Part shown: in pieces, positions 1 through 41,140 of the stretch
Position numbering within the stretch: position 1 is the stretch's first letter
Layout of the letters: each line of letters begins with the position of its first letter
IMG/VR virus record: IMGVR_UViG_3300020596_000054
Coordinates: 1 to 41,140 of that record
Reading direction: 5' to 3' (one strand)
DNA from: a virus
DNA: 41,140 nt
Made by a program: the position numbers and the translations under genes
Notes under the pieces: generated by a model
Told to the model about the DNA's origin: nothing
Database searches by the model: none
The model's input: only the letters and a program-made list of their open reading frames with translations

Positions 1-52
1 CTGCTGATCAACAACGCGTCGCCGACGCCGGCGTCGCGTTGTTGATCAGCAG
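1..52. repeat. Terminal foldback inverted repeat (probable assembly artefact)
   Basis: Bases 1-18 are the exact reverse complement of 35-52. The 5 bases inside also pair after one mismatch (20-24 with 29-33). Bases 1-16 have no counterpart at the other end of the contig, whereas everything from base 17 on does. The simplest explanation is a foldback at a contig end rather than a real telomere. Confidence 0.8.
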
Positions 53-142
53 CTTGCCGGCCGTCGGATCGCCAGCAACGGCCGTGTTCCACAAGTAATC
101 GAGGCCGACATTCGGTCCGGCCGCGCCAGAAGGACCTGGATT
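17..142. repeat. Terminal direct repeat, left copy
   Basis: Bases 17-142 are identical to 41015-41140 (126 bp, offset 40,998). The repeat lies inside an otherwise continuous tail-fibre reading frame, so it marks where a circular or permuted molecule was cut open during assembly, not a biological terminal repeat. Confidence 0.92.
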
Positions 143-2506
143 GCCGTTGGCGCCAGGCTCGCCTTGCGTGCCGCGCTGGCCTTTGATCAAAACTTCGTTG
201 AGAACGGGGCTCGCCGCCGGCGAGTTGACTTGCCAGCCGAGTTCACCCTGCGCGCCAGCGCCACCAGTGAAAATACGTCCATCAGCATAACGAATGACTG
301 GCCCGTACTGCAGAACGGTTCCGCAAATAGAAAACTCGGCGATGACGCCAACCGGGTCGAGGCCAACCATGATCGCGTGCGTCTGCAGGGTTGTCGTGGA
401 TGCGCCGTCGCAGCAGTTGTGGTTGGCGTTGTAGCCACTCGCCCAGATCACATTTCCCGCGCGGATATATGTGGTCTCATTTTGTGCGCAGCCACCGATG
501 CGAATATCGGTCACCAGCCCCTGAAACGCACCGGCCGGCTGAGTAATCACGCCTTTCGACACTAAGGTGCCGTCGCCGATCTGACCGGCGTTGTTGTGTC
601 CCCAAAAGACTGCCTTGCCGGTCACGGTGATACCGCCGACGACCCCACCGTAACCGCCGCCAACGATTTTCGTAAATCCCTCGGTGTGCGGAATGGCGAC
701 AAACGAACTGCGGTTCGTCGTGTCACTCGCGCCCTGCGCCAGCTGCCCGTTGCCGTTATGGCCGGCGCCATGAAGGGCACCTGCGTTGGTCCGAACAATG
801 ATCGTGCCGGTGAAAACCGAAACCCCGTTGTCGCTGCCACTCATCGCGAGAACTTCGGCGATACCCGTCAGCGACGCGTTGATCTTGGCACGGTTCGCAC
901 TCGTCGTCGTGCCGTCGCCAAGCTGCCCGGTCGAGTTCATACCCCATCGCGCGAACTCGCCCGTCGTCAGGCGCGCCGCAACGGTGTGCGGATAGCCGCC
1001 GACCGATAGCGTGTCGACGTTGAGCAATGCCGTACCAGTCGCATTGTCGAGAACCGGCGTGATCGTTGTCGTCGACGTGCCGATGGTGACGCCGTCGCCG
1101 CGCTGGCCGTGGCTATTGCTGCCGATCGAGTAAAGCTTGTTATCGTCAGTGATGAAGAACACGACATTGGTGTCGGACTGGCTGCCGCGTGACGCGACGA
1201 TCTCGCGGATCTTGATACCGGCGTCGAAGAAATAGGCGATCCGCTTGAAGCGGAACAACGACGTCGTGTTGCCGTGACCGAGCAGGTTCGCAGCACCATC
1301 GCCGGCCGAGTGCACCCAACCGAGATCGTCGATAACGTAGTGCCGGCCATTCGAGCTGACGAGTTTCTGGATCGCGGTTGGTTGATTTTCGAACGGGATG
1401 ATTTCAGGGATCAGCGCGTCGCGTGTCCCAAAGATCATGTTTTTGTTGTTCGCGCCGTCACCCCACGCCATCACGGTTTTGCTGTCGAACACGGCCGCGC
1501 GCGCTAAGCCAGAATTGAACCGCCCAGGTGAGATGTGCGACGCAATGCGGCCAGCTAAGGACGATGCCCCGCCTCCGACCGAAACCCAATTGGCGCCGTC
1601 ATAGGCCACGCTGCGCCGCTCAGCCAGCGCAACGGCGCGCCAGCCTTTCGCCGGCGTCACGTAGGACCAGGCGCCAGCGACGCGCATCGCGACCTGATCG
1701 GATTTGCCAGCCCAAACGCCGGTCGCACCGGCCGGGATGATCCAGGCCAGGCCGTCGGCCGGTGCGCCTGGCGGCACCGTAAGCAGCATCGTCTCCACGA
1801 CCAGCGTCACGGTGCCGGTTGCCAACTTGGCCAGTGTCACAGCACCAGTCTGCAGGTCCGCCGTCTCGACGGCAGCCGTTGCAATGTCCCCGGCCTGCAC
1901 CTGGTTGCGGATCGCGAGGTCGCCGAGACCGAGGTTTGTGCGTGCCGCTTCGGCGGTTGTGGCGCCGGTTCCGCCCTGGTCGATCTGGATCACGCCGAGC
2001 TCGCCCATCAGGCCCAGCACTTCGTCGACGTCGATCGCGACGATGCCACCGTCGGCGCCGAGCGCCAGCAGCATGTTCGTCTCTTGCGGGATCAGCACAT
2101 TGCCTGCGCTGGCGTCGTCGCCGGCGCGGCGCACGGCCCGCTGCACTTCGCGGCGCAGCTCCTGGACCATCAGCACCAGCCGGTCGAAATCGGCATTGAA
2201 CGTCGGCGGGTTGAAATCACCGAAACTGACATAAGACGAGCTACGCGATGGCAACAGATTGCCCTCGAGCAGCAGACGGTCACCCTCGGCCACGGTGCCG
2301 AGCAGCGTGACCTGAGCCGATGCGCTGAGCAGCAGCAGGCTATAATCCGTGTTCAGCACCAGCGTCGTGCGGCCACCCCCGCGAATTCGCGTGACGGTGA
2401 GATCGGCAGCGGCGAACAGCGGATAGGGGAAATCGTGCGGGCCCGTCTGACCAGCCGTCAGGTCGTAGCTTCTCGACCGGTTCGAAAATGAAATCGCGCC
2501 CATCAT
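17..2506 (-). CDS. Tail fibre with RCC1-like propeller, 5' part (gene continues at 41014)
   Basis: Receptor-binding fibre. Residues 1-125 resemble the T7 gp17 N-terminal domain that attaches fibres to the tail. Residues 178-195 carry the common fibre motif GGTGATTAEAARTNLGLG. Residues 235-310 resemble DUF2793. About 330-775 contain repeats of the RCC1 beta-propeller type (WGMNSTGQLGDGTTTS, SIGSNSHGQRGDG, WGHNNAGQIGDGT). About 775-800 are collagen-like G-x-y triplets (GQRGTQGEPGANGNPG). The start is ATG 2506 or the next ATG at 2503, after AAGGGGG. The reading frame is open to base 17; bases 1-16 are a foldback that creates a false stop. Because 17-142 equals 41015-41140, the frame continues at 41014 down to 40043, giving a protein of 1153 aa. 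Domain names are by motif recognition, not a search. Confidence 0.9.
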
Positions 2507-2525
2507 CGGCCCCCTTCGTTGAGGC

Positions 2526-2565
2526 CGACAATAGGCGCGTTGACGGGCGATAGACTTTTTAGCGA
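2526..2565 (-). promoter_or_regulatory. Module-boundary element, copy A
   Basis: Read on the minus strand: AAAAGTCTATCGCCCGTC, then CCTAT. The AAAA run overlaps the TAA stop of the membrane/HTH gene ending at 2559; the fibre gene starts about 50 bp downstream. The same element occurs at 20158-20192 and 27328-27363. Function unknown: promoter, antitermination site or RNA-processing site are all possible. Confidence 0.6.
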
Positions 2566-3491
2566 GCCAGGGCGCGCGCCCGGTATCGGCTGGCCGAGGC
2601 CTTCGGCAGATTGCACGCGGACACCACGTCGCGGGTGCGCGGCGGGTGGCCGTGGCGGGACGTGTAGGCGCGGACGTATTCGTTGACCATCCGCTCGCGT
2701 TCGGTCAGCTCGTCCCGGGTCGGCGGCGGCAGGTCAGGCGCCGGGACCGAGCGGCGCGATGCCGGCGCCGGCCGGATCTCGTGCACGAAGCCCATGCCGA
2801 AGAACACGACCGTCGTCAGCTCGACGATCAGTGTCACGAGCGCGGGCATGACGAGCACCAGGACCTCGACGGCCCTGGCTTCCGGGCCGCCGACGAACAC
2901 CGCCCACAGCTTCGCGAAATGCTGATAGCCGCCGTTCTCGGTTCGCTCAGGCCCCAGCAGCGCAATCTTGGCTCGGATCAGGGCGACGTGACTGTCGGCG
3001 CGATCGCGGGCGCGTTCGGCATCGTCTCGCGTGGTGATGCGACCGTCGCACTTCTTGCCCTTGCCGCTGCCGCATTCGACCGCCGCCTGGCCCTTGGCGA
3101 GCTCGAGGGCCGACTTGGCCGCCTCGAGATCGGCTTCGGCCTGGACGAGCTCGCGGCTCATGGCTTGCCGCTGCAGGTTCAGGTTGCGGATACCGGCATT
3201 CTTGGCCTGCTGGGTTTCGGCGTTGCGCATGGTCGACGTGACCACGACATAGGCGGTCCCAGCGATGAAGATCAGGCCGAGACCGAGCGCTGCGATCCGC
3301 ATCGCCTTGAGCTCGATCCAGAAGAAGTGCCCGGCGGCGATCGTCGCGATCAGAGCGCCAACGGACATGATGTGCGAGAGGGTGATCGGCTGGCCGGCGG
3401 CGACGTCGTCGAGCAGGACGCGGGCCGTGATCCCGGCAAAAAGCAAGCCGAGCGATATTGCCCCGATCCGGGGCTTGGTGTAGCTGGTCAT
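2559..3491 (-). CDS. Membrane / coiled-coil / C-terminal HTH protein
   Basis: 310 aa, not a family I can name. Hydrophobic segments at about 10-27, 39-58 and 64-84 are followed by a long helical, coiled-coil-like region (90-180) containing a cysteine pair (C140, C148 in VECGSGKGKKCDG). Another membrane segment follows at 205-235. The C-terminus (262-308, MVNEYVRAYTSRHGHPPRTRDVV...) looks like a cytoplasmic winged or plain HTH. The same overall design is seen in the 472-aa protein at 31318-32736, although the sequences differ. It lies in the cargo region between the fibre and an antirepressor-like gene and has its own candidate promoter at 3569-3597. It could be a superinfection-exclusion or membrane-sensing regulator; this is inference. 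Confidence 0.82.
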   Translation of the reverse strand: MTSYTKPRIGAISLGLLFAGITARVLLDDVAAGQPITLSHIMSVGALIATIAAGHFFWIELKAMRIAALGLGLIFIAGTAYVVVTSTMRNAETQQAKNAGIRNLNLQRQAMSRELVQAEADLEAAKSALELAKGQAAVECGSGKGKKCDGRITTRDDAERARDRADSHVALIRAKIALLGPERTENGGYQHFAKLWAVFVGGPEARAVEVLVLVMPALVTLIVELTTVVFFGMGFVHEIRPAPASRRSVPAPDLPPPTRDELTERERMVNEYVRAYTSRHGHPPRTRDVVSACNLPKASASRYRARALAR

Positions 3492-3568
3492 TGGGTTTCC
3501 TAGCTGTTACCGCAGTTGAGGAGATCAAGGGCCGCCGAGGTGTTAGAGCACCGAAGCGGCCCGCTTCG

Positions 3569-3597
3569 TTTATAGGTCCGAAGTCTGAACAATACAA
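3569..3597 (-). promoter_or_regulatory. Candidate sigma70 promoter for the 310-aa membrane/HTH gene
   Basis: On the minus strand TTGTAT and TATAAA are separated by 17 bp, about 80 bp before the ATG at 3491. The -10 matches the consensus 5/6, the -35 only 3/6. Confidence 0.4.
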
Positions 3598-3614
3598 GTA
3601 GAGCGCAGTAACAC

Positions 3615-4508
3615 TTAAGCAACATATTCAGTGCGTTGCTGCGCGATCCTCATTTCGACTTGAATGTCGTCGAGGAAATCACCAGGGATCAGCGCACCAC
3701 GCCCCTGCTGGCCTTGAATGCGGCCCTGGAACGGAACGACACCCGGCAGCCGGCGCAGCACGCGGCCGTGACCGAACCGCCATTCGGTACCTTTGAAGAT
3801 GTTCGCCAGCGCCGTGTGCGCGTTGGCCACCAGGAATGCGTTGCGCTCCGGAAAGACCCGCATGCCGAACTCGGCCAGGTCGCCCGCCGCGGCGTCGCAC
3901 TCGTTCATGGCGGCTTCGACCAGGTCGCGGATCAGGTTGCCCTCGCCATCGGCCGGCGTCTCGAGCAGCTGGCGCAGGCACTGCCGGGCGCTGTCGAGCG
4001 CCGTCAGCGGCGGTGGCGGCATCGGCGGCAGGCCAAGCTGGCGCCAGACCACCCTGGCAACAGCCGAGCCGGCGATCGCGCGCGCCTCGGCCACCGTCAT
4101 CAGCCGCTCGCGATACGTCATCGGCTTAGTTGTGTCGGGTGTCAGGCTCGGCTGAGTGTCGTTGGCGGCCCTGTTCATGTCGAAGCGGCCGGTTTTGCGC
4201 AGTTGCGGCAGCACCTCGTGAGCCAACCAGCGCTTGAAGCGCTCGGCTTCAGGCTTTCGTGAACGAAACACAAGGCGATAGACGCCGGGTTCAGAGACGA
4301 TGATCACCGCCTGTTCCCCGCCACGGCCGGCAAGGGTCTCCATACTATGGAGACCCTTTTCATCGCCATCGAGCGAATCGAGGCTCGTCGAATAGTTTTT
4401 GAGGCTTAGACACTCGCAGATGTCCTTGCCGACGAACCATGGTTCGCCGTCTCGCCGCACCACGCGCACGAGATGTTCTTCAAAAGCGAAGGGGATGAGT
4501 TCATTCAT
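3615..4508 (-). CDS. BRO-N domain antirepressor-like protein
   Basis: 297 aa. Residues 1-110 have the BRO-N pattern found in many phage antirepressors: VRVVRRDGEPWFVGKDICE, then SEPGVYRLVFRSRKPEAERF and KRWLAHEVLPQLRKTGRF. The remainder (120-297) is not a standard ANT or KilA-C domain that I recognise. BRO-N proteins bind DNA and in phages often antagonise repressors. It sits within the late region, far from the XRE switch at 33.7 kb, and diverges from a plus-strand lipoprotein gene; both look like inserted cargo. A role in induction or superinfection control is inferred from the family. Confidence 0.85.
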   Translation of the reverse strand: MNELIPFAFEEHLVRVVRRDGEPWFVGKDICECLSLKNYSTSLDSLDGDEKGLHSMETLAGRGGEQAVIIVSEPGVYRLVFRSRKPEAERFKRWLAHEVLPQLRKTGRFDMNRAANDTQPSLTPDTTKPMTYRERLMTVAEARAIAGSAVARVVWRQLGLPPMPPPPLTALDSARQCLRQLLETPADGEGNLIRDLVEAAMNECDAAAGDLAEFGMRVFPERNAFLVANAHTALANIFKGTEWRFGHGRVLRRLPGVVPFQGRIQGQQGRGALIPGDFLDDIQVEMRIAQQRTEYVA

Positions 4509-4811
4509 AATGTCACCGACGCGTAAGAGTTACTGTCGGGTTGCCGCGCAACGTTTTCGAAGCATCGGTCGGCACCCAGGGCTCGAAAACGCGAGTCGGT
4601 GATCCGCGCCCATACGCCTTTAGGCTTTCGCCCTGGACATGCGCGCATGGACCCTGGGCGTGTGCCGGTTCCGACTTGAGGGTTTTCGAGGCCCGTACGG
4701 GTTATCGCAGACTAGTCCGCTCATGGCAAACACGGGAGAGAAGTGAAATCTCACTAGGCAACCCACCGACGCGATGCCAAGCTCGGCTGCTTTTTCGCTA
4801 GGGGTGCTTTG
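4509..4811. promoter_or_regulatory. Divergent intergenic region with inverted repeats
   Basis: About 300 bp between the BRO-N gene (leftward) and the lipoprotein gene (rightward), presumably holding both promoters. CGTTTTCGA at 4552-4560 and TCGAAAACG at 4583-4591 form a 9-bp inverted repeat; a third GTTTTCGAG lies at 4682-4690. An imperfect palindrome centred on ATGCGCGCAT spans 4629-4660. These could be operators. No convincing -35/-10 pair was found. Confidence 0.45.
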
Positions 4812-5180
4812 ATGAAATGGCTTTTCGCGAGCGCTGCGCTCGCTCTATCCGGTTGCGCCACCATCGTCGAGGGCGTGAACCAAACCATCATCGTCGACGT
4901 GGTGCCGCCCAATGGCGTGTGTGAAGTGAGCCGCCAGGGCGAACGCCTGGGCGTGTCGACGCCGGAACGGCGAGCCATCCCCATCAGCAAGTCGCAATTC
5001 GATCTCGTTTTCTATTGCACAGCGCCCGGACACATTTCGAAGACCGAAACACTGTCTTCGGCGATGGCGGCCGCGACCGTTGTCAGCTTCTTCCTGCTCG
5101 ACTTCGGCATCATTGATGCTGCGACGGGTGCTTGGAAGAAATACCCCGAGCGCGCCGTCGTAATCCTGACAAAGGGCTAA
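4812..5180 (+). CDS. Lone plus-strand lipoprotein (moron candidate)
   Basis: 122 aa. The N-terminus is a bacterial lipoprotein signal (KWLFASAALALSGCATIVEG) with a lipobox ending in Cys. The mature part includes a PEGA-like beta segment (VDVVPPNGVCEVSRQGERLG) and a hydrophobic stretch (MAAATVVSFFLLDFGIID). ATG 4812 is preferred over the TTG just before it. It is the only plus-strand gene within more than 30 kb of minus-strand genes and lies between late operons, the classic position of a moron expressed from the prophage. Surface lipoproteins of this type often block superinfection or alter the host envelope; no specific function can be read here. Confidence 0.82.
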   Translation: MKWLFASAALALSGCATIVEGVNQTIIVDVVPPNGVCEVSRQGERLGVSTPERRAIPISKSQFDLVFYCTAPGHISKTETLSSAMAAATVVSFFLLDFGIIDAATGAWKKYPERAVVILTKG

Positions 5181-5196
5181 GCTGCACAGTCACTCA

Positions 5197-7728
5197 TCAG
5201 TTCGCCAGCCTCGGCCCCCGCTTCGGCGCGGTCGCGCCAGGATCCCACCAGAAGCCGTTGCCATAGTCCTTCTTCTGTTTTTGCATCTGCCGGCGGAACG
5301 CGGCGCTCGCTTCCGGATCGACCATACGCTGCAGTTGCTGCAGCACGACGCGCTCGTAGGCTGACCTCAAATACCAGAGCGACCCGCCTGGGGTGTTCTG
5401 GCCGAGAAAGCGGATCAGTTCGCGCCCCGTATTCGTTTTCTCACCTTGCAGATACTCGGCGACGTTGCCGCTCGTCAGGCTCAGCAGGCCGGCAACCAAG
5501 TCGCCCGTCGGACCGACGACGGTGCGCGCCAAACCGCCCCCCATCCTGTTCTGCTCAGCCGCGAGGAAGTCGCCGTAGATGCCCAGGCCACCACCCTGCA
5601 GAATGGCGCCACCTATGAACTTCATGTTGTTCATCGGTCGGGGATCTTTGCCTTTTGCCATTTCCTTCAGCTGCATTGCGAGCGCTCCGTAGAGAGTCGT
5701 TGTGATCAGCAGGCCGACGGCATAACCGGCGCCGCGCCAGAACCCGTTCTGCACCATTTCAGTCGCGATCCGCTGCGACTGCAGCATGGCGACGGACAAG
5801 CCGAACATCTTGAACTGGCCGAATGAGCGAAACACTTCATCCTTCACCTCGCCCCTTTCTAGTCCTCCGTAGGCGTTGGCCTTCGCACGCAGCGTGCCCT
5901 CAGGTGTCGAATATTCCCGCTCCTGCAGGATCATCTCGAGGTAGCGCTCAGCGATGTTTTCTCCGCCACGGCCAGCAGCAGCAAGATCACGACCGAGCTC
6001 ACTTGGCTGCAGCAGCTCGACGGCGCGAGGCTGGCCAGTTCCGTCAAGGCGCATGGCGTCCCAATCGGTGGCCGTTAGTCCGTACCGCTGCATGGTTCGA
6101 CGGAGCCGAAGCGGCAGCTGAGTGAAGTCCTGCGCCGTTCGGCTGGCGAGCTCGCCCATGAACGCCAATCCGAAAGCATGCTTGCCGCTCTGCGTCCAGG
6201 CCTGCAAGCCAGACCAGGCAATGGTGCGGTCGGCGAGGAACTGCGTCCATTCCGGCCCCTGCATCGTGCCCGCCCACCGCGCTTCGGCGTGCAGCATGCG
6301 GGTTGCCGTGTCCAGGATCATCCCGCCGGCGACGAGCTCGCGCTTGGTGCCCGTCGCGAACGACTGCAGGATCTGATCGTAGGTACGCAGAACAGGAAGG
6401 CCGGCAAAGGCCCGCGCTATCTGCTGGAACCCGACGTCCGTCACGGCCGACAGCGCAGCACCACCCAGCTTGGAGGCGACGTTCATGTTCCGGACTGCAC
6501 CAAAAACGTCAGCGATGCGCTCGTTCACAGCGCTCGCGGATCCTCGGTACATGTCCCACATGTCGGTCGATAGCTTGATCATCGACCTGGCGTAATCTTC
6601 AGGGTCCTTCGACGCCAGCCACGAGCGCCCCTTTTCAAACGGCCGGCCCAGATACTCCGAGACAGCAGGAAAGTGCGCCGGCAGGTGTGCGGCTCGCAGG
6701 GATGCTTGACGCATCACGAAGTTCTGCACGTACAGCAGTGTCGACGATGGGTTCGGGCCAAGGATCTCCATTGCCGCAATATCTTCAGACATGCCCCTAA
6801 TGTGATCCATCATCGCGGCGAACGGGTTAGCCCCGCCTCCGAACTCGCGATTATATTCGAGCCAAGTGTCGGCGTTGCGGAAGTGCAGAAAGCGGGCCTC
6901 AGCGCGTTGATTCGAGATAGCACCCAGACCACGCCTGGTCGCCGTCGCCTGCCGTTCGAGCCAGCCGTCTGACGTGATGTTGTCGAAGATGTAGCGCAGC
7001 GACTGCTGCAAGTCGGCCGGCGTCATGGGTCCGCCGGTGAGGGGATGCCGCATGCGCGCCATGTCCAGGCGCGGTTCGATGTAGGCACGCCAGGTGTCAA
7101 ACCCTGCACCCATGAGCGCCAGGCGATTATGGACCTGGGGCAAGAACCATCCGTTCAACTGTCCGATCGCGCCGCCGGCGGCGTTGAACCGCGACCGCAG
7201 ATCTTCGGCGACCTGCAGCCACGCCCGGGCAAAGCCAGCTGCAGCGGGATCACCCGTGCCTTGCCCTGCCGCTTCGCGCACGAGGTTTTCGAGGCGAGCC
7301 GTATTGCGGGTCTGGCCGGTGACCCAGGTCCGCCGAAACTCATGCAGGAGTTCCTCTAGCTGCCCTTGAGCGAGGCCCATGATGGCATTCGACCTGCCGA
7401 CGACCGAGCTCATACCGGCTGGCATCTGCACCAGTCCGTTGTGCTCGATTAAGGCCACCATGGCGGCAGCCGGATCTGGTTCACCACGAGCGTTGCGATA
7501 GGCGGTGACGAAGCCCTCGACGCGTTGGCGGGCTGCATCAGCCAAGAGGCCAGCACGACGTTGCTGTGCGGCCTGGTTCATCAGCCGCGCAGCGATTTCG
7601 GCCGTCGCCTGGTTCGTATTGCCGTAGTGCTGCGTCAGCGCCGCATGCAGGCGCGCCATCGCGTCGGCTTCATCTTGCGTGATCTCGCCGCCGGCGACGC
7701 CGTTCGCCAAGCAATTCTGGATCGTCAT
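5197..7728 (-). CDS. Internal virion protein (ejection protein, C-terminal member)
   Basis: 843 aa, mostly helical. It lies last in the internal-virion operon and overlaps the 1654-aa gene by ATGA (7725-7728). Its C-terminal third contains a membrane-like segment (GAGYAVGLLITTTLYGALAM) and a region typical of large podovirus ejection proteins (FIGGAILQGGGLGIYGDFL, then LVAGLLSLTSGN and TPGGSLWYLRSAYERVVL). By position it replaces part of T7 gp16, which forms the trans-envelope channel during DNA entry. Identification rests on gene order and on resemblance to such C-terminal modules. Confidence 0.78.
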   Translation of the reverse strand: MTIQNCLANGVAGGEITQDEADAMARLHAALTQHYGNTNQATAEIAARLMNQAAQQRRAGLLADAARQRVEGFVTAYRNARGEPDPAAAMVALIEHNGLVQMPAGMSSVVGRSNAIMGLAQGQLEELLHEFRRTWVTGQTRNTARLENLVREAAGQGTGDPAAAGFARAWLQVAEDLRSRFNAAGGAIGQLNGWFLPQVHNRLALMGAGFDTWRAYIEPRLDMARMRHPLTGGPMTPADLQQSLRYIFDNITSDGWLERQATATRRGLGAISNQRAEARFLHFRNADTWLEYNREFGGGANPFAAMMDHIRGMSEDIAAMEILGPNPSSTLLYVQNFVMRQASLRAAHLPAHFPAVSEYLGRPFEKGRSWLASKDPEDYARSMIKLSTDMWDMYRGSASAVNERIADVFGAVRNMNVASKLGGAALSAVTDVGFQQIARAFAGLPVLRTYDQILQSFATGTKRELVAGGMILDTATRMLHAEARWAGTMQGPEWTQFLADRTIAWSGLQAWTQSGKHAFGLAFMGELASRTAQDFTQLPLRLRRTMQRYGLTATDWDAMRLDGTGQPRAVELLQPSELGRDLAAAGRGGENIAERYLEMILQEREYSTPEGTLRAKANAYGGLERGEVKDEVFRSFGQFKMFGLSVAMLQSQRIATEMVQNGFWRGAGYAVGLLITTTLYGALAMQLKEMAKGKDPRPMNNMKFIGGAILQGGGLGIYGDFLAAEQNRMGGGLARTVVGPTGDLVAGLLSLTSGNVAEYLQGEKTNTGRELIRFLGQNTPGGSLWYLRSAYERVVLQQLQRMVDPEASAAFRRQMQKQKKDYGNGFWWDPGATAPKRGPRLAN

Positions 7729-10700
7729 TTCTTGCAGGCCTCCACCACGTCACCCAGGTGTTTCGTCCGATCGGCCATGTCGAGATCAGCCGCACGCTCG
7801 CGGAACGCCGCTCGCATCTTCTCAGCCTTTACGCGATGCATGATTCCCGAGACCGCATTGCGCGTGATATCGGTGTCGAACCGCGTCGACAGCATGAGCG
7901 CAATCTGGTTGTAGCTCAGCCCTTCGATATCTTCAGACGTCAGGACATCGAGCATTTCCGACGTCCAAACTCGCGGCTGTCCAGATGCGCTTTCTCTTCC
8001 AGCTTGCTTGCTAATCTTTAAACGCACGACCTGGGTTCTGATCTGGCTCGGAGTAATTTTCCGGCCCGCCAACTTCGACAATGCAGTCGCGATGACCCCG
8101 AGATCGGGATCGACCCTGTCAAACTGTTTGGGCGCGTCCACGCCAAGCGCGTCGGTCAAACGTCGCAGCGTTACAGGACCGGCATTGATCTGTCCTGCGA
8201 GGATCTGAGAGATTTTCGGTTCTGACACACCAGAAGCGCGCGACAGCGTGCGTTGCGAGTGTTTCTTCTCCGCCATCAGATCTCTCAAGTAGCTGGGAAA
8301 GTCGGCCCGCGACTGCGTGTAGAGCCGCTCGAGTTCCAGATTTAGCGTGTCGTTCCAGACGTCATCAACTTTCGCCACCCGCGTGCGCGAGACGACCCGC
8401 CTCAATTGGCCATCGATTGCGTAGGTCGATACGGGTCGACCGAGCACGGTTGACATGTGTGTCGCGATTTCGGAAATCGATTTTCCTTCCTTATAAAGAC
8501 GTCCGATTTCGGCGAGCCCTTCAGGCGTCCACTGGACCGCCCTGCGTGATGACACGAGCTGATCAATTCGCCACCAGACTTGGCCGCGGGCGATCGTCTC
8601 AGCGTCCACGTCGAAGCCGAACTGCGCCTTGATCGCCGCCGCGATTTCGGCCGTCGAGTTGCCAGCCTTCCACAGCTTCAGTTCGAGCGCCGCGACCTTC
8701 TTGCCAAGGTCCGCTGCCGCGCGCTCGATTTCACTCGCCGGCACGTCCCGCAGCGGTCGCGCAGGCCCGCCCCTATTGGCGATCGCCTGTTCAATACCGT
8801 GCGACTGATTGGCGAGTTCCGCCCAATAATCGGCCTCCCATTCATCCGACAACTGCCGACGCGCGCCGGCGAAGATGATCTGCTCCGGCCGCGCGACGTC
8901 TTCGGTGAAGCGCATCGATATCCCGATGCGTTCCGCACGCTGGAAGCCAATGCGAGCTTCGACGTTGCGAGCCTCGACCTCGCCGGCGAGGCGCTTGTAA
9001 AGGGTTACCCAATCGAGCGCGTTGAGTTCGTCGCGCTGCGCCTTCAGATCGGAAAGCTGGCGCACGAGAGATCCGACGCTGGCGTCGTCGCCGGCCGCCT
9101 CCAGCGCCGCAACCCGATCGAGGATCCCACCAGCCGCAGCATCAACGTCGGCCTTGGCGCGGCGCACCATCCCGGCAATGACGACTGGACTGCCGCCCTC
9201 GGCCCATCCTTCCTTGCGCTGGATCGCGTGCTGCAGCTCATGAGCAATTTTCTGGATCGCCTGCGCCGCCGACGGCGCCGTCACCTTGATTAATCGCGCA
9301 TCCTGGTCGATCGACCCAGACGCCGGCTTGCCCTTGTGGTGGTGGACCTCGACCCGAAACTTCATGAGCTCGGGATACGCTTCAAAGACGAGGGGGTTGT
9401 CGATGATCTCGTCCGCCCGCCCGGCAACGGTGCGCGTCTCGAATTGACCGCTTGCGATCTTGGCCGCTCGCCCTTTCAGCTGCGCGTCCTTATCCGAGAC
9501 CTCGAACTTCCAATTGCCGTCGGCGCCGCGCTCCCAGCCGGTCGCCTTGCGGATCTCGAAGTAGTCTACGCCGGCGCGCTCCATGCCCTGCGCCTGCTCG
9601 AGCCGCTGCAGGTTCGCAGTTTTCGCGCGCTCGCCGGCGAACGCGAACATAGCTGGCGCGTTCTCATTGGCGGCCGGAATGGCCGTCTCCAATCGTCCAT
9701 TGAAAACTTTGTCCAGGACCGCTCGAATTGGCTCAATGTCGGAACCTTTTAAGGCCCCGTGTTGCAGCAGCTCTAGCATGTGCGACACGCCTTCTTCTTC
9801 AATCGAAGAGGCGGGATCACGATGTGTGCTATACTGGCGCCTGTAGACGGATCGGATCGTTTCGATGTCCCCAGCTTCAGCAAGCCATGGCCGAGCCGTC
9901 TTCGTGAAAAACTCGCTCGTTCCCATCTCAAGAACACGGAGCTTTTCCGCATGCCCGACAAGAAGCTTCCAGTCCCGGTCACTGATCAAACGAAGCGCCC
10001 GGTAAGCATGGACCAACTCGTGGAAGAGGGTGCCGACGAGTTGCTCGGCGATTTTGCCGGCGCCACCGTCGACCTCCGGCAGGCCGTAATGGAAGAACGC
10101 GATCGCGTTACGGCTGGGGCGCCAGGTCGCCTGAAGGTTCCGAAGGTATGACCACGGTCCTTCCAGAGTGAATTCACCGCCGCGAATGTCTTGAAAAACG
10201 GCCTTCACAAAGACGTCTGGCTTGCCCCGGAACTCGATGTCCTTAACGGGGCTGATCCTCAGTAGTGTGCCGACAGAAACCTCATCTGGCATAACGTCCC
10301 GATACCGCTCGATGGTCCGGGCAGCGCTGTCGGCCACTGCACCTTTAACCTCATAGGTCTGGCCAAGTGTGATCAGCATATCGGCGTGATCGCGTTCTGG
10401 CAGATCGCCGAAGTTATCGATCGAATGCAGTAGATCTTTTTCGTTCTCGTTGGCGGCATTCTGCAGACGATCGGCCTGCGCCTTTGCTTCGGCACCAAAC
10501 GGATCGTCGATCCGGTGAGGGGCAAGTGCGGTGCTTCCGCCCCGTTCCTTGAGCAGGCCGCCTAGGCCTTCGCGCTCGAGGATCGTCGCCACTTGGCGGG
10601 CGAATGCACCGGCGGCGAGCTTCGGCTTGACGCCTGAATTCACCGCCAGCGCCGCTTCCTGCAGCAGATCCGAAACGCGGCCGGGCACCTGCGCCAGGCG

Positions 10701-12689
10701 CTCGACCAATGTGCTCAGTTTCTCGGCGAGCTCCGCCTTCTCGACGTTGGCTTCGCGCTCGAGAACGTTGCCGACTTGCTCGATCCGGCCCGCCTCGCGC
10801 TCGAGCAGCGAAAACACCCGCTTGTCGACCTTCAGAGCCTTCAAGGCACTGTCGAGGACCTGCGTCCGCTCCGGCAACAGCTCGCGCACGGCAGCGTGCG
10901 CTCCGAACCGCGTCGCATGAATGTCGACGGCAGTCGGCTCGGCCAGCAATTGACCCAGGAAGAGCCGCACTTGCTGAGCGCTTTTGAGATCGGCGCGGCC
11001 CAAATCCGTCACCAGCTTCGAATGCCGGCTGGTATTGGAGACCAGGTCGCCGACGATAGCCGCGTGATTGGCTGGGATCTCGCCGGCGACAACTTTGTTG
11101 AAGGCGTCGGGACTGAGCTTCGCGAGGCCCGTCGCCTGGCGCATCTTATAGTCCGACAGGGGCAGCGATCCGTCGACGAGCTCGGGCTTGTTGCGCATGA
11201 CGATCGCCATGTCGAGGGGCGACGCCGAGAGCTCCTTCAGGTTCTGATAGGCAGCGGCCGTTCGCGCATCGTCCAGCGTCCAGCCGTCGGCCTCACGGAA
11301 CACATAGGCGACGGGTTTCTGACCGGCCGCCTCGGCCTGACGCGCACGGCCTTGCAATACGAATGAGCCATCGACCCGCTCGAAAGCCACTGCGACGCCA
11401 CTGCCGCCAAGCTGAAGCCCGTCGGGATCGGTCGCAACCTTTGCAGGTTCGATCTCCCGGAACGTCACTGGCTTGCCCTCGACCACCTGAGCCGAGCCTG
11501 GCGCCGCATTGCCCGACAAGTCGGGTCTCTCACGGGCTGGTGCCGTATACCTGGCGGCGTCACCGATCGGCGGCGCTTCCGGGTCCAGGCTGCGCTGCAT
11601 GGCCGCCGCCATACGCTCCAGGTGTTCGCCCCGATCGATATCGGGCGGGGTTCCCCACTTCAGATCGTGCTCGAGCTCTTGCAGGGCACCGCGCACAGCC
11701 GGATCCGATCTCGCACCCGTCTGCTCGGCCAAGTTTGCTAGCGCTTCGTCATCTCCGTCAATCGCACGACGCAGCAGCGAGCCCTCAGGAGCTCGCTGAG
11801 CGGCTTCGTCGAGGGCGGCTAGGGGATCATCGGGCGGTGCACGATACGGCGCTGGCGGCTCGCCTGGGCCCGCCGGCGGCACACTCCCGTCAGGCGTCGG
11901 CTCCGGCGTTGTTCGATTGAGCCTGTTCTTGATCCCGCGATACGCGCCACGCACCCCCGCATCGACGCCAAAGCCGAACAGGAACGCAGCCCCCACGCTG
12001 GTTGCCGCCTGCTGAAGTCCATGGGACATCCCGGCTTCCTGGCGCCAGGATTGCACGAATGGCTGCGCCAACGTTTCCGCACCCGCGTTGACGATTCCCT
12101 GCTTGATCCCCATCCAGATCACGGCGCGAGCGCCAGGAGCCACCACACCGAACGGGCCGGCGGCCATCGAGGCTATGTTGATCGGATCGGTGACGGCGGC
12201 GCGCAGACCCGCCGCAACCCAGGCGGCATATTTCTCGGGGCCTTGATAGCGACTGAAGGTGTCGTCTTCTTTGACCTCGGCATCGCGCGCGAGTTTGCGC
12301 GCGTCGAGGATCACCGGTCGCGTCGCCTGGATCATGTCCCGGAATTCGGGATACCGATGCTCCAGGTCCTCCAGGTTGCGCTGGAAGTCGCGGGCAATGA
12401 ACGAGGTGTAGCTTCCGAGGTCGCCCCCGTTGGCGTTGTGCTCGCGGTACTGACGATTGAGCTCACGCGACGTGTGGCGCAGCGGGTTGTCGAGGCGGAT
12501 CCCCGTGGCCTTGTAGACCTGGTCGATCCGCGTGTCGTAGGCCTCTTCTTCGGCCGTGTAGCCGGCGGCGAACTCGCCGCCCAGCTGAATGGATCTTAGG
12601 CTGTCGGCGTAAACTTCACTCAGCGTCGACGTCTCACCGCTCAAAGCGCCGGACGACATGTCGAGCTTGCGGTCCTTGAGGAAAATCAT
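7725..12689 (-). CDS. Giant ejection protein: ParB-like, two zincin motifs, C-terminal HTH array
   Basis: 1654 aa, placed where T7-like phages encode gp16. Residues 1-250 are helical with weakly hydrophobic stretches, like ejection proteins. About 400-560 resemble the ParB-like domain of large polyvalent proteins (VTFREIEPAKVAT, FVLQGRARQAEA). A metalloprotease-type HELVH sits at 890-894 with a possible third ligand in EEEGVSH (964-970). A second site, IAHELQHAIQRKEGWAEGG, has HELQH at 1150-1154 and GEVEARNVEAR at about 1236-1246, as in polyvalent-protein domain LPD23. The C-terminus contains HTH-like units: about 1333-1380, GcrA-like 1387-1432 (WTPEGLAEIGRLYKEGKS), XRE-like 1465-1516 (SQRTLSRASGVSEPKISQIL), about 1527-1560, and GcrA-like 1575-1626 (GLSYNQIALML, TRNAVSGIMHRVKAEKM). 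It overlaps both neighbours by ATGA. Confidence 0.85.
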   Translation of the reverse strand: MIFLKDRKLDMSSGALSGETSTLSEVYADSLRSIQLGGEFAAGYTAEEEAYDTRIDQVYKATGIRLDNPLRHTSRELNRQYREHNANGGDLGSYTSFIARDFQRNLEDLEHRYPEFRDMIQATRPVILDARKLARDAEVKEDDTFSRYQGPEKYAAWVAAGLRAAVTDPINIASMAAGPFGVVAPGARAVIWMGIKQGIVNAGAETLAQPFVQSWRQEAGMSHGLQQAATSVGAAFLFGFGVDAGVRGAYRGIKNRLNRTTPEPTPDGSVPPAGPGEPPAPYRAPPDDPLAALDEAAQRAPEGSLLRRAIDGDDEALANLAEQTGARSDPAVRGALQELEHDLKWGTPPDIDRGEHLERMAAAMQRSLDPEAPPIGDAARYTAPARERPDLSGNAAPGSAQVVEGKPVTFREIEPAKVATDPDGLQLGGSGVAVAFERVDGSFVLQGRARQAEAAGQKPVAYVFREADGWTLDDARTAAAYQNLKELSASPLDMAIVMRNKPELVDGSLPLSDYKMRQATGLAKLSPDAFNKVVAGEIPANHAAIVGDLVSNTSRHSKLVTDLGRADLKSAQQVRLFLGQLLAEPTAVDIHATRFGAHAAVRELLPERTQVLDSALKALKVDKRVFSLLEREAGRIEQVGNVLEREANVEKAELAEKLSTLVERLAQVPGRVSDLLQEAALAVNSGVKPKLAAGAFARQVATILEREGLGGLLKERGGSTALAPHRIDDPFGAEAKAQADRLQNAANENEKDLLHSIDNFGDLPERDHADMLITLGQTYEVKGAVADSAARTIERYRDVMPDEVSVGTLLRISPVKDIEFRGKPDVFVKAVFQDIRGGEFTLEGPWSYLRNLQATWRPSRNAIAFFHYGLPEVDGGAGKIAEQLVGTLFHELVHAYRALRLISDRDWKLLVGHAEKLRVLEMGTSEFFTKTARPWLAEAGDIETIRSVYRRQYSTHRDPASSIEEEGVSHMLELLQHGALKGSDIEPIRAVLDKVFNGRLETAIPAANENAPAMFAFAGERAKTANLQRLEQAQGMERAGVDYFEIRKATGWERGADGNWKFEVSDKDAQLKGRAAKIASGQFETRTVAGRADEIIDNPLVFEAYPELMKFRVEVHHHKGKPASGSIDQDARLIKVTAPSAAQAIQKIAHELQHAIQRKEGWAEGGSPVVIAGMVRRAKADVDAAAGGILDRVAALEAAGDDASVGSLVRQLSDLKAQRDELNALDWVTLYKRLAGEVEARNVEARIGFQRAERIGISMRFTEDVARPEQIIFAGARRQLSDEWEADYWAELANQSHGIEQAIANRGGPARPLRDVPASEIERAAADLGKKVAALELKLWKAGNSTAEIAAAIKAQFGFDVDAETIARGQVWWRIDQLVSSRRAVQWTPEGLAEIGRLYKEGKSISEIATHMSTVLGRPVSTYAIDGQLRRVVSRTRVAKVDDVWNDTLNLELERLYTQSRADFPSYLRDLMAEKKHSQRTLSRASGVSEPKISQILAGQINAGPVTLRRLTDALGVDAPKQFDRVDPDLGVIATALSKLAGRKITPSQIRTQVVRLKISKQAGRESASGQPRVWTSEMLDVLTSEDIEGLSYNQIALMLSTRFDTDITRNAVSGIMHRVKAEKMRAAFRERAADLDMADRTKHLGDVVEACKK

Positions 12690-14935
12690 TGGCCGCCTCC
12701 TGCGAACAGGTCCGGCCGACGTTTGCGCAGGATCGGGCTGAGCTTTCCGAAGTCGATTTCAAATTTCTGGCCGGGCTTGTCGCGGAAGACCCAACGCTCA
12801 CCACCAGGTGTCGACGGGTCGCCCGTCGAAACGGCATATCGCCCGTTCGCAACTTGAACGAGCGTGCCGGCTTTGACGCGATCGAGCGACACCGGCTTAC
12901 CATCTTGCCCGACTGGCAGGCCGAGGCCGGCCGCGGCAAGATCCTCGGGCTTGATCATCCGAATGGCGTCGCGCCAACCGTCCTGCTTCAGCTCGGGGGG
13001 CAGGATGATGCGATTGCTGCCGGACCACCAGCCTTGATAGACGATGCCCCCGTAGGTCTCGCCGCCGACGGTGTGCTCGCCGATGATTTCCTTGAGCCCC
13101 TGCTTCCACAGCTCCGGCTCGAACGTCGTCTTGCCCGCGCGGCGGGCGCGCACCTCGTAGACACGATCGGCCAGATCGAGGGCTGGGGCCTCGGACGCGC
13201 CCATGTCCTTCATCACATCGAAGAGCACATCGTGCGCGGCGGCACGCTGATCCTTACCGCTCGGAGCGAGCGGCTTGAAACCTTCGACTTTTTTCAGTGC
13301 GATGCCGTTTGCTGCATCAGTGACGATCGCCGGCGGCTTGCCATTGGGGTTCGGCAACTGATGAACCAACATGCCGAGCAGCGCCATCTTGCCGGCCTGG
13401 TCCTTGCCCAGCTCTTTGAACGCTGCCTGCGCGCGGTCACCGAAACCGGTAGCCAGTGTCGACGCCACTGCGACGAGCTCGTCCCCCCCTCGCTCAGAAA
13501 TCGTTTGGAGGGCCTTACGTTCGTCGAGCTTGAAGTAAACGGGATCCCGGCCATACTCGCGCGCGACCGCGTCCGCCTGGACGACACGGGCCTGCACCGT
13601 CACAGCGGTCTTCTCAGGACTGGAAAAGTCGAGCGGCACTATCGTCGCGAGCCCGACTTTCTCGGCCCATGCCAGCTGATCCTGGCTCAGCTCTTTGCGC
13701 ATCGTGTCGAGCAAGGTTTCGGCTAGCCCGAACTTTCGAACCTCGCGCGGCGAGGTGCCCTCGGCTTGCATGCGATCGCGCTCGCGCTCGATCCACCCGT
13801 CGAGCTCAGCCGGCTTCAATCGGCGCACGGCGCCCGTGAAGTGCAGCAGGTCCTCGGCCTCGGCGAGTGCCCCCGCCGTCTCAGCGGTGCCCGTTGCCGC
13901 CACGCGGGATCTCAGTGCCGCCATTTGCTCCGGTGCCGGTGCAAACCCCTTTTCAGCCATTCGCGCGACGGCCGTCACTTCGGCGTCGACCTTTGCCGTC
14001 GACGTGTTCTGCTCGACGCGTGCGCGGCGCAATTCGCCCTCGAGCATGCCCGTGACTTGGCGGAACGACTTCAAATCATAAACGGCCGAGACGCCCCGGC
14101 TCTTGCCGAAATCATCTTCCATTTCTTTGATGAACGCCGCCTTGCCCTCGAGCGATGGCACGCGGTCGAACGCGCCGAGGATCCTCGCCGTCGTGATCTC
14201 TTCGGCCGCGTTGCGAACGAGCAGCTTCGCTTGTTCAGGCTGCACCAGAGGCTGCCCGTTCGGGCCACGCCGGCGCAGCGCGGCGCCAATGTCGGCGAGC
14301 TCGCCGGCGAGGGCCTGGTCGGCCGTCGGATCTAGACCGAGGCCGAACGCTTTCTGGTGCAACCCCTTGAGCCGGGTGGCGAGTTCATCCTGCAGGCTCG
14401 CGCGCTGTTCGTGCGCGATCCGCTCGGCCTGGTCGCGCGTCGCCTGGCGCATGAAGGCCAGCGATGATCGCTGCAGCTGCAGCTCAACATCCGGCCGCAC
14501 TTCCGGCAGCGTCTGGTCGATCCATGCCCGGCGCTTTTCGCCGAGGACCTGCTGCAGCTTGGCCGGGTCGCCACGGTACTTCTCGTATGCGCCGGCGAGA
14601 TCCGCCTCGAGAGTGACCTGCGTTTTGGCGCGGTACGTGTCGAGACCGGCTTTGTCGAATGCCTCGCCGCGGATCGTGAGATTTTTCGTCGGCCTGAACT
14701 CAGGATCGAGACCGGCGAGCCGTCCCGTCTCGGCACCTTCGACGGCCGCCGCGTGATCAGCCAGTTTGCCGATCTTGTCGCCGATCGCCGCGAAGCCGGC
14801 CGCTGCTGTGTTGAACGCCTTGTCCCACCCTTCGTCGACCACGGCGAAACCTGCCTGCGCCGGATCGACCTTGGCGTCGGCGCTCAGTTCCGTGACGACA
14901 CGCTGCAGCCCGCGCTGCCGATTGGGTTCGGTCAT
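12686..14935 (-). CDS. Internal virion protein (gp15-like position)
   Basis: 749 aa, highly charged and helical, without membrane segments or enzymatic motifs that I can recognise. It lies between the Ala/Gly-rich gp14-like protein and the 1654-aa protein and overlaps the latter by ATGA (12686-12689). In T7-like phages this slot encodes gp15, which with gp14 and gp16 leaves the capsid and builds the DNA-ejection conduit. The C-terminal part (WWSGSNRIILPPELKQ, then GTLVQVANGRYAVSTGDPS) looks like a small beta domain. Function is assigned by synteny. Confidence 0.78.
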   Translation of the reverse strand: MTEPNRQRGLQRVVTELSADAKVDPAQAGFAVVDEGWDKAFNTAAAGFAAIGDKIGKLADHAAAVEGAETGRLAGLDPEFRPTKNLTIRGEAFDKAGLDTYRAKTQVTLEADLAGAYEKYRGDPAKLQQVLGEKRRAWIDQTLPEVRPDVELQLQRSSLAFMRQATRDQAERIAHEQRASLQDELATRLKGLHQKAFGLGLDPTADQALAGELADIGAALRRRGPNGQPLVQPEQAKLLVRNAAEEITTARILGAFDRVPSLEGKAAFIKEMEDDFGKSRGVSAVYDLKSFRQVTGMLEGELRRARVEQNTSTAKVDAEVTAVARMAEKGFAPAPEQMAALRSRVAATGTAETAGALAEAEDLLHFTGAVRRLKPAELDGWIERERDRMQAEGTSPREVRKFGLAETLLDTMRKELSQDQLAWAEKVGLATIVPLDFSSPEKTAVTVQARVVQADAVAREYGRDPVYFKLDERKALQTISERGGDELVAVASTLATGFGDRAQAAFKELGKDQAGKMALLGMLVHQLPNPNGKPPAIVTDAANGIALKKVEGFKPLAPSGKDQRAAAHDVLFDVMKDMGASEAPALDLADRVYEVRARRAGKTTFEPELWKQGLKEIIGEHTVGGETYGGIVYQGWWSGSNRIILPPELKQDGWRDAIRMIKPEDLAAAGLGLPVGQDGKPVSLDRVKAGTLVQVANGRYAVSTGDPSTPGGERWVFRDKPGQKFEIDFGKLSPILRKRRPDLFAGGGQ

Positions 14936-14938
14936 CGC

Positions 14939-15559
14939 TTAGCCCCTCCGCGCCAGGCCGACGCCGAAATCGGCCCCCGCCGCCAGCGCCTTGAACGTAG
15001 AGCCGGCGAACTCAGCCTCGCCCTTGCTGCTGTAGGCTTGCGATCGCACCCGCGACTGGATGAGTTTCAGGCCCCTATTGCGCTTCTCGACGCCCGTGGC
15101 GTAATCGGCCTCGGCGACCAGGCTGTCTTCGATCGAGCCGGCCGAGCCCGCGCCGATCTCGAGGCCTGACGCTGCGAACGCAACGCGAGCCGCGCCGACC
15201 TTCTGCAGGAGCTCGCGCCGGATCATGTTGGCGCGTTCCTCGCTCGCGAGCGCTTCCTGCTGCCCAGCCATGTCGGACATTTCGGCTTGCCGGTTTGCCT
15301 GCGCCATCGATCCGACGCCAGCGGTCAGCGTCGAGAGGATCGACCCAGCCGTCGCAACGCCCGACAAAACCGACAGCGCCGTCGAGCCCGCACTTGCCGC
15401 CGCGACTGTCGTGCCTGCCGCCCAGGTCCCAGCGGCAGCACCACCAGCGGCAACGGCCGCGGCAGTCTCGGCAACGCCCAGGCCGACGGCGGCAGCGGTA
15501 CCCGCCCCAGCAGCCGCCGTTCCAACCATCGAGAAAAGGCCAACGACCAATTCGACCAC
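14939..15559 (-). CDS. Internal virion protein (gp14-like)
   Basis: 206 aa starting with GTG at 15559, after AGGGGGTG. The first 85 residues are almost entirely A, G, V, T, S and L with glycine-zipper-like membrane stretches. Residues 90-206 are helical and include QQEALASEERANMIRRELLQ and a glycine-rich loop. This resembles the T7 gp14 / BPP-1-type internal virion protein B that forms the outer-membrane part of the ejection channel. It follows the tail tubular B gene with a 10-bp gap. Confidence 0.8.
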   Translation of the reverse strand: MVELVVGLFSMVGTAAAGAGTAAAVGLGVAETAAAVAAGGAAAGTWAAGTTVAAASAGSTALSVLSGVATAGSILSTLTAGVGSMAQANRQAEMSDMAGQQEALASEERANMIRRELLQKVGAARVAFAASGLEIGAGSAGSIEDSLVAEADYATGVEKRNRGLKLIQSRVRSQAYSSKGEAEFAGSTFKALAAGADFGVGLARRG

Positions 15560-15569
15560 AGTGCACCCC

Positions 15570-18107
15570 CTAATATGAAACCTCGTAGCGCATCGAGCGA
15601 ACCTCGAGCGGTGCCGGGATCTCTTGCGTGACGACGACGCGGCAGTGTTTCGAAATGCCCTCGATGTCCTCGAGCGTCACCGTGCCCGTGTAGAGCCGGT
15701 CGAGCAGCGGTCGGCTGAACTGATCGAGCGTCGGTTCGGTGCCGAGCCGATCGACGGGCTCAGGTCCGCCGCTGAAGTTGCGCAAGGGCACGTCGAACTC
15801 GGCCTCGCCATTCGCACCGATCGAAACTGCCCCGGTATTGATCAGGCTCAGCTCGACCTCGTAGACGCGACCAGGTGGCCTGAACGGTTGTTCCTGCTGC
15901 AGCTTCTCGCGCAGCGGCAACGTGCGCACGTAGGCGAGGTACGGCAGGCCGACATAGCCGGCGAGCGCCGACTTCGACAGGGTGATCTCACCGTTCGTGA
16001 CGGTGTACGGCCCCGACAGATCGCGATCGGCCATCGCCCAAACCTGCTGCCCTTCCAGGTGCGGACCAACGGTGACGACGTCGATCGGCGTCTCCGAGGA
16101 GAACGCGACCGAGCTGTCGAAAAGGCAATTCTCATCGACCTGCTCGAGGACGAGCTCGCCCGCGCGCTGCACGATCTGCCAGACCTCGCCGGCGGCGTCG
16201 ACTTCGATGTCGACCATCGCGCCGGACGTGACGTATTCCGTCATGGCGATCACGTCCTGCGACCTCAGCAGCGTTAGCGTTGCGACGCTGCCATCGCCGT
16301 TCGTCAGGTAAATCAGATTTCCTTCGTTGACGTCGGTCGACTTTTTGATCGCTAGGCTCACGACGCCCGTCAGCAGATGAGGGCCGAGCAGAGATAGAGG
16401 CTCGGCGGCGTAATTCTGCTCGACGTCGACGTAGACCATGTCGCGCAACGTCAGGCCGTCCTGCTGCAGGAAGAGCGTCGCATTCTCCGCAAACACCAGC
16501 GGCACCGATGCTTCCAAGCCGTGCCGGGTCGCCAGGATGACGTTCAACGGTTGCGTCGCGTCGAGCGTACGGTTCTCGACCCACCACTCGCCGCTTTCGG
16601 TAAAGATCTGCAGGTGTCGACCGAGGAAGATCTCGTAGATCGTTTCGACCTGCTTGCTTTCGAGCGTGTACTGGATCGCGTTGCTCGGAATGACCGGGTC
16701 GATCGTCATGTCGAAATTGAACAGGTCGCCGATCACCGAGGCCATTAAGGTTTGCGGCGCGGCGCGAAAGCCGGCGACCAGGTGCCGCGACTGGATGAGC
16801 GCGCCGGCGCGCGGCCAGCCGGTTTCGTCCGACATGATCAAGCCGTCGACCTTGATCCCGCGCTGCACCGTTGTCGTCACCGGATCGAGCGATCCGCCCA
16901 GCACGCGCGCGTCGAGCTTCGGCCAGCGTCGGCCGGCACTGCCGCCGGTGAACTGGATGCGCACCGCCACCGGCGACAGCCCCGTCAGCGTCGCCAGGAT
17001 GCCGTCACTCGCGACCCCCGGAATGGCGACCAGTGCGGCCGTCAGCTGCGCCGGCAGATCGCCGGCGGCCGTGAAGACGATCGGTGCCGTGACCTGGTCG
17101 GCCAGAAACAGCACGATCTGCTGGCCAGCCGTCAGCGCTGGAAACGCGATCGATTGGATCTCGTCCTGCTCGCCGGTGAAAGACGTCGAGGTTTCGAGCG
17201 CAGGCACGTTCGTCCATGGCGCCGGCGACGTATCCCATTCGTCGCGAGCGCCCTGGCGGGTGATGCGCGGCGTCTTCAGATCCTCGTGATACAGAAATGC
17301 CGTGTCCTGGCTTTGCGTGTTGTTGCAGCTGTCGATCTCGGCGGCGCCGAGTGCGACGGGGATCGACGCCAGATAGAGGCCGCGTTCGAAGACGTCGATG
17401 TTCCGATCCGTGAAGACGAGCTGATAGACGTCGTCGACCGACTTCGCGAACGGCACAAAGCGCGCCGGCGACAGGCGCCCGGTCTCGCTCCACATGCGCA
17501 GCCCGTCGAGTGTGATCACCCCCGCGCCGACTGCGCCATAAAGCACGACGCGGAACGATCGCGACGTCATCACAGTGCCGGGCTTGCCACCGAAACGTCG
17601 CGTGCGGCTTGACGTGCGCAGATTGCGGCGCGGCGACAGCGTTGCATCGTCGGCGCCTGGTGCCGGCCGCCAGCCGGCGCCATCCCAATACTCGACCGCC
17701 AGAACATCGTCGAACCGTAGCGACGCACCCCGGAACCCCTCGAGATCGACGAAGGCGATCGGCATCGCGACGCCCAGGTCGACTTCCGCGACGACGAACA
17801 CGTCGGCACCAACGGCCGACGTTTCGTACGCGGTCGAGATGTCCTGGTCGACCAGCGCCGAGGCCGTGCCGCCATTGTGCGCGGTGATCATCGTCGTCGT
17901 GACCTGGACCGGTTCGAGACGCCGGCGCAGGCGACGCTGGCGCATGTAACCGCCGGCCCGGCGCCGAAACCCGCCCTGCGGTCGAACCTGGACGTTCCGG
18001 CCCGTATCGAGCGCCGTGTAGTAGTGCACCAGGTCCTGGCGCTCATGCAGCCGAGGATCTAGCACGCCCTTCGTTACGGCGTTGATGAGAGACGCGCGTC
18101 GCGCCAT
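15570..18107 (-). CDS. Tail tubular protein B (nozzle, gp12-like)
   Basis: 845 aa from ATG 18107 (MARRASLINAVTKGVLDPRL). An earlier in-frame methionine would overlap the upstream gene by over 350 bp and is not used. The N-terminus is typical of podovirus nozzle proteins: an N..T.G.LDPRL..R.D...Y..AL...RNV motif, then PQGGFRRRAG. The body is beta-rich. It forms the tail tip below the gp11-like adaptor. The start lies 2 bp after the preceding stop, so the genes are coupled. Length is close to that of T7 gp12. Confidence 0.92.
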   Translation of the reverse strand: MARRASLINAVTKGVLDPRLHERQDLVHYYTALDTGRNVQVRPQGGFRRRAGGYMRQRRLRRRLEPVQVTTTMITAHNGGTASALVDQDISTAYETSAVGADVFVVAEVDLGVAMPIAFVDLEGFRGASLRFDDVLAVEYWDGAGWRPAPGADDATLSPRRNLRTSSRTRRFGGKPGTVMTSRSFRVVLYGAVGAGVITLDGLRMWSETGRLSPARFVPFAKSVDDVYQLVFTDRNIDVFERGLYLASIPVALGAAEIDSCNNTQSQDTAFLYHEDLKTPRITRQGARDEWDTSPAPWTNVPALETSTSFTGEQDEIQSIAFPALTAGQQIVLFLADQVTAPIVFTAAGDLPAQLTAALVAIPGVASDGILATLTGLSPVAVRIQFTGGSAGRRWPKLDARVLGGSLDPVTTTVQRGIKVDGLIMSDETGWPRAGALIQSRHLVAGFRAAPQTLMASVIGDLFNFDMTIDPVIPSNAIQYTLESKQVETIYEIFLGRHLQIFTESGEWWVENRTLDATQPLNVILATRHGLEASVPLVFAENATLFLQQDGLTLRDMVYVDVEQNYAAEPLSLLGPHLLTGVVSLAIKKSTDVNEGNLIYLTNGDGSVATLTLLRSQDVIAMTEYVTSGAMVDIEVDAAGEVWQIVQRAGELVLEQVDENCLFDSSVAFSSETPIDVVTVGPHLEGQQVWAMADRDLSGPYTVTNGEITLSKSALAGYVGLPYLAYVRTLPLREKLQQEQPFRPPGRVYEVELSLINTGAVSIGANGEAEFDVPLRNFSGGPEPVDRLGTEPTLDQFSRPLLDRLYTGTVTLEDIEGISKHCRVVVTQEIPAPLEVRSMRYEVSY

Positions 18108-18109
18108 GT

Positions 18110-18733
18110 TTAAAACCTCACGTCGACCAGAGGATTGACGCCGCCGGCCATCGACGGTGACGGCTCGCCGTACGCATCCAGCGCCTTCGCCTGGCCGAAG
18201 TGCCCGCCTTCGCCCATCATGCTGTCCGATCCATAAGCGGCAGTCCGCAGCGTGCTCCACATGCGCAGATCCTCGCGGATCGACAGCGCGAACTCTGCCA
18301 TCAGAGCGAGGCGCACCAGCTCGAGCAGATAGCCAGGCCAGGCCGCCGGCGGCGCTGCAATGCCGAACCGCAGCCAGACGGCGGTCGCGTTCGAGTGCAA
18401 TTCTTTCGCGGCCGTACCGTCGGGGCCGAGCGACAGCTCCCAATCGACGAAAGGCACCCGGCATTCCGATTGATCATAGGCAGCGCGCGGTGCGCCCAGG
18501 ATGTCCGACGGCATCTGGTAGGCGTAGGCCCAATGCTGCGTCGGCGCCGCCGTCAGGCGAGACAGCGCGCGGGTTCGGCGACAGCAGGTCCATGGGTAGC
18601 GCGACAGGATATCGTCGCGAATAGCTCGGTAGATTGCGAGCGGCTTTTCAGCTTTCGGATTATCGATGCTCTGCACCGGCGAAGCACCGATGCGCCGCAG
18701 CGCCAGATCGACGATCTCGATTTCGGTTGGCAT
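18110..18733 (-). CDS. Tail tubular protein A (gatekeeper adaptor, gp11-like)
   Basis: 207 aa. The N-terminal pattern EIVDLALRRIGASPVQSI, followed by ILSRYPWTCCRRTRAL and WAYAYQMPSD, is characteristic of the T7 gp11 tail-adaptor family. The protein docks beneath the portal and connects to the nozzle. The gene follows a strong intrinsic terminator at 18762-18794 by under 30 bp, so its expression needs readthrough or a promoter I cannot identify. The tail tubular B gene follows immediately. Confidence 0.9.
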   Translation of the reverse strand: MPTEIEIVDLALRRIGASPVQSIDNPKAEKPLAIYRAIRDDILSRYPWTCCRRTRALSRLTAAPTQHWAYAYQMPSDILGAPRAAYDQSECRVPFVDWELSLGPDGTAAKELHSNATAVWLRFGIAAPPAAWPGYLLELVRLALMAEFALSIREDLRMWSTLRTAAYGSDSMMGEGGHFGQAKALDAYGEPSPSMAGGVNPLVDVRF

Positions 18734-18754
18734 GCTGGCCGGTCTTTCCCGTTA

Positions 18755-18794
18755 GAAAAAACAGCGGCGGTTCCGGGCAAGAGAACCGCCGCTG
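18755..18794 (-). terminator. Intrinsic terminator after the putative decoration gene
   Basis: A perfect 12-bp stem (CAGCGGCGGTTC at 18762-18773 pairing with 18783-18794) with a 9-nt loop. On the minus strand it is followed by TGTTTTTTCT. It lies just before the tail tubular A start at 18733. Confidence 0.9.
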
Positions 18795-18839
18795 CAGGGA
18801 CTGAGAACGTCGCCGGGGTGACAGCTGGTCCTCAGGATC

Positions 18840-19124
18840 TCAGCCGGCGGTTGCGGTCTGCAGCGCGATCGTCACGCCGGACGCGCTGCTGGCGGTAACC
18901 ACGTAGGACTTACGAACGGGCGTGCCGCCGACCGCCATGACGGCGTCGATGATGGTACCCTTCGGCAACCGCAGGTAAGCCGCATCGAAGTAGGCGGCCG
19001 TTTCGACGGTGGCCGCCGCGTCGGCCGTAATGAGATGCGCGCGGTGCGCGACCTTGTCCTCGCCGCCGCCGGTGTAGACGCAGCCAGGGTTGCTCACCGA
19101 AAGATTTTTCGCGTCGTATGCCAT
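18840..19124 (-). CDS. Putative capsid decoration or minor head protein
   Basis: 94 aa (MAYDAKNLSVSNPGCVYTGGG...), predicted beta-rich and uncharged. It lies directly after the major capsid gene as a single-gene unit between two intrinsic terminators, a position where small abundant capsid-associated proteins are common. I do not recognise a named family. The segment RLPKGTIIDAVMAVGGTP suggests a small beta barrel. Confidence 0.6.
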   Translation of the reverse strand: MAYDAKNLSVSNPGCVYTGGGEDKVAHRAHLITADAAATVETAAYFDAAYLRLPKGTIIDAVMAVGGTPVRKSYVVTASSASGVTIALQTATAG

Positions 19125-19147
19125 TGCTCAGTCTCCGGATGGTGAAA

Positions 19148-19187
19148 CGGGAAAACAGAAAAGGCGCGAGGCCGAAACCCCGCGCCA
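19148..19187 (-). terminator. Intrinsic terminator after the major capsid gene
   Basis: GGCGCG at 19163-19168 pairs with CGCGCC at 19181-19186, with extra inner GG/CC pairing. It is followed on the minus strand by TTTTCTGTTTT and begins 8 bp after the capsid stop codon. Confidence 0.82.
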
Positions 19188-19193
19188 GCTCGA

Positions 19194-20057
19194 TTAGGTG
19201 AACGTCGGCAGCGTGTCGGTCTTGTAACGGCACTCTTGGATGCCGATCGTCTGGATCAGCGTGGCGCCGCCTGACAGCGTCGACTGGTACCACCAGCGCT
19301 TGCGCTTCACCTCGCGTTCGAACTCAGACTTGAGCGGCTGGCCGGTGTAGCCGGTGCCGAGCGCCGAGCGGTGCCACATGTAGAACGTCCCGTTCGTCGA
19401 CGAGATCTTCTGCAGATGCACCGGCAGTTCGAAGAAGTGGATGTTCTGCCAGCTGCGCCGACGTAGGCCGTTCGCGAACGGCAGGTCGCCGCCGACCCAT
19501 TGCGAATTGGCGAACACCTCGTAGCTCATCATTGTGTCGAACACGACCGGTGGCAGGCCGCAAAAGCTCATGCCGTCCTCAACCGGGACATCGCGGCCGA
19601 ACAAGGCACGACGCGCGGCCAGCGCCTCGCCGGGGCCGAACGCATTGGCGAACGCCCCCGTGACCTGCGAGATCCCGTTGAAGTCCGTCGCCTGCATTTT
19701 TGCATACAGGATCTCGTCATGCTTGCGGCCAAGCGCCATGGCGGCCGTCGCGGTGACGGTGTCGACCTCGTTCGGCGCCATTCGATCGAGATCGTAATCG
19801 TAGATGTAGTCGGCGGCGTCCCACTCTTCCGCGTCCAGCAGGATCTCGCCGCGCGTTGCGTTCATCGGCTTGACTTCGTCGCCGCGCGTGTAGCTCTGCG
19901 CGACGCCCTTGCCGGCAATCGGGAAGTGGAATTTTTTGCCTTCGACCTTCGTCGGGCCGACCGACATGCCCTTCGTCAGATAACCTTTCTGCTGGTAGAC
20001 GTGGATGACCTTGCTGTCCCACTGCTCTTGGAACCACGCTGATGCTTCGAGCGACAT
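19194..20057 (-). CDS. Major capsid protein
   Basis: 287 aa. It begins MSLEASAWFQEQWDSKVIHV and contains QQKGYLTKGMSVGPTKVEGKK, FHFPIAGKGVAQSYTRGDEV and a WDAADYIYDYDLDRMAP segment, the pattern of the HK97-fold capsid proteins of BPP-1-like podoviruses. Good RBS (GGAGG) 6 bp before ATG 20057. It follows the scaffold gene after a 137-bp gap holding the boundary element and a terminator, and is followed at once by another terminator, so the capsid gene is its own transcription unit in part. Confidence 0.9.
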   Translation of the reverse strand: MSLEASAWFQEQWDSKVIHVYQQKGYLTKGMSVGPTKVEGKKFHFPIAGKGVAQSYTRGDEVKPMNATRGEILLDAEEWDAADYIYDYDLDRMAPNEVDTVTATAAMALGRKHDEILYAKMQATDFNGISQVTGAFANAFGPGEALAARRALFGRDVPVEDGMSFCGLPPVVFDTMMSYEVFANSQWVGGDLPFANGLRRRSWQNIHFFELPVHLQKISSTNGTFYMWHRSALGTGYTGQPLKSEFEREVKRKRWWYQSTLSGGATLIQTIGIQECRYKTDTLPTFT

Positions 20058-20069
20058 TCTAGCCTCCGG

Positions 20070-20109
20070 TGAAAAATCAAAAGCCCCGCCGCTCTGAGCG
20101 ACGGGGCTT
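20070..20109 (-). terminator. Intrinsic terminator immediately upstream of the capsid start
   Basis: On the minus strand AAGCCCCGTCGC...GCGGCGGGGCTT forms a stem of about 12 bp with one mismatch (20081-20109) and a 3-nt loop, followed by TTGATTTTT. It ends only about 13 bp before the capsid ATG at 20057, leaving no room for a promoter between them. Confidence 0.88.
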
Positions 20110-20157
20110 GACGGAGGCCAGGCCGGGGCACCGCGCGATCAGATCGGATCGGGGAAC

Positions 20158-20192
20158 CATAGGCCAGGTGCAGGCCGATAGACTTTTCAGCG
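20158..20192 (-). promoter_or_regulatory. Module-boundary element, copy B
   Basis: Minus strand: GCTGAAAAGTCTATCGGCC, then CCTAT 12 bases after ATCG. It starts a few bases after the scaffold stop at 20195 and lies upstream of the terminator before the capsid gene. Confidence 0.6.
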
Positions 20193-20194
20193 TC

Positions 20195-21100
20195 TCAGCT
20201 GCGCTTGCGCGGGCCGAGCGTGCGCATTTTGGCGTCGATCCCTTGCCGGTACGACATGTCGAACTTCGGCGACTGGCTGTCGTACCGTTCGTCTTTCATG
20301 TCCTGATCCCACTGATCCCAGCTGTAAGCGCCACCAGCACCCTGGCCGCCGCCTTGCACGCCGGTCACCCCGAAATGCTTGAACACCTTCTCGAGCGCGA
20401 TCACGCCCTGCGGCAAGTCGCCGACGGCCTGCAGCAGGTTCGCCTCCGACTTCGTCAGCACCTGGCGCGTCACCAGGCCGTTGAGATTGCCGAGCACGTC
20501 ATTCGCGCGCCGAGCCGCCTGCGCCTTGCGGGTGGCGGGATCTCCACCCTTGGGCGCCAGCGCTTCGATATACTGCTGCGGGTCGATCCCCTCATCGAGC
20601 AGACCTTTTTCCAGCATGCCCTCATAGAGGCCGGTGAACATGTTCTGGAACTGATCGTTCGTCAGGCCGGCCGCGTGCGCGACGCTTTTCACGATCGGCA
20701 GCACCGGATCGTCCTTCATGTCGCCAAACCGAGCCGTCTGCTTTTCGCTCAGCGTCAACGTATACTCTTCCGCCTTCGCCGGCGCCTTCGGCCGACCTGC
20801 GATTTCGCCGGCGAGCTTGTCGATGGTCTCGCGATCGTTCGCCCCTTTGAACCGTTCGTCGAGCCCTTCCGGCACATAGGGCGTGCCAGCACCGGCGGTG
20901 CCGGTGGCGGCGCTGGCGGCGCCGCCCTCGCCACCTGCGCCACCGCCATCGCCGGCACCTGCCTCGCCGGCCAGCGCTGCCATGCGGCCCTTGCCGCCGC
21001 CCGCATCGCCGGCGCCGCCAGCGCCGCCACCGGCACCACCCGCGCCATCGTCAAGGTTGAACACAACGCCCAGCAGATCCCACAGTCGATTTTTAAACAT
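20195..21100 (-). CDS. Capsid scaffolding protein
   Basis: 301 aa. The first 75 residues are an extreme Gly/Ala-rich low-complexity tract. The rest is acidic and helical (FGDMKDDPVLPIVKSVAHAAGL, QNMFTGLYEGMLEKGLLDE) and ends in a charged tail (MRTLGPRKRS). This composition and its position between portal and capsid genes identify it as scaffold. Such proteins direct procapsid assembly and then leave. The G/A-rich N-terminus is unusual. Confidence 0.82.
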   Translation of the reverse strand: MFKNRLWDLLGVVFNLDDGAGGAGGGAGGAGDAGGGKGRMAALAGEAGAGDGGGAGGEGGAASAATGTAGAGTPYVPEGLDERFKGANDRETIDKLAGEIAGRPKAPAKAEEYTLTLSEKQTARFGDMKDDPVLPIVKSVAHAAGLTNDQFQNMFTGLYEGMLEKGLLDEGIDPQQYIEALAPKGGDPATRKAQAARRANDVLGNLNGLVTRQVLTKSEANLLQAVGDLPQGVIALEKVFKHFGVTGVQGGGQGAGGAYSWDQWDQDMKDERYDSQSPKFDMSYRQGIDAKMRTLGPRKRS

Positions 21101-21103
21101 GGC

Positions 21104-21505
21104 TCACCCCTTCGTTCGTTTCGAGCCTTTCGACCTGGCGGCCGACTGCAGCGGCGCATCGGCCGCCGGCTCGGTTTCGACAGGCGTTGATCCGCCTGCC
21201 AGTGCCTGCAAAATCATCGTGACAACGCCATTCTGCCCCTGCCGCTGCGCGGCATAGAGGGCGACTTGCTCCGCGCTCGAGCTGCCGATCGGCAGCGGAA
21301 CGAGAGGACGCAACAACGTCTTACGCAACAAAAGCTCGAGACAAGCCTTGCCGGCCGGCGTGCGGAACGGCGCAGCCAACGTGTCGGCCTCATCCGCGAT
21401 CTCGCGGCTTTGCCTGTCCATGTCCTCGCGCATGCCTGCGCCGGGATTATCGAGCATCGGCCAGGTGCCGTCGGACAGTTGGCTGATTACCTCTGCGATG
21501 TTCAC
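21104..21505 (-). CDS. Bbp19-like small head protein
   Basis: 133 aa. The central region FRTPAGKACLELLLRKTLL, then VALYAAQRQGQNGVVTMILQAL, matches the layout of the Bbp19 family of BPP-1-like podoviruses (F..TP.G...L..L, then a GQ...V...I segment). It lies between portal and scaffold and overlaps the portal gene by ATGA (21502-21505). Biochemical role unknown; basic C-terminus (RSKGSKRTKG). Confidence 0.65.
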   Translation of the reverse strand: MNIAEVISQLSDGTWPMLDNPGAGMREDMDRQSREIADEADTLAAPFRTPAGKACLELLLRKTLLRPLVPLPIGSSSAEQVALYAAQRQGQNGVVTMILQALAGGSTPVETEPAADAPLQSAARSKGSKRTKG

Positions 21506-23091
21506 TGCATGCTCCCGTTAACGTAGTCGTTCGTCTGCTCAGTCGCCGTCGGCGGCGCCTGCTGTTGCTGCTGCTGCGATGCGATGATCTGCGCGATCAT
21601 GCCCTTGAGTTCTTTCACCTCGCGCGGGTCGCGGATGAACTTTTCGTCGACGCCGAGCCAGCGCCCGCACTGCGGCCAAAGCTCTTCCACCTTCGCGACC
21701 AGCAGCGCCGCTTGCGGCCCCATCACGCCGGTGATCATCGAGATCCAGTTGACGGCCCGTTCGACCTTGTCGACCTTCTGCGCCGCCGCCGCCGGCGCCG
21801 TGACTTCGATCTGCGCCAGCAGCTGGTCGATCGCGAGCTTCGTCGGCAGCACCCCGCGCGCCTCGAGGATGTCGATCGCGCGCGCCACCACCGGCGTGAC
21901 GAGCTCGTTCGACAGCCGCACGCCGACGCCGCCCTTGGTCCTGGCATAGCGGCGCATGCGGCCCATGATTTCAGTCGGCGAGCGCACGCGGTCGGCGAGA
22001 TCCGGCAGCTCGTCGTTCAGTAGGACCTTGTTGATCTGGTCCCGTTCGTCGCCGATCACGATCGACGAAACGTCGAAATCCTGCGGCACCGGCAGCCGCT
22101 GAATAGTCGGGCCGAGCGGCCCGCCGTTGCTGCCCACCGTCCACAATCGCGACGGTTCGAAAACGGCCGTGTCGGGATTGAACACCCCGTCATTGCGCCG
22201 CGTCCACAAACCCATCACGGCGAACGCTGCCGCGATCAGCGCGAGCTCGCGCGCCTTGTTCGCGGTTTTCACAAAGGGCAAGCCGAGGTGCGCCAGGCCA
22301 CGGCCGAACGTCTCGCCGGGCACCTTGAAGAACCTCGGTATGATCCAGGGCGAGACCTGGCGCAGATCCTCTTGCCAGATCGCATTGGCCGGTTCGTCCT
22401 TACAGCACCAGACCGCCAGCCGAAACCGATCTTCGTTCGGATCAAAATAGGTGTACTGCACGACTTCCGTCAGCGCGCGCTTATCCTCTTTGATCGCGCG
22501 CGCCAGCCGCTCCGAAATTGTCGCCTTCGGCCAAACCGTCTTGAGATCCTGCAGCCGATATTTTTTCTTCCACCAGACGCGCCAGACCTCGCCCCACGGG
22601 CCGTCTTCGATCGCGATTTCAGTCACAGGAACCGCCCGCCCGCGAACCGGCGTGCGACTGTTGCCGGCTTCCATGTTGAGGGCGCCGGTGCCGGCGAACA
22701 GGTCCAGGAACATCTCATGCGCGGTGACGTGCACCGGCTTGAGAACGCCGTGCACCACTTCAGTGATCAGCTCGAGCTGTTCGTTGAGCTGCTTGCGCTG
22801 ATCGCGAGGCACCAGCGGCCCGGCCTGGATCTTGAAGAATTCCTCGAGCGGCGGCATCCAATCCGCCTGCATCGTGCCAGCGAAGTTGAACGCGGCCGTC
22901 AGGCCGGTGCCATCGAACAGCTGGTTTGTCCGCGATTGCCCTGGCGAGCCCCTGCCGCGTTCCGGTGATTGTTCGACCGTGCTCTGACGAAACGGCATGT
23001 AGTATTTATAAATCTCGTCCAGTTCGCGGTGATAGTGCAGCGCCTTTTCGAAGGCCGAAGCACAATCGGCGCGCATCTCTGCAACGTCCAT
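21502..23091 (-). CDS. Portal (head-tail connector) protein
   Basis: 529 aa, close to T7 gp8. N-terminal features YHRELDEIYKYYMPFRQ and QLFDGTGLTAAFNFAGTMQADWMPP, with a central GRGLAHLGLPFVKTANKA and TRTKGGVG-type motif (ARTKGGVGVRLSNELV), match T7-like connectors. The C-terminus has a poly-Q run and flexible tail. It forms the dodecameric ring through which DNA is packaged and ejected. It starts 2 bp after the preceding small gene. Confidence 0.93.
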   Translation of the reverse strand: MDVAEMRADCASAFEKALHYHRELDEIYKYYMPFRQSTVEQSPERGRGSPGQSRTNQLFDGTGLTAAFNFAGTMQADWMPPLEEFFKIQAGPLVPRDQRKQLNEQLELITEVVHGVLKPVHVTAHEMFLDLFAGTGALNMEAGNSRTPVRGRAVPVTEIAIEDGPWGEVWRVWWKKKYRLQDLKTVWPKATISERLARAIKEDKRALTEVVQYTYFDPNEDRFRLAVWCCKDEPANAIWQEDLRQVSPWIIPRFFKVPGETFGRGLAHLGLPFVKTANKARELALIAAAFAVMGLWTRRNDGVFNPDTAVFEPSRLWTVGSNGGPLGPTIQRLPVPQDFDVSSIVIGDERDQINKVLLNDELPDLADRVRSPTEIMGRMRRYARTKGGVGVRLSNELVTPVVARAIDILEARGVLPTKLAIDQLLAQIEVTAPAAAAQKVDKVERAVNWISMITGVMGPQAALLVAKVEELWPQCGRWLGVDEKFIRDPREVKELKGMIAQIIASQQQQQQAPPTATEQTNDYVNGSMQ

Positions 23092-23092
23092 G

Positions 23093-23299
23093 TCAGCTGC
23101 CCCCCAACGTCGACCCTAGATTTTCGTCGACGAACGACAGCATGCCGCGCCGAGCACCCCGACGGATCTTCCGTTGCGCCCCTTCAAAAATTTCGAGACG
23201 GTTGCGTTCATCCCTGATCGCTGCCGCTTGTTCGGCCTGCGCTGCCTCCAAGGCGCTGTTGCCGCTTTTGCCGAAAATTCCCTTCACTGCATCGCTCAT
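23093..23299 (-). CDS. Small helical protein upstream of portal
   Basis: 68 aa from ATG 23299 (MSDAVKGIFGKSGNSALEAA), overlapping the previous gene by ATGA. It is one long charged helix (QAEQAAAIRDERNRLEIFEG) with a basic patch. Small helical proteins at this position occur in related podoviruses. Function unknown; a structural or assembly role is inferred from position. Confidence 0.7.
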   Translation of the reverse strand: MSDAVKGIFGKSGNSALEAAQAEQAAAIRDERNRLEIFEGAQRKIRRGARRGMLSFVDENLGSTLGGS

Positions 23300-23706
23300 G
23301 TCAGCCGCTCCCAAATCTGCAAACCGCCTTCGACCTGTCCGGTCGCGCTGAACCCGAGAGCGACCGCCAGGCGCTCGCCTGGCACGTTGCCGGGCATGAC
23401 GCGGGAGATGACGCCGGCCGGATGCGTCGAGGCCTGCGCCTCGAGCATCCGGCGAACGCCAAGAACGACGCCGGCGAGGGCTGGCCCTACGCCTGGCCTT
23501 GATAGAAACCAGGCCTCCGCCGGTCGACCGTCATCCCACGCGAACAATCCCCCGATTGCGATCGGCCCCGCCGAGGTGCGAAACACCCACGGCTGGCCGC
23601 CCACCACCTGGACGAGCAGCGAACGATAGACCGCGCGCGGCACGGTAGACTTTCGCGCGGTCAGCACGTCCGCCAGGTCGGCCAGGGTGGCAGGCTCGAG
23701 CGGCAT
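23296..23706 (-). CDS. GNAT-like internal virion protein (gp13-like)
   Basis: 136 aa with the outline of a GNAT acetyltransferase fold: GPIAIGGLFAWDDGRPAEAWF as beta strands, a helix at GPALAGVVLGVRRMLEAQAS, and ERLAVALGFSATGQVEGGL at the C-terminus. Many T7-like phages have such a GNAT-like protein among the head genes (T7 gp13 slot). The acetyl-CoA pyrophosphate loop (Q/RxxGxG/A) is not clear, so it may be structural. It starts 4 bp after the previous stop. Confidence 0.65.
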   Translation of the reverse strand: MPLEPATLADLADVLTARKSTVPRAVYRSLLVQVVGGQPWVFRTSAGPIAIGGLFAWDDGRPAEAWFLSRPGVGPALAGVVLGVRRMLEAQASTHPAGVISRVMPGNVPGERLAVALGFSATGQVEGGLQIWERLT

Positions 23707-23709
23707 GGT

Positions 23710-23961
23710 TCAGGCCGCTGCCGTGGCGGGCACGGCCTGCAGCGTAGGCCACATGTCGATCAGGAATTCGGCGCCGATCTCAGAGAACTGATTGTAAGCG
23801 GCGGGGTTCGAGATCGACAGCGTGATCTCACCCGACGGGGTATACTGCGACCAGCTATAGTTTTCGCTTTTCGGATCGGACGAATAGACCGGCTGCAGCT
23901 TCACCTGGCGCCACGATCCGAAGTCGGTGACGCTGATCAGCTTGAACTTTGCGGTGACCAT
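23710..23961 (-). CDS. Conserved-type small phage protein, beta-rich
   Basis: 83 aa from ATG 23961, preceded by AAAGGAAA. MVTAKFKLISVTDFGS, VKLQPVYSSDPKSENYSW and TPSGEITLSISNPAAYNQF suggest a small beta-barrel. Proteins of this type are common in phages but I know of no proven function. It sits between a putative anti-defence gene and the GNAT-like gene in the packaging-head operon. Confidence 0.72.
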   Translation of the reverse strand: MVTAKFKLISVTDFGSWRQVKLQPVYSSDPKSENYSWSQYTPSGEITLSISNPAAYNQFSEIGAEFLIDMWPTLQAVPATAAA

Positions 23962-24006
23962 TTTCGATTTCCTTTTAGGTTGGAAACGCAGCACGCGATC
24001 AGTTGT

Positions 24007-24237
24007 TTATTTGTAGAGGCGAGCGCGCACCGCGCAGTCTTTGGCCTCGAGCAACTTGCGCAGCCCTGCCGACCGTTCGGGATTGCGCGGCAGATCTGCA
24101 ACCATCGAAGCTGCTAGGTCGTGAAATGGCTTGCTTACCGCCTGCAGAAAATCCGGCAGGTGCGCGAACTCGAAAAACTGCAGCATCGGCTCAGAATTGG
24201 GATTGTAGCCGGTGTTGGTTGTGGCTTGATCTGACAT
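24007..24237 (-). CDS. Small helical-hairpin protein, possible Acb2-like sponge
   Basis: 76 aa. Residues 17-76 form two helices: MLQFFEFAHLPDFLQAVSKP, then FHDLAASMVADLPRNPERSA and GLRKLLEAKDCAVRARL. The second half has the layout of the short Acb2/Tad1-type hairpin proteins (a P-E-R/K...AL.KL.EA....A pattern) that bind cyclic nucleotides and block CBASS or Thoeris. This pattern is common in phage genes next to terminase or head genes. The resemblance is from memory; an unknown structural role is equally possible. It begins 15 bp after the large terminase stop. Confidence 0.65.
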   Translation of the reverse strand: MSDQATTNTGYNPNSEPMLQFFEFAHLPDFLQAVSKPFHDLAASMVADLPRNPERSAGLRKLLEAKDCAVRARLYK

Positions 24238-24252
24238 GTGACTAGTTCCCGA

Positions 24253-25788
24253 TTAAAAGAGGTTCGTGTTCACGTTCAGCTTGACGCTGCCGCCGTCCGA
24301 CGCACTGCCACTCGTTCCGCGTTTCCGCCGCCCCTCAGCTGGATTGTGCACGACGCCGTGCCGCCCCTTGTGGCCGAGCAGCCAATACTGCAGGGCGTCG
24401 TGCGGGTTCGAATAATCGCCCTTTTCGGGCCGGTCGGACGTCGTCACCGTGTTGCCGATCCGCTGGTTTGCGTAGCGGTAGTGCGACGCGAACCCCTTGC
24501 GCAGCATCGGGCAACCCGTCCGATCGATGATGATCGCGGGCACGTTCGGCGCGATCATGTACGTGAGCTCGTCCGTCACCGCCTGCAGTCGCAGGCCTAC
24601 CTCATTCGACGGGGCCGGCAGGATCGGCATGCCGAGCACGGCGGAGACCGTCTCGGCCCAGGCAAAATCATTCGCTTCCTTGTCGGCCCCGTCAAAGCCG
24701 GCCGGATCGGCCCAGCCAATCTCGACCTCGTTGTCGGGCGCCACCTCGAGCAGCGCCAGCTTGACGCGCTCGGCGAACCGGCTCGCGTTCATGCGCCCCG
24801 GTACCACCTCGCGATAGCACCGGAACTGACCGTTCGGCGCCCGCTGGCCGATGATCGCCGCCGGCCGTGTCAGGCCCTGGTCGAAACCGATCTGCATCGG
24901 GACTTTCGGCAGCACCTCGAGCGGCACCGGCGAGAGGTGAACGTCGTCGTTGTATTCGTCGGCGTACACCGGCAGCCCGTCGAGCGAGGGCGCGTACTGT
25001 GCGTCGACCATTCGTTTGACCAGGTGGCGGCCGTTCTTCTGCCCCGACAACGTCGCGACCTGTTGCGCGTAGTAGCCGGGCTTCAGGTTCTTGATGTTCT
25101 CTGCCATTGGAGAACGGCCGGACGGCTGCTTGTAGAGCTTGTGGTTCGGCGGCAGGTCGATTTCGAACTTGTTATAGAACCAGCTGTCGATGTCGGGCGC
25201 ATTGAGATCCCCGACGACGTAGGCGCGGTAATCGGTGCCGGGCTTCAGCATGTGCTGCGCAGGATAGCGGCCGAGGCGGAAGATCGCTTGCGTCAGGACC
25301 TCTTCGGCGAGCTGATCCATTTCGTAAAGCCAGAACGCGGTCGGTTCGAACCCGCGCATGAACGCCTCGATCGCGTTCTCGCCGATCGCCGCGAAGATCG
25401 CCTCGAATTCGACCGGCACGCGCCGGCCCTGGCGCAGCACGTCAAACGTGATCCGGTGCGTCGCGAACCGGCCGCCGCCACCGATCCATTCGCTTTCGGT
25501 CCAGCCGCCACCGTCTTCGGGCAGCCAGCCTTTCCACGTCGGATAGAGATTTCGTTCGATCTGGCCATAGGTCATGCCGATGATGGCAATCCGAAACCGG
25601 ATGATCCCGTCGGTGCAGATCGGCATCAGGCTGGCGTTCGACAGCGTGTCGAAGATGCACGTCACCGACTTGCCGCCGCCGACGGGACCCAGCAGCGCGC
25701 GAACCATGTGCTGGCGGTCCTGCAGGAAGGCAGACGCCACCGGCCCCGGCGGCGTGAAGTTTTTGAACCTGACGAGCGGACTGCTCAT
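24253..25788 (-). CDS. Terminase large subunit
   Basis: 511 aa from ATG 25788, overlapping the previous gene by ATGA. Walker A is GPVGGGKS at residues 34-41. Walker B is AFWLYEMD at 151-158. The C-terminal nuclease domain begins with MQIGFDQGLTRPAAIIG (Asp at 303) and continues with IGWADPAGFDG. This is the ATP-driven DNA-packaging motor and headful or end-cutting nuclease of podoviruses. The circularly permuted contig fits headful packaging but does not prove it. Confidence 0.95.
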   Translation of the reverse strand: MSSPLVRFKNFTPPGPVASAFLQDRQHMVRALLGPVGGGKSVTCIFDTLSNASLMPICTDGIIRFRIAIIGMTYGQIERNLYPTWKGWLPEDGGGWTESEWIGGGGRFATHRITFDVLRQGRRVPVEFEAIFAAIGENAIEAFMRGFEPTAFWLYEMDQLAEEVLTQAIFRLGRYPAQHMLKPGTDYRAYVVGDLNAPDIDSWFYNKFEIDLPPNHKLYKQPSGRSPMAENIKNLKPGYYAQQVATLSGQKNGRHLVKRMVDAQYAPSLDGLPVYADEYNDDVHLSPVPLEVLPKVPMQIGFDQGLTRPAAIIGQRAPNGQFRCYREVVPGRMNASRFAERVKLALLEVAPDNEVEIGWADPAGFDGADKEANDFAWAETVSAVLGMPILPAPSNEVGLRLQAVTDELTYMIAPNVPAIIIDRTGCPMLRKGFASHYRYANQRIGNTVTTSDRPEKGDYSNPHDALQYWLLGHKGRHGVVHNPAEGRRKRGTSGSASDGGSVKLNVNTNLF

Positions 25789-26000
25789 TCGCCCCTCGCG
25801 TTTGCGATCGCGCGCTTGCCGCATCGGTTCACGATCCGGCAGCGCTGATAGCTCAGCTCACCGCGACGCTTCTCGATTTCAGCGACTTCGGCCTCGATCG
25901 ACGCGAGGCTTGCGGCTTCCTCGCTCGTCATGTATTCACGCCACGGAAGAGCGACACGCGCAGCCCGTGAACGGTGCGATTCCATCAATTTCGCGTTCAT
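25785..26000 (-). CDS. Small helical protein between the terminase genes
   Basis: 71 aa from ATG 26000 (MNAKLMESHRSRAARVALPW); an ATG 9 bp earlier is possible. Residues 25-55 (TSEEAASLASIEAEVAEIEK) form an acidic then basic helix likely to be a coiled coil. It overlaps the large terminase by ATGA and is itself overlapped by the upstream ORF's stop. It may assist packaging. No family recognised. Confidence 0.7.
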   Translation of the reverse strand: MNAKLMESHRSRAARVALPWREYMTSEEAASLASIEAEVAEIEKRRGELSYQRCRIVNRCGKRAIANARGE

Positions 26001-26317
26001 GGCGAACACCTTCCCCCAACCCCCGGGCAGCGTTGCAAATCATCCGCCGGCTTTTTTTTCCAACTTCTGCCGTACCCGGAAGGCCTGGAAAAAGAAAAGC
26101 CGAAAAGCCAGCGGCTCGAAACGGTGCGGCGCCACCCCCCGAACTGAGAGGCGCGGCGCGATTTAGGGGGGCCGGGGTGGCCGGCGGCCTCGCCGGCGAA
26201 AGCCACCCCCCCTCGCGCGCCTGGCGCGCCTGGCCGGCGAGGGCAGCGCCCTGGCTTGTGGCCATCTGATTTATGATCAGTGCGCGAAACCCGCAAAACG
26301 CCCGTGTTCACGGTCAT
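25997..26317 (-). CDS. Arg/Gly-rich ORF coupled at both ends, uncertain gene
   Basis: 106 aa, basic and G/P/R-rich with aromatic clusters (SSRWLFGFSFSRPSGYGRSW). Its start overlaps the small terminase stop as ATGA (26314-26317) and its stop overlaps the next start as ATGA (25997-26000), just as in the neighbouring genes. Otherwise this would be a 300-bp gap inside a tightly packed operon. Composition is unlike the neighbours and the region holds a strong hairpin (26174-26209), so it could instead be a structured non-coding packaging or regulatory site. Confidence 0.45.
   Translation of the reverse strand: MTVNTGVLRVSRTDHKSDGHKPGRCPRRPGAPGARGGVAFAGEAAGHPGPPKSRRASQFGGWRRTVSSRWLFGFSFSRPSGYGRSWKKKPADDLQRCPGVGGRCSP
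26174..26209. other. GC-rich stem-loop between the terminase genes
   Basis: GGGGTGGC (26174-26181) pairs with GCCACCCC (26202-26209). A second nested pairing is GCCGGCG (26180-26186) with CGCCGGC (26191-26197). There is no T-tract on either side, so it is not a standard terminator. It may be an mRNA structure or part of a packaging site. Confidence 0.4.
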
Positions 26318-26913
26318 TGCTTGTCCTCGTCCGACTGTTGCTCGTCCGACTTTCGCGGATCGTGCTCGACAAGTTGTTGATTTTGTTCGTCGTTTCCGAA
26401 GTCGATCACGGTCGCGTTTTCCGCGCCCTCGGCGACCAGGTTCAGCAGCAGCAGGCCGCGCGCCTTTTCCTCGACGGTGATCGCCATCGGCAGCTTCTGG
26501 TGCAGGTACGGCAGCGCCGCGATCGCGGCGTCGACCTGGACCTTGAAGGCCTCGCCCGTCGCCAGGACAGGCTCGCCGGTCACTGGATCAATGACCAGCT
26601 TGCCCTCGTGGTACTTGTAGAGGCCGAGCTGCCGCGCGAGCTCTGCCGGCGTGCGGCTGTAGCTTTCGAGCAGGAAGACCAGCGGCGACCGGTAGCGGCC
26701 CTGCAGAAAGGCGACCCATTCGTCCGTGCGCTTGTTGCGCGAGCCCTTCGGCCGGCCGCCCTTGGCCGACGGCAGCGCCGCCGGCGGCATCGGCAGCGGC
26801 GCGTCGGCCGCCGGTTCGTCGAAGAGCTCGACCTGCTCGGCCTGATCCGGTCGCGGGTCGACGAGCCCCAGCTGAGCGAGCGCGGCCGTCAGGCCCTGCT
26901 TTTCGTCAGCCAT
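26314..26913 (-). CDS. Terminase small subunit
   Basis: 199 aa from ATG 26913 (MADEKQGLTAALAQLGLVDP). A basic motif KGGRPKGSRNKRTDEW at about 50-65 is typical of small terminases of T7-like and related phages, followed by a helical body (SYSRTPAELARQLGLYKYHE, VQVDAAIAALPYLHQKLPMA). It recognises phage DNA and hands it to the large subunit. The acidic C-terminus (KSDEQQSDEDKQ) contains a short repeat. The 450 bp upstream holds the iteron field, a plausible recognition site for it. Confidence 0.85.
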   Translation of the reverse strand: MADEKQGLTAALAQLGLVDPRPDQAEQVELFDEPAADAPLPMPPAALPSAKGGRPKGSRNKRTDEWVAFLQGRYRSPLVFLLESYSRTPAELARQLGLYKYHEGKLVIDPVTGEPVLATGEAFKVQVDAAIAALPYLHQKLPMAITVEEKARGLLLLNLVAEGAENATVIDFGNDEQNQQLVEHDPRKSDEQQSDEDKQ

Positions 26914-27344
26914 CAATAAACGCCCCGTTGTTAACTGCCGCCAGGGAACGGCAGGGAACGGTCGAAAAGGCACCGTTCCCGGCACCGTTCCCAGCTAAGT
27001 TATTGAGCGCGCTACTAAATACATATCTCGGGAACGGAGGAACGGGGGAACGGTGTAATTGCTCGTGTACACATGCGCGCGTGTAGTCATCACTCGCGCA
27101 GGTGCGCACGCGCGCGATCACGTACGCGCGCGACCCCCGTTCCACCGTTCCACCGTTCCTAACTTCGCAAATGTGCATGTTTCTCAGTATGTTAGCAGGG
27201 AACGCCTGCAGGGAACGGTGGAACGGTGGCACTGGCAACCGATGGGCAACTGATCCACTGTTCCACCCCGCACCCGACCGCCGGAACGCCAACGCCACCC
27301 AAATCACGACGGGACCGTGCCCGAACAGAGTAGGTCGGGGTGGC
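26914..27344. other. Iteron field: candidate origin or packaging site
   Basis: A non-coding stretch with many 9-bp units around GGGAACGGT. Forward copies start at 26944, 26954, 27030, 27038, 27046, 27198, 27211 and 27219; inverted copies start at 26972, 26984, 27135, 27144 and 27152. The tight triplet at 27030-27054 and the inverted triplet at 27135-27160 form a large inverted repeat around 27055-27134, which is rich in alternating purine-pyrimidine (CGCGCG, GTGTACACATG). It lies between the helicase and terminase genes. A weak ORF across it on the minus strand is translated repeat and was not called. Confidence 0.75.
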
Positions 27345-27363
27345 GGGCGATAGACTTTTCGGC
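27328..27363 (-). promoter_or_regulatory. Module-boundary element, copy C
   Basis: Minus strand: GCCGAAAAGTCTATCGCCC, then CCTA 13 bases after ATCG. It starts about 9 bp after the helicase stop (27372) and precedes the iteron field and terminase operon. Confidence 0.6.
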
Positions 27364-27371
27364 CCGTCGAT

Positions 27372-29204
27372 TTATTCAGCTGTGCTCATCACGCCACCCT
27401 CGCCGTATAATCCGTCGAGATTGATCAGTGTGCATTTACTCTTTACTCCGTTCACCCGCGTTTGCCCCGTCTCGTACACCGTGCCGCGTGGCGCCTGTCG
27501 CAGCGCGCCAGACCACACTGAAGCCCCCGTTTCGCCGGCCCATTTCGAGCCTTCAAACATGCGCCTGACGGACGGAGATTGGTTGGGAACAGCGAGCCAC
27601 TGCTGCTTGCCGTCGATCCTCAGCATCAGGCCTGCCTGCGACAGGAGGCCGCGAACTTTGACGATATCGGTCCACTCGGTTTCGCGTCCGAACCACGCCT
27701 CGAGGACCTGGCCGACCGTCGTTTTGTTGCCATTGCGCCACGCTTCAACAGGAACCGACAGCAGGTGATTGAGACAGCCGAGCCAGTTTTCGGTCGCGTC
27801 TTCGAATTCGGCCATCGTGTCGGCCGCCATGAGATCCCGCCACCAAAACATGTCGCCATCACCTGGCGTCTTCAGCCGATCCTCGTTCCACCCCTCGTTT
27901 TCGATCATGTCGGCGATCGCCAGGAGCGTGCCAAACGTGTCCTGGCCGCGCGCATCCATGCCGCCGGCGCCGAGCTCTTCGCGAAACGCTGACCACGTTT
28001 CGTCGAAGCGTGGCCACTCATCCATCAGTCTTCGGAGAATGCAGCGGCCGACGACGCTGAGACTGTTCGGAGGAAGGTCGGGTGCGGGTTGGGATGGTGG
28101 CAAGCGAGCGAGGCGCAGAAGCGCCATGCGGCTCAGGTCCTGCGGCTCGAGCGGCGGCGTATTGATCGAACTGAACAGGAAGCACGATCGCGCCCGAAAC
28201 TCGACGCCCTGGTGCTTGTCGCCGCCCCTCAACATCAGGCCGCCTGACGCGGCGATGCGCGCGAGCTTTAATACCGCCTTCTGCTTCTTCACGTCAGCTT
28301 CGCCCTCGAGCTCGTCCACCGCGATCGGAAGGCAGTCGTGACCAACGCGCTGATAGAGGCCGGCGGCACTGGTATCGACCGCCTGGATCAGCCAATCGCC
28401 TAAAAGCCCTTTGATCAATTCCTGCAGCGTCGACTTGCCGGTGCCCTTGTCGCCGGTAATGAACACCGCCGGCCGCCACGGCAGGGCGCCCGAAAGCAGC
28501 GCCGCACCGATCCAGCCTAAGAGCAGTTGCGGGTCGACGTAGGGTCGAGCCCAATTCCAGGATTGCAGCAGCGGCCGAAGCAGCTTTGCGGGGTTGTCTT
28601 TATCTTCGACGGGTGTGGGCCAGGGGTCGGGGATCGCGGGCCGCGTTGGATAGACCGAACCGTTGATCTCGCCGGGTGGCTGCCGACGGCCGCCGATCAG
28701 CACGTTTTCGCCCGTGTGCACCACCAGGCCACCGTCCGGATCTGTCCAGCTTCCACGCCCGCGAACGCGCTCGACAGCGTTCCACGGCCCCTTTGCGGTG
28801 CATGCCGCGATCAGCGTTTCGCGCGCCTTTTCATTGCGCCACCCGTCGCAGGCCGGCTTGCCGTCATCGCCCTTGCCGCGCCCCCACTTCGGCCAAGCCC
28901 AATACAGGTACAGGTGGCGCCCGCGGAACAGCTCGAGCGTATCAGCCTGGCCGTATGGCTTGGTGTAGCAGTAGAGCTGCCCGATCGGGTCGAGGAACCA
29001 GTTCGCGCTGCCGTCGACGCCCAGCGGCAGCACAGGGCAATCCGGTGGCAGGCCCAGCTGATCGGGTCGCCACTGGCCAGCGTTCACGCCCTCGCGTGGC
29101 CCGCCCGGTTCTGGATCACCTTTGAAGCGGTGTTTCACAGTCGGGATCGGCTTGGCGTCCGCGATAAGCGCGCGGACGGCCGATAGGTTCGGTTTTGATG
29201 TCAC
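27372..29204 (-). CDS. Replicative P-loop helicase (D5/SF3- or DUF927-like)
   Basis: 610 aa. Walker A is GDKGTGKST at 251-259 and Walker B is LPIAVDELEG with DE at 297-298, followed by an SF3-like order of motifs (FRARSCFLFSSINTPPLEP, then SRMALLRL) ending in an arginine-rich segment. The N-terminal 200 residues are a separate domain without clear catalytic motifs. The C-terminal 120 residues look like a winged-helix tail. It probably unwinds DNA at the phage origin together with the toprim primase. The exact helicase superfamily needs a profile search. Confidence 0.82.
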   Translation of the reverse strand: MTSKPNLSAVRALIADAKPIPTVKHRFKGDPEPGGPREGVNAGQWRPDQLGLPPDCPVLPLGVDGSANWFLDPIGQLYCYTKPYGQADTLELFRGRHLYLYWAWPKWGRGKGDDGKPACDGWRNEKARETLIAACTAKGPWNAVERVRGRGSWTDPDGGLVVHTGENVLIGGRRQPPGEINGSVYPTRPAIPDPWPTPVEDKDNPAKLLRPLLQSWNWARPYVDPQLLLGWIGAALLSGALPWRPAVFITGDKGTGKSTLQELIKGLLGDWLIQAVDTSAAGLYQRVGHDCLPIAVDELEGEADVKKQKAVLKLARIAASGGLMLRGGDKHQGVEFRARSCFLFSSINTPPLEPQDLSRMALLRLARLPPSQPAPDLPPNSLSVVGRCILRRLMDEWPRFDETWSAFREELGAGGMDARGQDTFGTLLAIADMIENEGWNEDRLKTPGDGDMFWWRDLMAADTMAEFEDATENWLGCLNHLLSVPVEAWRNGNKTTVGQVLEAWFGRETEWTDIVKVRGLLSQAGLMLRIDGKQQWLAVPNQSPSVRRMFEGSKWAGETGASVWSGALRQAPRGTVYETGQTRVNGVKSKCTLINLDGLYGEGGVMSTAE

Positions 29205-29256
29205 CCCGATGAATTCCGCCGGCGCCCCAACGCCAGCGGCCCCCTGTTGGATTGCC

Positions 29257-29871
29257 CTAGCGCTGCCCGTTGCTCTTTTTCTTCGGTCGGCCGTCGTCTT
29301 GATCCCACGCGGCTTCCAGCTGCGCGACCAGGTCGGGACCGTCCGGCTTGGCGATCAGCTGCGGCGCGAGCGGATAGTCAATGACCGGAACCGGCGCCAC
29401 GGGCGCCGGTGAGTTGTTTTCTTGTTGAGGTAATGGAATCGACGCCAAGGGTGGCGTCGATAAGTGTATGCGCGATCGCAGGTTCGCCTGGCGGCGACCG
29501 GCTCGCTTGAACAGCCCGCGATCCGGTAGCGGAACGGGTGCGGGCGGCGCGACCTGGTCGGCGTCGTGCCACGCCGTCGCCAGGTCGGCGAGCGCCTTTG
29601 CTGTCACACAAAACGCCGTCAGCGCCGCCACCAGGCGCCGCGACGCCTGATCCCACGGGTTGTCGTCGTGTGCCGCGCCCACTGCCCACCGATACGTCAC
29701 CTCAGGCGGGGCCCCCATGGCCGCGTAACATGACATGTCCAGCAAACTCGGCTTGACGCCGCCGGGGATCTCTTCATGCCAATTTTGGATCACAGCCGGA
29801 TCAGTGGCGAAATAGGCCGTCTGCGCAGCAGCGCACGCGGTCTCTTTGATGCCCTTCGGCGTCAAGTTCAT
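29257..29871 (-). CDS. Unknown protein of the replication operon
   Basis: 204 aa from ATG 29871, overlapping the upstream small membrane gene by ATGA. Residues 1-110 are helical (ETACAAAQTAYFATDPAVIQ, ASRRLVAALTAFCVTAKALA). The rest is proline-rich linker with a short acidic C-terminal segment (LVAQLEAAWDQDDGRPKKKS) that could bind a partner. Not recognised. Position between primase and helicase suggests a replication accessory protein. Confidence 0.72.
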   Translation of the reverse strand: MNLTPKGIKETACAAAQTAYFATDPAVIQNWHEEIPGGVKPSLLDMSCYAAMGAPPEVTYRWAVGAAHDDNPWDQASRRLVAALTAFCVTAKALADLATAWHDADQVAPPAPVPLPDRGLFKRAGRRQANLRSRIHLSTPPLASIPLPQQENNSPAPVAPVPVIDYPLAPQLIAKPDGPDLVAQLEAAWDQDDGRPKKKSNGQR

Positions 29872-30044
29872 GGCTTTGCCCCTTTCAGTAAACGGTTGAT
29901 CTCGCGTCGCTTGGCGCGCCACCAGCCCCGGCGCGCCTCGAGAAAATCAGTGATCTCGATGGCGAGACCGACCAAAAACGGAATGGAAACGACGATGATC
30001 ATCAGCATGCTCAGCCCCAAGAAAATCTGCTCGACGAACGGCAT
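29868..30044 (-). CDS. Small single-pass membrane protein
   Basis: 58 aa from ATG 30044: MPFVEQIFLGLSMLMIIVVS followed by a second part of the membrane helix (IPFLVGLAIEI) and a strongly basic tail (ARRGWWRAKRREINRLLKGA). It starts 10 bp after the primase stop, with a GGGGG ribosome site, and ends in an ATGA overlap with the next gene. The topology suggests an inner-membrane anchor with a cytoplasmic basic tail. Function unknown. Confidence 0.68.
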   Translation of the reverse strand: MPFVEQIFLGLSMLMIIVVSIPFLVGLAIEITDFLEARRGWWRAKRREINRLLKGAKP

Positions 30045-30053
30045 TGGTGCCCC

Positions 30054-31100
30054 CTAGTTGCGCAGCGCGTCGTTCGCGTCCTTGCCGACCGAACTGCGCG
30101 CGATTTTGACGGGCCGGCCCTGCACGGCCAGCGCGTCGATTGCCCGCTTCAACTGCTGTTCCGCTTGTGGTTTTCCCCAATCGTTATCGGCCGCAACGAT
30201 CACTTCGTTGCAGCAGCTCGGCAGCTGGATCGACGCGAGATTTCCAAGCGTGCCGGCAGCCCAAACGCGCAACTCCGGACAGGCGAGTGCGATCGACAGC
30301 CCGTCCTCGACGCCTTCACAAATCACCAACGGCTCGATCAGGCCGGCTTTCGCTGCCTGCTCAGGCGTTTTTTTGCTGGCGCCCTTGGCGAGCCGGATCA
30401 CGGCGCCCTTGAACGTCGGCCAGATCTTGCGCGCCGGCGTGACGGGCGCCTTGCCTGATCCGTCCGGCATCAGAAATGTTCGGTGTATGGCAGTGACCGG
30501 CCCCTGGTCCGTCATCGCCGACACGATCGTCGGCCAGACCTGGCCACTTTCCGCATGCCTGCAGGCCGGATCGAAACGCAGGGCGCCGGGCATCGCAGCC
30601 AGGTGGCGCAGATCGATGCCTCGCGTTCGAAGGTACGTATCGACAGGCGTGTCGAGAATTTTCGCTTCGCACTTGAGCCAGTAGCCGAAGGCGCTGCGGC
30701 GCTTCTCGTTGAGCGCGGCGAGCTCGGCCGCCTCATCGTGCGGCGCCACGGCCTGGCGCGCGACGTTGCCCTGGCGGCGCAGTTCGTCAGGACTGACGTT
30801 GATGAGGCCGAGCCAGCCCTTTGCCCACTGGATCGCGTCTTTCAGCAGGAGGCCCTGGCAATAGCAGATCAGGCCGAGAACATCCCCCTTTTCGCCGGTC
30901 GCCTCATCACGCCACGAGCCCGGCACGCCGGAAAGCGCGATCCAGAATGAGCCAGCGATCTTGTCCTGGCGGGTCGGGTTTTTCGCGATCCAGTATTTGC
31001 CGGATCGCGAGCCGTCCGGTGCGAGATCCCGCGCAAGGCTTTCGACGCGCGACTGCAGCAACGCCTTGAGTTCGGGGATCTCGGAGGGTCGGGACTGCAT
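30054..31100 (-). CDS. Toprim-domain DNA primase
   Basis: 348 aa from ATG 31100, coupled to the preceding gene by TGATG and preceded by GGAAAAGGAA. The N-terminus (GSRSGKYWIAKNPTRQDKIA) resembles a primase zinc-binding region that has lost its cysteines. The toprim fold is at about 255-345: LVICEGVEDGLSI (Glu 262), IVAADNDWGKP (Asp 305 and 307), then SVGKDANDAL. It makes RNA primers for replication. An earlier start at 31199 would overlap the upstream gene by 100 bp and is rejected. Confidence 0.88.
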   Translation of the reverse strand: MQSRPSEIPELKALLQSRVESLARDLAPDGSRSGKYWIAKNPTRQDKIAGSFWIALSGVPGSWRDEATGEKGDVLGLICYCQGLLLKDAIQWAKGWLGLINVSPDELRRQGNVARQAVAPHDEAAELAALNEKRRSAFGYWLKCEAKILDTPVDTYLRTRGIDLRHLAAMPGALRFDPACRHAESGQVWPTIVSAMTDQGPVTAIHRTFLMPDGSGKAPVTPARKIWPTFKGAVIRLAKGASKKTPEQAAKAGLIEPLVICEGVEDGLSIALACPELRVWAAGTLGNLASIQLPSCCNEVIVAADNDWGKPQAEQQLKRAIDALAVQGRPVKIARSSVGKDANDALRN

Positions 31101-31318
31101 CAGAAAAATTCCTTTTCCTTTGCCAGCCACTCCGCCATCAGAACAGTCACGGTGCCGTCGCGGTTCTTTTCGATCAGCACCTTGGAACGCGGCAGCCACT
31201 CGCGCCGCGTTCCGTCACTCAACAGGATCGCCTTTTCAGTCTCGCCGACGATCTGGCCGACGACTTCGACCTTGCCGGCGCGGGCACTGTCGCCGGCGGC
31301 GTACTTGAACGCGCCCAT
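31100..31318 (-). CDS. Small unknown protein of the replication operon
   Basis: 72 aa (MGAFKYAAGDSARAGKVEVV). It is predicted to be a small beta-barrel followed by a basic/acidic helix (VTVLMAEWLAKEKEFF). It is coupled by TGATG at both ends. No family recognised; possibly an OB- or SH3-like nucleic-acid-binding protein. Confidence 0.72.
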   Translation of the reverse strand: MGAFKYAAGDSARAGKVEVVGQIVGETEKAILLSDGTRREWLPRSKVLIEKNRDGTVTVLMAEWLAKEKEFF

Positions 31319-32736
31319 CAGCCTACCGCCAGCAGCGCCTGCCGCCCCCGGATCTCGAGGCCTCGGAAATGAACGACGCCGCCCATGTCGACGCGCTCGA
31401 CGCCGCAGACTGTGCCGAACATGGACAGGAACGCCTCGCGGTGCATGGCGCGGCCGTCAGCCCATGATTGATAGCGCTCGAAAAGCCGGTCGCCGTCGAC
31501 CAGCTGTTCCGGTGAACGAACGGTGCATGCCGCGTGGAAAACTAACAGCTGATCCACAAGGGCCTTTACGGCGTCTCGCTGCACCGGCACCTTGGGCGCT
31601 TCCGGTGTGGCGGGCCCTTGGACGAACGGCGCCGCAGCAACGGGATTAGTGGGCGCCGCCAGCTGCACATCTGGCGGCGCCACCGGGCCGGCGCTCACGG
31701 GGTTGTGAGACGCCGACACTGCGGGGCCGCCGATTGGGGTAGCAGCTTGTCCCGCAACTGAAACGTTGATGGTGTGATGACTGCTCGACGCCTGGTGATC
31801 ACGCCCTGACGACGCCGGCCCTTCGCCGCCGCCCTGCGACGCCAGCTGAGCATAACGCGGCACATCACTCGCGAGCCGTCGCTGCGAAGGCGGCGGCGCT
31901 TGGATCTCGACCGTCGGCATTTGCAACGCCGGCGCGACCAGCGCGAACCCGAACGTCGCCCAAAATCCCAACAGCCCGACGATGAAGACCGGCAGCCAGA
32001 ACTGCACGTCTTCGATCGTCGTCTTTACGCCGAGGCCGGTGACGATCCGCGCAACGATCGCCATGTCGGGGTTGCCGCCGGCGACCTTGGCCACACCATC
32101 GAGGCCGCCAGCTTGGCGTTCGATCGCCTCGGCGAGTTGCTTGGCGCGCTCGGCGTCGGCGAGCTTCACGCGCAGCTCGCCGACACGTTTGCACGCCGTC
32201 GGCGCCCATCCAGGATCGGCGCAGTTGTTCGTGGCCTCGCCGATCGTTTGCCTCGCCTTGCCGATGTAGGCGGCGAGCTCCTGTTCGATGCGCTGTTTCG
32301 TCTGCGCCGGGTCGGGTTGCGAACCGAGTGCGGCGAGCGCGGCACGATCAGCATGGAGCCGGTCGCGGGTGACCGACCCCTGCATCGCCTGATCCTCGCG
32401 CGCGACAGCGGTGTCCGCCATTGTCACGCCCATGATGCGCCAGCCTGACAGCTGCGAAAGTGCAAAGCAGGCGATGATCGGCACCATCAGCGCGATTCGC
32501 ATGAACCAGGCGCTGATGTCCCAGCCGCGTACGTCTCGCAATTTCGTCGGCAGGTACGCGCCGAGAACGGCGATCGCCAGAAACGCAGCGGCATACCCCA
32601 AGCTTGATCCGGGGTTCACCCATCCGCCGCCCTGGCGCCACCCGAACATCGTGTTCATTGACGCCTCGACGACCCAGCACGCCATCACGGCTTGGACCGG
32701 AATGGACGCGTTTTTCAGATTATCTGTGGTCAGCAT
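31318..32736 (-). CDS. Membrane protein with primase-type C-terminal winged helix
   Basis: 472 aa. Hydrophobic segments lie near 12-28, 47-65, 80-97 and 245-270. Between 110 and 225 is a long charged helical region with a cysteine pair (C172, C182 in NNCADPGWAPTACKRVG). A Pro/Ala/Ser-rich linker (275-385) leads to a C-terminal domain at about 386-472 with the look of the winged helix at the end of phage and plasmid primases (DGDRLFERYQSWADGRAMHR, FLSMFGTVCGVERVDMGG, VHFRGLEI). This would tether a replication-type DNA-binding domain to the membrane. Same architecture as the 310-aa protein at 2559-3491. Confidence 0.8.
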   Translation of the reverse strand: MLTTDNLKNASIPVQAVMACWVVEASMNTMFGWRQGGGWVNPGSSLGYAAAFLAIAVLGAYLPTKLRDVRGWDISAWFMRIALMVPIIACFALSQLSGWRIMGVTMADTAVAREDQAMQGSVTRDRLHADRAALAALGSQPDPAQTKQRIEQELAAYIGKARQTIGEATNNCADPGWAPTACKRVGELRVKLADAERAKQLAEAIERQAGGLDGVAKVAGGNPDMAIVARIVTGLGVKTTIEDVQFWLPVFIVGLLGFWATFGFALVAPALQMPTVEIQAPPPSQRRLASDVPRYAQLASQGGGEGPASSGRDHQASSSHHTINVSVAGQAATPIGGPAVSASHNPVSAGPVAPPDVQLAAPTNPVAAAPFVQGPATPEAPKVPVQRDAVKALVDQLLVFHAACTVRSPEQLVDGDRLFERYQSWADGRAMHREAFLSMFGTVCGVERVDMGGVVHFRGLEIRGRQALLAVG

Positions 32737-33065
32737 GCCGCCAGCTCCTGCTCGAGGCGATTGAGGGATCGGTCGAACCGCGCATCATCGCGCCGGTCCT
32801 CGACGCGCCGCAGCGCGCGATTGACCGCCATGGGATCAAGGCCGAGCGCACGAGCGATCGCGTTCTGCTCGACGTCGAAACTGACGATCGCGAGATAGAT
32901 CGACGTCTGCCGAGCGCGCGAGATCGCGTTCGACGGCCGCCGGCCGGCGCTGCGCATGTCGGCAGGCACCTGGTCACGAGTGACGACGGCAAGGGCCGCC
33001 TCGAATGCCGATGCCGCTGCGAGGCGACCGGCGCGTTTCACGCGGCGTCTAAGTTTGGGCGACAT
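32730..33065 (-). CDS. DnaA domain IV-like DNA-binding protein
   Basis: 111 aa. A basic N-terminus is followed by a segment laid out like the C-terminal DNA-box-binding domain of DnaA: ISRARQTSIYLAIVSFDVEQ, then NAIARALGLDPMAVNRALRR and VEDRRDDARFD. In DnaA the second part is an HTH with the DHTTV signature; here the signature residues differ (DPMAV), so binding specificity should differ too. It overlaps both neighbours (17 bp and 7 bp). With no DnaA ATPase domain, it may mark the origin for the primase and helicase or regulate transcription. Confidence 0.72.
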   Translation of the reverse strand: MSPKLRRRVKRAGRLAAASAFEAALAVVTRDQVPADMRSAGRRPSNAISRARQTSIYLAIVSFDVEQNAIARALGLDPMAVNRALRRVEDRRDDARFDRSLNRLEQELAAC

Positions 33066-33438
33066 GGCTGCCTCCCCGCGCCTGGCGTCGCCGCTCAGCG
33101 GCCACGAGTGCGCCGATGTAGGCCAGCGCCAGCGTGTGGACCGTCAACGGGTTTGTGACGGCCCGCTGGTCGCCGGCGAGCACGCGTGTCGCAATCTCGC
33201 CGGCCGTTCCGAAGTCGACATCGGGGCCGATCATGGTCGCGGATCTGGCCGCGACGTCTATTAGGGCGAGTTTTCCATCTGGCATTTTGGCCACGCAGCG
33301 GCGTGGCGCGAGAGCATCGATCGGCACATCGTCAGCCGGCGCGATTTCGGCGATGCAGGAGAGCTTATCGGCGACGGCTAGGTCGAGCTCGACCAGGTCA
33401 AAGGGATCGGCACGCGCGGGCAATTGATCATCGTACAT
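33049..33438 (-). CDS. First gene of the leftward early operon, unknown
   Basis: 129 aa from ATG 33438, which has a GAGG ribosome site; an ATG at 33450 lacks one. Sequence is acidic in the first part (PFDLVELDLAVADKLSCIAE) and helical at the C-terminus (TVHTLALAYIGALVAAERRR). No recognised domain. Its position directly opposite the XRE regulator is where Cro- or CII-like functions often lie, but no HTH is evident. Confidence 0.7.
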   Translation of the reverse strand: MYDDQLPARADPFDLVELDLAVADKLSCIAEIAPADDVPIDALAPRRCVAKMPDGKLALIDVAARSATMIGPDVDFGTAGEIATRVLAGDQRAVTNPLTVHTLALAYIGALVAAERRRQARGGSHVAQT

Positions 33439-33697
33439 GCGGCCTCGCATCGGTTACGGGGTGGACGGACTACGCCACACAACGCGGCCGACAGGGCCTT
33501 ACGGACGAAAAGTCCGGCCCCGATATGCTGCACACTGATCGGGGCCGGGAGGTTAGGTGTCGCGGTCTAGGCGCAACACCGGAAGGACGCTAGACACAAA
33601 TTTGCTTTACGTGCTTCGGCAAATCTGGTCAACCGTTGAGCTACGTGCAGTGTCATTTACGTGTTGGTGTGCCCCGGCGGTTGCAAAATGCCGCCCC
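33439..33697. promoter_or_regulatory. Divergent switch region with hairpin and repeated TTTACGTG
   Basis: About 260 bp between the leftward early operon and the rightward XRE gene. A perfect 11-bp inverted repeat, CCGGCCCCGAT (33514-33524) and ATCGGGGCCGG (33538-33548), has a 13-nt loop. Three copies of (TT)TACGTG lie at 33606-33613, 33642-33647 and 33656-33663, and TTTGC/GCAAA face each other around the first copy. These are candidate operators for the adjacent XRE regulator. No clear promoter hexamers seen. Confidence 0.55.
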
Positions 33698-33973
33698 ATG
33701 GAAAGGTTTCACACTCGCATCATGCGCATCTTCGGGCAGCAGCTGAAAGCCGCGCGCATCGACGCCGGTTTCCGCACGGCTAAAGAGTTCGCTGACGCGC
33801 TCGGCGTCGAGCCTCCGACCTATCGGTACTGGGAACGCGGCAAGTCGCTTCCCGATCTCGTGACCGTCGCCCGCATCTGCAAATTGCTGCAGCGGGACGC
33901 CAACTATTTTTTGCCCGATGCGCTTTCAGGCACCGACGCGCGGCGGGGAAACGACGGCAGCCGCGCCGCCTAA
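33698..33973 (+). CDS. XRE-family transcriptional regulator (candidate phage repressor)
   Basis: 91 aa from ATG 33698 (MERFHTRIMRIFGQQLKAAR); the next ATG at 33722 is also plausible. It contains one HTH: FGQQLKAARIDAGFRTAKEF, ADALGVEPPTYRYWERGKSL, then PDLVTVARICKLL. There is no peptidase or dimerisation domain like lambda CI, so it is a short repressor or Cro-type protein. It is divergent from the replication operon and heads the rightward lysogeny genes, the usual position of the master regulator. Confidence 0.85.
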   Translation: MERFHTRIMRIFGQQLKAARIDAGFRTAKEFADALGVEPPTYRYWERGKSLPDLVTVARICKLLQRDANYFLPDALSGTDARRGNDGSRAA

Positions 33974-34201
33974 AAGGTCGCCCCCTCAGCCACATTCGTC
34001 TCGTCGTCCGGAACGACTGACGAACTTCTGCCACACCTAAACGCAGAACAGATTTACTTTTTTGATTGACGACGAGAGTCGAGGTAAATTACTTTTACTT
34101 CGCTTCGGTCCGTTTGCCGAAGCACGAAGCGGGGTAACGAAGGTGAGGCGTCAGCGATCCAGCCTTGGTCACTGGCGCCTTTCCCATTCCGGGAGATCGA
34201 C
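33974..34201. promoter_or_regulatory. Intergenic region with candidate promoter and inverted ATTTAC/GTAAAT
   Basis: TTGATT (34062-34067), 17 bp and TAAATT (34085-34090) form a fair sigma70 promoter facing the genes at 34202 onward. ATTTAC (34052-34057) and GTAAAT (34084-34089) flank it as an inverted repeat, a possible operator. Confidence 0.42.
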
Positions 34202-34609
34202 ATGCAAACACAGCAGAACTTGACCTGGTCGCGCGTGGCCAGGAACACCGACTACGCCACCGACGGCGTTCGGGCGTACCGCATCGCCTTCGACGGTAGG
34301 GTGTTCGTCGCCGAAGTTTCACTCATCCGCCGGCGGGACGTGCTCTCGCGTAGCGAGTTCACCCGCAAAGTCGCAGCGCAGGACTTTTGTGCAGCGTTCG
34401 CAAGCAACCTGGCGCGCCAGGTGTTCCTCGAGACGATCCTCGCTAACGCCTTCGACGCCGCCGCCCGCACCACGTTTACCAAGCGGCACGCCGCACGTCA
34501 CATCCTTGCCGAGCTGCAACGCGCTGGCTTCGAATTCAGTTTCAAGGGCGGGCTGGCCACCGCTGACGTCACTGAGGTCGAGCAGGCGAGCGAGGCGGCC
34601 AGCGCATGA
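34202..34609 (+). CDS. Unknown protein, rightward operon
   Basis: 135 aa, preceded by GGGAGA. The N-terminus looks beta-rich (VRAYRIAFDGRVFVAEVSLI) and the rest helical (FASNLARQVFLETILANAFD). Not recognised. It overlaps the next gene by ATGA and begins a run of small genes between the regulator and the integrase, where phages commonly carry accessory genes. Confidence 0.7.
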   Translation: MQTQQNLTWSRVARNTDYATDGVRAYRIAFDGRVFVAEVSLIRRRDVLSRSEFTRKVAAQDFCAAFASNLARQVFLETILANAFDAAARTTFTKRHAARHILAELQRAGFEFSFKGGLATADVTEVEQASEAASA

Positions 34610-34797
34610 TCACCAACTGGCCCGTCGAGGCGTATCTCGTGACGGTGGCGCTCGTCATCGTCGCTTTCAACATCGGCATCGCAGCCGGCATCGCGATTGC
34701 CCGGCACCTGGACGCCGAAGATTTCAACGCCGGCGACGTCACCGACGACGCCGATCACCCCACGCTGACACTGATCGGAGGGCGTCGCAATGGCTGA
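34606..34797 (+). CDS. Small membrane protein
   Basis: 63 aa with one N-terminal membrane helix (AYLVTVALVIVAFNIGIAAG) and an acidic tail (LDAEDFNAGDVTDDADHPTL). Coupled to both neighbours by overlap. Function unknown; small membrane proteins in this location can act in superinfection exclusion. Confidence 0.7.
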   Translation: MITNWPVEAYLVTVALVIVAFNIGIAAGIAIARHLDAEDFNAGDVTDDADHPTLTLIGGRRNG

Positions 34798-35152
34798 AGC
34801 GAAACGCGGGTCGCTGGTCGGCCGGCAAAACCTCTACACCTGCCCGACGTGCATGAAGGCAATTTGCACGGTCGACAAAGACGACGGCACAACGCCGTTC
34901 ACGATCCAGTGCCAGGCAACGCCAGGTTGCCGGACACTAGCCTACAGCGCCCTTTACAATGTCGTCCCCGGAACCTTTCAGGCAACGCACGAATGGTACC
35001 GGCCGTCGATCTTGAATGTCATGCCGCCTCATCTTGCCGCGCACGTCGCGAAAGGCGGTTTGCTGCTGCGCCAAATTCTAAAGCTGCCGCCGTTCGTCCA
35101 GGTCGCGTCTGACGCCGAAGCGCCGACATACCCCGTCGAGAAAGGAAATTGA
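34790..35152 (+). CDS. Zinc-ribbon-like protein
   Basis: 120 aa. An N-terminal CPTC...C...C arrangement (YTCPTCMKAICTVDKDDG, then IQCQATPGC) looks like a treble-clef or zinc-ribbon motif with Cys at about 18, 21, 41 and 47. The C-terminal part (EWYRPSILNVMPPHLAAHVA) is helical. It overlaps the upstream gene by 8 bp. Probably binds nucleic acid or protein; no family name. Confidence 0.75.
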   Translation: MAEAKRGSLVGRQNLYTCPTCMKAICTVDKDDGTTPFTIQCQATPGCRTLAYSALYNVVPGTFQATHEWYRPSILNVMPPHLAAHVAKGGLLLRQILKLPPFVQVASDAEAPTYPVEKGN

Positions 35153-35154
35153 CG

Positions 35155-35469
35155 ATGCCAACGCGCGCACTGAACGTCGAGGACGTGGCGGCGGAGCTCG
35201 GCCGCAAAGTCGATTGGGTACACAACAACTGGCGCGAGCTCGTCCAGATCGAAGGCATGCCGGCGCCGCTGCACGGCGTCGGCGCCCTGGCCTGGTCGGC
35301 GCCGGCATTCTATGCGTGGCTCGATCGAGATCTGGCCGAGCCACTAAAGCCGGCAGCGGCAGCCTATCGCGCCGCCCTCGAGGCCGCTCGCCCCGAACAG
35401 CAAACGGTGCGGGACAACACCCAGGAATGGCGGGACCACCTGAATAATCGTTTCAACACGGTGATTTAG
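35155..35469 (+). CDS. AlpA/excisionase-like HTH protein
   Basis: 104 aa from ATG 35155, preceded by AAAGGAAA. Residues 4-60 resemble MerR/AlpA-type winged HTH proteins of phage excisionases: LNVEDVAAELGRKVDWVHNN, then WSAPAFYAWLDRDL. The remainder is helical. Lying three genes before the integrase, it is the best candidate for the recombination directionality factor, or for an AlpA-like activator. Assigned by pattern only. Confidence 0.65.
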   Translation: MPTRALNVEDVAAELGRKVDWVHNNWRELVQIEGMPAPLHGVGALAWSAPAFYAWLDRDLAEPLKPAAAAYRAALEAARPEQQTVRDNTQEWRDHLNNRFNTVI

Positions 35470-35471
35470 AA

Positions 35472-35669
35472 ATGGCGAATACCCTGCTTAAATTTCCGCG
35501 AATATTGCGCGTCGTACGCCCGAAAATCGACGAAGGCGAGCTCGAGCTCGAGGCGCAATATGAGGTTTATCGACTTCTCGTGCCGCTCCCGAAAGCCGCG
35601 CAGGAACGCGTTCTGATGCAGATCGCGCAGATCCTGCAGGACCGCCACGCCTATAGATACGAGGATTGA
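35472..35669 (+). CDS. Small unknown protein
   Basis: 65 aa (MANTLLKFPRILRVVRPKID), predicted helical in the second half (YEVYRLLVPLPKAAQERVLM). It starts 2 bp after the previous stop. No domain recognised. Confidence 0.62.
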   Translation: MANTLLKFPRILRVVRPKIDEGELELEAQYEVYRLLVPLPKAAQERVLMQIAQILQDRHAYRYED

Positions 35670-35671
35670 CA

Positions 35672-35896
35672 ATGGAAGACAGCATCCAAGACGCTAGGCC
35701 CGGCGATGTTTTCGTCGATAGTGACGGCCAGATTTATAGGGTTAAGGCTCGGTTCAATGAGCCAGTGATCGAATTGGCCATGATCGACCCCGTCTACCCA
35801 TCTTCGATCGCCGGCAATGACCTGCCGCCGACAATGCGAGGCACCATCCACGCGCAGATGTGGGACGGCTTCAAGCGCATCTACCGGCCGGACTGA
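35672..35896 (+). CDS. Small unknown protein upstream of integrase
   Basis: 74 aa from ATG 35672. The first half looks like a small beta fold (RPGDVFVDSDGQIYRVKARF); the C-terminus is aromatic and basic (QMWDGFKRIYRPD). It starts 2 bp after the preceding stop. Not recognised. Confidence 0.62.
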   Translation: MEDSIQDARPGDVFVDSDGQIYRVKARFNEPVIELAMIDPVYPSSIAGNDLPPTMRGTIHAQMWDGFKRIYRPD

Positions 35897-35964
35897 CGCC
35901 CCTGTTTGAAAAACGGGCGAATCCTTCATTGTCGCCAGCGTTGGATCACCGGGAGAAAACCGCC

Positions 35965-37107
35965 ATGGCAACGATCACGGTCAAATACCTGAAATTCCGC
36001 GATGGTCGGCCGCGTTGGGAACCAGGCCCCACGCTGCGCGCCAAGGGGATCAAGGGCCGTGATCTCAAGGACGAGGCCGGGCGCTGGCTCGGCCTCGAGG
36101 CGGCGATCGCCGCCGCCAACGCGCTCAATGCGGAGATCCACGCCTGGCGACTGACCGGTCGCCGGCGCCCGCCCGTACCTCGCAAAGTCGTCGCTCGCAC
36201 AGTGCGTCACCTCAGCGACGACTGGCAGAAGAGCGTGAAGTTCACGAAGCGCGGCGCCAACACGCAACGCGACTACCTTTCGAAAGCCAGCCTATTTCTC
36301 GCCGAGTTCGGTGATGCACCGGTCGCTGCGATCGAAAAGGCGCATCTTTATCGCTGGTGGCAGGAGCTGCACGGCGAGCGCGGCCACGCCATGGCGAACG
36401 GCGTGCTGGCCGTTGCACGGGTGATGCTGAGCCACGCCACGCGGATCGGCTGGCGCGCTGACAATCCTGCGATGAAACTCGGTTTGGAAACGGTCGCGCC
36501 TCGCGTCGTCGTCTGGACGCCGGCCGAAATCGCCGCGTTCGTCGGCGCCGCCGATCGGCTCGGCCAGCACGCGATCGCCGACGCGGTGATCATCGCCCTG
36601 CACACTGGCCAGCGCCAGGGCGACGTGCTCGCGCTCGAGCACGCAGCAACGACGAACGGCCGGGTCATGTTTCGCCAGGGGAAGACCGGCGCCCGCGTGT
36701 CCGTGCCGCTGACGCCGGCGCTCGAGCAGCGCCTGGACGAGATCCGCGCCAGGCGCGCCGCCGGCGCCGTTGTCGAGCTCCACGCGCGCCAGGTTGTTCT
36801 CGACGACCAGGGCCGGGACTACACCGGCTCGCGCTACAACAAGGCCTTTGTGCAGGTGCGCGACGCTGCCGCCGCCGAGGCCGGCCCACAGATCGCCGGC
36901 CGCTTGTTCCTGGATCTTCGCGACACGGCCGTAACGCGGCTGGCGCTCGCCGGCTGCACCATCGCCGAGATCCGGGCAATCACAGGTCACACGCTGCAAA
37001 CCATCCATTCGGTCCTGCAGCACTATCTGGCGCTCGACGACCGTATGGCCGACGCTGGCATCGATCGATTGAAGGTTTGGCTCGCAGACGAAGGGATCGC
37101 GATATGA
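35965..37107 (+). CDS. int: Tyrosine integrase
   Basis: 380 aa from ATG 35965, which has GGGAG before it; a longer frame from 35860 overlaps the upstream gene. N-terminal arm-binding region, SAM-like core-binding domain at about 75-170 and catalytic domain at 180-370. Catalytic residues: Arg 217 (HTGQRQGDVL), Lys 240 (FRQGKTG), Arg 319 (LFLDLRDTAVTRL), His 342 (ITGH) and Tyr 354 (HYLAL). In the HxLR box the His is replaced by Leu 316. It recombines attP with a host tRNA-Lys gene. The attP core lies 456 bp downstream. Confidence 0.95.
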   Translation: MATITVKYLKFRDGRPRWEPGPTLRAKGIKGRDLKDEAGRWLGLEAAIAAANALNAEIHAWRLTGRRRPPVPRKVVARTVRHLSDDWQKSVKFTKRGANTQRDYLSKASLFLAEFGDAPVAAIEKAHLYRWWQELHGERGHAMANGVLAVARVMLSHATRIGWRADNPAMKLGLETVAPRVVVWTPAEIAAFVGAADRLGQHAIADAVIIALHTGQRQGDVLALEHAATTNGRVMFRQGKTGARVSVPLTPALEQRLDEIRARRAAGAVVELHARQVVLDDQGRDYTGSRYNKAFVQVRDAAAAEAGPQIAGRLFLDLRDTAVTRLALAGCTIAEIRAITGHTLQTIHSVLQHYLALDDRMADAGIDRLKVWLADEGIAI

Positions 37108-37508
37108 GCACGTCGAAGTCACTTGCGGAAGAACTACCCGACGCAATTGCCAAAGTCAGCGAATTGATCGGAAGCATGAACGCGCAAGGAAACGAGCTAA
37201 ATGCTGTCTGTCCTGGCGCTGGCGACGGCACTCACATGGTCATGAAACTCCTGCGCGTCAAACGAGACGTTGCAGTGGCAGCGATGCAAAGCGGTGACGT
37301 GGTGGCGATGCTCACCGCTTATCTGCAGCTCGCGCCAGCACTTAAGCTTACGACAGAGGATGCGCCGCCGGCCGATGCGGACTTTCCGAAGCCTGGCAGA
37401 AAAGATGGCGGCACTCCATGCGGCGAGTGTCATTTGAGCCCCGGCGAGGTTTGCGATATCTGCGGAGCAATTGAGCCGCGTAGATCGTCCGACTTCTCGC
37501 CAAAATAG
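37104..37508 (+). CDS. Zinc-ribbon protein coupled to the integrase
   Basis: 134 aa, overlapping the integrase by ATGA. The N-terminal 95 residues are helical (SLAEELPDAIAKVSELIGSM). The C-terminus has two CxxC pairs (PCGECHLSPGEVCDICGAIE), a zinc-ribbon or knuckle. The last codons contain a CGTCCGACT site of the attP type, so the gene's 3' end is also part of attP. Possibly an accessory recombination factor; this is inferred from position only. Confidence 0.75.
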   Translation: MSTSKSLAEELPDAIAKVSELIGSMNAQGNELNAVCPGAGDGTHMVMKLLRVKRDVAVAAMQSGDVVAMLTAYLQLAPALKLTTEDAPPADADFPKPGRKDGGTPCGECHLSPGEVCDICGAIEPRRSSDFSPK

Positions 37509-37705
37509 CCCCGCTAAACGCCCATCGTCCGACTATTAAGGCGTTGAATTTGCTCGGTTCGCTCTGACTTTTAATCAGATGGTCGAGGGTTCGATCCCCT
37601 CCCCGCTCACCACAAAAACAGCAATCACATCAAGAACTTAAGAAACACCGTCGCCGGAACAACCGGCGAACGGCAGCGGGTTTGAAAAGTCGGACGTCCG
37701 ACTTT
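37484..37705. other. attP with tRNA-Lys(TTT) 3' half and CGTCCGACT arm-type repeats
   Basis: 37563-37612 reproduces the 3' part of a tRNA-Lys: anticodon stem-loop with CTTTTAA, variable loop, T-arm GAGGG-TTCGATC-CCCTC, acceptor strand and CCA. The 5' half is missing, so it is an attachment site, not a gene. CGTCCGACT lies to the left at 37486-37494 and 37526-37534 (both inside ATCGTCCGACT) and to the right at 37695-37703, where it forms part of a palindrome. These fit integrase arm sites. Confidence 0.85.
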
Positions 37706-37708
37706 TTA
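37685..37708. terminator. Palindromic bidirectional terminator
   Basis: AAAAGTCGG-ACGT-CCGACTTTT is a perfect palindrome (37685-37706) with T-tracts in both directions. It lies between the rightward integrase operon and the end of the leftward lysis operon, whose last stop codon overlaps it. Also contains an arm-type CGTCCGACT. Confidence 0.75.
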
Positions 37709-38077
37709 GTGCCTGACGACCTTCGGCTGCCAGCCTTCGATCAGACGAAGACGGTTTTCGATTCGCGGCAGCCGGCCGTCTTCCTTGTCGTCGATCTTGG
37801 TCAGCCGCCGCTCATGCGCCTGGACCGTCGGCGAGTGATCAACCAGCCATGTCACAAAGCCCCACAGCGCACCCACGATGATCACCATCGAGATCACCGT
37901 GGCCCCGACTTTGGAGTATGACATCGGTTCAGGCCGACCCGCTTCGCGCTCGAGGAGTTTTTTCACGCCGGCGTCGATCCCTACGATGTTGATATCCATC
38001 CGGGTGACGTCGCGCTGCAGCACCGCGACATTGGTTTCGACGGTGGCGATCCGCTGTTCCATGTCGTGCTGGCTCAT
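37706..38077 (-). CDS. Coiled-coil membrane protein, holin candidate
   Basis: 123 aa. N-terminal coiled coil (MEQRIATVETNVAVLQRDVT), one membrane helix (VGATVISMVIIVGALWGFVT) and a C-terminal charged helix (KIDDKEDGRLPRIENRLRLI). This topology resembles haemolysin XhlA-type and some class III holins. It is the last gene of the lysis module and overlaps the o-spanin by ATGA. No other holin candidate is evident apart from the membrane tail of the endolysin. Confidence 0.65.
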   Translation of the reverse strand: MSQHDMEQRIATVETNVAVLQRDVTRMDINIVGIDAGVKKLLEREAGRPEPMSYSKVGATVISMVIIVGALWGFVTWLVDHSPTVQAHERRLTKIDDKEDGRLPRIENRLRLIEGWQPKVVRH

Positions 38078-38352
38078 GACGTCTTAGGGTCCTTGGCTGC
38101 GGGTTTGGCCGGGGCAGAGCGCACGCCCGCGCACGGGTCGACCCCCTTCGGCGGTTTGCATAGAGCGGCGCGGCCGAGGTTGTTGCCCTCGATCATGACC
38201 GCCGTGCCCTCAGTCAGCTTGTCCTCGCGGCTGATGCAGACGTGCGCCAGTGCGGCGCACGCTGGCTCAGCAGTCGCGACAATGGTGCTTTGTGCGCAAC
38301 CGCTCAGCAGCCCCAGGCCGCAGAGCACCAGCGCGAGCTTTAAGAGCTGCAT
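38074..38352 (-). CDS. Outer-membrane spanin lipoprotein (Rz1-like)
   Basis: 92 aa with a lipoprotein signal (LLKLALVLCGLGLLSGCAQS) and a short proline- and alanine-rich C-terminus (RSAPAKPAAKDPKTS). It begins inside the preceding i-spanin-like gene (86-bp overlap), the usual Rz/Rz1 arrangement. The mature protein has two additional cysteine-containing segments. o-spanins join with i-spanins to disrupt the outer membrane. Sequence similarity among spanins is weak, so the call depends on context. Confidence 0.75.
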   Translation of the reverse strand: MQLLKLALVLCGLGLLSGCAQSTIVATAEPACAALAHVCISREDKLTEGTAVMIEGNNLGRAALCKPPKGVDPCAGVRSAPAKPAAKDPKTS

Positions 38353-38512
38353 CGGTCAATCCTTTCGTTTGCGTGTTGATGGTGGCAACGGCGGTCGCCG
38401 CGCCGCGCTGCTCGGCTTTCTTGCCGCTGTCCCACATGAAAACTGTCGTCACCAGGCCGAGGATCGCGGCCAGGATGGCACCGTTCAAACTGCCGAAAAT
38501 CGCCTTGATCAT
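38267..38512 (-). CDS. Inner-membrane spanin (Rz-like)
   Basis: 81 aa with one N-terminal membrane anchor (LNGAILAAILGLVTTVFMWD) and a periplasmic helical segment (KKAEQRGAATAVATINTQTK). It overlaps the endolysin by ATGA (38509-38512), and the Rz1-like lipoprotein starts within its 3' end. It is shorter than typical Rz. Confidence 0.7.
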   Translation of the reverse strand: MIKAIFGSLNGAILAAILGLVTTVFMWDSGKKAEQRGAATAVATINTQTKGLTDAALKARAGALRPGAAERLRTKHHCRDC

Positions 38513-39345
38513 TGGGGTTGCCCTTTCTCCGCCGGCGGCACGGGTTTCGCATCGGTGATCAGCCGGCGGCCAAACACCGTTGCCAGGCCGAACACGGCCA
38601 GGCCGAAGCCGATCGACTTCGCATTGGCGCCGAAGGCGAGCAGCAACGGCTCGATCGGCTTAAGCTTGATCAGCTCGGCCGCGCCTTCGAACAGGAACTG
38701 GACGCCATCACTGAGCCACTGCAGAAATGTGCCGAGCAGGGCGAGCAGCCCGCCGAGTACCGTTTTTGAGCTTTTGAAGGCCGCTACAGCCGCGTTCGTT
38801 TTTTCCTGTAGGGTGACACCGACTTTGTTCGATGTCGCCGCCGTGGGCTTCGCTTGGCCCGGCGATTGCGTGTTCTGATCCGGGGCGGCGGTCGGGTCGA
38901 CAGGTGGCGGCGCACCTGGCGGCCACCGCACCCCGCCGGGCACGATGCGGCGCTCATCGAAACTCGCGATCGAAACCGTGTCGCCCTGGTTGCCGGACAG
39001 CAAATAGATCCGACCGTCGCGACGGGCGACCAGCGTCCCGACGTGCCCTTCGGCCGGGTTTGGCGGCCGATCGATGACGACGATCGCGCCCTCGACCAGG
39101 GCGCACGGCGTACCCCACAACGCCCACGACCTGGCGCGCAGCGGTTCGGCCGGCAACGGATACCCGGCGGACTTGGCGGCGAATGCCACGGCCGCACCGC
39201 ACCAGGGCGTCACGTCGTCTTTCACCCAGCTGGCGCCGGCCGCCGCAAAATACTCCATGATCCGCGGGTTCGAGCCAGGGCCGAGGACTTCCGCGACGCC
39301 CATTTCGGCGTCGAGGATCTGCAGCCAGCGCGGTTGTGTCGTCAT
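38509..39345 (-). CDS. Endolysin, Cys/His peptidase with C-terminal membrane segments
   Basis: 278 aa. Residues 1-145 match the phage amidase/endopeptidase type called TIGR02594: Cys 49 in DVTPWCGAAVAFAAKSAGYP, His 101 in NPAEGHVGTLVARRDGRIYL, and Asn 119 in LLSGNQGDTVSIASF. After a Pro-rich linker, two hydrophobic segments (195-215, 245-262) form a membrane-associated tail, unusual for a soluble endolysin. It cleaves peptidoglycan for lysis. The gene lies between a tail protein and the spanins. Confidence 0.85.
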   Translation of the reverse strand: MTTQPRWLQILDAEMGVAEVLGPGSNPRIMEYFAAAGASWVKDDVTPWCGAAVAFAAKSAGYPLPAEPLRARSWALWGTPCALVEGAIVVIDRPPNPAEGHVGTLVARRDGRIYLLSGNQGDTVSIASFDERRIVPGGVRWPPGAPPPVDPTAAPDQNTQSPGQAKPTAATSNKVGVTLQEKTNAAVAAFKSSKTVLGGLLALLGTFLQWLSDGVQFLFEGAAELIKLKPIEPLLLAFGANAKSIGFGLAVFGLATVFGRRLITDAKPVPPAEKGQPQ

Positions 39346-39359
39346 CGTTTGCCCTCTCG

Positions 39360-40043
39360 TCAGCGCAGTGAGATGGAAATCGCGTTGGCGATCGTCGGAC
39401 CGCCCGATGAGATTGACGCCGAAACCGTGCGCGGTGTCTCAGCAGCTAGCGAGCTTGCATCCGCTGCGCTGAACCCCACAGTTTCGGTGATGGTGTCGGT
39501 TCGCTCGGTGACGCCCGTCCAGGCATAGGTCGAACTGACGTTTGAATGTCCAATCGCCAGCACCATGCCGTCGGCATTGACGTTGACGTTCAGCGCCGGC
39601 GCTGTCGTGCTCCCGCTGCCCGCTGTTGCAACGGCAGTAATTGAACTGAGATTGTAGGCTGCCCATACGGCGATTGCGCACCGCGTCATGGTCCCTGACC
39701 AGGTGATCGCGACCGTCGCCGTCGTGCCGGTCACGCCCGTAAAGGCATAGAACGCGATCGTGGACGCCTGCCCCCCCGCGGTGTGATCTCGCTTGTGAAT
39801 TAGGGTGCCGGCCACCCCGCCAACCGTGAACGCCGATATCGTTCGAGCTGAACTCTCGGTCGCGTACACACCGACGATCACCGTCCGCGACGATCCCGTA
39901 TCGGTGCCAATTGCAGTCGACGCAAAGCTGTAAGTGGCGAGGTCTGACCCGCTCGCAGCAGCCGTCTGATAAGACAGGGTCGGCGGTCCGCCGGCCGCCG
40001 CCGCGCCTGCAAATCCAACGATCCCGACGAGGCCGGGTAGCAT
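39360..40043 (-). CDS. Putative tail-associated protein downstream of fibre
   Basis: 227 aa from ATG 40043, which overlaps the fibre stop as TGATG; a GTG 3 bp earlier is also possible. After a short hydrophobic start (LPGLVGIVGFAGAAAAGG), it is a Thr/Ser/Ala/Gly-rich beta protein (SSRTVIVGVYATESSARTIS, TGTTATVAITWSGTMTRCAI). The N-terminus may be a weak export signal. Because it is coupled to the fibre it is likely a fibre cap, chaperone or second adhesin. Not a recognised family. Confidence 0.72.
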   Translation of the reverse strand: MLPGLVGIVGFAGAAAAGGPPTLSYQTAAASGSDLATYSFASTAIGTDTGSSRTVIVGVYATESSARTISAFTVGGVAGTLIHKRDHTAGGQASTIAFYAFTGVTGTTATVAITWSGTMTRCAIAVWAAYNLSSITAVATAGSGSTTAPALNVNVNADGMVLAIGHSNVSSTYAWTGVTERTDTITETVGFSAADASSLAAETPRTVSASISSGGPTIANAISISLR

Positions 40044-41140
40044 CACACCACCGCCTTGACGAGGTTTGCGACGATCTCATTCGACGCCGTCACCTGGTAG
40101 AACAGCACGTCGACCTTGCTCGCCGTCGTCGTCAGCACGGGCGCGGTGCCGCCGGCGAATTTCCAGTTAGATCCATAGCTCAGGGTGCGTGTTCCCGTGC
40201 CATCCTGCGCAATGCGAATGAAACCGCTCTGCCCGACTTTCGTCGCGTTGGTCGGGTTCGCCAGCGTGCGATCGCCAGCCAGTGTCACGCTGAAGTTCAG
40301 GCCAGCAGCAAAGTCGGGTGTGATCGTCGCACCGTCCGTCAGAGCCACGGTCGCGCCCGCCGCCCAGGCCTCGGCTGGCGACAGCGCCAAGTTGCCGGCC
40401 GCAGCCGAGCGGAACTCCGCCCCCGTCGCGAGCTCAGTCGCGCCGACGTAGGTTGTCGAGGCGGCCTGCTTAATGTTGTCGAAGGCGGTCGCCGGCACCG
40501 TCACATCGGACAAGTTCGCCGACTTGACGAGTTTCAAACTGAGATCCGCCGCGACTTCGGCCAGCGTGTCGAACGCGGCCGAGACGCCGTTCCGAACCGA
40601 CGAGAGAATGCTCGCGGTCAGCCCCGCGATGGTCTCGCCCCCGTCGGCCAGCAGCTTGCCGGTCAAACCATTGAACACCGCAATCCGCAAGTCGACGGAC
40701 GAGGCCGGGCCGACCACGTCGCCGGTGCCGGCGCCATCCGTGCCTTTGTTGCCGGTGCGATAGAAGGCGATCGAAACCTGCATGTTGTTCGTCAGCGTGC
40801 CGGCACCGCCGACGAGCTGAATGGGGAACGTGTCATAGCCGCCGGCGTCGGTCATGGCCCCGGTGATCGCAAACTCGAGGAAGTTCGTTCCGGGCGCGGC
40901 GATGTCGACTATTCGCAGGGTGCCGCGATGCGCCGTGTTCGTGCTGTCGTCCCAGGTTGCGATCGCCGTCGCCTGCGAGGCCCCGAGCCGGTTCGTCTCC
41001 GAGATGTGCAGCGCCGTCGCCGACGCCGGCGTCGCGTTGTTGATCAGCAGCTTGCCGGCCGTCGGATCGCCAGCAACGGCCGTGTTCCACAAGTAATCGA
41101 GGCCGACATTCGGTCCGGCCGCGCCAGAAGGACCTGGATT
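40043..41140 (-). CDS. Tail fibre, 3' part (same gene as the one starting at 2506)
   Basis: This is the C-terminal continuation of the split fibre gene. Bases 41015-41140 duplicate 17-142, so new coding sequence begins at 41014 and adds 323 residues. The collagen-like stretch is followed by LDYLWNTAVAGDPTAGK and a beta-rich C-terminal region ending LVKAVV. A methionine at 41092 makes it look like a separate 349-aa gene, but it lies inside the repeated segment and is internal to the full fibre. The segment is rich in T, A, G and S with no strong hydrophobic stretch, as expected for a trimeric fibre shaft or tip. The stop TGA overlaps the next start as TGATG, so the following protein is probably translationally coupled. 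Confidence 0.88.
   Translation of the reverse strand, partial: NPGPSGAAGPNVGLDYLWNTAVAGDPTAGKLLINNATPASATALHISETNRLGASQATAIATWDDSTNTAHRGTLRIVDIAAPGTNFLEFAITGAMTDAGGYDTFPIQLVGGAGTLTNNMQVSIAFYRTGNKGTDGAGTGDVVGPASSVDLRIAVFNGLTGKLLADGGETIAGLTASILSSVRNGVSAAFDTLAEVAADLSLKLVKSANLSDVTVPATAFDNIKQAASTTYVGATELATGAEFRSAAAGNLALSPAEAWAAGATVALTDGATITPDFAAGLNFSVTLAGDRTLANPTNATKVGQSGFIRIAQDGTGTRTLSYGSNWKFAGGTAPVLTTTASKVDVLFYQVTASNEIVANLVKAVV
41015..41140. repeat. Terminal direct repeat, right copy
   Basis: Right-hand copy of the 126-bp repeat at 17-142. Joining the copies restores one uninterrupted fibre gene. Confidence 0.92.

What the first reader, a model, noticed from the sequence alone, without database searches (positions are those of the whole stretch)
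7725..9000. Predicted ejected protein ends in a string of HTH domains, two of them GcrA-like and one XRE-like
The 1654-aa protein in the gp16 slot has, from about residue 1333, several HTH-like units: GcrA-type at 1387-1432 and 1575-1626 and an XRE-type at 1465-1516. Virion ejection proteins normally form a DNA conduit. A member carrying domains related to GcrA, the alphaproteobacterial cell-cycle regulator, could bind host promoters or the incoming genome immediately after ejection. I know of no described phage ejection protein with this architecture. HTH and GcrA calls are by pattern; virion location is by synteny.
Basis: partly seen in the sequence, partly recalled or inferred. Interest (0 to 1): 0.88.

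Follow-up and report, generated by a model that had tools for sequence, protein, structure and literature searches.

The report
Injected phage protein with DNA-binding cargo
A virus of alphaproteobacteria carries, in the gene slot for a protein that is injected into the host with its DNA, a giant protein that ends in a row of DNA-binding units, two of them resembling the host's own cell-cycle regulator GcrA, followed by a lone cysteine that may lock it to the neighbouring injected protein.

Summary
The 1654-aa protein (12689..7725, minus strand) has an XRE domain (1467-1519) and a GcrA-type DNA-binding domain (1574-1624), both over Pfam's cut-offs; a weaker GcrA-like unit (1385-1436) beats 2000 shuffles, and two more degenerate copies complete a four-unit array. 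It is not a GcrA: the sigma-binding half is absent.

The protein is the gp16-slot protein of an epsilon15/phiV10-like temperate podovirus. In 131 relatives the C-terminal part of this slot holds interchangeable cargo (Zeta-toxin kinases, PBECR nucleases, acetyltransferases, ART, MutS-I), so it is a polyvalent protein in the sense of Iyer et al. 2017. The HTH array is one rare cargo, shared only with one other viral lineage. The rest of the protein has a ParB-fold core, LPD23 and two zincin motifs.

Unexpectedly, the gp15/gp16/gp17 trio has almost no cysteine: none in gp15, one in the gp16 tail, one at gp17 residue 6. In two independent gp16-gp17 fusions both are gone, which predicts a tail-to-head disulfide. 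The phage genome also avoids GANTC, the CcrM/GcrA site, 13-fold.

Virion packaging, injection and DNA targets are inferred, not shown. I rate it a new variant of a known kind.

The parts
7725..12689 (-). gp16-slot polyvalent protein, 1654 aa, single Cys (C1652)
11910..12689 (-). N-terminal part (aa 1-260) shared with the short gp16-slot proteins of relatives
   Evidence: blastp against 153 slot proteins, e.g. L126 41% over 21-744
10590..11507 (-). conserved core (aa 395-700); a homologue folds as ParB/Noc; this copy lacks the DGHQR (ParB-box) segment
10008..10022 (-). first zincin-type HExxH motif (HELVH, aa 890-894)
   Evidence: sequence; conserved as HELGH in L009
9474..9644 (-). LPD23, large polyvalent protein associated domain (aa 1016-1072)
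   Evidence: Pfam E 2.5e-18
9228..9242 (-). second zincin-type HExxH motif (HELQH, aa 1150-1154)
   Evidence: sequence; conserved in L009, HETQH in L165
8559..8708 (-). HTH-like unit 1 (aa 1328-1377)
   Evidence: repeat profile (not significant alone in this protein); AF2 pLDDT about 80 in this stretch
8382..8537 (-). GcrA-like HTH unit 2 (aa 1385-1436)
   Evidence: AF2 pLDDT about 77 in its HTH part
8133..8291 (-). XRE/Cro-CI type HTH (aa 1467-1519), absent from the relative L009
   Evidence: Pfam E 5e-9, over cut-off; alignment
8007..8144 (-). degenerate HTH-like unit 3 (aa 1516-1561)
7818..7970 (-). GcrA-type HTH unit 4 (aa 1574-1624), recognition-helix segment TRNAVSGIMHR
   Evidence: Pfam E 1.2e-8, over cut-off; PDB 5yiu
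7728..7772 (-). conserved C-terminal tail ending EACKK with the only Cys (C1652, 7734-7736)
5197..7728 (-). gp17 homologue, 843 aa, single Cys at residue 6 (7711-7713)
   Evidence: phrog_684 E 1.9e-155
12686..14935 (-). gp15-slot protein, 749 aa, no Cys
   Evidence: synteny with phiV10 p18; phrog_992 E 9.7e-8

Best explanation
This is the gp16-type protein of an epsilon15-like temperate podovirus: packed in the head, ejected ahead of or with the DNA, and built as a cargo carrier. Its N-terminal part and ParB-fold core belong to the delivery apparatus. Residues about 745-1640 are a polyvalent cargo: two zincin-type peptidase motifs around LPD23, then an array of four GcrA-like HTH units with an XRE domain inserted. 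The last residues return to the family's conserved tail with its single cysteine. Most likely the HTH array works as a DNA-binding effector in the host cytoplasm in the first minutes of infection, perhaps freed by the zincin domains. It would occupy host or phage DNA sites (repression, occlusion or protection), not activate sigma-70 in GcrA's way, because the sigma-binding domain is missing. Shown here: domains, slot, repeat array, variable cargo in relatives, cysteine pattern. Inferred: packaging, ejection, cleavage, disulfide, DNA binding, targets.
For: HTH and GcrA domain hits over curated cut-offs; GcrA-DBD profile and repeat tests against shuffles. Slot by synteny with phiV10/epsilon15 gp15-16-17. 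Cargo variability: Pfam on the C-terminal 380 aa of 131 slot proteins gives Zeta_toxin in 19, PBECR1 in 7, an acetyltransferase family in 3, and single cases of ART-PolyVal, ddrB-ParB, Bro-N, SLT and MutS_I. Relatives L126 and L022 have only the core (about 793 aa, 39-41% identity), so the extra 900 aa are an add-on. The only relative with the array (L009) has a gp17 that is sister to those of L022 and L126, which lack it, so cargo is mosaic. LPD domains and HExxH peptidases are polyvalent hallmarks (PMC5512222). T7 gp16-C reaches the cytoplasm and binds DNA (PMC8954989). The gp16 core fold is ParB/Noc.
Against: No virion proteomics and no binding data. AF2 of the C-terminal region is poor overall (mean pLDDT 53, two sequences) and Foldseek on it has no significant match. 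Only two viral lineages carry the array, so conservation cannot be used to infer function; the GcrA recognition helix is not kept in L009. Net charge of unit 4 is -3.
Confidence: 0.6

Rival explanations
1. The HTH array is part of the delivery machine: it grips the incoming phage DNA non-specifically, as T7 gp16-C does, to ratchet or pause genome entry, and has no regulatory target.
For: T7 gp16-C binds DNA without sequence specificity and mutations in it change genome translocation (PMC8954989). The core has a ParB/Noc fold, itself a DNA clamp family. Unit degeneracy and the lost recognition helix in L009 fit non-specific binding.
Against: 131 relatives fill the same place with unrelated enzymes or nothing recognisable and still presumably deliver DNA. 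XRE and unit 4 keep intact specific-type HTH signatures over Pfam cut-offs.
Confidence: 0.25
2. It is a host-directed GANTC binder: the GcrA-like units compete with host GcrA at methylated GANTC promoters and block cell-cycle genes at once after ejection.
For: Unit 4 keeps TRNAV.G..HR of the GcrA recognition helix. The phage itself has only 12 GANTC sites against 157 expected, the only strongly avoided palindrome of its type, and 6 against 45.6 in synonymous shuffles, so GANTC binding would fall on the host. Phages with free-standing GcrA exist (PMC3556154, PMC6630229).
Against: GANTC avoidance is general in alphaproteobacterial relatives (median about 0.2), with or without the array, so it need not be linked. 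Five extra residues sit in the turn of unit 4 relative to GcrA. No sigma-binding domain.
Confidence: 0.12
3. The protein is not packaged, or is cleaved before packaging, so the HTH part acts late, in the producing cell (for example on late promoters or DNA packaging).
For: Phage P1 DdrB is cut before encapsidation (PMC5512222). Two HExxH motifs lie just before the array.
Against: The conserved Cys tail of the gp16 family follows the array, which suggests the array travels with a tail that the virion needs. N4 vRNAP, with the same peptidase type, is packaged uncut (PMC5512222).
Confidence: 0.15

Closest known systems
Phage polyvalent proteins (Iyer et al. 2017, PMC5512222)
   Same: Very large multidomain protein in the virion-gene neighbourhood, LPD-type domain, two zincin-type motifs, DNA-binding domain at one end
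   Different: That paper's main text reports HTH domains only as rare 'other HTH domains' and never mentions GcrA; a four-unit GcrA-like array plus XRE is not described there
Epsilon15/phiV10 gp16 (phiV10 p19)
   Same: Gene position between gp15 and gp17, C-terminal tail with the only Cys
   Different: phiV10 protein has 600 aa and none of the cargo
GcrA of Caulobacter and other alphaproteobacteria
   Same: N-terminal DNA-binding domain, including the TRNAV.G..HR helix, in unit 4
   Different: No sigma-interacting domain; 23 bits against a 280-bit equivalog cut-off; embedded in a virion-type protein
T7 gp16 C-terminal part
   Same: C-terminal part of the largest ejection protein, in host cytoplasm by current models, DNA binding
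   Different: T7's is non-specific and structural; no HTH array or peptidases mentioned in the passages read (PMC8954989)
IMG/VR contigs 3300031159_000007 and 3300002523_000005 (L009/L167)
   Same: Full-length relative: core, LPD23, both HExxH motifs, four-unit array, Cys tail
   Different: No XRE domain; units much less GcrA-like; L167 is cut by its contig end

Membership tests
Polyvalent proteins (phage type) | several unrelated domains in one polypeptide | tested here: met
   ParB-fold core, LPD23, HTH_31, GcrA DBD; HExxH motifs by sequence
Polyvalent proteins (phage type) | LPD or zincin metallopeptidase domain | tested here: met
   LPD23 E 2.5e-18; HELVH and HELQH sites conserved as HExxH in L009. 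The zincin fold itself was not modelled
Polyvalent proteins (phage type) | encoded among virion genes | tested here: met
   between gp15 and gp17 homologues
Polyvalent proteins (phage type) | injected into the host | not testable with these tools
   needs virion and infection proteomics
GcrA | N-terminal DNA-binding domain | tested here: met
   Pfam 35.9 bits over 26.9 at 1575-1634; weaker second unit
GcrA | sigma-70-interacting domain / full-length equivalog score | tested here: not met
   profile 3-57 of 155 only; 23 bits against 280
GcrA | binding to m6A-methylated GANTC | not testable with these tools
   binding assay needed
XRE family HTH | Cro/CI-type HTH over curated cut-off | tested here: met
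   HTH_31 36.8/27 and HTH_3 27.8/23 bits
Epsilon15-type gp16 ejection protein | gene position and homologous N-terminal/core region | tested here: met
   114 of 153 slot proteins match P0001 at E below 0.01
Epsilon15-type gp16 ejection protein | presence in virion and ejection | not testable with these tools
   inferred from gene order and epsilon15 literature
ParB/Noc | ParB fold of the core domain | tested here: met
   AF2 pLDDT 86.9 on homologue L126, Foldseek E 3e-5 to 8e-4, all nine best hits ParB/Noc
ParB/Noc | nucleotide-binding box (DGHQR segment) in this copy | tested here: not met
   segment missing in P0001, present in the relatives examined

The most novel reading that the evidence does not exclude
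Epsilon15-like podoviruses join their two largest ejection proteins, gp16 and gp17, tail to head by one conserved disulfide (C-terminal Cys of gp16 to Cys6 of gp17), so that whatever cargo sits in front of the gp16 tail stays tied to the delivery complex until reduced in the host cytoplasm; in this phage the cargo is a GcrA/XRE-like DNA-binding array that acts on DNA as soon as it is released.
Probability: 0.35. Interest if true: 0.85.

Novelty: new variant of a known kind. Interest (0 to 1): 0.62.

Why it matters
If right, a phage delivers ready-made DNA-binding proteins built partly like the host's cell-cycle regulator together with its genome, acting before any phage gene is expressed. The survey shows that the gp16 slot of a whole phage group is an interchangeable cargo position, which makes it a place to look for injected effectors. 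The cysteine pattern gives a simple, testable hypothesis for how ejection proteins are held together, in phages as well studied as epsilon15.

Tried and rejected
GcrA activator in GcrA's own way: rejected, no sigma-interacting domain. Chance HTH patterns: rejected by shuffles. HTH array as a general feature of the slot: rejected, no third case in 153 slot proteins, in viral contigs or full-length in 385 alphaproteobacterial genomes. Tail Cys as a by-product of the gp17 ribosome-binding site: rejected, kept in 34 of 36 cases with genes over 15 nt apart. Structure of the array: AF2 with two sequences failed outside units 1-2, Foldseek not significant. Homologous array in named phages or plasmids: none. 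PDB relatives of gp17: none. More gp16-gp17 fusions in about 780 genomes: none. Literature on disulfides in podophage ejection proteins: nothing in the papers read. A 'helix-turn-helix' in phage Peru-2 P2_38 is an alpha-hairpin, not a DNA-binding HTH. A sigma-70-like promoter at the GANTC at 34076: not found by the consensus scan.

Full report
What is there. The ORF 7725..12689 (-) encodes 1654 aa. Pfam gives LPD23 at 1016-1072 (E 2.5e-18), HTH_31/HTH_3 at 1467-1519 (E 5e-9 and 2.6e-6, both over cut-off) and GcrA at 1575-1634 (E 1.2e-8, over cut-off, but only positions 3-57 of 155). The unit at 1385-1436 has no Pfam GcrA hit, but a profile from ten true GcrA DNA-binding domains, taken from alphaproteobacterial genomes, ranks 1574-1623 (13.9 bits) and 1385-1420 (11.2 bits) as the two best places of the whole protein, above the best of 2000 shuffles (8.6 bits). 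Two more copies of the same helical unit lie at 1328-1377 and 1516-1561. With each position left out of training, unit 2 scores 17.4 bits, unit 4 9.2 and unit 3 6.4, each over 500 shuffles; unit 1 only does so in the relative L009 (16.8 bits). A profile of the region has the GcrA DNA-binding domain as its best PDB hit (E 0.0043). AlphaFold models units 1 and 2 as helical HTH-like folds (pLDDT about 70-83) but fails on the rest with only two sequences.

The slot. The gene lies between a gp15-slot protein (P0003) and a gp17 homologue (P0002; phrog_684 E 1.9e-155), the same order as phiV10 p18-p19-p20, whose middle gene is annotated as similar to epsilon15 gp16. A head-tail connector, a major head protein, a terminase, a BRO-N protein and an integrase point to a temperate podovirus. 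Reviews group epsilon15 with the podophages that eject internal proteins (PMC8954989). That this protein is in the virion is inference from synteny.

The slot is a cargo position. I used gp17 as an anchor to collect 158 viral and prophage loci, the prophages mostly from alphaproteobacteria, and with the annotated phages extracted the gp16-slot ORF from 153 loci. Complete ones run from about 530 to 1873 aa. Relatives L126 (Hyphomicrobium MAG) and L022 have only the first 745 residues plus a short tail (39-41% identity). In the C-terminal 380 aa of 131 non-redundant members Pfam finds Zeta toxin kinases (19), PBECR1 nucleases (7), acetyltransferases (3) and single cases of ART-PolyVal, ddrB-ParB, Bro-N, transglycosylase SLT and MutS_I; GcrA and XRE occur in the window's protein alone. 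The conserved core (395-745) could not be named by sequence, but a model of its homologue in L126 (46 sequences, pLDDT 86.9) has the ParB/Noc fold: all nine Foldseek hits under 1e-3 are ParB or Noc. The window's copy has lost the DGHQR box. These are features of the polyvalent proteins of Iyer et al. (PMC5512222): zincin-like peptidases, DNA-binding domains including rare 'other HTH domains', virion-gene context.

How rare the array is. The only other carriers found are L009 and its near-identical sister L167, which is cut by its contig end. L009 shares 34% identity over residues 761-1653, has four units and no XRE, and its units score at most 1.9 bits with the GcrA profile. In a gp17 tree (quick method; the careful search did not finish) L009 is sister to L022/L126, which lack the cargo, while the window's gp17 is sister to L008, which carries another cargo. 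The cargo is thus distributed against the gp17 tree.

Single cysteines. In 133 of 153 slot proteins there is exactly one cysteine, and in 132 of these it lies in the last 14 residues; in the window it is C1652 of 1654. gp17 has Cys6 in 118 of 118 loci with a matching N-terminus, and exactly one Cys in 117 of 120. gp15 has none in 115 of 121, while upstream tail ORFs have 0.48%. phiV10 shows the same: gp16 Cys596 of 600, and a single Cys near the gp17 N-terminus. The tail Cys is kept whether or not the genes overlap (116 of 117 and 34 of 36), so it is not a ribosome-binding-site effect. In L008 gp16 and gp17 are fused into one 2318-aa ORF with no Cys at all, the gp17 Cys6 position being Leu. 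In L165 a second fusion, open at the contig's 5' end, has no Cys in 1744 aa. The two fusions sit apart in the tree. Of 218 split gp17 ORFs, 214 keep a Cys far from the C-terminus; the four others are truncated or frameshifted, and two of those still show it. The simplest reading is a disulfide between the gp16 tail and gp17 residue 6 that is not needed once the chains are one. Two fusions are few, some loci are near-duplicates, and both fusions come from metagenome or MAG contigs.

GANTC. The window has 12 GANTC sites against 157 expected (ratio 0.08); the next lowest of the 16 palindromes of this form is 0.61. Synonymous codon shuffles of 13 genes give 45.6 on average (minimum 25 in 300) against 6 observed. 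Related viral and prophage loci have medians near 0.2, phiV10 0.79 and MPK9 0.98; chromosomal GcrA loci 0.49. This fits a host with CcrM and GcrA. If unit 4 still read GANTC, its sites would lie on the host chromosome; but avoidance is general and needs no link to the array.

How it most likely works. I favour a DNA-binding effector delivered with the genome, in the place where relatives carry kinases and nucleases. The zincin motifs may cut it free, as proposed for polyvalent proteins. A GcrA-type sigma contact is unlikely because the domain for it is missing. A DNA-grip role as in T7 gp16-C is the main rival. Neither binding nor injection has been shown.

Noticed in passing
window 7734-7736 and 7711-7713; L002-L258: gp15/gp16/gp17 of epsilon15-like phages have 0/1/1 cysteines: only one near the gp16 C-terminus and one at gp17 residue 6; both are gone in two independent gp16-gp17 fusions (L008, L165). 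Predicts a tail-to-head disulfide.
   Followed up: partly
window 1-41140: GANTC is avoided 13-fold (12 against 157), with no site between 12093 and 25978; general in alphaproteobacterial relatives, not seen in phiV10 and MPK9.
   Followed up: partly
window 34076: One of the 12 remaining GANTC sites lies in the intergenic region between an XRE-like repressor ORF (33557-33973) and the ORF at 34202; no consensus promoter was found there.
   Followed up: partly
L126 8769-9908, equivalent to window 10455-11507: Core of the gp16-slot protein has a ParB/Noc fold with an ADGHQR box; the window's copy has lost that box.
   Followed up: yes
gp16-slot ORFs of L002-L164: Slot carries Zeta toxin kinase in 19 and PBECR1 nuclease in 7 of 131 members: a likely source of undescribed injected effectors.
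   Followed up: partly
window 8-2506: Tail fibre-like protein with RCC1 (beta-propeller) repeats, DUF2793 and a collagen-like stretch.
   Followed up: no
window 2559-3491: Protein with hydrophobic N-terminal stretches and a C-terminal LexA-like HTH just below the cut-off (22.1 against 23.7 bits).
   Followed up: no
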